A stretch of 64,000 nt of DNA. Origin: Sulfurimicrobium sp. (GTDB lineage: Bacteria; Pseudomonadota; Gammaproteobacteria; Burkholderiales; Sulfuricellaceae). The notes beneath the pieces were generated by a model that worked only from the letters and a program-made list of their open reading frames with translations, searched no databases and was not told where the DNA came from. Shown here one piece after another: positions 1-64,000 of this stretch. The DNA lies in assembly GCA_030652035.1 (NCBI GenBank), contig JAUSBJ010000045.1:46250-110249 (forward strand). The letters are read 5' to 3'. The position numbers were made by a program, and so were the translations under genes. Numbering within the stretch: the stretch's first letter is position 1; each line of letters begins with the position of its first letter.

Positions 1-323
1 GGCAGAGCGCTTGCCGTCACGATGCGGGTTGGCATGGCGTCCACCGCAACGGCATAACCCCGCGCCCCCGGCCCGCGCGTGACAATAATCTTGGCCACGC
101 AGTCCGGCGGCAATTGCGCCAGCTCTGCCGCCAGCAGGGCCGCATCGGGGCAGCGCAAATTGAGCGCCGCGCAATCCGCCGCCAGCTTGGCATATTGCCT
201 CGGCCAGCAGCGCGAAACGCCCCCCACCCGTTTCAGGGTGCGGAACACGCCATCCCCGTAAAGCAGGCCGCGGTCATTGGCAGGCACTAGATCCGAAGGG
301 GTGCCGTTGATGAGTGTTATCAA
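1..323 (-). CDS. pabC: 4-amino-4-deoxychorismate lyase (PabC), 3' end off the window
   Basis: Reverse-strand reading from a TTG start at 323 gives MITLINGTPSDLVPANDRGLLYGDGVFRTLKRVGGVSRCW..., typical of the fold-type IV PLP aminotransferase/ADC lyase N-terminus. Missing from the ORF track because the CDS runs off the edge with a non-ATG start. Confidence 0.85.
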   Translation of the reverse strand, partial: MITLINGTPSDLVPANDRGLLYGDGVFRTLKRVGGVSRCWPRQYAKLAADCAALNLRCPDAALLAAELAQLPPDCVAKIIVTRGPGARGYAVAVDAMPTRIVTASAL

Positions 324-475
324 ATCAGAAAACGTCGAGAGAAAGCGGCATTCTACCCGGTGCCTGTCTCAGGAATAAAGTACAAAGCAAAAGCACAGCA
401 CGTTTTTCATCCCTTGCCTCAAGGTATGCGGTTAAAATCCGGCTTTAATTGAATTACGCGCAAAAATACCCCGCT

Positions 476-3037
476 ATGGAATCAAGCAAGGACATTGCAA
501 AACATACTCCCATGATGGTGCAGTACCTGCGCATCAAGGCAGAACACCCCGGCATGCTGCTGTTTTACCGCATGGGAGATTTTTACGAACTATTTTTCAG
601 CGATGCTGAACGGGCGGCGCAGCTCCTGGGCATTACTCTCACCACGCGCGGCGCTTCCGCGGGCGAGCCGATCAAGATGGCGGGCGTGCCCTATCATGCG
701 GCCGAGCAATACCTCGCCAAGCTGGTCAATCTGGGGGAAGCCGTTGCCATCTGCGAGCAGGTGGGCGACCCGGCCACCTCGAAAGGCCCGGTGGAGCGCA
801 AGGTGGCGCGCATCATCACGCCCGGAACGCTCACCGATGCCGCCCTGCTTGACGACAAGCGCGACAGCCTGCTGCTGGCTGTCACAGCCAACAAGAGCCA
901 GCTCGGCGCAGCCTGGCTGAACCTGGCCAGCGGCCGCTTCACATTGATGGAAATGGCACCGGAACAGCTTGCCGCGACGCTGGAACGGCTCGGCCCGTCG
1001 GAAATCCTGTACCCGGACGGCTTCACCCATGCCGCCCTGGCCAGTACAAAGTGCGCCACCAAGGCGCTGGCGCCCTGGCAATTCGACCTGGATTCCGCCC
1101 GCAACAAGCTCACGGCCCAGTTCGGCACACGCGACCTGGATGGCTTCGGCTGCACCGGTTTGAATCCGGCGATAGCCGCCGCCGGCGCACTGCTGGAGTA
1201 CGCCCAGACCACGCAATGCGGCAAGCTGCCCCATATTCAGGGCCTCTCCGTGGAGCGCGAGAGCGACTTCGTGCGGCTCGACGCGGCAGCGCGGCGCAAT
1301 CTGGAAATCAGCGAAACCCTGCGCGGCGAAGCGGCGCCCACCCTGCTCTCCATGCTCGATACCTGCGCCACCGGCATGGGCAGCCGGGCCCTGCGCCACT
1401 GGCTGCACCATCCGCTGCGCGACTATGGCACCCTGCGCGGTCGCCAGGACGCCATCGCCACGCTGCAGGGCGATGGCGGCAGCGCGCCCGGCCAGAGCAT
1501 TTACAAAATTCTGCGGCAGTGCGCGGACATCGAGCGCATCACCGGGCGTATCGCCTTGCGCAGCGCCCGTCCGCGCGACCTGTCCGGCTTGCGCGACAGC
1601 CTGGCCCTGCTACCCCAGTTGCAGGACGTCCTGAACGATCTCGACAGCCCGCGCCTCAGGGAGCTTAACCTCGCCACCGAAGCGCCGCAGCACATCACCG
1701 ATACCTTGCGCCTGGCGATCATGGAGGAGCCCAGCAGCGTGCTGCGCGAAGGCGGCGTCATCGCCACCGGATATGACGCCGAACTGGACGAGTTGCGCGC
1801 CATCCAGAGCAATTGCGGCGATTTCCTGCTGGACCTGGAAAGCCGCGAACGCGAACGTAGCGGAATCGCCAATCTCAAGGTCGAATACAACCGTGTGCAC
1901 GGCTTCTATATCGAGGTCAGCCGCGCCCAGGCGGACAATGTTCCGGAAGATTACCGCCGCCGCCAGACCCTGAAAAATGCCGAGCGCTACATCACCCCGG
2001 AACTGAAGGCTTTCGAAGACAAGGCCCTGTCCGCCTCTGAGCGTGCGCTGGCGCGTGAGAAACTGCTGTATGAAAACCTGCTGGATCTTCTCCTGCCCCA
2101 TCTTGCCGCTTTGCAGGCAATTGCCGCCACAGTGGCCGAACTGGACGTGCTGTCGGCCCTCGCCGAGCGTGCCGGCGCATTGAACCTGAGCGCGCCGGAA
2201 TTCTGCGACGAAGCCGTGATCGACATCCAGGCAGGGCGTCATCTGGTGGTGGAAAACCAGGCCGACAATTTTATTGCCAACGATGCCCGGCTTTCCCGCA
2301 CGCGCCAGATGCTGCTCATCACCGGGCCCAACATGGGCGGAAAATCAACCTACATGCGGCAGACCGCGCTGATCGTACTGCTGGCCTACTGCGGCAGCTT
2401 TGTTCCGGCCCAGCGTGCGCGCATCGGCCCGATAGACCAGATCTTCACCCGCATTGGCGCCTCTGACGACCTGGCCGGCGGGCGCTCCACCTTCATGGTG
2501 GAAATGACGGAAACCGCCAACATCCTGCACAACGCCACTGAAAACAGCCTGGTGCTGCTGGATGAAATCGGGCGCGGCACTTCCACCTTCGACGGCCTGG
2601 CGCTGGCCTGGGCCATCGCGCGCCAGTTGATCAGCAAAACCCAATGCCACACCCTGTTCGCCACTCACTACTTCGAACTGACCCAGCTCGCGCAGGAATT
2701 CAGACAAGTCGCCAACGTGCACCTCGATGCAGTGGAGCACCATGACCGCATTGTTTTTTTACACAGCGTGGAAGAAGGGCCGGCCAGCCAGAGCTACGGC
2801 CTGCAAGTGGCACAACTGGCGGGAGTGCCGGCAACAGTGATTCAGCAGGCCAAAAAAAGGCTGCTGCTATTGGAACAGCAAGGTTTTGAAAACAGCCCGC
2901 AGCAGGATCTGTTTGCAGCCACCCCTGCCGAGGAAGCCGAACATCCCGCGGTTGAAGCGCTGAAACAGCTGGACCCGGATGAACTCAGCCCCAAGGCAGC
3001 ACTGGAGCTGATTTATCAGCTGAAAAAAATGGGGTGA
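476..3037 (+). CDS. mutS: DNA mismatch repair protein MutS
   Basis: Long [39 protein letters not shown] and Walker [16 protein letters not shown] are MutS hallmarks. ATG at 476 preferred over the TTG at 449 in the track. Confidence 0.98.
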
Positions 3038-3114
3038 GACGGCGAGCAGGAGCAGTGGAGTTTGCTCCGAACCTGGTTTCTCCGCTCACCGCTTACCGTT
3101 CACGGCCCACCCTC

Positions 3115-3609
3115 TCAGTGATGGTGCCCATGCTCGCCGTGAGCGTGCTCATGAGCGATTTCATCTTTAGTGGCAGGGCGCACTTCGGTCACCTCGCACT
3201 TGAACAGCAAGCGCTGTCCAGCCAGGGGGTGATTGCCATCCACGACGACCTTGTCATCGGTGACATCAGTCACGGTGTAGAGAATCCAGTCATCCTCGCC
3301 ATCCCCAGTGCCATCCGCTGCGCCCTCGAACTGCATGCCGACTTCCAGCTTGTCATCCGGAAACTGGCTGCGTGGCTCGATCCGCACCAGATCGGCGTCG
3401 TATTCGCCGAAAGCGTGATCCGGCTCCAGGGTGATTTCACACTTATCACCCACTGCCTTGCCTTGAAGCGCCTCTTCCACAGTCGGAAATATGCCGTCAT
3501 AGCCGCCATGCAGGTAGCTCACGGCTTCTTCGCTGTTTTCCAGCACCTCGCCCTCGCTGTTGCGCAGCTCGTAACGGATCGATACAACGGTATTTTTTGC
3601 AATCTTCAT
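3115..3609 (-). CDS. slyD: FKBP-type peptidyl-prolyl isomerase, SlyD-like
   Basis: MKIAKNTVVSIRYELRNSEGEVLE... and His-rich C-terminus HEHAHGEHGHHH. Confidence 0.92.
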   Translation of the reverse strand: MKIAKNTVVSIRYELRNSEGEVLENSEEAVSYLHGGYDGIFPTVEEALQGKAVGDKCEITLEPDHAFGEYDADLVRIEPRSQFPDDKLEVGMQFEGAADGTGDGEDDWILYTVTDVTDDKVVVDGNHPLAGQRLLFKCEVTEVRPATKDEIAHEHAHGEHGHHH

Positions 3610-4076
3610 GCTTGCTCCATGGTTTTCACGAGGCGCATCGCTTCAGCGGCATGGCCGCGGGGATTCACGCTGTAGAGCGCGTGACGCAATACACCCCGTT
3701 TATCAATAATAAAAGTGGAGCGCACGATCCCCATTTTCTTCACGCCGTCCTTTTCTTTCTCTTGCCAAACACCGTATTTCTCGCACATTTCCCCCTCCGT
3801 ATCAGCCAGCAGACGGACTGACAAGCCATGCTTGTCGCGAAATGCCGCGTGGGAAATGCAGTCATCCCGGCTGATCCCGAGCACCTCGGTGTCCAGATGA
3901 CCAAGATCTTCTTCCAGTTCGCTGAACTCGATCGCCTGGATGGTGCAGCCCGGTGTATCGTCCTTTGGATAGAAATACAGGATCAGATTCTTGCCCTTGA
4001 AGTCTTTCAGGCCCAGCATTTCCATATCGGAATCAGGCAGACGAAAAGCGGGGGCGGGTTGTCCAATTTCTGGCAT
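3606..4076 (-). CDS. bcp: Thioredoxin-dependent peroxiredoxin (Bcp/PrxQ)
   Basis: LYFYPKDDTPGCTIQAIEFSEL is the Bcp/PrxQ active-site region (here CTIQ in place of the usual CTxE/C). Confidence 0.93.
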   Translation of the reverse strand: MPEIGQPAPAFRLPDSDMEMLGLKDFKGKNLILYFYPKDDTPGCTIQAIEFSELEEDLGHLDTEVLGISRDDCISHAAFRDKHGLSVRLLADTEGEMCEKYGVWQEKEKDGVKKMGIVRSTFIIDKRGVLRHALYSVNPRGHAAEAMRLVKTMEQA

Positions 4077-4175
4077 CGGGATCTCAATCTTTTGTAAAAG
4101 GATATGGCGCGCACATTCTAACTGATTTTGCCAAACTGCTATACTTTAGGCTTTCCCATTTCGAATGGCACGACC

Positions 4176-5294
4176 ATGCGACTTCCCTTTCTCGGCGGCC
4201 TTACGCCGCAACAATTCCTGCACGAATACTGGCAGAAAAAACCGCTGCTGGTGCGTAATGCCTTTCCCGGTTTCGGCGGACTGCTGAGTCCGGACGAACT
4301 GGCCGGCCTGGCCTGCCTGGAGGAAGCTGAAGCGCGCCTGGTTCAGAACAAGGGCGACAAATGGCTGCTGCGGCGCGGCCCGTTCAGCGACGAAGATTTC
4401 CAGCGCCTGCCGCAAACCCGCTGGACACTACTGGTGCAGGGCGTCAACCTGTTCCTGCCGGAAGGCGCGGAGCTGCTTGACCAGTTCAACTTCATCCCGC
4501 GCGCCCGGCTGGATGATCTGATGGTGAGCTATGCGCCCAAGGGTGGCAGTGTCGGGCCGCATTTTGATCCCTACGATGTTTTCCTGATCCAGGGAATCGG
4601 GCACCGCCGCTGGCAAATCAGCACCCAGGGCGACCAATCCCTGCTGCCCGGTGCGCCGCTGCGCATCCTGAAGAATTTCCAGCCGGAACAGGAGTGGATC
4701 ACTGGCCCCGGCGACCTGCTCTACCTGCCGCCGCAATGCGCCCACTACGGGCTGGCGCAGGACGATTGCATGACCTATTCGGTCGGCTTCCAGGCGCCCT
4801 ATGCGCAGGAGCTCGCCACCCAGTTCCTGGTACATCTACAGGACGAAATCAAGCTCGACGGCATTTATCATGACCCGGAACTGAAAACCCAGTCTCATCC
4901 GGCCCAGATCAGCACTGCCATGGTGCGCAAGGTAAGCACGATGCTCAGCCAGATCCGCTGGGACCAGAGCCAAGTGGCTCGATTTCTCGGAAAATACCTG
5001 ACCGAACCCAAGCGCAGCGTTTTTTTTGATCCGCCCGCCCGCCCGCTCTCCCCGGCAAAATTTGCGCTACACGCAAAAAAAACCGGGGTAAAACTCGATC
5101 TCAAAAGCCTGATGCTGTTTCACGCCGACAAGTTCTACCTGAACGGCGAAAGCATCGATGCCAGCCCCGCCAGCTTCGTCGAACTCACCAGACTGGCTGA
5201 CCAGCGTGCATTACCCCCCGGTATGGAACTGGAAAGCGAAGTGGAAAACCTGCTGCACCAGTGGTACTGTGCTGGTTATATCGTGCTGGAATAG
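4176..5294 (+). CDS. JmjC/cupin-domain oxygenase (ribosomal oxygenase RoxA/YcfD-like)
   Basis: FLHEYWQKKPLLVRNAFPGF and HFDPYDVFLIQGIGHRRW metal-binding cupin motifs. ATG at 4176 more plausible than upstream 4128. Confidence 0.88.
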   Translation: MRLPFLGGLTPQQFLHEYWQKKPLLVRNAFPGFGGLLSPDELAGLACLEEAEARLVQNKGDKWLLRRGPFSDEDFQRLPQTRWTLLVQGVNLFLPEGAELLDQFNFIPRARLDDLMVSYAPKGGSVGPHFDPYDVFLIQGIGHRRWQISTQGDQSLLPGAPLRILKNFQPEQEWITGPGDLLYLPPQCAHYGLAQDDCMTYSVGFQAPYAQELATQFLVHLQDEIKLDGIYHDPELKTQSHPAQISTAMVRKVSTMLSQIRWDQSQVARFLGKYLTEPKRSVFFDPPARPLSPAKFALHAKKTGVKLDLKSLMLFHADKFYLNGESIDASPASFVELTRLADQRALPPGMELESEVENLLHQWYCAGYIVLE

Positions 5295-5307
5295 AGGGCC
5301 TACGATC

Positions 5308-5811
5308 ATGTCTGAACAAACCACCCCTGCCAAACCCGAATATCGCCGCCTGGAGGGGCCGCTGGAATACGAACAGGCGATTGACACGATTATCCGGCAG
5401 GCCAGCCATCAACTGCGTATTTTCGATTATGACCTGCGCAATCAAGGCTACAACAGCCCGCAACGCTTCGAGTTGCTACAAAACTTTCTCCTTGCCAACC
5501 GCACCAACCAGGTAACTATCGTCCTGCATGACACACGCTACCTGGCTAGTGAATGCCCGCGCATGGTGAACCTGATCAGGCAGTTCAGCCACGCCATCAA
5601 TGTTTATCAAACCACTGCGGAAGCACGCGTCGCAAGCGACCCCTTTATCATTGCAGATGACGCCCACTTCCTGCACCGTTTTCATTATGAACATCCACGT
5701 GCGGCATTGAGCCTGCACGACAAGGAAGCCGCCCTTGACCTGATACGGCGCTTCAATGAGATCATGGAGCTCTCCGAACCCGCGGCACCCGCCACAACAC
5801 TGGGTTTATGA
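5308..5811 (+). CDS. Conserved hypothetical protein (DUF7931-like)
   Basis: MSEQTTPAKPEYRRLEGPLEYEQAIDTIIRQASHQLRIFDYDLRNQGYNSPQRFELLQ...; starts 13 bp after the upstream stop. Family name from memory of similar proteins. Confidence 0.7.
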   Translation: MSEQTTPAKPEYRRLEGPLEYEQAIDTIIRQASHQLRIFDYDLRNQGYNSPQRFELLQNFLLANRTNQVTIVLHDTRYLASECPRMVNLIRQFSHAINVYQTTAEARVASDPFIIADDAHFLHRFHYEHPRAALSLHDKEAALDLIRRFNEIMELSEPAAPATTLGL

Positions 5812-5950
5812 CCGCCTCAGCCTGGCATGGCATCAAATTCATCATGTCATGCCAGCAACATGTTATTAATCCATATTATTCAGCCTGGGGCCTAGCATTT
5901 TCCAGGGAAGGTGTATAGAATACTTCGCGTCGGTTGGCGCCCCAATTTTA

Positions 5951-5979
5951 TTGGAATAACCGGCACCATTTTTTATAAT
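5951..5979 (+). promoter_or_regulatory. Predicted sigma70 promoter for the small lipoprotein
   Basis: TTGGAA (5951-5956), 17-bp spacer, TATAAT (5974-5979), about 30 bp before the ATG at 6009 with AAAGGA as RBS. Confidence 0.7.
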
Positions 5980-6008
5980 TACATGTAATTTTTCAAAGGA
6001 AAGAAACA

Positions 6009-6215
6009 ATGAAACATTCCGTTCTGCTCGCCGCTCTGCTGGCCCTTTCTCTGTCTGCTTGCGGTAAAAAAGAAGAAGCCGCTCCTGCTCCTGCTGTAGA
6101 AGCACCTGCTGCTGTAGAAGCACCTGCTGCTGCTCCTGCTCCTGAAGCTCCTGCTGCTGACGCTGCTGCTCCTGCTGCTGACGCTGCTGCTCCTGCCGCT
6201 GAACCTGCTAAGTAA
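6009..6215 (+). CDS. Small Ala/Pro-rich lipoprotein
   Basis: MKHSVLLAALLALSLSACGKKEEAAPAP...: signal peptide with LSAC lipobox, then Ala-Pro repeats; flanked by a good promoter and terminator. Confidence 0.85.
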   Translation: MKHSVLLAALLALSLSACGKKEEAAPAPAVEAPAAVEAPAAAPAPEAPAADAAAPAADAAAPAAEPAK

Positions 6216-6234
6216 TTCAGCACTCAGCGCTCAG

Positions 6235-6265
6235 AAAAAGCCAGCCTTCGGGCTGGCTTTTTTTA
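6235..6265 (+). terminator. Rho-independent terminator
   Basis: AAAAAGCCAGCC-TTCG-GGCTGGCTTTTTTT: GC-rich stem, UUCG loop, T tract. Confidence 0.92.
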
Positions 6266-6275
6266 TGTCAAGCAA

Positions 6276-7043
6276 TCAAATAATCTGCCGCCATTCAAAC
6301 CCGGCTTCCTGTTCCGCAATTCCGATCCAATTCGCCTCGCAACTCAGCACCCGACTCAACGCCCTCCGGGCAAGTTCAGGCCGGTTGTTCTTGTCACTCA
6401 GGTGCGCTGCTAGAACATGCTGTAGCAGGCTCACATCCAGCCTACCCAGCAATGCCGCAGACGCTTCGTTATCCAGATGGCCGAAACGCCCCGCAACTCG
6501 CTGCTTCAGGCCGGGAGGATAGGGGCCGCTGCGCAGCATATCCACATCATGATTGCACTCCAGAACCAGCGCGTGACAACCGTTCAGAGTGGCTTCGATA
6601 TGGGGGGTTGAACAACCGGCATCGGTCAGTACGCCCAGACGCCGCGCTCCATCACCAAAGACGAACTGGGACGGTTCACGGGCATCATGAGGAACGGGGT
6701 ATGGCTCGATTTCAATATCGCCAATCATGAAACGATGATGGCAATCGAATAGATGAACGACCTGAGTGTCCTTGAATTGCGTGGAACTGCTGCTGAATGT
6801 GCCGTGAGTAAGCCAGACCGGCAAATTGTACTTGCGCGCGAAAGCTGCAACGCCGCCAATATGGTCGGCATGTTCGTGCGTCACGACAATGGCGCTGATG
6901 TCCTCTGCCGCGAGTTCCAGGCGCGCCAGACGTTTCACGGTTTCACGTATCGCAAAGCCGCAATCGAGCATTACCCGGGTATGCCCGGCCTCGACGACCA
7001 ACGCATTGCCACGGCTACCGCTTCCGAGGGAAGCGAACCTCAT
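6276..7043 (-). CDS. MBL-fold metallo-hydrolase (YycJ/WalJ-like)
   Basis: MRFASLGSGSRGNALVVEAGHTRVMLDCG and HEHADH motif. Confidence 0.9.
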   Translation of the reverse strand: MRFASLGSGSRGNALVVEAGHTRVMLDCGFAIRETVKRLARLELAAEDISAIVVTHEHADHIGGVAAFARKYNLPVWLTHGTFSSSSTQFKDTQVVHLFDCHHRFMIGDIEIEPYPVPHDAREPSQFVFGDGARRLGVLTDAGCSTPHIEATLNGCHALVLECNHDVDMLRSGPYPPGLKQRVAGRFGHLDNEASAALLGRLDVSLLQHVLAAHLSDKNNRPELARRALSRVLSCEANWIGIAEQEAGFEWRQII

Positions 7044-8170
7044 TACTTCAGTTGTGCGTGCAGCAGCTTGAGGATTTTGGCTGCAGTGTCCGAGTTTTCA
7101 GCCTTGCCATCCTTGTTCAGAACTTGTACCTGCGAATTTTCCGCATTCTCTGTTACCTGGATGCGATATTGTTCCTTGCCCATGGCTTTGCTGTCACTGC
7201 TGTTCCAGAAAGCCAGTTTGGATAACAAGCCTTTCTCCTCCTTCTTGCTGTCGGCATCCGGATCGACATAGCGTACGAAATACAGCCCTTTAGAACGATC
7301 ACGATCCACTACGGTAAAGCCGACACGATCCAGGGCCAGGCCAACACGGCGCCAGGCACGGTCAAACGGATCCAGCACCAGCAGGGACTGTGAACCATCC
7401 TGGCCACGGTTGATCCTGGCACGTTCTTCCACGGGCACAGTGGCAATCTGTGTTTTGGCACGCGCCTCTTCAACCCCGAAGCGTACCATCAGGCGGCGCA
7501 GCATTTCGGCTTCCATTTCCGGGTCGGACGGGCGTGGCTGCCAGATGGTCCTGTTGCCACTACCGCCTTCTAGTACCTCGTACATGCCACGATGGCTGAT
7601 GTAAACTTCAGTGGTAGCCGCATCTTTCCCTCGCTCCAGACGGGTACGGAACTTGTCGCGCTCAGCCGTTGAGTAAAGACCATCAAGTACTTTGCCCAAT
7701 GCACTGCGAATCATATCCTGAGGAATCTTGGCGCGATCTTCTGCCCAATCCGTTTCCATCACGCCGGATTCTGGCGCTTCCGTTTTAATGATGAAACCCA
7801 GTTCCTGCCAGAATTCCTTTACCACCGGCCAAACCTGTTCCGGTGTTGCGCGCACCACCAGCCAGCGTTGACTTCCTGCACGCTCTACCGAAACCTTGGG
7901 CTGGTCTGGCAGCAAATTCGTGCCACCTGACTGGGGCTGTGCTGCACGCTCGCGATTGTAGGTTGAAAAAGTAGCACTGCCCTGCGGGTTCACATCCGGC
8001 ACCACAAACTTGCTGTCCGTGGAAGGTGCTGTCAGATCAGGCGGCACTTCCAGCGACGGCACCTTGCCTGCAGATTTGTAATCAATTTTCCGGCCTTCCA
8101 GAAAGGAAGAACTGCAACCCGCCAGCAATGCCAGGAGGGTGATTGGTAAAACCAGTTTGCGAAACATCAT
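7043..8170 (-). CDS. bamC: Outer membrane assembly lipoprotein BamC (NlpB)
   Basis: Lipobox LLAGCSS and position directly after dapA; BamC-like domains (VERAGSQRWLVVRATPEQVWPVVKEFWQELGF). Confidence 0.88.
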   Translation of the reverse strand: MMFRKLVLPITLLALLAGCSSSFLEGRKIDYKSAGKVPSLEVPPDLTAPSTDSKFVVPDVNPQGSATFSTYNRERAAQPQSGGTNLLPDQPKVSVERAGSQRWLVVRATPEQVWPVVKEFWQELGFIIKTEAPESGVMETDWAEDRAKIPQDMIRSALGKVLDGLYSTAERDKFRTRLERGKDAATTEVYISHRGMYEVLEGGSGNRTIWQPRPSDPEMEAEMLRRLMVRFGVEEARAKTQIATVPVEERARINRGQDGSQSLLVLDPFDRAWRRVGLALDRVGFTVVDRDRSKGLYFVRYVDPDADSKKEEKGLLSKLAFWNSSDSKAMGKEQYRIQVTENAENSQVQVLNKDGKAENSDTAAKILKLLHAQLK

Positions 8171-8180
8171 AGAATAACCT

Positions 8181-9056
8181 TCAGATCAGTTCTGCTTGTT
8201 TCATGGCGGCTTTGAGTGTGTCATGGAAAGCCGTCGAAAGCGGGGTAAGGGGAAGCCGGATACCATTGCCGATCAGTCCCATCTGCGCAACCACCCACTT
8301 CACGGGGATAGGATTGGCTTCTACGAACAATTTTTGATGCAGGGCAAACAGCTTTGCATTAATAGCCAATGCCGTGGGCAGATCGGCGCGGAATGCAGCC
8401 GAGCACATTTCATGCATCTTGCGCGGCGCCACGTTGGCGGTCACAGAAATCACGCCATGACCTCCGAGCAGCATGAATGCCAGCGCGCTGGCATCGTCAC
8501 CCGAATAGAGTGCAAAATCGGCAGGCGCGCGCAGGATCAGGTCCGTCCCCCGCTCCAGATTTCCGGTTGCGTCCTTGATGCCGATGATGTTTGGAATCTG
8601 CGTCAGACGCAGCACCGTATCGTTAGCGAGATCGCAAGCCGTGCGACCGGGGACATTGTAGAGGATCTGCGGAATATCCACAGCTTCGGCAATCGCTTTG
8701 AAGTGGCGGTAAAGGCCTTCCTGGGTAGGTTTGTTATAGTATGGCGTGACCAGCAGACAAGCATCTGCTCCCGCCTCCTTGGCGCAGCGCGTCAACTCGA
8801 TGGCCTCGCTGGTCGAATTGGCGCCAGTTCCGGCGATGACGGGAATCCGCCCTGCCACATGCGCCACTGTCGTGCGAATCAGCTGACAATGTTCTTCAAA
8901 ATTCACCGTCGGCGACTCGCCGGTAGTGCCTACGATCACGATGCCATCCGTGCCTTCCGCCAAGTGAAAATCCACCAGCGCACGCAGGCGGTCCAGATCC
9001 AGACTGCCATCCTCGTGCATGGGCGTCACAATCGCTACCAGGCTGCCTTTAAGCAT
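8181..9056 (-). CDS. dapA: 4-hydroxy-tetrahydrodipicolinate synthase
   Basis: [20 protein letters not shown]...[14 protein letters not shown]...[14 protein letters not shown]. Start at 9056 preferred over the longer ORF. Confidence 0.97.
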
Positions 9057-9120
9057 GAAGCCGTTTCCCGCAAAAAATGTGAAGTTTAACTGATTATCAG
9101 GGCTTATGAAACAGCACAGC

Positions 9121-10947
9121 CTAGTCTGCTTCACGCTCGAGAGCGCAGCAGCCGCGCTCTGGGCGGGAGGGGGCGGTTGCCGCCAGAACCTGCCCGGTTA
9201 TCAGGTTCGGCCGGAATACCGTACACCCCTTTAGGCCCAGCCTGTAGGCATGCAAATATAGATCGCCAAATGCCGGGAAGTCCATCGCTTGTGAAACATT
9301 GATGGTCTTGGAAATGGCATTGTCCACATGGCTTTGCAACACTGACTGCATCGCCAGATGATCAGATGGAGGCAACTCGGCAGCCGTCACGAAAACGGGC
9401 GGCAAGGGTGTGTTCTCACCATGCAGAGCGCGGAACAGAGCATGCGCATAGTCCTGTGTTTCATAGGCAACAAGACCACCATCCAGGGCTCTCACGGTAC
9501 GCCGGCATCGCCAGTCATAAACCGGCTCCAGCCCGCTGGACACATTGCCCGCAAGCAAACTGATCGTCCCGGCAGGCGCAATTGCCGTGAGGTGGCTATT
9601 GCGTATGCCGTGGCTGCGGATTTCTTGCTGGATATCAGCTGGCAATTTACTGGCAAACGCTCCCCGCATGTATTTTTCTAGCACCAGCAGGGGAAATGCG
9701 CCCTTCTCCTGCGCCAGCCGGGCGGAAGTTCGATAGGCCACATGGCATATGCATGTCATGATTTCATCGGCACAGCGTAGCGATTCCGGACTGCCATAAC
9801 GCAATCCGAGCATGATCAGCGCATCGGCCAAGCCTGTGAAACCCAACCCAATCCGCCGGGTGGCGCGCGCCGCAACCGCCTGCTGCGGTAGAGGAAACAG
9901 CGAGGATTCATACACATTATCCAGCATGCGCGTGGCAAGCGCTGCTGCATCACCCAGGCCGTCCATATCCAGTGTCGCTCCGGAAGTAAACGGTTGACGC
10001 ACAAAACGGGTCAGATTGAGCGATCCCAGATTGCATGCGCCATAAGCAGGCAGGGGAATCTCACCACAGGGATTGGTCGCACTGATGTGCTCGCAATACC
10101 AGAGATTGTTGTACTGATTGACGCGATCTATGAAGATTACGCCAGGTTCGGCGCAATCATAAGCGGCGCGCATCAGCCTTTCCCATAACTCACGCGCTCT
10201 CATCCGCCTGAACACACGGCACAATTGCGGCACTTCACAACCAGCCCAATGCCGCTCGATCTTCTCGCCTGAAGCGTCATCATCCGGGCCTAGGGGAAAT
10301 AATAGCAGCCACGCCTCATCCTGCTCCACTGCACTCATGAACGCATCGCTCACCAGCACGGAAAGATTGAAATGGCGCAAGACGTGAGGGTCGCGCTTGG
10401 CATCAATGAATGCCTCGATATCGGGATGGTCGCAACTCAGAGTCGCCATCATGGCACCACGCCGCGCGCCGGTGGAGAGTATGGTGCTGCACATGCTGTC
10501 CCATATGTGCATAAACGAGAGTGGGCCGCTAGCCACTGCGCCCACCTGCTGCGCCACTGTCCCACGCGGCCGCAAAGTGGAAAAATCCAGGCCGATTCCG
10601 CCGCTCTGCTGCATGGTTAGCGCGCTATCTTTGAGCGCTTCGAAAATACCTGCAATGGAATCTTCAATGCGGCCCATCACAAAGCAGTTAAACAGGGTCA
10701 CGCGGTGGCAGGTACCCGCCCCAGCCATAATTCTCCCGCCTGGGATGAATTTGAAATCCTGCAACAAAGCGTAAAACCTAGCCGCCCATTCATCCGCACA
10801 ATCCGGATTCTCGACTGCGGCCAAGGCATGTGCAACGCGACGCCAGGTCGCTTCAATTGTGGCATCGCGGCTCTCACCGCGCTCGCGGTAACGATACTTT
10901 TGTTCCCATATTTGCCTTGAAATCGGCTCGGTCAGTTCGTTAGCCAT
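9121..10947 (-). CDS. nrdJ: Adenosylcobalamin-dependent (class II) ribonucleotide reductase
   Basis: [45 protein letters not shown] and a Cys pair near the C-terminus fit NrdJ. Confidence 0.88.
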
Positions 10948-10978
10948 AGGTTCCGCACCAAACGGAGAAAACGCTGAT

Positions 10979-11773
10979 TCATGGCCCAGCTGGCCGGGCT
11001 GCCCTCGCGACCTGCAACATCATCTGCAGGCCGTCGTTCAACATGCGCTCGAAAATCGGCACCATGTAAGGCAGTGTAATAAATATCATCAAAAAACCTG
11101 CCGCCAGTGTGAGAGGAAAGCCCACGGCAAAAATATTCAACTGCGGGGAGGCGCGGGTCATGATGCCGATCGACAGGTTGGCAATGAGCAAAGCGGCAAT
11201 CATGGGCAGGGCCAACAGTAAACCGGTTCGAAAAATCTCGCCTCCCCACTCAACCAGTGTTTTCCACCCCAGGGGCGACACGGGCTGGGCTGAAATTGGG
11301 AAAGCCCAAAAACTCTCCGCCAGCACCTCGATCATTAACAAGTGCCCATTGAACGCCAAAAAAACCAGTGAAAACAGAATCCCGAGAAACTGGGCAACCA
11401 CAGGCACCTGTGCCGAATTAATCGGATCAAAGAAAGTTGCAAATCCAAGGCCCATTTGCAGTCCGATCATACTGCCTGCCATCTCGACCGCCACAAAAAC
11501 CACCCGCATGGCCAAACCCATGGCAATGCCAATCACGATCTGCTGGGCCAGAATCAACAAACCGGCAGCAGAACCCGGATCGACATTCGGCATAGGACCC
11601 AGCACCGGCGATACGACCAGCGTAATGGCCACAATCAGACCCATTTTGGCACTGCGGGGAAAAGCGGGGTTGCCCAACACAGGCGCGCTGGCGACCAGAG
11701 CGGCAATACGGAACATAGGCCAGATAAAGGCCGTCAGCCAGGCAAGGAGTTGTTCAGAGGTAAGCGTCAGCAT
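10979..11773 (-). CDS. fliR: Flagellar biosynthetic protein FliR
   Basis: Membrane protein with FliR signature (IGLQMGLGFATFFDP) next to fliQ. Confidence 0.95.
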   Translation of the reverse strand: MLTLTSEQLLAWLTAFIWPMFRIAALVASAPVLGNPAFPRSAKMGLIVAITLVVSPVLGPMPNVDPGSAAGLLILAQQIVIGIAMGLAMRVVFVAVEMAGSMIGLQMGLGFATFFDPINSAQVPVVAQFLGILFSLVFLAFNGHLLMIEVLAESFWAFPISAQPVSPLGWKTLVEWGGEIFRTGLLLALPMIAALLIANLSIGIMTRASPQLNIFAVGFPLTLAAGFLMIFITLPYMVPIFERMLNDGLQMMLQVARAARPAGP

Positions 11774-11796
11774 AAAGTGGCATGAATGCTACTAAG

Positions 11797-12066
11797 CTAG
11801 CCAATCATGCCCGGGATACCGGAAAACAGCTGCCGCATGTAATCCACCATCAGGGTAATCATCCACGGTCCTGCGAGAATCATTACCAAAAACATCACCA
11901 GCAACTTGGGAATGAATGACAAAGTCATTTCATTGATTTGCGTCGCCGCTTGGAAAATACTTACCAGCAGCCCTGTCACCAATGCCGCCAGCAGCATGGG
12001 CGCTGCCAGCAGCATGGTTATCTCAAGGGCGTGGCGGCCCACTGTCATAACGGTTTCAGGTGTCAT
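11797..12066 (-). CDS. fliQ: Flagellar biosynthetic protein FliQ
   Basis: [54 protein letters not shown]. Start at 12066 preferred. Confidence 0.96.
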
Positions 12067-12830
12067 GTGTAGAAGCTCTGCACCAAGGACCCCATGACAA
12101 GACTCCACCCATCCACCAACACGAACAGCATCAGCTTGAAAGGCAAGGAGATCATGACGGGAGACAGCATCATCATACCCATTGACATCAGCACGCTCGC
12201 AACCACCATATCGATGATAAGAAATGGAATAAAGACCAGAAATCCGATCTGGAAGGCGGTTTTGAGTTCGCTGGTCATAAAAGCCGGAACAAGAATTCTC
12301 AACGGGACCGCTTCGGGGCCGGTGAGCGGCTGGCTATTGGAAAGCTTGACGAACAAGGCAAGATCTTCATGCCGAGTCTGTCTCAGCATGAACACTTTGA
12401 GCGGCTCAATGCCTTTCTCCATCGCTCCAGTGAGTTCGATCTTTTTTTCCGCATAAGGCTGGTAGGCCTCGTTATAGATCTTCTCGAACACCGGAGCCAT
12501 GACAAAAAATGTCAGGAACAGGGACATCCCAACAATCACCTGATTGGGTGGAGATTGCATGACACCCAGTGCCTGGCGCAAGAGAGCAAGCACGATGATG
12601 ATGCGAGTAAATGCGGTCATCATAAGCAAGGCTGCGGGAAGAAATGTCAGTGCCGTGAGAAACAGCAGCGTCTGAATACTGAGAGTATATGTCTGCCCGC
12701 CACCAGGTGATGGCGTGCTGGTCAGGGCAGGGAATCCTGCATCAGCGGCAATTGCCATCCGAGGCAGCACGAGCACAAATACCCAGGCTGCGACGATAAG
12801 CAGATTACGCATAAACGGCCCCCAACTCAT
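12063..12830 (-). CDS. fliP: Flagellar biosynthetic protein FliP
   Basis: [33 protein letters not shown], FliP signature. Confidence 0.97.
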
Positions 12831-12833
12831 GAA

Positions 12834-13301
12834 TTACTTGTCACCAGCCGCAGCCTGGCGCCGGCTTATGACATCCTTTAGCCAAGCCGAGAAACGCTGG
12901 TCACCACCGCCGTACGGAGCATTGGCCTCAGGCAGATTGGCGATTCTAGGCATATTGTGCAGCGCGGTAACCTGGCCCGGCGCCACACCCACCACCAGCC
13001 AGGTTTCCCCAACCTCCACCACCACAACTCGTTCTTTTGGCCCTACGGCTATTCCGCCAATCAGCCGGATGGCGCCTCCGGCAGAAACCTGCCCTGGCGC
13101 AAAACGCTTCAGCAGCCAGGCAGCAGCAGCCACCGTGGACAAGACAACGACCAGACCAAACAGCACTTGCAGTACGCCGCCGAAAGAGACGGCTGAAGAT
13201 GGCAAAGTTGGGGTTGGCGGCGGCGCGGCAAAAACGAAAGTTGCTGTTATAAAAGAAAGAACGCCCAATGAGGCGACAACGGGAAGCCGGGGGAAATTCA
13301 T
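12834..13301 (-). CDS. fliO: Flagellar biosynthetic protein FliO
   Basis: Signal/TM segment and cytoplasmic FliO domain (RIAVGPKERVVVVEVGETWLVVGVAPGQVTALH) between fliN and fliP. Confidence 0.88.
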   Translation of the reverse strand: MNFPRLPVVASLGVLSFITATFVFAAPPPTPTLPSSAVSFGGVLQVLFGLVVVLSTVAAAAWLLKRFAPGQVSAGGAIRLIGGIAVGPKERVVVVEVGETWLVVGVAPGQVTALHNMPRIANLPEANAPYGGGDQRFSAWLKDVISRRQAAAGDK

Positions 13302-13768
13302 CGGTTGAGTTTACGAATTCGCTCAGCGGGGGAAATGATATCGGTCAGACGAATGCCGAATTTGTCGTTTACCACCACCACCTCACCCTGAGCGATTAAA
13401 CAACCGTTGACCAGTACATTCATCGGCTCACCGGCCAGACCATCCAACTCCACCACCGAGCCCTGTGCAAGCTGGAGCAGACTGCGAATAGCAATTTTGG
13501 TGCGCCCCAGCTCAACTGTCAGATTGACCGGGATATCCAGAATCATATCCAGATTATTAGCCATAGCCCCCTGGCCGGCAGAAGCGGTAAATTGTTCGAA
13601 AACAGGGGCCTGCGGTTGGGATGCCGGAGCTATGGAAGCGGCCTCACCCCCTTGCTCAGCCATTGCCGCCGCCCAGTCATCTTCGGCAGAAGCGGCGACA
13701 GACTCACTCTGCTCGGACATGGCCGCAGCCCAGTCATCTACACCAACTTGGCCTTCTTCCTCAGCCAT
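13298..13768 (-). CDS. fliN: Flagellar motor switch protein FliN
   Basis: C-terminal SpoA domain LDIPVNLTVELGRTKIAIRSLLQLAQGSVVELDGLAGEPMNVLVNG. Confidence 0.96.
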   Translation of the reverse strand: MAEEEGQVGVDDWAAAMSEQSESVAASAEDDWAAAMAEQGGEAASIAPASQPQAPVFEQFTASAGQGAMANNLDMILDIPVNLTVELGRTKIAIRSLLQLAQGSVVELDGLAGEPMNVLVNGCLIAQGEVVVVNDKFGIRLTDIISPAERIRKLNR

Positions 13769-14762
13769 TGCTTCTCTCCGATGAAGATTCGGGTTCTGGC
13801 ATGGACAATATCTTATTAACCTTCAGCGCGTACTGACCGTTCAGAACGCCATATTTGCATTCCAGCACCGGTACGCCATCCACTTCCGCAACGATGGCTT
13901 CAGGAATATCAAGGGAAATCACATCACCTACCTGCATATTCAGTATCTGCCCCAAATTCACGGGCGCTTCACCCAGGTTAGCGACCAGATTGACTTCAGC
14001 TATCTGGATCTGTTTGGTCAACAGGCGGGTCCAGCGCTCATCAACATCCATGCGTTCACCCTGCATGCTGCTGTACAAGACATCCCGAATCGGCTCGATC
14101 ATAGCATAGGGTATACAGACGTGAAAGTCGCCGCCGCCTGACCCCAATTCGATATTGAAGGTTGTCACGACCACGACTTCACTGGGGGTGGCAATGTTCG
14201 CAAACTGAGTGTTCATTTCCGAACGGATATACTCGAACTCCACCGGATGAACCGGATCCCAGCACTTCTTCATTTCCTCGAACACCACGTTAAGCATGTT
14301 CTGAATGATGCGCTGTTCGGTAGGCGTAAAGTCCCGCCCTTCGACACGCATGTGAAAGCGCCCGTCACCGCCAAACAAATTATCCACCACCAGAAATACC
14401 AGATTGGGGTCAAATATAAATAGCGCGGTGCCGCGCAGGGGTTTCATGTGAACCAGATTGAGATTGGTCGGCACAACCAGATTGCGAATAAATTCGCTGT
14501 ACTTCACGACACGCACCGGCCCGACGGAGATTTCCGCAGTACGCCGGATAAAGTTGAACAAGCCGATACGCAACAAACGTGCAAAACGCTCATTGATCAT
14601 CTCGAGCCCGGGCATACGCCCGCGCACGATACGCTCCTGCTTGCCAATGTTGTAGGGTTTTACACCAGAGGTATCTTCAGCTACGAACTCTTCCTCAACG
14701 TCGCCCGTCACCCCCTTGAGAAGGGCGTCGACTTCATCTTGCGAAAGTATATCGTCAGCCAT
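13761..14762 (-). CDS. fliM: Flagellar motor switch protein FliM
   Basis: MADDILSQDEVDALLKGVTGD and FliM core. Confidence 0.97.
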   Translation of the reverse strand: MADDILSQDEVDALLKGVTGDVEEEFVAEDTSGVKPYNIGKQERIVRGRMPGLEMINERFARLLRIGLFNFIRRTAEISVGPVRVVKYSEFIRNLVVPTNLNLVHMKPLRGTALFIFDPNLVFLVVDNLFGGDGRFHMRVEGRDFTPTEQRIIQNMLNVVFEEMKKCWDPVHPVEFEYIRSEMNTQFANIATPSEVVVVTTFNIELGSGGGDFHVCIPYAMIEPIRDVLYSSMQGERMDVDERWTRLLTKQIQIAEVNLVANLGEAPVNLGQILNMQVGDVISLDIPEAIVAEVDGVPVLECKYGVLNGQYALKVNKILSMPEPESSSERSNG

Positions 14763-14795
14763 TTTTTCGATTTCCCGACGTCACTGTCCGTCCAC

Positions 14796-15353
14796 TTACT
14801 GAATCACGAAAGACGTAAAAAACACCCCGGACACACCTTCATCCTCTTTAACGTGCAATGCCTTATTGATCTGCGCCTTGATTTCTCCGCTCAGTTTCAG
14901 TTTTCCTTCGGTCGTTGCCAAGGCATGGGCAGTCTTGCTCGACAGCAGTAAAAGAATCGCATTGCGAATCTCAGGCATACGCGCCTTGATCATGTCCGTC
15001 GTCTTGGCTTCCGCCACTTTAAGCTCGATATCGGTTTGCAACATGTGATCCTCACCTTCTGCCACCAGATTGACCGTAAAAGTCTCCAACTTCACAAATA
15101 CGGGTGGCTTCGCAGGGTCAGTTTTGTGCTTTGCCTCTTCCTGGCCGCCATGGGCATCTTTTTTGGCATGCATGAAATACCACGCAGCCCCACCGCCTCC
15201 GGCCAGCAACACCACTGCCGCGACGATGATAATCAGCAGTTTTCCCTTGCCCTTCTTGGGCGTCCCTTCCGCCGCATCAGCAGCCGGTTTCTCCTTGTCT
15301 TTGGCCATCGCTCCCTCACTTTCGTTTTTGCCGATCTCAATCAGAGCCGACAT
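14796..15353 (-). CDS. fliL: Flagellar basal body-associated protein FliL
   Basis: Single TM helix and FliL domain (VFVKLETFTVNLVAEGEDHMLQTDIELKV); may start at an internal ATG. Confidence 0.92.
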   Translation of the reverse strand: MSALIEIGKNESEGAMAKDKEKPAADAAEGTPKKGKGKLLIIIVAAVVLLAGGGGAAWYFMHAKKDAHGGQEEAKHKTDPAKPPVFVKLETFTVNLVAEGEDHMLQTDIELKVAEAKTTDMIKARMPEIRNAILLLLSSKTAHALATTEGKLKLSGEIKAQINKALHVKEDEGVSGVFFTSFVIQ

Positions 15354-15708
15354 TTCTCGCTTTGGAGAAACTTATAAACTTAAATGATATAAAAAACAAG
15401 TAGTTTTGGTTGATAATTTATGTGCTTTAACAACAACCAAGACATGTACTGACCAGCCATGACCGATCAATACGCATCCAACCATTGACGAGGGGAACAG
15501 CAGACACTACAAACACAAAGGATTAACTCTTAATAATCATTAACATGGGGAAATACCATCAAAACCCATACTTGATTACAAAGAAAAATCGCGACCTCTG
15601 TGGACACCGGTTCCGAACATTCCAGCGCACAAGTGTTGCAATAAAACAACACAGAAGAGGGGGAGACATGAAAAAACCAACCCGGGAAGGCCAGCAAGTT
15701 CCAATTTT

Positions 15709-17001
15709 TCAGGCAAATAGATCAACCATTCCGCTACCTGCACGCAGCGAAACGCCCCCTCCCGCAATGAGCGATGAGTGCATGTTGCCGATGCCTGAAA
15801 AATCCGATGACCGCGAAGAACCCGACGATCCTTCACGCCCCGAAGATTGCTGCTGAGGCAAGGAATCCGAACTGACCGTGGCACTTCCCAAGCTCAACCC
15901 GCTATCAGCAAGCATTTCGCGCAGACGAGGCATGGCAGCCTCGATAGCTTCGCGCACAGCGGGTTGATGTGAAACAAAAATGGCGGTTATCTGGTCGTTA
16001 TTAACGGAAAGCCGCACCTCCATCGGCCCCAGATGAGCAGGATTCAGGCGCAGCTCAGCCACTTGTGTTTGCTGCCCAGCCATCCAAACCACTCTCTGGC
16101 CCAAGGCATCGCCCCAGCCTGAAGCACCCACAGGCGCATGAAGCGTTGCAGCTGGAGGCAGGATGTTTTTTGCTTCAACCACGGATGAAGGGTGTGTCGC
16201 CATCATGACGGGGAGGGCATTAACCGGATTTTCCGGAATACGCTGAGACTCCACTGGCAGCACCGGCAAAATCAACCCTTCCCCATTCTTTTCAAGCCGA
16301 TTCTGCGGCAACATCTTGCCGTCTGCGGCAATTTCTGCCCTCCGGTCAGAACCCAAGTAAATCGCTCTGACCTTCGAAGGCTTCAGGTCTAGCTGAGCCA
16401 AAACATCAGGATCACTCTCGACCCCTACCAGAGCCTCACCTGAAATCGTAGCATTCTGAACAGGAAGCTTAGCTTGCTGCGTCACTGCCAGTGGAGCCAG
16501 CACACCCCCACCCACAAGTGGATTCAGACCATCATTCAGCGCCGATTCACGCGCATCTTCTGCACGCGCTATTTGTCGTTCATCCGCATGCGAAAAATGA
16601 CCGCCATTGAGAGACAGTTCACGAGTATCTTCGGCTTGCGTTATTTGCTGACCTTCGACCTGCTGAATCAGACCGCCACTGAGAACCAGTTCACGAGCAT
16701 CTTCGGCTTGCGTTATTCGCCGCTTCCCTGCCGGCGACATCAGACTGTCACCAACCGCCAATCCGGCATCAGACAATAGCTCGACATCCTGTCGCGCTAC
16801 TGCATTAGCTACAACATCTGTCACGGTTTCAGCATCGAGGGCACCCTCTTTATCAACGCCCTGCCCAGCCTTGACCTGGGCCTTGAATAAGGCGGAAAAA
16901 CTCAAGCCGCCCGCAGCATCTCCGTCACTTCCCGCTTCCGTGGACTGAGCCGCACCGCCGGAACTCTTTGGCATTACCGCCGTAACTGACATTGCTTGCA
17001 T
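15709..17001 (-). CDS. fliK: Flagellar hook-length control protein FliK
   Basis: Conserved C-terminal FliK domain QVAELRLNPAHLGPMEVRLSVNNDQITAIFVSHQPAVREAIEAAMPRLREML and position in the operon. Confidence 0.92.
   Translation of the reverse strand: MQAMSVTAVMPKSSGGAAQSTEAGSDGDAAGGLSFSALFKAQVKAGQGVDKEGALDAETVTDVVANAVARQDVELLSDAGLAVGDSLMSPAGKRRITQAEDARELVLSGGLIQQVEGQQITQAEDTRELSLNGGHFSHADERQIARAEDARESALNDGLNPLVGGGVLAPLAVTQQAKLPVQNATISGEALVGVESDPDVLAQLDLKPSKVRAIYLGSDRRAEIAADGKMLPQNRLEKNGEGLILPVLPVESQRIPENPVNALPVMMATHPSSVVEAKNILPPAATLHAPVGASGWGDALGQRVVWMAGQQTQVAELRLNPAHLGPMEVRLSVNNDQITAIFVSHQPAVREAIEAAMPRLREMLADSGLSLGSATVSSDSLPQQQSSGREGSSGSSRSSDFSGIGNMHSSLIAGGGVSLRAGSGMVDLFA
16511..16730 (-). 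repeat. Three ~72-bp (24-aa) tandem repeats inside fliK
   Basis: Repeated element (plus-strand read) c[g/a][c/a]gcatcttc-ggcttgcg starts at 16550, 16622 and 16694; encodes ITQAEDARELVLSGG / ITQAEDTRELSLNGG / IARAEDARESALNDG. Confidence 0.85.
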
Positions 17002-17059
17002 ATTTCAACCTCATTCAGCCCATTATCTGAACAAGCATCAAGCAATATACATGCCTATC

Positions 17060-17506
17060 TCACTCCTTGCCTGTCCTGTCACGCTGCTTACTGGAAAACT
17101 CATCCTGTTCTTTCTGTTCAATCTGATTTTCGCGTTTCTCTTCGGCATGCCGATGGCGCTGTGATAAAACATCAAATGCCTTGAGCTTTCCGCGTTGCCG
17201 CAACCACTCCTGCTGCCCGTCATTCCATCTTGCCTGGCAACGCGCCACTTCATCCTGTTGCAGCTTGATGGCCGTGTCCAGCTTGACCAGAAAAAGTTGA
17301 AAATCCCGTAGCGCCATGGCCGATGTGCCACCACTCCCGGAATCGCGCAGGCGTTCCCGGTAAGTCTCCCGATATGCCAGCAACTGCTTGAGTTTTTCCT
17401 CGGCACCATTCCAACGCACCCTTAAAGCCTGGAGGTTTTTTGCCGCTTGATCCATATTGTTCCGTGAAATATCAAGCAGTGGTTGCAGCGGGAATTTTCG
17501 TGCCAT
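17060..17506 (-). CDS. fliJ: Flagellar protein FliJ
   Basis: Coiled-coil 148-aa protein directly after fliI; MARKFPLQPLLDISRNNMDQAAKNLQAL. Confidence 0.88.
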   Translation of the reverse strand: MARKFPLQPLLDISRNNMDQAAKNLQALRVRWNGAEEKLKQLLAYRETYRERLRDSGSGGTSAMALRDFQLFLVKLDTAIKLQQDEVARCQARWNDGQQEWLRQRGKLKAFDVLSQRHRHAEEKRENQIEQKEQDEFSSKQRDRTGKE

Positions 17507-17520
17507 AAGGTTTCAACCGC

Positions 17521-18936
17521 TTACTGGCTGAACAACGCAGCCAATTGAGCCACGCTCTCGTGCTCATTGACTTGTTGCCGCATGCTTTGCTGCAAAAAAG
17601 CCTCAAGGCGCGGGTACATCATGATCGCCTCGTCCAATTGAGGATCGCCGCCCTTGACATAGGCGCCAACGCTGATGAGATCCCGGCTGCGGTGATAACG
17701 TGAATACAAAAGCTTGAAGCGCCTCACCCACTCCAAGTGCTGGGGACTGATCAGTTCAGTCATGGCACGGCTGATCGAAGCCTCGATATCGATCGCGGGA
17801 TAATGCCCCTGATCGGCAAGAGAGCGCGACAACACCACATGGCCATCGAGAATGGCCCGCGCACTATCGGCAATAGGATCCTGCTGGTCATCACCTTCGG
17901 TTAGAACGGTATAAAAGGCCGTGATCGAGCCACCCCCATCGCGTCCATTACCCGCACGTTCCACCAACTGAGGCAGCTTGGCAAACACCGAGGGCGGGTA
18001 ACCCTTGGTAGCCGGCGGCTCGCCAATCGCCAATGCAATTTCACGCTGCGCCATGGCATAGCGGGTCAGGGAGTCCATGATCAGCAAGACATGCTTGCCC
18101 TGATCGCGGAAATACTCTGCAATTGCTGTCGCATAAGACGCGCCGTGGAGGCGCAGCAAGGGCGGCGTATCGGCCGGCGCGGCCACGATCACCGAGCGCG
18201 AAAGACCTTCGGCACCAAGAATATTCTCGATGAACTCCTTGACCTCACGCCCACGCTCACCGATCAGGCCCACCACAATCACATCCGCACTGGTGTAACG
18301 CGCCATCATCCCCAGCAACACGCTCTTACCTATACCGCTACCTGCAAACAGCCCCATACGCTGGCCACGCCCCACAGATAGCAAGGCGTTGATGGCGCGC
18401 ACGCCGACATTCAAAACATCTCGAATCGGCGCTCTGGCCAGCGGATTGAAGGGCCTGCTTTGTAACGGGACGGTGCAGTCGGTCTGGAGCGGCCCCAAGG
18501 CATCAAGGGGGCGGCCTGCGCCATCAATGACGCGGCCCAGCAGCCGGTCGCCCACCGCCACATGTTTGGCGCGGTCCTCGGCGCGACGATGCTGGCTGGA
18601 CTGGCCGGAACGGCCTGTAGGAGGCGGCGGAAAGCTGCTGACAGCCGGCGAGACCTTTGCTCCTGGCATCAGTCCATACATATCGGTGGAAGGCATCAGC
18701 AGCAAACGCTCTCCGGCAAAGCCAACCACTTCCGCTTCCACATCATGGCCATCCGGCATGGAAACCACGCAGCTGCTACCCACTGCCAGCTTGAGCCCCA
18801 CTGCCTCCACCACCAGCCCGGTCGCCCGCGTCAGCCGGCCAGTGGCAACCCATGGGGAACTATCCTCCACGATCTCGCGGCAATTCTGCAGGTGGCTTTG
18901 CCAATTCTCTAGCAGGTTCATTTTGGCGCCAGCCAA
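17521..18936 (-). CDS. fliI: Flagellum-specific ATPase FliI
   Basis: [41 protein letters not shown]. Confidence 0.97.
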
Positions 18937-19571
18937 TCCCCGTTCTGCCCGAGCGATTTGAGCACGTTCTGCCAGCGGCGCTCCAGTGTGGCATCGAGTT
19001 CGCCATGAGCGGTCTCAAGACGGCAGCCACCAGGCTCAATCTGGGCATCTTCGACCACTCGCCAGTGGCCATGAGCAAGCTCGGCCTCAAGACAGGAACG
19101 CACCAGCGCAGCATCCTGTGGATGGAGCACCAATTGTGGATGCTGATTGGCCTGGGGAAAACTGTTGATGGCTTCCTTCACCACGGTCAGGATCAGTTCC
19201 GGTCGTACTTCCAAGGCCTGGCGCAGCATCTGGCGGGCGACACCGAGCGCCAGATCGAGCAAGGCTTGCGACATCGCCTGGTCCAGTTGCTGCAGGGAAC
19301 CATTCACCTGGCTCAGCAAGTCATTCAGACGCTGCGCTTCCCGTCCCGCCTGCTCCCGCCCCTCACGGTACCCCTGCTCCCTTCCTTGCTCCAGGCCTTC
19401 ACTGTACCCTTCCTGGCGGGCCTGTTGGTGCATGAGCTCGATCGCCTCCGCGGTGGGTAGCGGCACTTGGCTGTTGTCGGCACCTCCATCCCCGGGCCGT
19501 ACATCTTCAAATGCATCCATTTCCCAACGCTGGTATGCACTCAACTGCTCTTTTGGAATTATGTTGGACAT
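18918..19571 (-). CDS. fliH: Flagellar assembly protein FliH
   Basis: [21 protein letters not shown]-type repeat and FliH C-terminal domain; between fliI and fliG. Confidence 0.93.
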
Positions 19572-19744
19572 GCGTTAGGGGCTCGCTAATGAATCTCTTG
19601 ATCATACCTTGCTGCATATTCGGGAAGAACAAGGCGCAAAGCACAGAAGATGGTTGTTACATTCGCGGTCTTTGCGACCGTATGGCGCATCCCCGCCTGG
19701 AGCAAATGCAAAATTCGCCTCGGCAAGACCGCGTGTGAGTCACA

Positions 19745-20755
19745 TCAGACCATCTGCTCGTCACCCTTGCCTCCAAGCACGATCTGGCCCTCATCGGCCA
19801 GGCGGCGCACCACCTTGAGGATTTCCTTCTGTTCAGCCTCAACCTCGGATAGACGCACCGGACCTTTAGCTTCAAGGTCGTCACGCAGCATCTCTGCGGC
19901 TCGGGAGGACATATTCTTGAAAATCTTCTCGCGCAGGTCTGGTGTCGCGCCCTTCAGAGCGAGGATCAGGGACTCGGACTGAACTTCACGCAGCAACAAC
20001 TGAATCGAGCGGTCGTCCAGATCGTTCAGATTATCGAACACAAACATCTCGTCCTGAATCCCTTGCGCCAATTCCGGATCATAATCACGCACGCTGTTGA
20101 TGACCGAAGTTTCGTTGGCTGTGCCCATAAAGTTAAGAATCTCCGCCGCCGCCCGGACACCGCCCATCGCACTTTTCTTGATGTTGGTATTGCCGGCCAG
20201 CAGCTTGGTCAGCACATCGTTCAGTTCTCGCAGTGCTGTCGGCTGGATACCATCCAGCGTCGCAATACGCAGAATGACATCATTGCGCAGGCGTTCAACA
20301 AAGAAACTCAGCACCTCACTTGCCTGATCCCGGTCCAGATGAACGAGGATCGTAGCAATAATCTGGGGGTGTTCATTCTTGATCAACTCCGCCACGGCAG
20401 CGGCATCCATCCACTTCAAGCTTTCTATACCCGCCGTATCGCCGCCTTGCAGGATACGGTCGATCAGGTTTCCGGCACGCTCGCTACCCAGCGCCTTGGT
20501 TAGAACAGAGCGGATATAATCGTCATTGGCCATGCCAACACTGGTTTTCTCCTCTGCCTCCTTGCGGAAATCATGCAGCACGCCTTCGATTTGATCGCGC
20601 TTCACATTCTTTAGTGTCGCCATTGCAGAGCCCAGCTTCTGCACCTCTTTCGGGCCAAGATGCTTGAATACCTCGGATGCCTCCTCCTCTCCCAGAGACA
20701 TCAACAGAATCGCACTTTTGAGAACGCCTTCGTCGCTCACTCTGCACCCACCCAA
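19745..20755 (-). CDS. fliG: Flagellar motor switch protein FliG
   Basis: KSAILLMSLGEEEASEVFKHLGPKEVQKLG and EHPQIIATILVHLDRDQASEVL. Confidence 0.97.
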   Translation of the reverse strand: MGGCRVSDEGVLKSAILLMSLGEEEASEVFKHLGPKEVQKLGSAMATLKNVKRDQIEGVLHDFRKEAEEKTSVGMANDDYIRSVLTKALGSERAGNLIDRILQGGDTAGIESLKWMDAAAVAELIKNEHPQIIATILVHLDRDQASEVLSFFVERLRNDVILRIATLDGIQPTALRELNDVLTKLLAGNTNIKKSAMGGVRAAAEILNFMGTANETSVINSVRDYDPELAQGIQDEMFVFDNLNDLDDRSIQLLLREVQSESLILALKGATPDLREKIFKNMSSRAAEMLRDDLEAKGPVRLSEVEAEQKEILKVVRRLADEGQIVLGGKGDEQMV

Positions 20756-22371
20756 TCTTTCACGACACTTGCCACCACACGTGGGTCCTGTTTTGCCAGC
20801 TCCTTGGCTGCCTTGAGATTCTCTTCATAACCCGCCGCCTGGCTTGCTTTTGCGAGCGCCTCAGGCGAAATCTCGGCCACATCCTCTTCTTCCGCCCCGG
20901 CCACGCCCGCATGCGCATGCGGGCGGGCAAGATCGCGCAAAATGGGACGAATCACACCAAACACCAGATAGAACAGCAAGGCGGCAATCAGCAGGTTTTT
21001 TGCGACCTCTTTTACCAGAGCCATATTACCCGGTTCTTTCCACAAAGGAACAGCAGGGATTTCTTCTGCCTCACTTTCGGTAAAAGCGGCATTGACCACA
21101 TTCAAGGTATCTCCACGGGTCGGGCTGAAACCCATTGCCTCCTTGACCAGATTTTCGATCTGGCTCAACTCAGCCTGCGTGAGCGGTTTGTTCGCACCCT
21201 TTGCATCCTTGCGGTGATTCACCACCACCGCCACGGAGAGGCGCTTGATGCCGCCCACAGGCTGCCGAATATGCTGGATGGTTTTATCCACCTCGAAATT
21301 GACGGTGGATTCCTTATGGACATTTCCACCGCCGGCAGCCGTTCCCGCCGCCCCCCCAGCGCCAGGCGCTGTTGCAGTGATTGGCGCACTCGCCGCCCCC
21401 GGAGGCTGGTTGGACAGGGCACCCGGCACACCGCTGGCCTGCTTGCCGGCATCGCCACTGGTTTCGCTCATCTGCTGACTGCGGATAGCGGCTTCATTTG
21501 GCACAGGATTGGGTTTGTAGGTTTCCGCTGTCTGCTCGACCATGGAAAAATCCAGGTCGGCTGCCACTTGAGCCTTGATGTTACCCTGCCCCAATATCGG
21601 CATCAGGATGGACTCGATACGTTTGACGTAGCTCTGCTCGACCTGGTGCAAGTAATCGAGTTGTGTCGGATCCAGGCCTGCATGGGCACCTGCACCCTCC
21701 CCCGCGCCTGTAAGCAGATTGCCGTTCTGATCCACCACCGTTACATTCTTTAACGGCAGATCCGGCACACTACTCGAAATAAGGTGCGCAATGCCGCTCA
21801 CCTGAGCCGCATCTAGGCTACGGCCTGGATAAAGGCTCAGCAAAACGGAAGCGCTGGGTTTTTGCTGTTCACGAATAAAGACCGAGGGGCGCGGAATGGC
21901 AAGGTGCAAGCGCGCGCCCTGCACTGCTGAAAGCGACTGGATGGAGCGGGTGATTTCACCCTCCAGGGCACGCTGGTAATTGACCCGCTCCTGAAACTCG
22001 CTCATGCCGAGTTTCTGTCCATCCATCAACTCGAAACCGACAACGCTTCCCTTGGGCAATCCCTGCGAGGCAAGGCGCAGGCGCATTTCATAAACCTGAT
22101 TGGCGGGCACCAGAATTGCTCCCCCGCCTTCGGCCATCTTATAAGGGACATTCATCTGCTGCAGGGAAGAAATAATCGTTCCACCGTCACGGTCGGAAAG
22201 ATTGCTGTAAAGCACCCGGTAATCGGGCGTCTGGGACCACATCCAACTACCAGACAGGAGCGCTATGAGCGCGGCCACAGCAAACATCAAGCCCAACTTC
22301 TGCTGATTGCTCAAATGGCCGAATCCTCCGCGCAATCTGCCTAAAGCCGTGTCCTGGGCCGCTACTGCCAT
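20737..22371 (-). CDS. fliF: Flagellar M-ring protein FliF
   Basis: LSGSWMWSQTPDYRVLYSNLSDRDGG and full-length FliF. Confidence 0.97.
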   Translation of the reverse strand: MAVAAQDTALGRLRGGFGHLSNQQKLGLMFAVAALIALLSGSWMWSQTPDYRVLYSNLSDRDGGTIISSLQQMNVPYKMAEGGGAILVPANQVYEMRLRLASQGLPKGSVVGFELMDGQKLGMSEFQERVNYQRALEGEITRSIQSLSAVQGARLHLAIPRPSVFIREQQKPSASVLLSLYPGRSLDAAQVSGIAHLISSSVPDLPLKNVTVVDQNGNLLTGAGEGAGAHAGLDPTQLDYLHQVEQSYVKRIESILMPILGQGNIKAQVAADLDFSMVEQTAETYKPNPVPNEAAIRSQQMSETSGDAGKQASGVPGALSNQPPGAASAPITATAPGAGGAAGTAAGGGNVHKESTVNFEVDKTIQHIRQPVGGIKRLSVAVVVNHRKDAKGANKPLTQAELSQIENLVKEAMGFSPTRGDTLNVVNAAFTESEAEEIPAVPLWKEPGNMALVKEVAKNLLIAALLFYLVFGVIRPILRDLARPHAHAGVAGAEEEDVAEISPEALAKASQAAGYEENLKAAKELAKQDPRVVASVVKDWVGAE

Positions 22372-22453
22372 TGATGAGCTCTGTGTCTGTTAACCCCTGC
22401 TAAACGCACCGGGAAGAGAAAAAAAAGAAACCTCCGCAAAAAAACCAGAGGCA

Positions 22454-22771
22454 TCATACCTGCATATTCATAATATCTTGATACGCGGAAACCAGCTTGT
22501 TTCGCACCTGAACCATGGCCTGAAAAGACACGTTCGCTTTTTGCAGGGAAATCATCACTTCCTGCAGACTGGCATCGGTCTCACCCAGTTCAAAATTTTT
22601 CGCCATTGCGGAAGATTCTTGCTGCGCGCTATTGACTTGGTCAACAGAGTTTTTGAGCAAAGCGGCAAAATCTGCCCCCCCTTGCGGCGCTTGCTGCGGA
22701 CTTCCACCTGCTGCCACGGCAGCAGTCGCCTGCATCTGACTGAGAAGCTGATCAATTCCCTGTATATTCAT
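22454..22771 (-). CDS. fliE: Flagellar hook-basal body protein FliE
   Basis: C-terminal LQEVMISLQKANVSFQAMVQVRNKLVSAYQDIMNMQV. Confidence 0.96.
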   Translation of the reverse strand: MNIQGIDQLLSQMQATAAVAAGGSPQQAPQGGADFAALLKNSVDQVNSAQQESSAMAKNFELGETDASLQEVMISLQKANVSFQAMVQVRNKLVSAYQDIMNMQV

Positions 22772-22826
22772 GGCTAAAAATTCTCCGGCATCAGTTTATA
22801 TGCCACAACCAAGCAAAAACCATACC

Positions 22827-24176
22827 TCAATCACACCCGGCCTGCCCTGAGGCAGCGCCTTCTTCCCGATATTGCTGCAATTTGTAACGCAAGGTACGCT
22901 CGCTCATCCCCAACCGCTGCGCGGCCAACTTGCGCGACCCCTTCACTGCGGCCAGCGCCTCCATGATATGCGCCCGCTCCAGCGACTTCATGTCCAATGG
23001 CGGCTCCGTAACCAACTCAATCCCTGACGGGGGCGGCTCTTTCCTCTCAGGCTGCGGCAGGTGCAAATGCTCAGCCTCGATCAAATCCCCCGGCGCCAGA
23101 ATCAGCGCGCGCTGTATGACGTTCTCAAGCTCCCTGATGTTACCCGGCCAGCCATATTGCGTCAATTGCCTTGCCGCCCCCTCTGACAGGGAAATCCCGG
23201 CACGCCCGAAGCCGGCGGAAAAACGGCTAATAAATTGCCGTGCCAGCGGCACGATGTCGGCGAGTCGCTCTCGCAACGCAGGCATCTCCAGCGGGAACAC
23301 ATTCAGGCGATAATAAAGGTCTTCACGAAACCTGCCGCGCTTCACCTCGGCCGCCAGGTCGCGATTGGAAGTGGCCAGCACACGCACGTCCAGAGGAATT
23401 GCCTTGCGCCCACCGACGCGCTCCACCTCCCTCTCTTGCAACACGCGCAACAATTTGGCCTGTAGCGCCAGCGGCATTTCCGACACCTCATCCAGCAGCA
23501 AGGTACCGCCCTGAGCCTGCTCAAACTTGCCGGACTGGGACTGCTGGGCACCGGTAAAAGCCCCCTTTTCATAGCCAAACAGGGTCGCTTCCAGCAGATT
23601 CTCGGGGATCGCGGCGCAATTGATGGCCACAAAAGGGCCGTCCGCATGCGGGGAAAAGCGGTGAATAAAACGCGCCACGACTTCCTTGCCGGTGCCACTT
23701 TCGCCCGTAATCATGACGGTCGCCACGGTTGCCGCCACCCGCTGCGCCAAGGCAAACAGCTCGCGCGAACGCACATCTTCGGCAATCATTTCTACCGCCC
23801 CATCGGCGGGGGCCGGCAGCATATAACGCACCACTTCGGCCAGCAAGGTATCCGGCTCAAAGGGCTTGGTCAGGTAATGGCACGCCCCTGCCCGCATTGC
23901 TTCCACTGCCTTGTCGATCATGCCGTAGGCGGTCATCAGCAACACCGGCACATGCGGATAAGCCTGCTTGATTTCGAGCAGCAGCGTGTATCCATCCATC
24001 GGTTGCATCTGCACATCCGTCACCACCAGCCCAACGGTGCGGCGACGCAGCATTTCCAGGGCAATCACGCCATCCGCAGCGCTAATTGCCTCATATCCGG
24101 ACAACGCAAGGGTGTCGCATAAGGCCTCGCGTAAATCCCTGTCATCTTCAACAATCAAAATCGGCAGTGTTTTCAT
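22827..24176 (-). CDS. Sigma54-dependent response regulator (FleR/FlrC-like)
   Basis: REC domain, AAA+ GESGTGKEVVARFIH, GAFTGA motif, Fis-type HTH; next to fli genes and a kinase. Confidence 0.9.
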   Translation of the reverse strand: MKTLPILIVEDDRDLREALCDTLALSGYEAISAADGVIALEMLRRRTVGLVVTDVQMQPMDGYTLLLEIKQAYPHVPVLLMTAYGMIDKAVEAMRAGACHYLTKPFEPDTLLAEVVRYMLPAPADGAVEMIAEDVRSRELFALAQRVAATVATVMITGESGTGKEVVARFIHRFSPHADGPFVAINCAAIPENLLEATLFGYEKGAFTGAQQSQSGKFEQAQGGTLLLDEVSEMPLALQAKLLRVLQEREVERVGGRKAIPLDVRVLATSNRDLAAEVKRGRFREDLYYRLNVFPLEMPALRERLADIVPLARQFISRFSAGFGRAGISLSEGAARQLTQYGWPGNIRELENVIQRALILAPGDLIEAEHLHLPQPERKEPPPSGIELVTEPPLDMKSLERAHIMEALAAVKGSRKLAAQRLGMSERTLRYKLQQYREEGAASGQAGCD

Positions 24177-24332
24177 TTATCCTGGATATTCCACAAATTC
24201 ACGCGATGATTGCACAGGATCATGTTTCAAAGGCCCATTTTGAGAAAAAGTGGCGCAATGATGCATGTTGCCCAGCCAAGGAAGTTTCCGCACAAAACAC
24301 AAAGACCGGTAAACACGCTTGCACATATTGAA

Positions 24333-25511
24333 TCATCCGGCTTGCGTTTGTTCCACTGGCAAGCACAGCACAAATTCACTTCCTTCTCCGGGGGCGGAGC
24401 GCGCCTCCACACTTCCGCCATGAGCTTCAGCCACATTACGCACAATCGCCAGACCAAGGCCAGTACCCTCGCTACGCGTAGTAAAGAAAGGCTCAAACAG
24501 CCGGCCACTCACTGTCGCATCAAAACCTTGCCCAGTATCGCTCACGCTCAGTTGCAACGTACCGGCATCAAGACGCCTTGCTCGCAGCGCAACCCTGCCG
24601 CCGACATCACAAGCCTGCAGGGCATTTTCCAAGAGATTCAGCAACGCGCCGGTCAGCGCCTTGCGATCTGCGCGCAACAGACAATCGGGACAAAGATCCT
24701 CAACCATCAGGAAAACGCCGCGCTCCAGCATTTGCGGCTCCATGATCTGCGTCAGATCCGCCAGCAACCCCGACAACGGCAGAATCTCACGCGCACCTGC
24801 CTGGCCTTTGACGAAAGACAGCATATCCTGAATCAGGTGTTCCAGATGGCGCAAACGCGCCACGGCCTTGCCCGCAAACCGGGTTCGATCCGTCTCGGCC
24901 AGTCCCGGCTTGCTCAAGTTGGCGGTATACAACAGCGCCGTAGCGAGCGGGGTGCGCAGTTGATGCGCCAGGCCGGCGGCCATCTCGCCCATTGCCGACA
25001 AGCGTTGATGGCGCTGCAACTCCCGCTCCATCTGGTGGGCCTCTGTCACATCGTGCAACAGTACAATCTGTCCACCCAATCCATCCAGAGGGTTGATCGA
25101 GAGATTGAGCCGGCGCGGCGAACCATCCGCAGCCGTCATTTCCCATTCGTGCGGCGTAGCTGTCTGGCACAGATTGCATGAAAGTGCCGCCTCCCACTCC
25201 TGCCCATCCACGTCTTCACCCAGCAAGCGCCTCGCGGCAGCATTCGATTCGCTAATCCGTCCCGCGCCATCCACCACCACCACACCTGCCGGCAGCGCAG
25301 CCAGAAGCATGGCCAGGCGCTGAGACAAGGCTTCCTTTTCCAGAAACTGGCGGCGCAATTCACCATTGGCTACGGCCAACTCGCCCGTCAGTCTTTCAAC
25401 CTGGCCCTGCAATTCATGGTAGGCGCCGGTAAGCTGGGCAGAGGCCTCATTAAAAAGGCTAAAAGCCTGCTCCAGTTCCTGCGGACTGATCTGCTTCATT
25501 TCATCGCTCAA
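24333..25511 (-). CDS. PAS sensor histidine kinase (FleS/FlrB-like)
   Basis: MGEMAAGLAHQLRTPLATALLY (H-box) and GTGLGLAIVRNVAEAHGG. Confidence 0.9.
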   Translation of the reverse strand: MSDEMKQISPQELEQAFSLFNEASAQLTGAYHELQGQVERLTGELAVANGELRRQFLEKEALSQRLAMLLAALPAGVVVVDGAGRISESNAAARRLLGEDVDGQEWEAALSCNLCQTATPHEWEMTAADGSPRRLNLSINPLDGLGGQIVLLHDVTEAHQMERELQRHQRLSAMGEMAAGLAHQLRTPLATALLYTANLSKPGLAETDRTRFAGKAVARLRHLEHLIQDMLSFVKGQAGAREILPLSGLLADLTQIMEPQMLERGVFLMVEDLCPDCLLRADRKALTGALLNLLENALQACDVGGRVALRARRLDAGTLQLSVSDTGQGFDATVSGRLFEPFFTTRSEGTGLGLAIVRNVAEAHGGSVEARSAPGEGSEFVLCLPVEQTQAG

Positions 25512-25759
25512 GCTTCACTCCACACCCAATCAGCCACCAAATTAAATCTATTTCAACTGGATTATATACCGGAAGATATGGCGAAAAATGTGGCCGCAGG
25601 CCCCATTAAACCAACACGGTCTTTGGTACAATCAGGGAATCCCCTATGACCACATCGGGCCGTACACCAATTAACGGATGGATCAGCGGCTAAGAGCATT
25701 TTCATGCACGAGTTAGAACCTGCACTATATTTTTGCTTTCCTGAGGAGGCACACCCATC

Positions 25760-27412
25760 ATGCTCAGCCGATTGACCATCCGCGCCCGCCTTATCCTGCT
25801 TGCCGCCTTGATGTCCCTGCTGCTGGCAGGCAGCGGCACCACCGGCATGCTGGTCGTGGATTCATTTAGAAAATCATCAATAGAAGCAAATGAAAACCAC
25901 TTGGCGCCCACCATCGAATTAAGCCAGATCGGCAGCCTCATGGCGCAGAACCGCGCGCTTATCCTCCTCGCATTGCAGCATGACCCTGCCGGCCCATCGA
26001 GCAAGCTGCATGATCACGCCGTCACCGTCCATACGGACGAAATCCTCACGAACAAAGACAAAATCACCGAGTTATGGCAACAGTTCATGAAGCGCAAATG
26101 GCCCCCGGAAGCCCGTAAACAGGCCGAAGAGCATGGCGCACAAAGAAAAAGATATGTAGTGGAAGGCCTGATGCCGGCACGTGAATCCATTCTCGCGGGC
26201 AAGTTCGACGATGCACATCGCATCACTGAAAGCGCAGTGACACCCTATTTCAATGCCGCCAGCGAAACCCGCACCCGATTATTCCAGGGCATCATAGACG
26301 GGAACAAGCAGGCTATCGAGAAAGATGAACAGCGTTTTTCACTGATCCGCAACCTTACCATCGGCGGCATCGCAGGCGGCATCGCTATTGGCATCATCGT
26401 CGCCTACCTCATCATCAGCGGCATTTCCCGCTCCATCACCGACCTGCGCCAGGCGATTACCCGCATGCAGGCCAGCAATGACCTGGCCCTGCGCGCACCT
26501 GTCCATGACAGCGACGAAATCGCCCAGGCAGCACAGGCATTCAACGGCCTCGCCGCCACCTTCCAGGGCATCATCCATGATGTCCATGCCAGTTCGGAGC
26601 AACTGGCCGAAGCCTCCACGCAACTCGCCACAACCGCACACAACGTTGCCCAGGGCTCAAACCGGCAAAGCGAAGCTGCCGCCAGCACTGCTGCCGCAGT
26701 TGAGGAAATGACGGTAAGCGTGGCATCGGTGGCAGACAATGCCGAAGAAGTACGGAAAATGGCGCAGAACAGCCTGCAGGAAACAGCGAAAGGCAACATC
26801 AGCCTGTCGGAACTGATCGGCGAGGTGAGCGAGGTCGAAACCGCCGTGGATGAAATTGCAAACGCCGTAAATGAATTCGTGCATAGCACCAGCGTCATCA
26901 CCAACATGACCAAACAGGTGAAGGACATTGCCGAACAGACCAATTTGCTTGCCCTGAACGCCGCCATCGAAGCGGCCCGTGCCGGCGAACAGGGCCGCGG
27001 TTTTGCCGTGGTGGCCGATGAAGTGCGCAAACTGGCGGAGAAATCTGCTCAATCTGCAAGCCAGATCGACGCGGTCACCCAAACCCTCAACAGCCAGTCC
27101 GCCGGCGTTGAGCACGCCATCGCGCGCGGCCAGAACTCCCTGCGCTCAAGCCAGGATCTTCTGGAAAATGTGGCAGTGGTGCTGGCGGAAGCCAACAACT
27201 CGGTAAGCGACGCCACTGGCGGTGTTGACAACATCACCGCCTCGGTCAACGAACAGAAATCCGCCGCCCATGAAATCGCCCAAAACGTTGAGAATATTGC
27301 ACAAATGGCGGAAATCAACAGCCAGGCCAGTAACGAGACTTCACGAGCCGCGCACCATCTGAAACAGCTTGCCGGCAATCTGAACAGCATCGTTGGGCGC
27401 TTCAGGGCTTGA
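25760..27412 (+). CDS. Methyl-accepting chemotaxis protein
   Basis: N-terminal TM and sensor domain, HAMP, signalling hairpin [38 protein letters not shown]. Confidence 0.95.
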
Positions 27413-27566
27413 ACCTGCGCAAGGTTGGCACCTTCATCACATGGACTTAAACCATTTTGCCGACAGGGCCTTTATGCGCTTGACCACCCCGATGCTTTTC
27501 CGTTAACTTCAGAAAAAAGCACATATAAATACCGGCAATAATAAAGATCAGCGAGGGGAAACTGCG

Positions 27567-27777
27567 ATGAAAAAAAACCTGAGACGCGCCGCGCTCAGCA
27601 TCCTGAACCTGTCTGATCGGCATGGTCGTGCTGTTTGCCCTGATGCCCAGCATTTCAACCGCCTTCGGCCTGGGCAGCATCGGCTTGACCGCGCACAACC
27701 TGGCACTTGCCACCAACCTCGGCCTGTTCATTGCGCGCGCCTTGGTCACTCCGCTCAAGGACATGGGAAAACCATAA
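27567..27777 (+). pseudogene. Possible frameshifted small membrane protein ORF
   Basis: RBS GAGGGG and ATG at 27567 (MKKNLRRAALSILNLS), then a different frame continues as IGMVVLFALMPSISTAFGLGSIGLTAHNLALATNLGLFIARALVTPLKDMGKP to TAA at 27775; frames differ by one base. Confidence 0.4.
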
Positions 27778-27931
27778 CCGCCATCCGCCACACCCTCGCC
27801 GCATACGGCGAACTGTAAGATATGACGCATAATATTGAGAAACACCGTCAAGCGCTTCAAGATATAATGCACCTGCGCGAAAAATTGGTTATCCTCCATT
27901 CGTAGCGGAACCCCTTGGAGTCAAAATAAAG

Positions 27932-28876
27932 ATGTCAGAACTGTTAAAACGAATTGATGCCCGTACCAAGCTCGCCGGCACCAACAAGCTGGAAATCCTG
28001 CTATTCACCTTGGGCACGGATCAGAACAGCGGACGCAAGGAAACTTTCGGCATCAATGTCTTCAAGGTCCGCGAGGTCATGCGCGTTCCGGAAATCACGC
28101 GCGCACCGGACATGCCGCCTTCCGTAGAAGGTATGGTCAGCCTGCGCGGCGCGCTGGTGCCGGTGGTGGATCTGATCAAATACACTGGCATCGTGACTGG
28201 CGCACCTCCAGAAATCATGATTGTCACCGAGTACAACTCCCGCACCCAGGGCTTTCTGGTGGAAAGCGTGGACACTATCCTGCGGCTTGACTGGTCGGAA
28301 ATCAAGGTGCCACCTGAAATGCTGATGGCGCAGATGGGCGGCCTGGTGACTGCCGTCACCCAACTCCAGGACGGTCGCCTGGTCATGTTGATGGACGTGG
28401 AGAAAATCCTCGCCGAGACCACCCATTACGACGAACACGAGATCATCTTTTCCAGCCTGGTACCCTTACAGGAAGAACGTACCATCTTCTTCACGGATGA
28501 CTCCCCGGTTGCGCGAAAGCAGATCGAACGCACCCTGGAAGCCATGAATATCCGTTTCCGCAGCGCCACCAACGGCAAGCAGGCATGGGAAGATCTTCAG
28601 CAAATCGCCGCGCGCGCCGAGGCTGCCAAGCTACCCGTAAAAAACTTCATTCAGCTGGTATTGACCGATGTGGAAATGCCGGAAATGGATGGCTATTTTC
28701 TTACCAAGAACATCAAAAGCGACCCACGCTTTGCAGGCATTCCTGTCATCATGCACTCCTCACTAAGTGGAGCATCGAATCAGGAACTGGGGCGCTCCGT
28801 GGGGGTTGACGAATATGTCTCGAAATTCGAACCTGCCAAGCTATCTGAAATCCTTACTCGCCGCTTAATGAGTTGA
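27932..28876 (+). CDS. cheV: Chemotaxis protein CheV (CheW-REC fusion), copy 1
   Basis: N-terminal CheW-like domain (FGINVFKVREVMRVPEITRAPDMPPSVEGMVSLRG) and C-terminal receiver domain. Confidence 0.92.
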   Translation: MSELLKRIDARTKLAGTNKLEILLFTLGTDQNSGRKETFGINVFKVREVMRVPEITRAPDMPPSVEGMVSLRGALVPVVDLIKYTGIVTGAPPEIMIVTEYNSRTQGFLVESVDTILRLDWSEIKVPPEMLMAQMGGLVTAVTQLQDGRLVMLMDVEKILAETTHYDEHEIIFSSLVPLQEERTIFFTDDSPVARKQIERTLEAMNIRFRSATNGKQAWEDLQQIAARAEAAKLPVKNFIQLVLTDVEMPEMDGYFLTKNIKSDPRFAGIPVIMHSSLSGASNQELGRSVGVDEYVSKFEPAKLSEILTRRLMS

Positions 28877-28895
28877 CTTTTCCAGGACCGACATC

Positions 28896-29834
28896 ATGAC
28901 GACCCAAGCCCATGCCGCGCTGATCGAATCGGTTGATGCCCGTACCAAACTGGCCGGCTCCAACAAGATGGAGATTCTCCTGTTCACACTGGGAACGGGA
29001 GAATATTTCGGCATCAACGTGTTCAAGGTACGCGAGGTATCGCAAACCCCCTTCATCACCAAAACGCCCCACATGCCGGGCGGCGTGCTGGGAGTGATAT
29101 CACTACGCGGCAATATTATCCCGGTACTGGCACTGGCGGATTTCATGCAGCTCGACAACGTGCCGGAAGGCACGGGCCAGACCATGATTGTTACCGAATA
29201 CAGCAAGCACACACAGGGTTTTCTGGTATATGAAGTGGATCGCATCGTGCGTGTCGACTGGGAAAAGATCAAACCGCCGCAATCCATGCTGGCAGGCGCC
29301 GAAGGATTGATCACGGCCATCACCGAACTTCCAGACGGGCGCCTGGTATCGATTATCGACGTGGAACAGATTCTGGTGAATGCGCTCGGCATGGAGGCGA
29401 TTCCCGAGTTGGTTCCAATCGACATGCCGTCGGAACAATACCTGTTCTTTGTGGATGACTCTGCCATCGCGCGCAAGGAAATCATGATGACCCTGGACAA
29501 GCTGGCAGTCCCTTATCAACAGGCAAACAACGGCAATGAAGCATGGGAAAAACTACAGAATCTCGCAGCGCGCGCGCAGCATGACGGCATGCCGGTCAGC
29601 AACCTGATCAGCCTGATCCTGACCGATGCCGAAATGCCGGAAATGGACGGCTACGTACTCACCAAAAAAATCAAGAATGACCGCCGCTTCGAGGGAATCC
29701 CGGTAGTCATGCACTCCTCCCTGTCTTCTGATGCAAACCGCAGCATGGGAAAAGCGGTGGGAGTGGATGCCTATGTGGCAAAATTTGACCCCACAGTCCT
29801 GGCGGAAACGCTGCGGCCGTTGTTGATGAAATAA
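28896..29834 (+). CDS. cheV: Chemotaxis protein CheV (CheW-REC fusion), copy 2
   Basis: Same architecture as copy 1, 19 bp downstream (FGINVFKVREVSQTPFITKTPHMPGGVLGVISLRG). Confidence 0.92.
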   Translation: MTTQAHAALIESVDARTKLAGSNKMEILLFTLGTGEYFGINVFKVREVSQTPFITKTPHMPGGVLGVISLRGNIIPVLALADFMQLDNVPEGTGQTMIVTEYSKHTQGFLVYEVDRIVRVDWEKIKPPQSMLAGAEGLITAITELPDGRLVSIIDVEQILVNALGMEAIPELVPIDMPSEQYLFFVDDSAIARKEIMMTLDKLAVPYQQANNGNEAWEKLQNLAARAQHDGMPVSNLISLILTDAEMPEMDGYVLTKKIKNDRRFEGIPVVMHSSLSSDANRSMGKAVGVDAYVAKFDPTVLAETLRPLLMK

Positions 29835-29872
29835 CAGGTAGTGGACATTGAGAAGCGCTAACTGGAGTAGCT

Positions 29873-30265
29873 ATGGTAGATAAGAATTTAAAAATCCTGG
29901 TCGTGGATGATTTTTCCACAATGCGCCGAATAGTGCGCAACCTGCTTAAGGAACTGGGTTTCACAAACGTCGATGAAGCAGAAGATGGCGTGGTCGCGCT
30001 CGGCAAACTCAAAGGCGGCAGTTTCGAGTTTGTCGTAAGCGACTGGAACATGCCCAACATGACAGGTATCGAGTTGCTCCGAGCGATACGTGCGGATGCC
30101 GCGCTCAAGCATCTTCCAGTAATGATGGTGACCGCCGAAGCCAAGAAGGAAAACATCATCGAAGCGGCGCAGGCAGGCGCCAGCGGCTATATTGTGAAGC
30201 CGTTCACGGCGGCGACGCTGGAAGAAAAACTGAACAAGGTGTTCGAAAAAATGGTGGCCAAATAA
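29873..30265 (+). CDS. cheY: Chemotaxis response regulator CheY
   Basis: Single receiver domain: [58 protein letters not shown]. Confidence 0.97.
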
Positions 30266-30370
30266 ATCACAATCAGGCTCACGCCCGTGATTGCCGCATA
30301 TCCAGCAGCAGCGCATGGCGGATATCGAATAAAATCTTTGAAAAACAGGTAAAGCAAGGGGAGGTGACGA

Positions 30371-31147
30371 GTGAGTAACACGCCACAGAACAGCGGTGAT
30401 TCAGACGATCTGGAAGCACTGTTTGACAGTATCGTAATGGCAAGTCAGGCTACTGAACCACCTGCTGAAGCAACACCACCAAAATCTTCAGCAGCCGATA
30501 CAAGTACGACAACAGTCGTTGATAGCGGCGACGAGTCCTCCAGTGACAAAGTATTTTCATCGCTTGGCCACATGACGCGCAAGCTGCACGATACGCTACG
30601 CGAACTGGGCTATGACAAGACGCTGGAAAAGGCGGTTGAAGGACTGATCCCAGACACGCGCGATCGCCTCAACTATATCGCTGTCAAGACAGAACAAGCC
30701 GCTGAACGGGCGCTCTCCGCAACAGAAGTCGCTCAGCCGCTGCAGGAAAAGATTGAATCCGGCGCCTCCGCCTTGTCGGGAAAATGGGACCGCATGTTCA
30801 GCAACCAGCTGAGCGTGGATGAATTCAAACAACTGGTGTCGGACACCCGCAGCTACCTCCATGAGGTGCCCAAGCACACCCAGGCCACCAATGCCCAGTT
30901 GATGGAAATCATGATGGCGCAGGATTTCCAGGATCTGACTGGCCAGGTGATCAAGAAAGTCATCGATCTGGCGCAGCAGGTGGAAACACAATTGCTCCAG
31001 TTGCTGATCGACAGCACCCCTGCAGAAAAACGCAACGAAGTGGATATTGGCCTGTTGAACGGGCCGGTCGTCAATACCGAAGGCCGTTCCGATATCGTCA
31101 CCAACCAGCAGCAGGTAGACGATCTGCTGGAGAGCCTGGGATTCTGA
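30371..31147 (+). CDS. cheZ: Protein phosphatase CheZ
   Basis: MEIMMAQDFQDLTGQVIKKVIDLAQQVE and C-terminal QQQVDDLLESLGF CheY-binding tail. Confidence 0.95.
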   Translation: MSNTPQNSGDSDDLEALFDSIVMASQATEPPAEATPPKSSAADTSTTTVVDSGDESSSDKVFSSLGHMTRKLHDTLRELGYDKTLEKAVEGLIPDTRDRLNYIAVKTEQAAERALSATEVAQPLQEKIESGASALSGKWDRMFSNQLSVDEFKQLVSDTRSYLHEVPKHTQATNAQLMEIMMAQDFQDLTGQVIKKVIDLAQQVETQLLQLLIDSTPAEKRNEVDIGLLNGPVVNTEGRSDIVTNQQQVDDLLESLGF

Positions 31148-31194
31148 GCCATGCGACCGGATCAAGGCGTCAATAACAATATACGGGAGAAATC

Positions 31195-33042
31195 ATGAGT
31201 CATTTCGCCGGAATGGAAGAACTGCTCCAGGATTTCCTCATGGAAGCGGGCGAGCTCCTGTCCGATGTGGACAACAAGCTGGTGGAGCTGGAGAAGAGGC
31301 CGGGAGACAAATCCCTGCTCAACGATATTTTTCGTGGCTTCCATACCATCAAGGGCGGGGCCGGCTTCCTCAATGTCAATGAACTGGTGGAGTTGTGCCA
31401 CCGCACCGAAAACCTGTTTGACAAGCTGCGTACCGCCGAACTCACCCTGACACCGGACATCATGGACGTCATCATGGCTGCCACAGGCGTTGTACGGGAC
31501 ATGTTCGGCCATCTTGGACAGGCCCAGGTGCCTCCACCCGCAGAAAAATATCTGCTCGATGCGCTGGATGCCGTCATCGCCGGCGGCCACGTATCGTTAC
31601 ATGCGGCACAACCCCAACCTGAAGCGGCCCCTGCCGCAGCTGCACCCGTTGAGAACAGCCAGAGCCCTGACTGGGATGGGCTATATCACACCCTGCTAGG
31701 TAGCTCGGCACCGGAACCGCATCATGCACCCTCCGTTTCAGCTCTGACTGAAGCACACCCAGCACCACACCCGGAACTCCTTCCCGCTGCGCCGCCCCCC
31801 AGGGCAGCAGCACCTCAGGCCACGGCAGCGGTAAAAGAAACCACCATTCGCGTCGATACCACGCGTCTCGATCAGGTGCTGACCTATACCGGAGAAATTG
31901 GTCTGACAAAAAACCGCCTCACCAGTTTGCGCGCGGACATACTCGCCGGAAAACAGGATGCCAGCACCTTGAAGGCGCTGGACGAGGCGGTCAGCCAACT
32001 GGATCTGTTGGTTGGCGACCTGCAAAGCGCGGTAATGAAAACCCGCATGCAGCCCATCGGGCGCCTGTTCCAGAAATACCCCCGGCTGGCGCGCGATCTG
32101 GCGCGGCAACTGGGCAAGGATGTGGAATTGCTGCTATCCGGCGAAGATACCGAGATCGACAAGACCATGATCGAGGACCTCAACGATCCACTGGTGCACC
32201 TGGTTCGCAATGCGGTGGATCACGGCGTGGACAGCCCCGAGGAACGCGCCGCTGCCGGCAAGCCGCTGAAAAGCGTGGTACGCCTGACCGCAGCCCAGGT
32301 AGGCGATCACATTATCATCGAGATTGCGGACGACGGGCGCGGCATGCGCCCCGACACCATCCGCCACAAGGCAGTGGAAAAAGGCCTGATCGACCTCGAT
32401 ACGGCGAACAGCCTTGACGACAGGCAAAGCCTGCAACTCATTTTCCTGCCCGGCTTTTCCACCAAGGATCTGATATCGGATGTCTCCGGCCGTGGTGTTG
32501 GCATGGACGTGGTGAAAACGAACATCGGCAAACTCAATGGCCGCATCGAGATTACTTCTTCGGTCGGACAGGGCACAACGATCACCATTTCCCTGCCGCT
32601 AACGCTGGCGATTTTGCCGGTATTGCTGGTGCGTGTTGGAGATCAGCCCTTTGCCGTACCACTCTCCATGGTCCGGGAAATCACGCCCATTGACCCTAAA
32701 GACGTCAAACAGGTTTCCGGCCGCGCCACCATGATCGTGCGCGACGAAGTGATGGCCGTACGGTCCCTGGCAAGCATGATAGGCTGGCCGGAAAATGGCG
32801 CGCCGGCCTTTGGCGTGCTGATGCAGAGCGCGGACACCACTTTCGTGCTCGCAATCGACGGCTTTATCGGTCGCGACGACGTGGTGATCAAGCCTCTCCT
32901 CGACATCAAGCCCCAGGGTATTGCCGGGGCTACGCTCTCGGGAGATGGCTCAGTCGTGCTGGTGCTGGACATGGAAGAACTGTTACGCATGAATCCGGAT
33001 ACCACGCGTGCCACCCTATTTGCAAAAACAGTGGTTCATTAA
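31195..33042 (+). CDS. cheA: Chemotaxis histidine kinase CheA
   Basis: HPt FHTIKGGAGFL, HLVRNAVDHGVDSPEER, CheW-like C-terminus. Confidence 0.96.
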   Translation: MSHFAGMEELLQDFLMEAGELLSDVDNKLVELEKRPGDKSLLNDIFRGFHTIKGGAGFLNVNELVELCHRTENLFDKLRTAELTLTPDIMDVIMAATGVVRDMFGHLGQAQVPPPAEKYLLDALDAVIAGGHVSLHAAQPQPEAAPAAAAPVENSQSPDWDGLYHTLLGSSAPEPHHAPSVSALTEAHPAPHPELLPAAPPPRAAAPQATAAVKETTIRVDTTRLDQVLTYTGEIGLTKNRLTSLRADILAGKQDASTLKALDEAVSQLDLLVGDLQSAVMKTRMQPIGRLFQKYPRLARDLARQLGKDVELLLSGEDTEIDKTMIEDLNDPLVHLVRNAVDHGVDSPEERAAAGKPLKSVVRLTAAQVGDHIIIEIADDGRGMRPDTIRHKAVEKGLIDLDTANSLDDRQSLQLIFLPGFSTKDLISDVSGRGVGMDVVKTNIGKLNGRIEITSSVGQGTTITISLPLTLAILPVLLVRVGDQPFAVPLSMVREITPIDPKDVKQVSGRATMIVRDEVMAVRSLASMIGWPENGAPAFGVLMQSADTTFVLAIDGFIGRDDVVIKPLLDIKPQGIAGATLSGDGSVVLVLDMEELLRMNPDTTRATLFAKTVVH

Positions 33043-33069
33043 CTCAGCGAACACTCTTCGAGCTTAACC

Positions 33070-34287
33070 ATGCAGAATCAAGCTTTTATTGGCCGCCAGC
33101 CGATTGTTGACCTCCAGCAGAAAATCGTTGCCTACGAATTGCTGTTCCGCCACAGCGCAGACGCATCCGTAGCAATGATCAGCAGCGATCTGGAAGCCGG
33201 CAGCAATGTACTGGTCAACACTTTCAGCAACATGGACGCCAACTGGCTGCTGGGCGACAAACTCGCTTTCATCAATATTGCCGCGCCCATGCTCCAGAGC
33301 GACTTTCTTGAGCTGCTGCCCGCCAAACGGGTGGTACTGGAATTGATCGAAACGATGGAATCAACGCCGGAACTGCTCGCGCGCATCCAGAGCCTGCGCC
33401 GCTTGGGTTTCCGTTTCGCCCTGGACGATTTCGACCATCGTCCGATCAACACCGATTTACTGCCGCTTGCCGATTACATCAAGGTGGATATCCGAGAACT
33501 CGGCCTGGACAAAACTGCTGCCCTGGTGCGCAGCCTCAAAAATTGCGACGCCAAGTTGATTGCAGAAAAAGTAGAGACTCGCACCGAATTCAAGTTTTGC
33601 AAGGAACTCGGCTTCCAATATTTCCAGGGCTACTACTTCGCCCATCCGGAAACCCTGACCGCCAAAATCATCAATCCGGCCCATGCCACCGTGCTATCAC
33701 TGCTCAACAAGGTGCGCAACAATGAAGACGTAAAGGATATCGAGAACGGCTTCAAGGCGGATGTAGCGCTCTCATTCAAACTCCTGCGCTATATCAACTC
33801 GGTCGGTTTCGGCCTCTCGTGCGAGATCCAGTCGATCCGCCATGCGCTTGCCATACTCGGTTACCAGCAACTATACCGCTGGCTCACTCTGCTCCTGGCC
33901 ACCGCCGGCAATGACTCGACTCCGCCCGCCCTGATGAAGACCGCCATCACCCGTGGCCGCCTTACCGAATTGCTGGGGCAGGATTATCTGGAAAAAAGCG
34001 ACCGTGACAATCTATTCATCGTAGGTATTTTCTCGATGCTGGACGCCATGCTCGAAATGCCCATGGAAGACATTCTCGAAAAACTCTACCTGCCCGAGGC
34101 CATCTGCGATGCGCTGCTGACACGCCAAGGCATATATGGCCCCTTCCTGGAACTCACCATCGCCTGTGAAGACGCCGATCCGGGCAAGATCGAGGCGATC
34201 GCCGCTTCCATGGCGATGGACCCTGAAAAAGTAAACAAGGCCCACCTGGAATCCCTTGCCTGGGTTGAACAACTCGGCATTGGCTAG
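33070..34287 (+). CDS. EAL-HDOD (YuxH-type) signalling protein
   Basis: FIGRQPIVDLQQKIVAYELLFR (degenerate EAL) and HDOD domain LLRYINSVGFGLSCEIQSIRHALAILG. Confidence 0.88.
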   Translation: MQNQAFIGRQPIVDLQQKIVAYELLFRHSADASVAMISSDLEAGSNVLVNTFSNMDANWLLGDKLAFINIAAPMLQSDFLELLPAKRVVLELIETMESTPELLARIQSLRRLGFRFALDDFDHRPINTDLLPLADYIKVDIRELGLDKTAALVRSLKNCDAKLIAEKVETRTEFKFCKELGFQYFQGYYFAHPETLTAKIINPAHATVLSLLNKVRNNEDVKDIENGFKADVALSFKLLRYINSVGFGLSCEIQSIRHALAILGYQQLYRWLTLLLATAGNDSTPPALMKTAITRGRLTELLGQDYLEKSDRDNLFIVGIFSMLDAMLEMPMEDILEKLYLPEAICDALLTRQGIYGPFLELTIACEDADPGKIEAIAASMAMDPEKVNKAHLESLAWVEQLGIG

Positions 34288-34386
34288 GTTTTTGGTAATG
34301 GGTGATGAGTCATGAGTCATTATCGCGGCACCTTCGGTTTTTCCCGTCGCCCATCACCGCTATGGACTGGCATGGCAAAATAGCCC

Positions 34387-35271
34387 GTGACCACTCCACC
34401 TCTCACGCCTGACTGCGAAGGCTACCTCAATCTGCCGCAGCAGGCAGTTTACTACCGCCTCTACCGTAGCAGCGCGTTTACTGCCCGCCGTCTGCTCCTG
34501 CTGCATGGCGGCGGGGTCGATGGCCAGATCACCTGGGCGCCCATCATCAGTCGCTTGCTGCACTGGTCCGAGGTGCTGGTGCCGGACCTGCGCGGCACAG
34601 GAAAAACCCACTTCCCAGACCATCAGGAACACCGCTTCACAACCAGCGACGTGGTCGCCGATATGGCTGCATTGCTTGATTCACAGGGGTGGAACAGTTT
34701 CGATCTCGGCGGCTATTCCTACGGCGGCCTGATCGCCATGCAACTCAAGGCAGAACGCCCTGATGCGGTAGGCAAGACTTTCTTGTTCGAGCCAGGCCTG
34801 CTGGGAGGCGGAAACGAGCCGGAACTGCTCAGCCGGCGCGAGAGTTTGATGCAGGCGGCTCAGAAGCTGCGTATCGACGATGAACTGGAATATGGTTTGC
34901 AGGTTTTTCTGGACGCTGTCTCGCCACAGCGCAACCGCAACTCGCGCAGCGAGGAAATCGTGCGCGGACGCCTGGCGCATCGTCCCAAAGGCCTGGCCGC
35001 CATTCTCGAAGCCGTCACCCAGGCTGCCAGACAGCTCAACCGGACACAATTGATTTCCGTCCAACAACATGTCAGCAGCTTTGTCGGCGAACGCTCGTCC
35101 GCAGAAGTTCTCGCCTTCTGTCAGGAAATCGCACAGCAGCGCACGGACTGGGTGTGCCACCGGATTAGCGGCGCCGACCACGCACTCCCGTTTCAGAAAC
35201 CGGATAGCATCGCAAACATCATGAATGCCGACCAGCAGGCATTCCTGGCCAGGCCATCTCAAGCCGGCTGA
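34387..35271 (+). CDS. Alpha/beta hydrolase (GTG start)
   Basis: LLLHGGGVDGQITWAPII, DLGGYSYGGLIAMQ nucleophile elbow. Confidence 0.85.
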   Translation: MTTPPLTPDCEGYLNLPQQAVYYRLYRSSAFTARRLLLLHGGGVDGQITWAPIISRLLHWSEVLVPDLRGTGKTHFPDHQEHRFTTSDVVADMAALLDSQGWNSFDLGGYSYGGLIAMQLKAERPDAVGKTFLFEPGLLGGGNEPELLSRRESLMQAAQKLRIDDELEYGLQVFLDAVSPQRNRNSRSEEIVRGRLAHRPKGLAAILEAVTQAARQLNRTQLISVQQHVSSFVGERSSAEVLAFCQEIAQQRTDWVCHRISGADHALPFQKPDSIANIMNADQQAFLARPSQAG

Positions 35272-36371
35272 TAAGGCTGTGCCAGGTAGGCGTGAGACTG
35301 CATCTCCGCCAGACGGCTCGATACCCGCTCGAACTCCCCGTCCAGCAGTTCATTTTTTCCCAGTTGCGCCAGCGGCACAGCCGCCGACAGCACCAGCTTG
35401 ACGCGCCGGTCATAGAGCTCATCCACCAGCCACAGAAAGCGGCGCGCTGGTGCGAGCAATTGAGCGTCGAACTGCGGCACGCCTGACAACAACAGTGTTT
35501 GATAACGCCCTGCCAGTTCGATGTAATCCGCCTTGCTGCGCGGTGTATCGCACAGTTCGTGAAAATCAAACCAAGCCACCCCAGCCCCTTCGCAGCGCGC
35601 CTTTACCTCTCGGCCAGAAATTTTCAGCGTACCATTGCACTCTCCCGCGCCATGGGCAAGGTCATGAAAAATCCCGGACAAAGCCAACTCTGCCTGCGCA
35701 TCGCAGGGCACGTGATATAAGCCTGCCTGTTCCAGAGCAAGCAGGCGGTAATCCTCGCCGCCATCAAGTTGCATCACGCGCAGGTGTTCCTTGATCAAGG
35801 CAATGGTAGGCAGAAAGCGGGCGCGCTGCAGGCCATTGCGATAGAGCTCGTCCGGTGCGCTATTGGAGGTAATGACCAGCGCCACCCCATGATCGCAAAG
35901 CCCCTGCAGCAATCCGCGCATCAGCATGGCATCGGTGATGTCACTGATATGGAACTCATCCAGGCACAGCAGGCGCACATGCCTGGCAATCTCGCGCGCC
36001 ACGCGGGCCAATGGATCTGGCTGGCCTTTCAGAAGCGCCAGACGGGAATGTATCTCCTGCATGAAACGATGAAAATGCAGTCGCCGCTTATGTCCCAGCG
36101 GAATGCAATTGAAAAAGGCGTCCATCACGAAGCTCTTGCCACGCCCGACGCCTCCCCAAAGATACACTCCACGCAACGGACGCGGCCGGATCAAGTGGCG
36201 CAGCAATGGTATCCCGGAAAACAGCGGAGCTCGCAGCAGATCATCATAAACTTGCTGCAAATACACTGCCGCGGCGCGCTGTGCGGGGTCCAAAGCCAGT
36301 CCCCGGTCACCCGCCTTGTGCTCTAGGCAGGTGACGACCTCGGTGCCAGAAGTACCCACTCCCGGGCTCAA
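35259..36371 (-). CDS. zapE: Cell division protein ZapE (AFG1-like ATPase), TTG start overlapping the sucB stop
   Basis: [57 protein letters not shown]. Confidence 0.92.
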
Positions 36372-37516
36372 ACCCCCAGCAGCAGCCGCGCCGGATCTTC
36401 CAGCGCTTCCTTGATCGCCACCAGGAACAGCACCGCTTCGCGCCCGTCGACGATACGGTGATCGTAGGACAGGGCCAGGTACATCATGGGGCGGATCACT
36501 ACCTGGCCATTCTCGGCGATGGGCCGCTCGTAGGTCTTGTGCATGCCGAGGATGGCGCTTTGTGGCGGGTTGAGGATGGGCGTGGACATCATCGAGCCGA
36601 ACACCCCGCCGTTGGAAATCGAGAAAGTGCCGCCCGTGAGTTCCTCGATGGTGAGCTTGCCGTCACGCGCACGGCTGCCATACTCGGCGATCTGCTTCTC
36701 GATCTCGGCAAAAGAAAGTTGGTCTGCATCGCGCACGACGGGCACCACCAGACCGCGCGGCGAACCCACCGCGATGCCGATATCGAAATAGCCGTGATAA
36801 ATGATGTCGCTGCCGTCAACCGAGGCGTTCACAACCGGAAACTTCTTCAGCGCTGCAACTGTAGCCTTGACGAAGAAGGACATGAAACCGAGCTTGATGC
36901 CATGATCCTTCTCGAATTTTTCCTTGTAACGCGCGCGCAAATCCATCACCGGCTGCATGTTGACTTCGTTGAAGGTGGTGAGGATGGCGGCAGTCTGCTG
37001 TGCCTGCACCAGCCGCTCCGCCACCCGTGCGCGCAGGCGTGTCATGGGCACGCGCTGCTCGGGGCGTTCCCCGCTCGGCGCGGGCAGCGGTGCATTAGTG
37101 GATGCCGGCTGGGCGGGCTTTTCCAGTTGAGCAAGCACATCCTCCCTGGTGATGCGTCCGCCGCGTCCGCTGCCTTCGATCTGCGCCGGGTCCAGTTCAT
37201 GCTCTGCCACCAGTTTGCGTACCGAAGGGCTCAAGGCAGGCTCGACAGCAGCGGCTTTTGCCGGTGCGGCCGCTCGGGCCTCTGTGTCGATCAGGGCAAG
37301 CACTTCACCGGGACGGACTACCTCACCGTTCTGCTTCACGATCTTGCTCAACACCCCTGACTGTGGCGCGGGCAATTCCAGCACCACCTTGTCGGTCTCG
37401 AGGTCGATCAGGTTCTCGCCCTGGGCGACAGCCTCGCCCTCTTGCTTGTGCCAGCTCAGCAACGTCCCCTCTGAAACGGATTCAGACAGTGCAGGCACCT
37501 TGATTTCAATCATCAT
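36368..37516 (-). CDS. sucB: Dihydrolipoyllysine-residue succinyltransferase (2-oxoglutarate dehydrogenase E2)
   Basis: [51 protein letters not shown]. Start revised to 37516. Confidence 0.97.
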
Positions 37517-40386
37517 GTTAAATCTCCATTTTTCCAGGACAGGTCCAGCGCCGCATCCACCAGCGCCTTCTGCTGAGTGAAATGCTCCTCGTAAGAGCCG
37601 ACTGCGGGGGAAGCCGAGGACTTCCGGCTCGAATATGTCAGCGTCTGGCCAGGCTTCATATGCCTGCGCAAATAGTGCTCGGTGGAATACCAGGCTCCCT
37701 GATTTTTCGGCTCCTCCTGCACCCACATGACTTCACTGGCCGTGTCATAGCGTTGCATCTCAGAGCTGAATTCATCATGGGGAAAGGGGTAGAGCTGCGC
37801 GATCCGGATGATGGCAATGTCACTGATGCCTCGCTCGCGACGCGCAGCCAGCAGGTCGTAGTAGACCTTGCCGCAACAAGCCAGGACACGCTTCACGCCA
37901 GACGGCGGAATATCGTCCTGCTCCGGCACCAGGGGCTGGAATGAGGGATGAGACAGATCTTCCAGGCTCGAAAAAGACGCCTTGTTGCGCAACATGCTCT
38001 TCGGACTCATGATGATGAGCGGCTTGCGGTAGGGGCGCAGCATCTGGCGCCGCAGCAAGTGGAACATCTGCGCCGGGGTGGAAGGCACGCATACCTGGAT
38101 ATTGTATTCCGCGCACAACTGCAAATAACGCTCAAGACGCGCCGAAGAGTGCTCCGGCCCCTGCCCCTCGTAGCCATGCGGCAGCATCAGCACCAGTCCG
38201 CACATGCGGCCCCATTTGGTTTCGCCCGCACAGATGAACTGGTCGATCACCACCTGCGCGCCGTTGGCAAAATCGCCGAACTGCGCCTCCCAGACCACCA
38301 GTTCATTGGGTTCCGCAGTGGAATAGCCATATTCGAAGCCGAGCACGGCCTCCTCCGAGAGCACCGAGTCGATCACGACGAAATGCGGCTGGCCTTCGGA
38401 GATGTGCTGTAGCGGGACATATTCGCCAGTGTCCCATTGCTCGCGGTTCTGGTCATGCAGCACGGCATGACGGTGAAAGAAGGTTCCCCGCCCGCTGTCC
38501 TGGCCGGAAATCCGGATGCCGTAGCCATTCTCCAGCAGGCTGGCGTAGGCCAGATTCTCCGCCATGCCCCAGTCGACCGGCAGCTTGCCTTCGCCCATCA
38601 GGCGGCGGTCGGCAAGAATTTTCTCCACCCGGGGATGGAGGGCAAAATATTCCGGCACCATGGTCAGCTTTTCCGCCAGACGCTGCAAGTTCTGCAACGG
38701 CACCGAGGTATCGGCAGGATGATTCCAGTTGGCGTTGGTGAAAATTTTCCAGTCGGTGGCAAAGGCCCGCTTGAAATTGCTCAGCACCGGTTTGCAGCGG
38801 AGCTGATTGCCCGCATCGATGGTGGCGCGATGATCCGTGATCATCTGCTCGGCTCCTTCCGCTGTCACTACCCCTTCCGCCGCCAGACGCGCGGCATAGA
38901 GCTGGCGCGTGCCCGGATGTTTGGCAATTTTCTTGTACATCAGCGGCTGGGTCACGGCGGGCTCGTCCTGCTCGTTGTGCCCCAGACGGCGCAGGCAAAC
39001 CATGTCGATCACCACATCCTTCTTGAAGGTCATGCGGAAATCGAAGGCAATCTGCGCGGCCAAGAGGACCGCTTCCGGGTCATCTCCATTGACATGGAAT
39101 ACCGGCGCCTCGACCATCTTGACCACATCGGTGCAATGCAGGCTGGAGCGGGTATCGCGCGCGTCCGAGGTGGTGAAACCGATCTGATTGTTGACCACCA
39201 CATGCACCGTGCCACCGGTCCTGAAACCGCGCGTCTGCGACATGTTGAGGGTTTCCATCACCACCCCCTGCCCGGCAAAAGCGGAGTCGCCGTGGATCAG
39301 CACCGGGATCACCTGTTCGCCGAGACGGTCGCTGCGGCGGTGCTGGCGCGCGCGCACCGAGCCCTCCACCACCGGATTGATGATTTCCAGATGCGACGGA
39401 TTAAAAGCCAGGGTGACATGCACGGGTCCGGCCGAAGTGCTGACATCGGATGAAAAACCCTGATGGTATTTCACGTCGCCGGTAGTGATGTGTTCATCAT
39501 GGGCATGCACCCCCTCGAATTCCTTGAACAGTTCGCGCGGCTCCTTGCCGATGATATTGACCAGCACATTGAGACGCCCGCGATGGGCCATGCCGAGCAC
39601 CACTTCCTGCACCCCGCTGGCCCCGGATATTTCGACCAGGTGATCGAGCAGGGGGATCAGACTTTCCCCGCCTTCAAGGGAAAAACGCTTCTGCCCGACA
39701 AAGCGGGTATGCAGGTATTTTTCCAGCGTCTCTGCTGCCGTGATCCGGCCCAGGATGTGCTTCTTCTGCGCAGCGGAAAAACTCGGCCGCGCGCGGCACG
39801 CTTCAATCTGTGCCTGCAACCAGCGCTTCTGGGCAGGATCAGTGATGTACATGTACTCTGCTGAAAAGGTGCCGCAATAGGTTTCCTGCAGCATGGCCAG
39901 AATCTGCGCCAGCGTGGCCCGCTCCAGTCCCACCAGGGAACCGGCATCAAACTCGGTCGCCAGGTCGGCTTCACACAGGCCGTAGTGCTCAAGTTCCAGT
40001 TCCGGCACCTGGGGGCGCTCGAAACGCTTGAGGGGATCGACATTGGCATGGCGCACGCCAAGGAAACGGTAGGCATTGATGAGTTGCAACACCTTGATCT
40101 GCTTGCGCTCCTGCTCAAGAAAAGCCGTGCAAACCAGGGCCGTACTGGCGGCCGCAGCCGGCTGCAACATGCGCTGCTGCATGGCCTCCCGAACCGGTGT
40201 ATGGGCAATATCCCGTTCGCCGGCAGCATCGCTCAGTTGCAGATGCTCAAAATAGTGCCTCCATTCGGAACTGACACTTTCCGGATTGGCCAGCCAGGAT
40301 TCATAAAGGCCTTCTATGAACTCGGCATTGCCACCATAGAGGTAGGAATTATCGAGAAACGCCTGCATTTCGTTCATGGTGCCCAT
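37513..40386 (-). CDS. sucA: 2-oxoglutarate dehydrogenase E1
   Basis: Full-length E1: [36 protein letters not shown]. Confidence 0.98.
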
Positions 40387-40400
40387 CCTCGATGATTCGT

Positions 40401-40509
40401 TGTGAAAAGTGAAGCCACTCGGCTGCGCCTTCGTTGTGAAAAGTGAAATGTAAAATCATCCACGCTGAGTCCTTCACTTTTCACCCTTCACGTTTCACCC
40501 CTCACCGCT
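40401..40509. repeat. GTGAAA-type intergenic hairpin repeat, copy A (sucA-gltA gap)
   Basis: tgtgaaaagtgaagccactcggctgcgccttcgttgtgaaaagtgaaatgtaaaa...ccttcacttttcacccttcacgtttcacccctcacc; inverted arms, same core as copies B and C; overlaps the gltA stop codon. Confidence 0.85.
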
Positions 40510-41794
40510 TCCCGATCGGCACGAATTCCCGCTGCTCAGCTCCGCAATAGAGTTGGCGCGGGCGGCCGATTCTCTGCTCGGGATCGGCAATCATTTCAGA
40601 CCACTGTGAAATCCAGCCAATGGTGCGGGAAATGGCAAAAATCGCGGTAAACATGTTTACCGGGATACCTATCGCCCTGAGTACGATGCCGGAATAGAAG
40701 TCTACGTTGGGGTAGAGTTTTTTCTCGATGAAATAAGGGTCTTCCAGCGCGATACGCTCCAGTTCGAGGGCCGTTTTGAACAGGCGGTCATCCTGCATGC
40801 CAAGTTCATTCAGGACCTCGTGGCAGGTCTTGCGCATCAGATTGGCACGCGGATCAAAATTCTTGTACACCCGGTGGCCAAAGCCCATGAGGCGGAACGG
40901 ATTGCTCTTATCCTTGGCGCGCGCGATCACATCCGGGATATTCGAAACATCGCCGATCTCTTCCAGCATTTTCAGCACCGCCTCGTTCGCGCCGCCATGA
41001 GCGGGCCCCCACAGGGAAGCGATGCCGGCGGCAATGCAGGCAAATGGATTGGCCCCGCTAGAGCCCGCCAGACGCACAGTGGAAGTCGAGGCATTCTGCT
41101 CGTGGTCGGCATGGAGGATGAATATCCGCTCCAGGGCGCGCACCAGCACGGGGTTAGCCACATATTCCTCACACGGGGTAGCGAACATCATGTGCATGAA
41201 GTTTTCCACGTAACCGAGACGATTCTGCGGGTAAACGAAAGGCTGCCCGATATTGTATTTGTATGACATCGCCGCGATGGTCGGCACCTTGGCCAGCATC
41301 CTGAACGCCGAAATCTCGCGGTGACGCGGATCGGCAATATCGAATGAATCGTGGTAAAAGGCCGACAATGCGCCCACCACGCCCACCATCGAAGCCATCG
41401 GATGCGCATCGCGGCGGAAACCGCGGAAAAAATTGTTGATCTGGTCATGCACCATGCTGACCTTGCGCAGGGTATTGTCAAAATCATGACGCTGGCTCCC
41501 GGTCGGCAATTCGCCGTTCAACAACAGGTAACACACCTCCATGAAATCCGCATGCTCGGCGAGTTGTTCGATCGGATAGCCGCGATACAGCAAGATGCCG
41601 GCATCGCCGTCGATGTAGGTAATGCTGGAATTACAGCTCGCCGTCGACATGAAGCCGGGGTCGTAAGTAAATACGCCATGCTTGCCCAGACTGCGGATAT
41701 CGATCACATCCGGTCCCATCGTGGCGGAATAAATGGGCAACTCGATAGGCGGCTGCCCATTTCCCAGATCCAGATATGCCTTGCGTTCAGCCAT
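40502..41794 (-). CDS. gltA: Citrate synthase
   Basis: [36 protein letters not shown]...; [45 protein letters not shown]. Confidence 0.98.
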
Positions 41795-41842
41795 GTCACT
41801 TCTCCATGTATCCGCCGGAAAAACCATCCCGGCTTATTATTT

Positions 41843-42241
41843 TCATCCCTGACAGGCGCGCAGGAATTGCACGATTTCAGGCACGTCCGTTCCACCACCC
41901 CGGATCAGGGTCCACAGATCCTGATCCGGCAAATCGAGCAGGGTATCAAATTCAGCCTGCTGCCGAGCCGTCAGTTTGGTGTAATTTTCCCCTAGAAAGC
42001 GCTCCAGCACCAGATCAAGTTCAAGCATCCCGCGCCGGCAGCGCCAGCGCAGGCGGTTGAGTTCCACTTCCGGCAGCTTCGGTTCTTTATCGCCCCACCC
42101 CCCGGCGGGGCGGTTCTTGCTATCGTCCGCCCAGACAAAACGCCCGAACAGCACGCAGCCCTTCATGCCCGGATTGCAGGGCAAATGATTCACCCTTTGG
42201 CAGTGGCCCTTAATCTCATGCGGGCAGCCCCAGCCACTCAT
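41843..42241 (-). CDS. sdhE: FAD assembly factor SdhE with an N-terminal four-Cys module (apparent in-frame fusion)
   Basis: C-terminal RLRWRCRRGMLELDLVLERFLGENYTKL contains the SdhE RGxxE motif; N-terminal SGWGCPHEIKGHCQRVNHLPCNPGMKGCVLFGRFVW is extra. Confidence 0.85.
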   Translation of the reverse strand: MSGWGCPHEIKGHCQRVNHLPCNPGMKGCVLFGRFVWADDSKNRPAGGWGDKEPKLPEVELNRLRWRCRRGMLELDLVLERFLGENYTKLTARQQAEFDTLLDLPDQDLWTLIRGGGTDVPEIVQFLRACQG

Positions 42242-42312
42242 CGCTTCGCCTCAGGCTTTCTTCATGAATTTGGATTTCAGCGGCATCGCGCCGATGCCGT
42301 CTATCTTCGAAC

Positions 42313-43008
42313 TCACACTGTCCTCTTCACCAGCAATTCCTTGATCTTGCCGATCGCCCGCGTCGGATTCAGCCCCTTGGGGCAGACCTCGACGCAGTTC
42401 ATGATGCTGTGACAGCGGAACAGGCGGTATGGATCTTCCAGATCATCCAGGCGCTCGTTGGTGGCCTGATCGCGGCTGTCGGCGATGAAGCGGTAGGCCT
42501 GCAAGAGGCCGGCCGGGCCGACGAACTTGTCCGGATTCCACCAGAACGAGGGGCAGGAAGTGGAGCAGCAGGCGCACAGGATGCACTCGTACAGCCCGTC
42601 CAGCCCGGCCCTGTCCTCTGGCGATTGCAGGCGCTCGATTTCCGGCTCGGGGTCTTCATTGATGAGATAGGGCTTAATCGAGCGGTAATGCTTGAGAAAC
42701 TGGCTCATGTCGACGATCAGATCGCGGATCACCGGCAGCCCCGGCAGCGGACGCAGTTCGATCGGCTGCTTCAGATCCTTGAGCGGCGTGACGCAAGCCA
42801 GGCCGTTCTTGCCGTTGATGTTCATGCCATCCGAGCCGCACACCCCTTCGCGGCAGGAACGGCGCACGCTTAGGGATTCGTCCTGCTCCTTGAGCAGCAG
42901 GATGGCATCGAGCAACATCTTCCCTTCCGCCTCGATGTCCAGCTCATAGTCCTGCATGTAGGGCTTGGCATCGGTTTCCGGGTTGTAGCGGTAGATCGAG
43001 AATTTCAT
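42313..43008 (-). CDS. sdhB: Succinate dehydrogenase iron-sulfur subunit
   Basis: SCREGVCGSDGMNINGKNGLAC and CILCACCSTSCPSFWWN. Confidence 0.98.
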   Translation of the reverse strand: MKFSIYRYNPETDAKPYMQDYELDIEAEGKMLLDAILLLKEQDESLSVRRSCREGVCGSDGMNINGKNGLACVTPLKDLKQPIELRPLPGLPVIRDLIVDMSQFLKHYRSIKPYLINEDPEPEIERLQSPEDRAGLDGLYECILCACCSTSCPSFWWNPDKFVGPAGLLQAYRFIADSRDQATNERLDDLEDPYRLFRCHSIMNCVEVCPKGLNPTRAIGKIKELLVKRTV

Positions 43009-43020
43009 GGTTTCCTTTCA

Positions 43021-43130
43021 TCAGGAAGTGAAATGTGAAGCCACTTGGCTGCGCCTTCGTTGTGAAAGATGAAAAATAAAACCATCCTCTGCACACACTT
43101 CACCCTTCACATTTCACTCTTCACTTCCTA
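43021..43130. repeat. GTGAAA-type intergenic hairpin repeat, copy B (sdhB-sdhA gap)
   Basis: aggaagtgaaatgtgaagccacttggctgcgccttcgttgtgaaagatgaaa...cttcacatttcactcttcacttcct; arms pair with one 7-nt bulge; abuts the sdhA stop codon. Confidence 0.88.
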
Positions 43131-44891
43131 GTAAACCCTGGCCTTGGGCTGGAACGCCTCCACCGTCAGCGGTTTCAGCCGCACCGGCTTGTAGTCCAGG
43201 CGATGCTCGTCGGCAAAGTACAGGGTGTGTTTCATCCAAGCATTGTCGTCGCGCGCCGGGTAATCGTCGCGCGCATGAGCGCCGCGGCTTTCCTGGCGCG
43301 CGGCGGCGGAATGCATGGTGGCCAGCGCCACGGCCATGAGATTTTCCAGTTCCAGCGCCTCGATCCGGCCGGTGTTGTATATCCTGCTGTGGTCGCGCAG
43401 CACGACATCTGGCAGCCTGGCAGCGATTTCCAGCATCTTTTTCACGCCATTCTGCAGCACGGCCTCGGTACGGAATACGCCGCAATGGAGCTGCATGACC
43501 TTGCGCATTTCCTCGCGCAATTCCGGCACAGTGATGCCGTCGCCTTTCCTGTCCCAGCGCGCCAGGCGCGCCGTGATGCGCTCCAGCGCCTGAGTGGGCA
43601 CAGGGCGCGGGAAAGGGTTTTCGCGGCAATATTCGATCACGTCATTGCCGGCGGCTCGGCCGAACACGATCAGGTCGAGCAGCGAATTGCTGCCCAAGCG
43701 GTTGGCGCCATGCACCGAGACGCAGGCGCATTCGCCGATGGCGTACAGGCCGGGCACCGCTTCTTCCGGACCGGTCCGGGTCGGCATGACCACCTGGCCA
43801 CGCAGATTGGTAGGAATGCCGCCCATCATGTAATGCACCGTGGGCACCACCGGGATCGGGTCGGTAGCCGGATCGACGTGGGCGAATTTCATAGCCAGTT
43901 CGCGGATGCCGGGGAGGCGCTGCTGGATCACTTCCGGCCCGAGGTGATCGAGCTTGAGCAGCACGTGATCGCCATCCTTGCCGCAGCCGCGCCCCTCGAA
44001 AATCTCGACCGCCATGGCGCGTGACACCACGTCGCGGCTGGCCAGGTCCTTGGCATTGGGCGCGTAGCGCTCCATGAAACGCTCGCCATTCCTGTTCACC
44101 AGGTAGCCGCCCTCGCCGCGCGCACCCTCGGTGATCAGCACCCCGGCGCCATGCACCCCGGTGGGATGGAACTGCCAGAATTCCATGTCCTCGAGCGGAA
44201 CACCGGCCCTGAGCGCCATCCCCAGTCCGTCGCCGGTATTGATCAGGGCATTGGTGGTGGCGGAAAAAATCCGCCCCGCCCCGCCGGTGGCGAGGATGGT
44301 GGCGCGCGCCTCGATGAAGATCGTCTCGCCGGATTCGATCCCCAGCGCCACCACGCCCTGGGAATAGCCCTCTTCGTCCATCACCAGGTCGACGGCGAAA
44401 TACTCCTCGAAGAAATGGGTGCGCGCCGCGATGTTGCGCTGGTACAGGGTATGCAGCATGGCGTGGCCAGTCCGGTCGGCCACCGCGCAGGTGCGCACGG
44501 CGGGCGCGCCGCCGTATTCCTGGGTCATGCCGCCGAAAGGGCGCTGGTAGATCTTGCCGTTCTCCAGCCGGTCGAAGGGCATGCCGAAATGTTCCAGCTC
44601 GATCACCGCCTCGTTGGCCTGGCGGCACATGAATTCGATGGCATCCTGGTCGCCGAGGTAATCCGAACCCTTGACCGTGTCGTACATATGCCAGTGCCAG
44701 TTGTCCTCGCTCACGTTGCCAAGGCTGGCGGCAATGCCGCCCTGGGCGGAGACGGTATGGGAGCGGGTGGGAAACACCTTGGACACCACCGCCACCTTGA
44801 GGTCGGCGTGGGCAAGCTGCAGGGCGGCCCTGAGTCCGGCCCCGCCGCCACCGATGATCACTGCATCGAAAGTTCGCTTGGCAATGGTCAT
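43128..44891 (-). CDS. sdhA: Succinate dehydrogenase flavoprotein subunit
   Basis: [36 protein letters not shown] (FAD-binding). Start revised to 44891. Confidence 0.98.
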
Positions 44892-44895
44892 TGAT

Positions 44896-45849
44896 TCACC
44901 CCGATTGGCCGTATGGCCCAAGAAAACGTGTGCCGTTGAAATGGATCAGGTGAGACGGTGCATCGGCCACCCAAACCTCTGATTCCCATGCAATGTCTGG
45001 AAGGTAGCGAGTCATGAGGGCGCGCGAGGGAAACGCCGTCACATAAACCAGCCCGGCGGAAGATCCGGCAAATAGCCTGGAAAGTTCCTGGTGGCGCTTT
45101 CCATCGACCGGGCCATGGCTGGTAACAGATTCAATCAGCAGCAGCCAGTTTCGCTCCGGAAAGTAGATCACCACATCGGGCATCTTGCCGTGGGAATCCA
45201 CTGCGACACCTAGCTTTGCCAGCAACTCCTCATCGAAGTAGCCCCACTTGTCCCCGGTGTCACCCGCGTAGATCAGAACGCCATCCGGCACAAAGCGCGG
45301 CCCGAAGTTCTCAATAATGGCTTTGATCAGCTCGCTATGTTCACCCGGACTGATTTGGATTTCCTTGCCAGCTGCGATCCTCACCGGGATCAAGGTCTGC
45401 TCACGCACTTTTGCATAGCGGGCCGACAAGCTTTTTTGCGTGGGCAAATATTCCTTCAACTTGGCGCCCCACGCAGCCGTTCCATAAGTCTTGAGCAGGG
45501 CAAATACCTCATGCTCGATCTGATAGACAGTTTTAGGGCTGTTTGTCGGTCGATCAAGCTTATCCGGGTTGCGAAGCGCCAGCCCAGCATCAACAAACTG
45601 ATGCACGGTCTGGCGGCGGAAAGTTTCGCGCGTATTCGGCGCGTACTCCTTGCCATAATGTTCGCGGCTGAAATCCATCATGGGAGTAATACCCATCAAC
45701 GGGCTAGCGGCAAGTTTCCATGTCTTTTTCGGGGTCAGGTCGAGCAAAGCCAGCAGGCACAACGCCGAACGCTCGTTCTGCTGCGCGCGGGGAAAACCCA
45801 GTACGGCCAGGATTTGCATTGCCTCGTCAATCTTCTTGTACTCGCTCAT
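44896..45849 (-). CDS. BsuBI/PstI-family type II restriction endonuclease
   Basis: 317 aa with C-terminal catalytic-type region [37 protein letters not shown] (PD-(D/E)xK-like) and N-terminal helical domain; coupled to a methyltransferase. Confidence 0.85.
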
Positions 45850-47324
45850 AGGATACTTCCTAGTCCTTGATCGATTTGTTCCTGCGTAAGCATCCCCTGT
45901 TTCCTAGCCCATCTTCCCAATTTCATCAACACTTCCCGGCTAGGGTATTTCAATAATCTCAGATCGGTAGCGTTAACTTGAGTGTGCCCGCTAAAGCGTC
46001 GGAAACATTCGTCGACTACGCTGGAATTCAGGAACACGGACAAGCCAAGTGCCAAATCCTCGGGCAAGCCCTGTTTGCGATGATGAAAGACATTGAGGTG
46101 GTTCTCGAAACCCAGCAACGGCGTATCGAATACGTCCGGGCAAACCAGATTGGCCACAATGCGGCGTTTCTCCTCCTTGGATGAGAAACGCCGCACCACG
46201 GTATAGAAACCATTGGGGTAAAGCCCTTTTTCGGTTTCAGGGCAACGTATCAAGGCATTGGGTTTTTTCATTCCCGGTTTTGGCCACACCATGACCTGCC
46301 CGGAAAAATGAGCCGGATAAAGCAAGGGAACGGAGTCCTCCTCCGGCATGTCACGCAGGTAAGCTTTCACTCGAAAATCGACCACCGGCCCGGTTGAAAC
46401 CTCAATTCCGATTTCGGCAAGCGAACAATTGAACCCGGAAGACAATCCAGCTGCGCCGCGCTCGGGCGAGGCAGGGACGTGAATGAAGCGCTCCGTGTCG
46501 CCGGGCAGCACTATCTGGTCGAAGGGGTAAACATGGGTAGCAAGATCGGCAAAACTGTCGTCAGTCGAAGTGGACACCTTCACCTCACCCTGTTGGCCCC
46601 CACGCTCAAGCCGGATGATGATGTTTTCCTGCAAGACCTCGTCGTCCTTGAACGCCTTGTCTCGCGAGGCGAATAGGTGCACTTGCCGGATCGCCGTGCG
46701 AGCAAGCAGGTATTCGCGAAAAGGCCGGTAATATGGCCCGTTGCAAAAACTGCGTGGGATGATGGCGACAACTTGCCCGCCTGGCGCCATCAGCGCCACA
46801 GCCAAGGCAACAAAAGCCGAATAGAGATTGACGGTTTCAATGCCAACTTGCCGTAATAGCTGGCGATGGCGTGAGCTACTGCTAATTTTCTTGTATGGCG
46901 GGTTAAGAATGGCATGAGTTAAAAGAGACTCGCCGCCAAACTGAATCCTATTTACGGCATCCTCGATAAAATCATCCACCTCGATCCGGGCATTGAAGTT
47001 GAGCCGAGAACCGTAGCTCGACAGCGTACTGGATAATAAATCATGCAGTTTGCTGTCAATCTCATACAGACTTGCATCAACGCGCCGGAAACCGAAGCCT
47101 CCGCCTGCCCAACGATCCAGAAACGCCCCGGTCAAAGAGCCAACTCCAGCCCCCGCATCAAGCAGGAAAGCATGATCCACCGAACTGGATGCAAACATGG
47201 ATGCCATGAAACGCGCAACAGGTGCCGGCGTCAGAAACTGGCCAAATTCGGACTTGTGTTTTCTGCTGGCCTGCTTTCCGGCTTCCCGACGCGCATTATC
47301 GACATGCTCTAGCAATGGGAACAT
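45846..47324 (-). CDS. N6-adenine DNA methyltransferase (BsuBI/PstI, Eco57I-motif type)
   Basis: GQFLTPAPVARFMASMF, LLDAGAGVGSLTGAFLD (SAM motif), ILNPPYKKI (NPPY motif); 4-bp overlap with the endonuclease. Confidence 0.9.
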   Translation of the reverse strand: MFPLLEHVDNARREAGKQASRKHKSEFGQFLTPAPVARFMASMFASSSVDHAFLLDAGAGVGSLTGAFLDRWAGGGFGFRRVDASLYEIDSKLHDLLSSTLSSYGSRLNFNARIEVDDFIEDAVNRIQFGGESLLTHAILNPPYKKISSSSRHRQLLRQVGIETVNLYSAFVALAVALMAPGGQVVAIIPRSFCNGPYYRPFREYLLARTAIRQVHLFASRDKAFKDDEVLQENIIIRLERGGQQGEVKVSTSTDDSFADLATHVYPFDQIVLPGDTERFIHVPASPERGAAGLSSGFNCSLAEIGIEVSTGPVVDFRVKAYLRDMPEEDSVPLLYPAHFSGQVMVWPKPGMKKPNALIRCPETEKGLYPNGFYTVVRRFSSKEEKRRIVANLVCPDVFDTPLLGFENHLNVFHHRKQGLPEDLALGLSVFLNSSVVDECFRRFSGHTQVNATDLRLLKYPSREVLMKLGRWARKQGMLTQEQIDQGLGSIL

Positions 47325-47392
47325 CTCACCTCTCTATAAGCCCAATATCGTTAGTGCTTTCCCTGTGGAGTATAACGCCCCTCATTGAAATA

Positions 47393-47737
47393 TCACGCGC
47401 CCCACAAAATCTGCACCGCCCAGGCCGCATAGGCCAGCAGGGCGAGGATTACCGACACGTGCAGGGCAAGGCGCAGCACGGTGGGATGGACATAGTCCAT
47501 GAAAATGTCGCGCATCCCCACCCAGGCATGGAGCAACACGCTGAACAGGAACAGCATGCTGGCAAGGCGCACCGGCAGGCTGTGGAACAGGCCATGCCAG
47601 GAAGCGAAGGAGAGCGGCTGGGTGAGAAAGAAGCCGATCAGGAACAGGCTGTAGAACGCCATCACCACGGCGGTGATCCGCTGGGTCAGCCAGTCCTTGA
47701 GGCCGTAATGGGCGCCGCTGACGATGCGCTTTACCAT
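47393..47737 (-). CDS. sdhD: Succinate dehydrogenase membrane anchor subunit D
   Basis: MVKRIVSGAHYGLKDWLTQRITAVVMAFYSLFLIGFF, three TM segments, overlaps sdhC. Confidence 0.93.
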   Translation of the reverse strand: MVKRIVSGAHYGLKDWLTQRITAVVMAFYSLFLIGFFLTQPLSFASWHGLFHSLPVRLASMLFLFSVLLHAWVGMRDIFMDYVHPTVLRLALHVSVILALLAYAAWAVQILWGA

Positions 47738-48105
47738 AGCCAGGCTCCGGCCAATATTGTTGCGCCCATGCTGACGGCAAGTACCAGCTTGGAACTGAAG
47801 CGCGCCTGCGGCAGGTCCACACCGATATCGAAATCCAGGGCCAGGTAGCGCAGACCCATGCAGAAATGGTGCAGGTAGGCCCAGATCACGCCGATCACGA
47901 ACAGCTTCACCAGCGTCAGATCTAGCCATGCCCGCACCTCGGCATAGCCCTGTTCAGACGCCAGGCTCAATTGCAGCACGTAAAGCAGTAGCGGCAGCAG
48001 CAGGAACAGCAGCGCGCCGCTCATGCGGTGCATGATCGACACGATTCCCGGCAGCGGCAGCCTGATCTTGAACAGATTCAGATAAACCGGCCGGGAGCGG
48101 GGCAT
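47731..48105 (-). CDS. sdhC: Succinate dehydrogenase cytochrome b556 subunit
   Basis: RPVYLNLFKIRLPLPGIVSIMHRMSGALLFLLLPLLLY (conserved HRxSG). Confidence 0.95.
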   Translation of the reverse strand: MPRSRPVYLNLFKIRLPLPGIVSIMHRMSGALLFLLLPLLLYVLQLSLASEQGYAEVRAWLDLTLVKLFVIGVIWAYLHHFCMGLRYLALDFDIGVDLPQARFSSKLVLAVSMGATILAGAWLW

Positions 48106-48108
48106 GCG

Positions 48109-49314
<1,206 letters not shown>

Positions 49315-49321
49315 GCTGACC

Positions 49322-50068
49322 TCAGTTCAATTCGTCGAAATAATAGTAGTTTTCGGTGTTGATGTAGCTCTTGCGCCATTCGACCGGCTGCAAGTTATAG
49401 CTGAATGCAACACGTTCGATGCACAGCAGTGGCGACCCGATCGCCACATTCAGCAGCGGGGCGCTGATTTCATCCGCCAGCGCCGCACAGATGCGCTCCT
49501 GCGCAGAAACGATGCGGATGGCGTAACGGGTCTCGTAGAGCGAATAGAGCGTTCCTTTGTGGGCATTGACGTGATCCTCGATCATCGCACTCGAAATACC
49601 TTTGAGGAGTGCGACAGGCAGGCGGATATCGTCGTAGACCACAGGTTTGCCGGAAAACTCCAGCACCCGGCGCAGTATCACCACGCCGCTGCCGGGACGG
49701 ACACTCAACCGCTTTGCCAACGGGGCATCCGCCTTGCCACGCCCGAACCCGATAAACCGGCTGTGCGGATATTCGCGCTCGCCTTCCAGCGGAAACAGAT
49801 GAAGAAAGCGGTAAGCTGTGCCGTCATCGGCATGGGTCGCCACGAAAGTGCCCTTGCCCTGGCGCCGCACCAGGTAATTCTCCTTCACCAGCTCGTCGAT
49901 CGCCTTGCGCACCGTGCCCTGGCTGACCTGGTAGCGCCGCGCCAATTCCATTTCGCTCGGGATCGCCTCGCCGGGCGGCCATTCCCCTTCCGCCAGGCCG
50001 CGCGTGATCAGGCGCTTGATCTGCTCGTACAGCGGGAGAAAATTCGCGGAGGCTGGGTCTTTCTTCAT
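49322..50068 (-). CDS. GntR-family transcriptional regulator (HutC/UTRA type)
   Basis: N-terminal w[44 protein letters not shown], then UTRA domain. Confidence 0.93.
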
Positions 50069-50103
50069 AGACCCCGATTTATATCAGAAAGGTCGGCAGC
50101 AGT

Positions 50104-50129
50104 CCACATGTCTTATATAAGACATGTGG
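50104..50129. promoter_or_regulatory. Perfect 26-bp palindrome, candidate operator of the adjacent GntR regulator
   Basis: CCACATGTCTTAT|ATAAGACATGTGG, 35 bp upstream of the regulator start. Confidence 0.7.
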
Positions 50130-50171
50130 CCGCAAGGGGCATGGCAAATTGCCACCCAGATTCATGAAACG

Positions 50172-50290
50172 AGTGAAATGTGAAACCGCTTGGGCTACGC
50201 CCTTGCTGTGAAGCGTGAAATGTAAAACCTCTACACTTCGGCACGCTTCGTGCACCGCTGAACCTGCTGTTACATTTCACACATCACAAA
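50172..50290. repeat. GTGAAA-type intergenic hairpin repeat, copy C (diverged; gntR-ppc gap)
   Basis: gtgaaatgtgaaaccgcttgggctacgcccttgctgtgaagcgtgaaatgtaaaa...gttacatttcacacatcac. Confidence 0.75.
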
Positions 50291-50362
50291 CAAAGCGTAG
50301 CGAGTGAATTCACTCTTCTCAAAACTGTTTCGCGTTAAAAGAATCGCCTCAAATGGCCTGGG

Positions 50363-53179
50363 CTAGCCCGTGTTGCGCATCCCGCCCGCAATGGCATTGA
50401 TCGAGCGCAGCAACGGGTTGGTCCACTGCTCGCGCAACTCCTGCGGCAGCGACTCGTCACGGGTTCGCTTCAGCAACATGACCTGGATGTGGTTGAGCGG
50501 GTCGAGGTAAGGACTGCGGCGCGCCAGGGACAAAGCCAGGGTGGGGTTCTCCTCGATCAGTATCTTGGCGTCGGCGATGTTCAATACCTGGGTGACGGTG
50601 CGATAGTATTCTTCGCGGATGGTCTGGTAGATGGCGAACGCCTCATCCTTGCGCTCGGCCAGTTCGGCATAACGCGCGGCAATGTTCATGTCCGCCTTGA
50701 ACAGGGCCATCTGCGTGTTGCTGAGCAGGGCACGGAAGAACGGCCATTTCTGGTACATATGCTGCAATTTGGCGAGCCGCTCGGGGTCGTTGCCGCGCCA
50801 GTTTTCCAGCGCTGTGCCGATGCCGAACCAGGCCGGCATGGTGTGGCGCGACTGGCCCCAGCCGAACACCCAGGCAATCGCACGCACCGAGCCCTTGGAG
50901 CGGTCGCCTTTCTTGCGATGGGAAGGCCGCGAACCGATGTTCATCAGCCCTATCTCCGTGAGTGGCGTGGCTTCGTAGAAATAATCGATGAAACCGGGTG
51001 TGTTGTCGGTCAGGCCGCGGAAAGCGGCTTCGCCGTCTTCAGCCAGTTTGTCCATGATGCCGAGGAAGTCGCGGCGCTCCTCGACCGGCTCTCGCACCAG
51101 GCTGGTGCTGGCCTTGAGCAGGCCGGTCATGCCCATGGACAGCTCATAGGAAGCCGTTTCGGTATTGCTGTATTTGAACGACAACACCTCGCCCTGTTCG
51201 GTCAGCTTGATCTGGCCGCGCACCGTGCCTTCCGGCTGGGACAGGATGGCCTCATGGGTCGGGCCGCCGCCGCGGCCGACCGTCCCGCCACGTCCGTGGA
51301 ACAGGCGGCATTCGATGCCGCGCGACTGGGTCAGCTTGGTGATCCTCGTCTGCGCATCGTACAGGGACCATACCGAGGCCAGGATGCCGCCGTCCTTGGC
51401 CGAGTCGGAATACCCCAGCATGACTTCCTGCAGGTTGCCGGAACACCTGACCAGTTCTGCATACACCGGGTTGTCGAGCAGGGTGGTCATGACCGGCTCG
51501 ATATGCTCCAGATCGGCAATGGTTTCGAACAGCGGCGAAATGCTGACATTGCAGAACCACTCCTTGCCATCGCGACCGGCCAGGCCGGCCAGGCTGGCAA
51601 GGAACATGACTTCCATGACATGGCTGGCGGCATGGGTCATCGAGATCACATAGGCACCGAATGCCCTGGGGCTGATTTCATGCCGCATGCGGGCCATCAC
51701 TTCAAGCACCTCGAAGGTCTGGCGGGTAGCCTCGCTGAGCTTGCTTTTGTCGATCTTCAATTCCTGGGCACGCGAGATGGCGCCGCCCAGGGCTTCAAGA
51801 CGCCCGGCTTCGCTCAATGCGTTGTATTCCGGCATGCCAGGCAACTGCGCGAACAGCTCGGCAACCGCTTCGCTGTGGCGCGTGGATTCCTGGCGAATAT
51901 CGAGATGCACCAGATAAAAACCGAATGTCTCCGCCTGCCGGATCAGGTCCTGCAACTCGCCGTGGGCCGTATTGCTGTCGCCATGGCTGATCAGGGAATC
52001 ACGGATCAGGTAGAGGTCGGTCAGGAACTCCTGTTCCGATTGGTAAGCGTCAGCAAAGGGAGTGCCCGCTCTTCCTTCCAGTTCGGCATCAAGCATGCTC
52101 AGGCCATGGCGCAGCCGATGCCGCATCACGTACAGCTTGCGGCGGTAGGGCTCCTGCCCGAAACGCTGCGGAAAATCGCCGAATACCGCGGGGAAGCGCT
52201 GTTCGTCCTGCAACAGGCTCTCGTTCATGGATTCGCTGATGGTGCACAGGCGTTTCGAGTGGGTCAGGACATGGCTGAGAGCGCTGACTTCATTCAGGTA
52301 ATGGCGCAGAATCTCACGCTTGTGCAAGCGCAAGGCGAGCACGGTCGTGTCGGGCGTAACGAAGGGATTCCCGTCGCGGTCGCCGCCGATCCAGGAACCG
52401 AAGCGCAGAATATTCGGTATCCGGATCTGCTCGCCTTCGGCCAGTTCCGGCCCATACACACGCTCTATGGCCTTTTCCAGATAGCGGTAGGTTTCGGGCA
52501 CGGCCTTGAACAGGCTTTCACGGAAATAAAACAGTCCGTTCTTGATTTCGTCACGAACCTGGGGCTTGTTGGTACGCACCTCATCGGTTTTCCACAGAGT
52601 CTGAATCTGCTGCTCCAGCTGGCGGGTCAATTCCCTGAGCTGCCCCTTGCCTGCGCGAGGATCATCCAGTTGCTCGCCGGTCAGGAAAATTCGGCGCAGA
52701 TGCTCCATGATGGTACGGCGCTTGGATTCTGTCGGATGCGCGGTGAGCACCGGGATATAGGCCGCCTTGTCGAGCAGGACCTGCAATTGCGCGGCAGTAA
52801 TGCCCTGCGCATGGAATTCGCGCAGAGTGGCGTCGAACGAGCCCGTCCACAGCGCCCCCCCGCCTCGCACCTGGGCGCGGCGAATCTGGTGCTGGTAAGA
52901 CTCCTCGGCCAGATTGACCAGACTGAAGTAAGTACTGAAAGCGCGCACCACGTGCGTCAGCGTTTCCGGGTCCAAAGCGCTAACGAGTTTCTCCAGTTGC
53001 AGACGAAGGCGCGGATCGCCCGTCTTGCGCAGACGGATATAACCCTTGCGCAGCGCTTCCACCGCAGCCAGCACGTGTCCGTCTTCCTGGGTTTTCAATA
53101 CATTGCCGAGCAAATTACCGAAAAGCTTTACTCGAGCGCGCAACTGTCTATCTGTGGGTAATTTTGTCACTTTTATCAC
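50363..53179 (-). CDS. ppc: Phosphoenolpyruvate carboxylase
   Basis: VLTAHPTESKRRTIMEHLRRIF, GYSDSAKDGG, FHGRGGTVGRGGGPTHEAILSQP. Confidence 0.98.
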   Translation of the reverse strand: MIKVTKLPTDRQLRARVKLFGNLLGNVLKTQEDGHVLAAVEALRKGYIRLRKTGDPRLRLQLEKLVSALDPETLTHVVRAFSTYFSLVNLAEESYQHQIRRAQVRGGGALWTGSFDATLREFHAQGITAAQLQVLLDKAAYIPVLTAHPTESKRRTIMEHLRRIFLTGEQLDDPRAGKGQLRELTRQLEQQIQTLWKTDEVRTNKPQVRDEIKNGLFYFRESLFKAVPETYRYLEKAIERVYGPELAEGEQIRIPNILRFGSWIGGDRDGNPFVTPDTTVLALRLHKREILRHYLNEVSALSHVLTHSKRLCTISESMNESLLQDEQRFPAVFGDFPQRFGQEPYRRKLYVMRHRLRHGLSMLDAELEGRAGTPFADAYQSEQEFLTDLYLIRDSLISHGDSNTAHGELQDLIRQAETFGFYLVHLDIRQESTRHSEAVAELFAQLPGMPEYNALSEAGRLEALGGAISRAQELKIDKSKLSEATRQTFEVLEVMARMRHEISPRAFGAYVISMTHAASHVMEVMFLASLAGLAGRDGKEWFCNVSISPLFETIADLEHIEPVMTTLLDNPVYAELVRCSGNLQEVMLGYSDSAKDGGILASVWSLYDAQTRITKLTQSRGIECRLFHGRGGTVGRGGGPTHEAILSQPEGTVRGQIKLTEQGEVLSFKYSNTETASYELSMGMTGLLKASTSLVREPVEERRDFLGIMDKLAEDGEAAFRGLTDNTPGFIDYFYEATPLTEIGLMNIGSRPSHRKKGDRSKGSVRAIAWVFGWGQSRHTMPAWFGIGTALENWRGNDPERLAKLQHMYQKWPFFRALLSNTQMALFKADMNIAARYAELAERKDEAFAIYQTIREEYYRTVTQVLNIADAKILIEENPTLALSLARRSPYLDPLNHIQVMLLKRTRDESLPQELREQWTNPLLRSINAIAGGMRNTG

Positions 53180-53431
53180 TTATTCCGTACCGCAAAAGCG
53201 GCAAAATGGGCGGAAAATGGCGAAATACAACGTTTAAAACGTTATCCGTAAAAAAGGACATTGTATCGCCACAAGACATCAGGGCAAGCATTTTACAGCA
53301 CTATGCCTCATGATTGGCGATGCAGGGTTTCGCGTCTTGCGCGAACGCTTGCGCCCGAAAATGGCCAAAGTGTTATACGCTTTGACGATGTTGCGGTCCT
53401 GAACCGCTCAACAGAAAAAGATTAAAGCCTG

Positions 53432-56086
<2,655 letters not shown>

Positions 56087-56187
56087 ACCGCCTCTCACCC
56101 GCGCATCATAAGGAAACACGGAGAAAATTAATCAACGGATATGGCAGTCCGTGGTATAAAACCGTAAATCAATTTTTTCCGCATAAT

Positions 56188-57477
56188 ATGGCCGACAGCC
56201 AGCCTCTATTCATCGACATTTCCCAGTTGCGCATCGGGATGCACATCCACCTCGACCTGGGGTGGATGGACCACCCCTTTCCCATGAACAGCTTCACACT
56301 CCGCTCCCAAGAGCAGATCGATATTGTGCGTTCCCTGGGGCTGGAACGGGTTCGCTTTTCCCCTGACAAGAGCGACCCGGAGGTATTGCTACAGCACATT
56401 GCGGAAATCACAGCCAAACAACAGCCTGAGCAATCTGAAGTTGAAGTGGATTCGCCGGAAATAGTCGCCAGACGTCTGCGCCGCGACCTCCTTTTGAGCC
56501 AGCGGGCCAGCCTGCAAGTCTGCGAACGCCAGTTCGCCGACGCCAGCCGAAGCTACAGGCAAGCCCTCGAAACAGTGCATTCCCAACCCAGCGTGTCGCG
56601 TGAACAGTCGGAGAACCTGATCAGGGGTTTTCTGGCCGAAATCATGGGCGAACATGAAGCCTGCATCCGCCTCCTGTCCGAAAACGCCGGGGAAAAAACC
56701 TCGCTGCACTCGATCAACGTGACTGTCATTTCCCTCCTGCTCGGCAAAGCCAGCGGCCTTATCGGACAGGATTTGCTGGACGTGGGCATGGGCGCGCTGC
56801 TGCACGACCTGGGAAAAATCGAGTTGCCCAACCGCCTGCGCTGGAGCGATGAGCAATTCACCGCCTCGGAACGTTCAATCTACCAGGAGCACGTCGCCCA
56901 TGGCGTCGAGTTGGGACAGAAAATGGGCCTTTCCAAAGGCGCCTTGCTGGTAATCGGGCAACACCACGAACTCGCAGATGGCAAGGGTTACCCACAGCGC
57001 ATCACTGAAGAGCGCATGTCGCTGCCAAGCCGCATCGTCGCCCTCGTCAATCTCTATGACAATCTTTGCAATCCAGGCAACCCGGGGCTGGCGATCACCC
57101 CCCATGAAGCCCTGGCTCAAATTTTTGCGCAGCGGAAATCCCAGTTCCATGCTGCCACCTTGTCGCAGTTCGTGCACATGATGGGTGTTTATCCGCCGGG
57201 GTCGGTGGTGCAACTCTCCGATGAGCGCTTTGCCCTGGTGGTTTCCGTCAATTCCTGCCGCCCCCTTAGGCCGCGCATCGTCATTCATGACACGCAAATC
57301 CCCAGGGACGAGGCCCTGGTCATCGACCTGGAAGACGAGCCCGATATCGGCATACGGCGCAGCCTGAAGCCCCTGCAATTGCCAAAAAATGCTTTTGATT
57401 ATCTTTCTCCCCGCAAGCGCATGTGCTATTTCTTCGAACGGGCGCGTGAAGCCCCCTCACCCGGAGAAAGCCCATGA
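56188..57477 (+). CDS. HD-GYP domain protein with N-terminal DUF3391-like region
   Basis: LLHDLGKIELPNRL and GQHHELADGKGYPQRI (HD-GYP). Confidence 0.92.
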   Translation: MADSQPLFIDISQLRIGMHIHLDLGWMDHPFPMNSFTLRSQEQIDIVRSLGLERVRFSPDKSDPEVLLQHIAEITAKQQPEQSEVEVDSPEIVARRLRRDLLLSQRASLQVCERQFADASRSYRQALETVHSQPSVSREQSENLIRGFLAEIMGEHEACIRLLSENAGEKTSLHSINVTVISLLLGKASGLIGQDLLDVGMGALLHDLGKIELPNRLRWSDEQFTASERSIYQEHVAHGVELGQKMGLSKGALLVIGQHHELADGKGYPQRITEERMSLPSRIVALVNLYDNLCNPGNPGLAITPHEALAQIFAQRKSQFHAATLSQFVHMMGVYPPGSVVQLSDERFALVVSVNSCRPLRPRIVIHDTQIPRDEALVIDLEDEPDIGIRRSLKPLQLPKNAFDYLSPRKRMCYFFERAREAPSPGESP

Positions 57478-59900
57478 ACGCCCCCAACTGGCACCCCCTC
57501 ATCGAGGGCATGCTTGAAGCGGTGTGGCTGGTGGACCCGATCGAGCTGCGTATCGTGGCCGTGAACCGCGCTGCTGAAACCCTGCTCGGCGCAGAGCCAG
57601 GCGCATTCGTCGGCCAGCCGGTGATCGATCTGTCCGCCACTCCGGAAGACATGTTCTTCTGGGAAGACGTGGCGGCCGGTCTCTCCGACCAGATTTTTTC
57701 CGAGACCCTGCTGCGCCGCCGGGATGGCACGACAGTTCAGGTGGAACGGCGCGTTTCCCTCATCAAGGTCAGCCAGGGCGCCTCGGTCTATGTCGTGGCG
57801 GCGCGCGACCAGAGCGCGCAGCGGCAGGTGGAGAATGAGCTGGAAAAACTCATTGCCGAGCTCCGGGCCACACTCGAATCCACCGCGGACGGGATTCTGG
57901 TATCCGACCTGGAAGGGGGCATCCGCGGCTATAACCATCGCTTTGCCGAAATGTGGAATTTGCCGCATGAATTGCTGACCCAGCGCAACGATGCCGGTAT
58001 CTATGCCTGGATGTACCAGTGCGTGCTGGACACCGAGCACTATACCGATCGTCTCGGCGCCATCTCACGCTCCCCGCTGCTGGAAGCAACCGACGTGCTG
58101 GTACTGCGCACAGGGCATGTGCTGGAACGCGTCACCCTGCCGCAATACGCGCGCGGCAGGCCGATCGGCCGGGTGTTTTCCTACCGCGACATTACCCAAC
58201 GGCTGGCCGATGAAGCACGTCTGCAACTCGCTTCGAAAGTTTTCGAATCCAGTCTGGATGCCATTTTTGTGACTGACGCCGCACACCGGATCATCGCCGT
58301 CAACCCCAGTTGCGAAAAGCTTACCGGCTACACCCAGGCAGAATTGCTTGAACAGCCTTCACGCGCATTTTTTTCCGACCTCAGCGAAGCGGCCTTCATC
58401 GAACAATTCATGGAACAGCTCGTGCGCGAGGGCCTGTGGGAGGGCGAAGTATGGAACCGGCGCAAAAACGGCAAACCCTATCTGTGCCTGGCCTCGATGG
58501 TGCGCGTCCTGGACGAGGAAGGCGCACCCGTTCATTACATCGGCTTTTTCAAGGACTTGAGCGAAACCCATGCGGCCCGGAAGCGCATCGAGGAACTGGC
58601 CTACAACGACGCGCTGACCGGCCTGCCCAACCGGCTGCTGCTGGCCGAGCGCATCGAGCATGCACTCAGTCTTGCCGATCGCAACGGCGGTTCCTGCGCG
58701 GTTTTATTCCTCGATCTTGATCATTTCAAGCATATCAACGACTCCCTCGGCCACCTGTTCGGCGACCGGGTACTGATCGAAGTGGCAGAGCGCCTCAAGG
58801 ACTGCCTGCGCCATATCGATACCGCAGCGCGCCTGGGCGGCGACGAATTTGTCCTGCTGCTCAACCAGGTGGATGCGCGCGGCACCGAAATCACCGCACA
58901 GCGCATTCTCGACACCTTGTCCCGGCCCTTCACCCTGGATGACATCACTTTCACCGTGACCTGCAGCATCGGCATCGCGCTTTACCCGGGCGACGGCGTC
59001 ACCATGGACGACCTGATCAAGAATGCCGACAGCGCCATGTATCACGTCAAGGAGCGTGGACGAGCGGATTTCCGCTTCTACCAGCGGCAAATGAATATCG
59101 GCCTGCTGTCGCGCATGAAACTTGACCATGCCATGCGCCTGGCGCTCGAGAACAACGATTTCCGCCTGCATTACCAGCCCCAGGTGGATCTCGCGAGCGG
59201 CAACATCTTCGGCGCTGAAGCCCTGATCCGCTGGCATGACAAGGAGTTGGGCGACATCCCCCCCGCAAGTTTCATTCCGGTGGCCGAGCAAACCGGGGTC
59301 ATCGTGGCCATAGGCAATTGGGTCCTCACCGAAGCCGTCCGGCAGTGCGCCGCATGGCAGGCTCAAGGCCGGACCCTGACCATGGCGGTAAATGTGTCCG
59401 CCCTGCAGTTTCAGCAAGTCAACTTCGTCGAGGGCGTGGCCGAAGTTTTACGCACTTTTTCCCTGCCTCCCGCCATGCTTGAGCTGGAATTGACCGAATC
59501 CATCCTGCTGCGCGATATCGATGAAGCGCTGGCGCGTCTCGACGCCCTGGCCGCAATGGGCGTACGACTGTCGATCGACGACTTTGGCACGGGTTATTCC
59601 AGCCTCAGCTACCTGAAACGCTTCCCGATCCACAAGCTGAAAATCGACCGCTCTTTCATTTCCGAATTGCCGGATCATGACAGCGACACCGCGATTGTGA
59701 AAGCCATCATCAACATGGCCCAAGCCCTCAAGTTGCGCGTCATTGCCGAGGGGGTTGAGACCGAAACCCAGCGCCATTTTCTGGCAAGCTCGGGATGCGA
59801 CGAATTCCAGGGATTTCTGTGCAACCCGGCCCTGTCGAACGAAGAATTTGAACAATTCATGGAAACAGCCGAGAAACAGCCGCAGACCAAACTGTTTTAG
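57474..59900 (+). CDS. PAS-GGDEF-EAL signalling protein
   Basis: RLGGDEFVLLL, AEALIRWHD, DDFGTGYSSLSYLKRFPIHKLKIDRSFI; both catalytic motifs intact. Confidence 0.94.
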   Translation: MNAPNWHPLIEGMLEAVWLVDPIELRIVAVNRAAETLLGAEPGAFVGQPVIDLSATPEDMFFWEDVAAGLSDQIFSETLLRRRDGTTVQVERRVSLIKVSQGASVYVVAARDQSAQRQVENELEKLIAELRATLESTADGILVSDLEGGIRGYNHRFAEMWNLPHELLTQRNDAGIYAWMYQCVLDTEHYTDRLGAISRSPLLEATDVLVLRTGHVLERVTLPQYARGRPIGRVFSYRDITQRLADEARLQLASKVFESSLDAIFVTDAAHRIIAVNPSCEKLTGYTQAELLEQPSRAFFSDLSEAAFIEQFMEQLVREGLWEGEVWNRRKNGKPYLCLASMVRVLDEEGAPVHYIGFFKDLSETHAARKRIEELAYNDALTGLPNRLLLAERIEHALSLADRNGGSCAVLFLDLDHFKHINDSLGHLFGDRVLIEVAERLKDCLRHIDTAARLGGDEFVLLLNQVDARGTEITAQRILDTLSRPFTLDDITFTVTCSIGIALYPGDGVTMDDLIKNADSAMYHVKERGRADFRFYQRQMNIGLLSRMKLDHAMRLALENNDFRLHYQPQVDLASGNIFGAEALIRWHDKELGDIPPASFIPVAEQTGVIVAIGNWVLTEAVRQCAAWQAQGRTLTMAVNVSALQFQQVNFVEGVAEVLRTFSLPPAMLELELTESILLRDIDEALARLDALAAMGVRLSIDDFGTGYSSLSYLKRFPIHKLKIDRSFISELPDHDSDTAIVKAIINMAQALKLRVIAEGVETETQRHFLASSGCDEFQGFLCNPALSNEEFEQFMETAEKQPQTKLF

Positions 59901-60060
59901 GCTGTGCATGCTTAAACACCTGCCGTTAATGCAGCACATTTGTGCTCCAAAAAAAACACACCCTCCCTGCTTCCTTTTCTAATATCCTAGCCATTGTTCA
60001 CAGCCCTTAGAAATAACAACCAGAGGCCGGAGCATTCACGATTGAGGATGGGGGAACCAC

Positions 60061-61695
60061 ATGATATTAATGAAAAAAACCAAAATCCGCACCAAGCTCT
60101 ATCTGCTTGTTGCATTCACCTGCCTGATATTGGCGGGTGTCGGCAGCGGCGAGTTATTGGCGCTTTATCACTCCAAGAACGCCCTGCAAACCGTCTACGA
60201 AGATCACTTGCTGGCAATCAACCAGCTCAACGAGATACGCAACCAGCAAATGCAGATCCGCATGGAGCTGATCAGCGCCCGTCTGGAAAGTGACGCGTTC
60301 GAGGTAATGGCTCATACCGACAAGGTCACCAGCCACATTTTCAAAACCGACAACCTGATCAAGGACTATACCGACAAGCAAATGCAGGCCGATGAGAAAA
60401 ACCTTTACGACGGATTTATTGCGGCCCGCATGAATTTCGGCAAGAACGGGGTGTTGCCGATGGTGGACATCCTCCAGGCCCAACGCCACGAGGAAGCCGA
60501 CAGGCTGCGACAGGAGGTGCTGATCCCTGCCTATGCCAAGGCATCGGAAGCAATCGATATCCTGATCGAATTCCAGGTGACCCAGGCCAGGGAAACTTAC
60601 GATCGCGTCAGCCGCCTGTCAAAAACCGTGCTGATCTCCACGATTGCCGCCATTGCCGCTGGGGTGCTGCTGATCGGCATGTTTGGCGTCTTCATCGCAC
60701 GCTCTATCGGCAGAAACGTCAGTCAACTGCAACAAGCCACCAGCCGCCTGGCCGATGGGGAATTGGCGACGCGCGTGCAGCTTGCCAACGAAGATGAGTT
60801 GGGAGTCATCGCGCAGTCGTTCAACAAGATGGCAGAAGAATTGTCCGGCCTGATCAGCCAGACACGTCTATCCGCCGACCACGTCAACAAGGCATGCGTC
60901 GCAGTCACGGGAATGACCGATCAGGTGAGCGCCTCGTCCCAGACCCAGACGGACCAGGCAGCCATCGCGGCACAATCCATCAACCAGTTGAACGAGATCG
61001 TCAAGGATGTTGCTGCCAAGGCGGGGGAAGCCGTCGCGGCTGCCGTCGAGGCCAGCCAGGTTTCGAACGAGGGTCAGCGTATCGTCGGTGAATCCGTGAC
61101 AGGAATTAACGCCGTGGCCAGAACGATCGTTGAATCAGCCAAAACCATTGAAGCATTGGGACAGCAGTCGGAGGAAATCGGCAAGATTCTAAAGGTGATT
61201 CGCGACATTGCCGAACAAACCAACCTTCTGGCGCTCAACGCCGCCATCGAGGCGGCGCGCGCCGGCGAGCAAGGCCGGGGGTTTGCAGTGGTGGCGGATG
61301 AAGTCAGAAAGCTGGCAGAACGAACCGCGTCGGCAACGACGGAAATCTCTTCCATTGTTACGGCCATCCAGAGCGGCACCCAACAGGCCGTAAGCGCGAT
61401 GAAATCAGGTGAAAAACAAGTTGGGGAAAGCGTTTTGCTCGCTAACCAGTCGGGCGAATCCCTAGTTCACATCGACCGCAGCGTGAATGCTGTCCTGCTG
61501 ATGATCCAGCAAATTGCACAAGCCATGGAAGCCGAAAAATCCACCAGCGAGGAGATTTCCCTGCGCATGGAAAATATCGCACAAACTGCCATGGACAATA
61601 ATTCCACCATCGCGGAAGCGGCAGCGGAATTCCACCAGATGCAGAATCTGGCCGGGCAGCTACAGCAAACAGTGGGACGCTTTCACCTGGGCTAG
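60061..61695 (+). CDS. Methyl-accepting chemotaxis protein
   Basis: 4HB-type sensor region, [42 protein letters not shown]. Confidence 0.95.
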
Positions 61696-61704
61696 GCACA
61701 CAAC

Positions 61705-61747
61705 GGGGCCAAGCCGCACGCATGGGCCACCCGTGCGGCTTGGCCCC
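61705..61747. terminator. Strong hairpin between convergent genes (possible bidirectional terminator)
   Basis: GGGGCCAAGCCGCACG, 11-nt loop, CGTGCGGCTTGGCCCC: 16-bp perfect stem; no clear T tract. Confidence 0.55.
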
Positions 61748-61765
61748 CTGGCGAGCCCCGCTCCT

Positions 61766-62995
61766 TCAGCCAAAGAAGAAATAAGCCACACCCACCGCCG
61801 CGACGAATCCGCCCAGATCCGCCAGCAGCCCGCAACTCACCGCATGCCTCACGCGCTGAATGCCGACTGCGCCGAAGTACACCGCCAGCACATAGAAGGT
61901 GGTCTCGGTGCTGCCCTGGACAATCGAAGCCAGGCGCCCGGCGAAGGAATCGGCGCCATGGGTATGCATGGTTTCGATCATCATGGCGCGCGAGCCGCTG
62001 CCGGAGAGCGGTTTCATCATGGCCGTGGGCAGACCGTCAACGAAGCGGGTATCCCAGCCCAGTCCCTGCACCCCCCAGCGCACGCCTTCCATCAACGCCT
62101 CCAGCCCGCCGCTGGCGCGGAACACGCCGACCGCCACCAGCATCGCGACGAGATAGGGAATGATGCCGACAGCAATGTGGAAGCCCTCCTTTGCGCCTTC
62201 GATGAAGGCCTCGTAAGCATTCACTTTTTTCACCACGGCCCCGGCCAGGAAGGCGACCAGCAGGGAGAACAGCAGGAAGTTGCTGAGCAGGGCCGACTGC
62301 GCCTGCATCGTGGCGGCGTCAAGCTGCGCGAAATAGCCCACCAGCCCGGCGACGGCCGCCGTGATGACACCGAAATAGGCCAGCACCACGCGATTGAACA
62401 GATTGATTTTCTGGATCAGCGCGACCGAAACCAGCCCCACCAGGGTGGAGCAATACGTCGCCAGCAGGATGGGGATGAACACGTCTGTAGGGTCAGCCGC
62501 GCCAAGCTGGGCACGATAGGTGAAAATGGTCACCGGCAGCAGGGTGACGGAAGAGGCATTAAGCACCAGGAACAGGATCTGCGCATTGCTGGCGGTATCG
62601 GGTGTGGGATTGAGGGTCTGCAACTCGCGCATCGCCTTGAGGCCCATGGGTGTGGCCGCATTGTCCAGCCCCAGCATGTTGGCCGCCATGTTCATGGTGA
62701 TGGAACCCAGCGCCGGGTGGTTGGGCGGCACGTCCGGCATGAGGCGGCGGAACAGCGGTGCCAGCAGGCGCGTCAGCCATTCCAGGAAACCGGCCTTCTC
62801 GCCGATTTTCATCACCCCCAGCCACAAGGTCATCACCCCGGTCAGCCCCAGCGCGATTTCGAAACCGGTTTTGGCGGAATCGAAAGTCGCTTTCATCATC
62901 AGCGGAAAGATATCTGCCTGGCCGAGCAGCAGCCATTTCCCCAGCCCGATGGCAAAGGCAAGCAGGAAAAAACCGATCCAGATGGCGTTCAGCAT
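61766..62995 (-). CDS. Nucleoside-recognition/spore maturation-like membrane protein (SpmA-SpmB fusion type)
   Basis: LGSITMNMAANMLGLDNAATPMGLKAMRELQTLNP and second gate domain in one polypeptide. Confidence 0.85.
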   Translation of the reverse strand: MLNAIWIGFFLLAFAIGLGKWLLLGQADIFPLMMKATFDSAKTGFEIALGLTGVMTLWLGVMKIGEKAGFLEWLTRLLAPLFRRLMPDVPPNHPALGSITMNMAANMLGLDNAATPMGLKAMRELQTLNPTPDTASNAQILFLVLNASSVTLLPVTIFTYRAQLGAADPTDVFIPILLATYCSTLVGLVSVALIQKINLFNRVVLAYFGVITAAVAGLVGYFAQLDAATMQAQSALLSNFLLFSLLVAFLAGAVVKKVNAYEAFIEGAKEGFHIAVGIIPYLVAMLVAVGVFRASGGLEALMEGVRWGVQGLGWDTRFVDGLPTAMMKPLSGSGSRAMMIETMHTHGADSFAGRLASIVQGSTETTFYVLAVYFGAVGIQRVRHAVSCGLLADLGGFVAAVGVAYFFFG

Positions 62996-63621
62996 TTCTG
63001 TTCCAGTCTGCCCAGTTGCCGGTCATGCAGGCGCGCCAACAGCAGCTGCGAGGCGATTGCCCCGCACAGCGCCAGGAACATGTCCCACTGGGTATCCCAC
63101 ACATCGCCCTGGGTGGCGAGGAAGGCCACCGCCTCGTCGCCGGAAGCCAGCGCCACCCACCACTCGATGAACTCGTAGCTGGCGCTGATCGCCAAGCACA
63201 CGCAAGTCGTCAGGAAAAACAGCCACTTGCCGGTTTGCAGCGGCGAGCGGCGCAGCAGGATTTCGCGCGCCACGATGGCGGGGATGAAGCCCTGCGCCAC
63301 ATGGCCGACTCGGTCGTAATGATTGCGCGCCAGTTCGAAGGTATCGCGCAGCCAGTTGAACAACGGCATCTCGGCGTAGGTGTAATGGCCGCCCACCATC
63401 AGGATCACGGCATGTAGCGCCAGCAGACTGTAAGCCAGCATAGTGAGCGGAAAATAACGAAAAGTCAGGATCAGCAGCGGCAAGCCGATCAGCACCGGCG
63501 CCACTTCGAGGAACCAGGTGAACAGGTCTTTCGGCTGCCAGCCGGACCAGGCCAGAACGGCCAGCACCAAAAGCAGCAAGGCGTAGCGGTAATGACGGGG
63601 AGTGGACGGTCCGGAAAACAT
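62989..63621 (-). CDS. DUF2238 inner membrane protein (YjdF-like)
   Basis: MVGGHYTYAEMPLFNWLRD, NHYDRVGHVAQGFIPAIVAREILLR, YEFIEWW. Start revised to 63621. Confidence 0.88.
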   Translation of the reverse strand: MFSGPSTPRHYRYALLLLVLAVLAWSGWQPKDLFTWFLEVAPVLIGLPLLILTFRYFPLTMLAYSLLALHAVILMVGGHYTYAEMPLFNWLRDTFELARNHYDRVGHVAQGFIPAIVAREILLRRSPLQTGKWLFFLTTCVCLAISASYEFIEWWVALASGDEAVAFLATQGDVWDTQWDMFLALCGAIASQLLLARLHDRQLGRLEQKC

Positions 63622-63670
63622 GGCGGCATCTTGGCACGAATGCTCTGGCCGGACAATCCCGGCAGCCCGC

Positions 63671-63701
63671 GTAGGGCGCAATAACCAACGGGCATTGCGC
63701 C
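63671..63701 (+). repeat. REP-like palindromic element with 5' GTAG
   Basis: GTAG-GGCGCAAT-aaccaacgggc-ATTGCGCC: 8-bp perfect stem, upstream of the RAYT gene. Confidence 0.8.
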
Positions 63702-63729
63702 GAACGAAAAATCCCCCGATACTCGCTCC

Positions 63730-64000
63730 ATGCCTGACTATCGACGCGCCTGGCACCCGGGCGGCACCTATTTTTTCACTGTAAATCTGCTGCAGCGGCA
63801 GGGAAACGACCTGTTGACCCAGCACATCGGTGCATTGCGCGATGTGGTACGCACCGTGCGGCAACGCCACCCATTCGCCATCCACGGCTGGGTCGTCCTG
63901 CCCGACCACCTGCATTGCGTCATCGAATTGCCGGTGGGCGACGCCGATTTTGCCACCCGCTGGCGCCTGATCAAAATGGGATTCTCCAAAGCATTGCCGC
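63730..64000 (+). mobile_element. REP-associated tyrosine transposase (RAYT, Y1_Tnp family), truncated by the window edge
   Basis: MPDYRRAWHPGGTYFFTVNLLQRQGNDLLTQHIGALRDVVRTVRQRHPFAIHGWVVLPDHLHCVIELPVGDADFATRWRLIKMGFSKALP, HUH motif DHLHCVI. Not in the ORF track because it runs off the end. Confidence 0.93.

Follow-up and report, generated by a model that had tools for sequence, protein, structure and literature searches.

An in-frame fusion of a conserved four-cysteine protein to SdhE at a variable sdhB-sdhE junction in Sulfurimicrobium

Introduction

In the window, i.e., the whole 64,000-nucleotide stretch of Sulfurimicrobium DNA analyzed here, a single reading frame joins a module with four Cys residues to SdhE, a member of the SdhE/YgfY/Sdh5-SDHAF2 family (PF03937) of flavinylation factors of succinate dehydrogenase (SDH). 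This architecture raises the question of whether SDH maturation has gained a component in this genus or whether two unrelated proteins have come to share a start codon. A preliminary description of the locus had proposed that the module could act in SDH assembly. In open-licence papers, we found nothing relevant on SdhE fusions or on the module motif.

Results

A four-Cys module precedes an ordinary SdhE domain

As the preliminary description had stated, the fused gene is uninterrupted: it starts with ATG, runs for 132 codons without a stop, has Cys residues at positions 6, 14, 22, and 29 (C-x7-C-x7-C-x6-C), and encodes an SdhE domain recognized by Pfam (Table 1). The same description had placed the frame directly after sdhB; instead, a remnant of yjdM/phnA lies in between. 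The remnant matches positions 51-69 of the Pfam YjdM model with an E value of 8e-4, below that family's cut-off. A whole-genome search found no complete yjdM elsewhere in the window genome, and an intact yjdM stands directly 5' of the module in three congeners (G001, G002, and G003). From its sequence, we read the remnant as the end of a deleted yjdM/phnA gene. The order on the minus strand is sdhC, sdhD, a restriction-modification pair, sdhA, sdhB, the yjdM remnant, the fused gene, gltA, and 2-oxoglutarate dehydrogenase genes; sdhC, sdhD, and the 2-oxoglutarate dehydrogenase genes were named by eye from sequence. The pair, a BsuBI/PstI-type restriction enzyme and an Eco57I-type methylase (44896-47324, minus strand), splits the sdh operon.

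Table 1. Coordinates of the fused gene, its parts, and its neighbors in the window
Feature	Position	Strand	Evidence
Fused gene (four-Cys module, linker, and SdhE), 132 aa	41843..42241	-	ORF; same architecture in L076/G003:C305
Four-Cys module core, residues 1-45	42107..42241	-	Invariant columns in 93-row alignment A2; spacing count
Module Cys codons	42224-42226, 42200-42202, 42176-42178, 42155-42157	-	
Linker, residues 46-58 (AGGWGDKEPKLPE)	42068..42106	-	Alignment A1; codon comparison with G003
In-frame GTG, residue 59 (VELNRLRW), candidate but poorly preceded internal start	42065..42067	-	CTG in G003
SdhE domain, residues 62-132, RGxxE motif (CRRGMLELD)	41846..42058	-	Pfam; PDB sequence relatives; Foldseek
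GAGG Shine-Dalgarno-like site, 7 bases ahead of the ATG at 42241	42249..42252	-	Sequence
yjdM/phnA remnant, last 20 codons: GTG overlapping the sdhB stop, then SSKIDGIGAMPLKSKFMKKA and a stop	42251..42316	-	Pfam YjdM
sdhB	42313..43008	-	NCBIfam
sdhA (frame; true start probably inside)	43128..44921	-	TIGR01816, 936 bits
gltA, citrate synthase (likely start at 41794)	40502..41827	-	NCBIfam

Several lines of evidence identify the C-terminal half as SdhE. First, residues 62-116 match Pfam Sdh5 (PF03937) with 74.5 bits (E 6.3e-21, cut-off 27), and the RGxxE motif is present as R69-G70-M-L-E73. Second, its sequence relatives in the PDB are 2jr5, 1puz, 6c12, and 6b58. Third, AlphaFold2 predicts the SdhE helices with a pLDDT of 93-96, and Foldseek matched the model of the fused protein to the SdhE/YgfY structures 6c12, 1x6i, and 6b58 (probability 1.00; E down to 2.5e-3, the query including the unmatched module) and otherwise gave no notable match. 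The score of 33.8 bits against the NCBIfam equivalog PRK10878 does not reach the cut-off of 120, which limits the equivalog label but not the family membership. The protein shares with the SdhE family the motif, the fold, the sdhAB-sdhE-gltA setting, and a nearby SdhA, which carries the 10-residue stretch bearing the FAD-linked His in the SdhA family. It differs by an unrelated N-terminal part of 58 residues and by the lack of a good start codon of its own for SdhE. Based on family membership and the intact motif, the C-terminal half would do the ordinary SdhE job, i.e., covalent attachment of FAD to SdhA.

The module is a widespread, unnamed protein

Residues 1-58 match nothing in Pfam or NCBIfam. 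In alignments A1 and A2, WGCPHE, C14, PC22, GMKGC29, G33R34, and K42N43 are in register with an unnamed protein family of ∼65 residues, which a scan with one genome per GTDB species found at 397 loci; the linker Glu is the end of the module homology common to the unfused congeners (A1 and codon comparison with G003). Rank samples contained the module in 26 of 399 genomes for the order, 27 of 369 for the class, and 24 of 399 for the phylum, always as a single copy; its hosts include Gallionellaceae, Rhodocyclaceae, other gamma- and alphaproteobacteria, Bryobacterales, and Nitrospinota. All 89 relatives with the exact spacing have invariant C6, P7, C14, C22, M26, G28, C29, L31, and G33. Thus, the four-Cys pattern is not a product of chance, and the metal or Fe-S site that the preliminary description had suggested for it is plausible.

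We inspected the closest copies (the best 80 of the 397 loci were fetched) together with the rank samples. Outside the window genome, these comprise 139 distinct copies, 137 of which are free-standing and end at most ∼55 residues past the last Cys. These proteins share with the window module its sequence, its four-Cys spacing, and its length up to the tail, whereas they have a short charged tail of their own and other gene settings. The search for homologs proposed in the preliminary description did recover a fused version, in a second Sulfurimicrobium genome, G003 (L076), but free-standing copies are the rule. The other exception is L137 (6001-6996, plus strand), where the module frame continues into that of orotidine-5'-phosphate decarboxylase (PyrF), a further fusion partner unrelated to the first.

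The spacing of 7-7-6 contains no CxxC, unlike the paired CxxC knuckles of zinc ribbons and rubredoxins, and we know of no site with matching spacing. Pfam gave no convincing match for 93 members of the family; stray single matches to Pfam or NCBIfam among them (e.g., TraN, E 0.008) were rejected, as was the best PDB-sequence match of the module profile, an alcohol oxidase (E 0.4), in which the matched stretch resembles a nucleotide-binding GxG region. AlphaFold2 on the module with 93 homologs reached a mean pLDDT of 61 and a pTM of 0.32, which does not suffice for a fold search, and the module part of the models has a pLDDT of about 60. The conserved Cys residues make a small metal-binding domain the probable identity of the module. 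The N-terminal half would fold around a metal, probably Zn or Fe-S, held by the four Cys residues with His8 perhaps helping, and would serve, without involving SDH, the cytoplasmic function that the free-standing relatives have.

The gene settings of the module elsewhere do not suggest SDH. In 33 of the 139 loci, its commonest neighbor, yjdM, lies upstream; the gap has a median of 13 bases, and the pairs come mostly from Gallionellaceae, within a ubiE/rluA/ubiB neighborhood. The YjdM/PhnA zinc-ribbon protein (PF08274 and PF03831) is, like the module, small and Cys-containing, but has CPxC knuckles and a PhnA domain, and the module matches neither Pfam model. Other recurrent neighbors are ubiE, rluA, and glnS, and some loci lie beside pyrF. 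The module follows a membrane protein of ∼75 residues and a creatininase-like gene in seven loci from related genomes of the same phylum (L215, L217, L219, L221, L222, L226, and L227), and this context is a third conserved setting. A glutaredoxin gene is near the module in five loci (L104, L110, L115, L130, and L196), and L121 has the module beside a ScdA/Ric-like iron-sulfur repair gene, recognized by eye; these neighbors weakly hint at a redox or Fe-S role.

The sdhB-sdhE junction varies among Sulfurimicrobium genomes

Members of the same family and several further relatives from the order either have an sdhB stop that overlaps the start codon of sdhE (ATGA; overlaps in L034, L036, L047, and L058) or have the two genes tens of bases apart. 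By contrast, the gap in Sulfurimicrobium measures between 257 bases and nearly 8 kb, and its cargo differs from one genome to almost every other: yjdM, in some cases with the module, an integron integrase with cassette-like genes, a TacA-type antitoxin with an acetyltransferase, or restriction-modification genes (G007). The sdhE coding sequence is conserved across the genus from RLRW on, while the sequence preceding it is not. Accordingly, sdhE starts from the module in the window genome (G000) and G003, from a GTG overlapping the integrase stop in G001, G002, and G004, from low-complexity sequence in G005 and G006, and from the end of a modification gene in G007. Module and sdhE are fused in the first two genomes and separate in G001 and G002.

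Integrase and sdhE adjoin each other in G002 (L062:9564-13950) and G004 (L071:4211-9808), where the integrase scores 490+ bits against TIGR02249, and in G001 (L064). Cassette-like genes, which in G002 lie between module and integrase, read opposite to intI in G002 and G004, the orientation typical of cassettes; the short G001 contig shows the integrase only. Vertical descent of this integron position is unsupported, the intI copies being 72-75% identical even where gltA is 91% identical. The antitoxin and GNAT acetyltransferase pair of G003 lies between sdhB and yjdM (L065:7088-7859, minus strand), and in G006 a fragment of a similar acetyltransferase is joined to the start of the module. In G005 (L072, just after yjdM), the module is cut to MSGWG followed by SKKPKPPEKGGVS and a stop; both ends are kept, and two TGGGG stretches flank the lost four-Cys core. 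The module remains in G005 and G006 indicate that the site is unstable. A further idea, that repeat elements ended the module tails of G001 and G002, was dropped, as no tail sequence recurs within its genome. Altogether, the junction is best explained as an insertion hot spot in Sulfurimicrobium.

A second genome argues for one fused product

The fusion is real: G003 has the same architecture, with the junction at the same position and free of indels relative to the window. The preliminary description had considered the GTG at VELNRLRW as an alternative start of a stand-alone SdhE. Under that reading, two products would arise, with the ATG starting the module and the GTG a short SdhE, perhaps with additional cleavage in the Gly/Pro linker. 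The GTG does exist, and the VELN stretch resembles the native SdhE N terminus of other genera (MTIELNRLRW in L047). However, no stop separates the halves, and the anti-Shine-Dalgarno duplex ahead of the GTG (-3.5 kcal/mol) abuts the codon, i.e., is mis-spaced, compared with -5.6 kcal/mol for the ATG at 42241. In G003, such a start is impossible: the matching codon is CTG, no ATG, GTG, or TTG lies in frame between the module and RLRW, and no other in-frame start precedes the RGM motif. Because G003 has no internal start and the window GTG no well-spaced ribosome site, we argue, short of proof, that one fused protein would be translated, and we consider two products rather unlikely.

Both halves are under purifying selection, since the differences between the two fused genomes are mostly silent (dN/dS 0.17 for the module, 0.30 for SdhE, and 0.24 for the linker, which has few sites). 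The two genomes are not sisters on a gltA and sdhE tree (AU p 7e-72). The identical, indel-free junction in non-sister genomes implies that the fusion is older than these species or has been exchanged, and that it persisted. One possibility is an ancient fusion that relatives afterwards split or lost; the other is recombination that carried it from one lineage to another. That identical fusions arose twice independently is less likely.

Module and SdhE are not linked outside the genus

If the module were a functional add-on for SDH maturation, bringing metal, Fe-S, or redox sensing to the SdhA-SdhE assembly step, this would fit the in-frame fusion beside sdhB, the retention of all four Cys residues, the purifying selection, and the junction common to two non-sister genomes. 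Yet the distribution of the module argues otherwise. Among 70 module-bearing genomes outside Sulfurimicrobium, 59 contain sdhE; in none of these does the module lie within 70 kb of sdhE on a shared contig, the closest pair being about 75 kb apart (G543), and most have the two on different contigs. The other 11 genomes, of which 7 are at least 90% complete, have no SdhE match. Within the genus, four congeners (G004-G007) keep sdhE without the four-Cys module, and G001 and G002 keep the two apart. Thus, SdhE does not need the module, nor the module SdhE, and across taxa the two show neither the linkage nor the co-occurrence expected of an SDH assembly factor. Homologs split from SdhE and without association to sdh come close to what the preliminary description itself had named as grounds for abandoning its proposal. 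We conclude that a role of the module in SDH assembly is unlikely.

Discussion

Our data support a scenario in which the fusion probably arose by chance, in frame, at a genomic hot spot, as a local rearrangement accident and not as a new assembly machine. In relatives, the stop of sdhB overlaps the start of sdhE or lies within tens of bases of it. In Sulfurimicrobium, the gap would then have received the yjdM-module pair, which in Gallionellaceae stands among ubi genes, as well as integrons, toxin-antitoxin genes, and restriction-modification genes; the order of these events is our reconstruction from the present layouts. An insert at the overlap would leave the start codon with sdhB, so that sdhE would have to start from upstream sequence. 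On the simplest reading, inserts detached sdhE from its own start, and whatever frame lies upstream now starts it; in the window genome and in G003, sdhE would be read through from the ATG of the module. The persistence of the fusion could reflect some benefit, which counts against a pure accident.

More speculatively, the module may represent a new metalloprotein family with a Cys4 or Cys4-His site, and SdhE action, and with it FAD loading of SDH, may depend on metal or redox state in the fused lineages; we regard this combination as very improbable. An assembly or sequencing error that hides a stop codon, conceivable in two drafts (51 contigs for the window genome, a MAG for G003), is in practice refuted by two separately assembled genomes with 86% identical module DNA and the same frame and junction.

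The fused gene is a domain architecture new for SdhE, confined to one genus, that combines a known factor with an unnamed conserved protein; this novelty is real and small in scale. The comparison separates two things that are joined in the window alone, i.e., a conserved four-Cys protein and an unstable sdhB-sdhE junction. The protein is small, strongly conserved in hundreds of genomes from several phyla, and without a Pfam or NCBIfam entry, and it merits a family of its own. At the junction, inserts appear to have repeatedly severed the start codon from an overlapping gene, which survives via a new start. The junction thereby illustrates, in compact form, how genes come to be fused by accident and how such fusions last.
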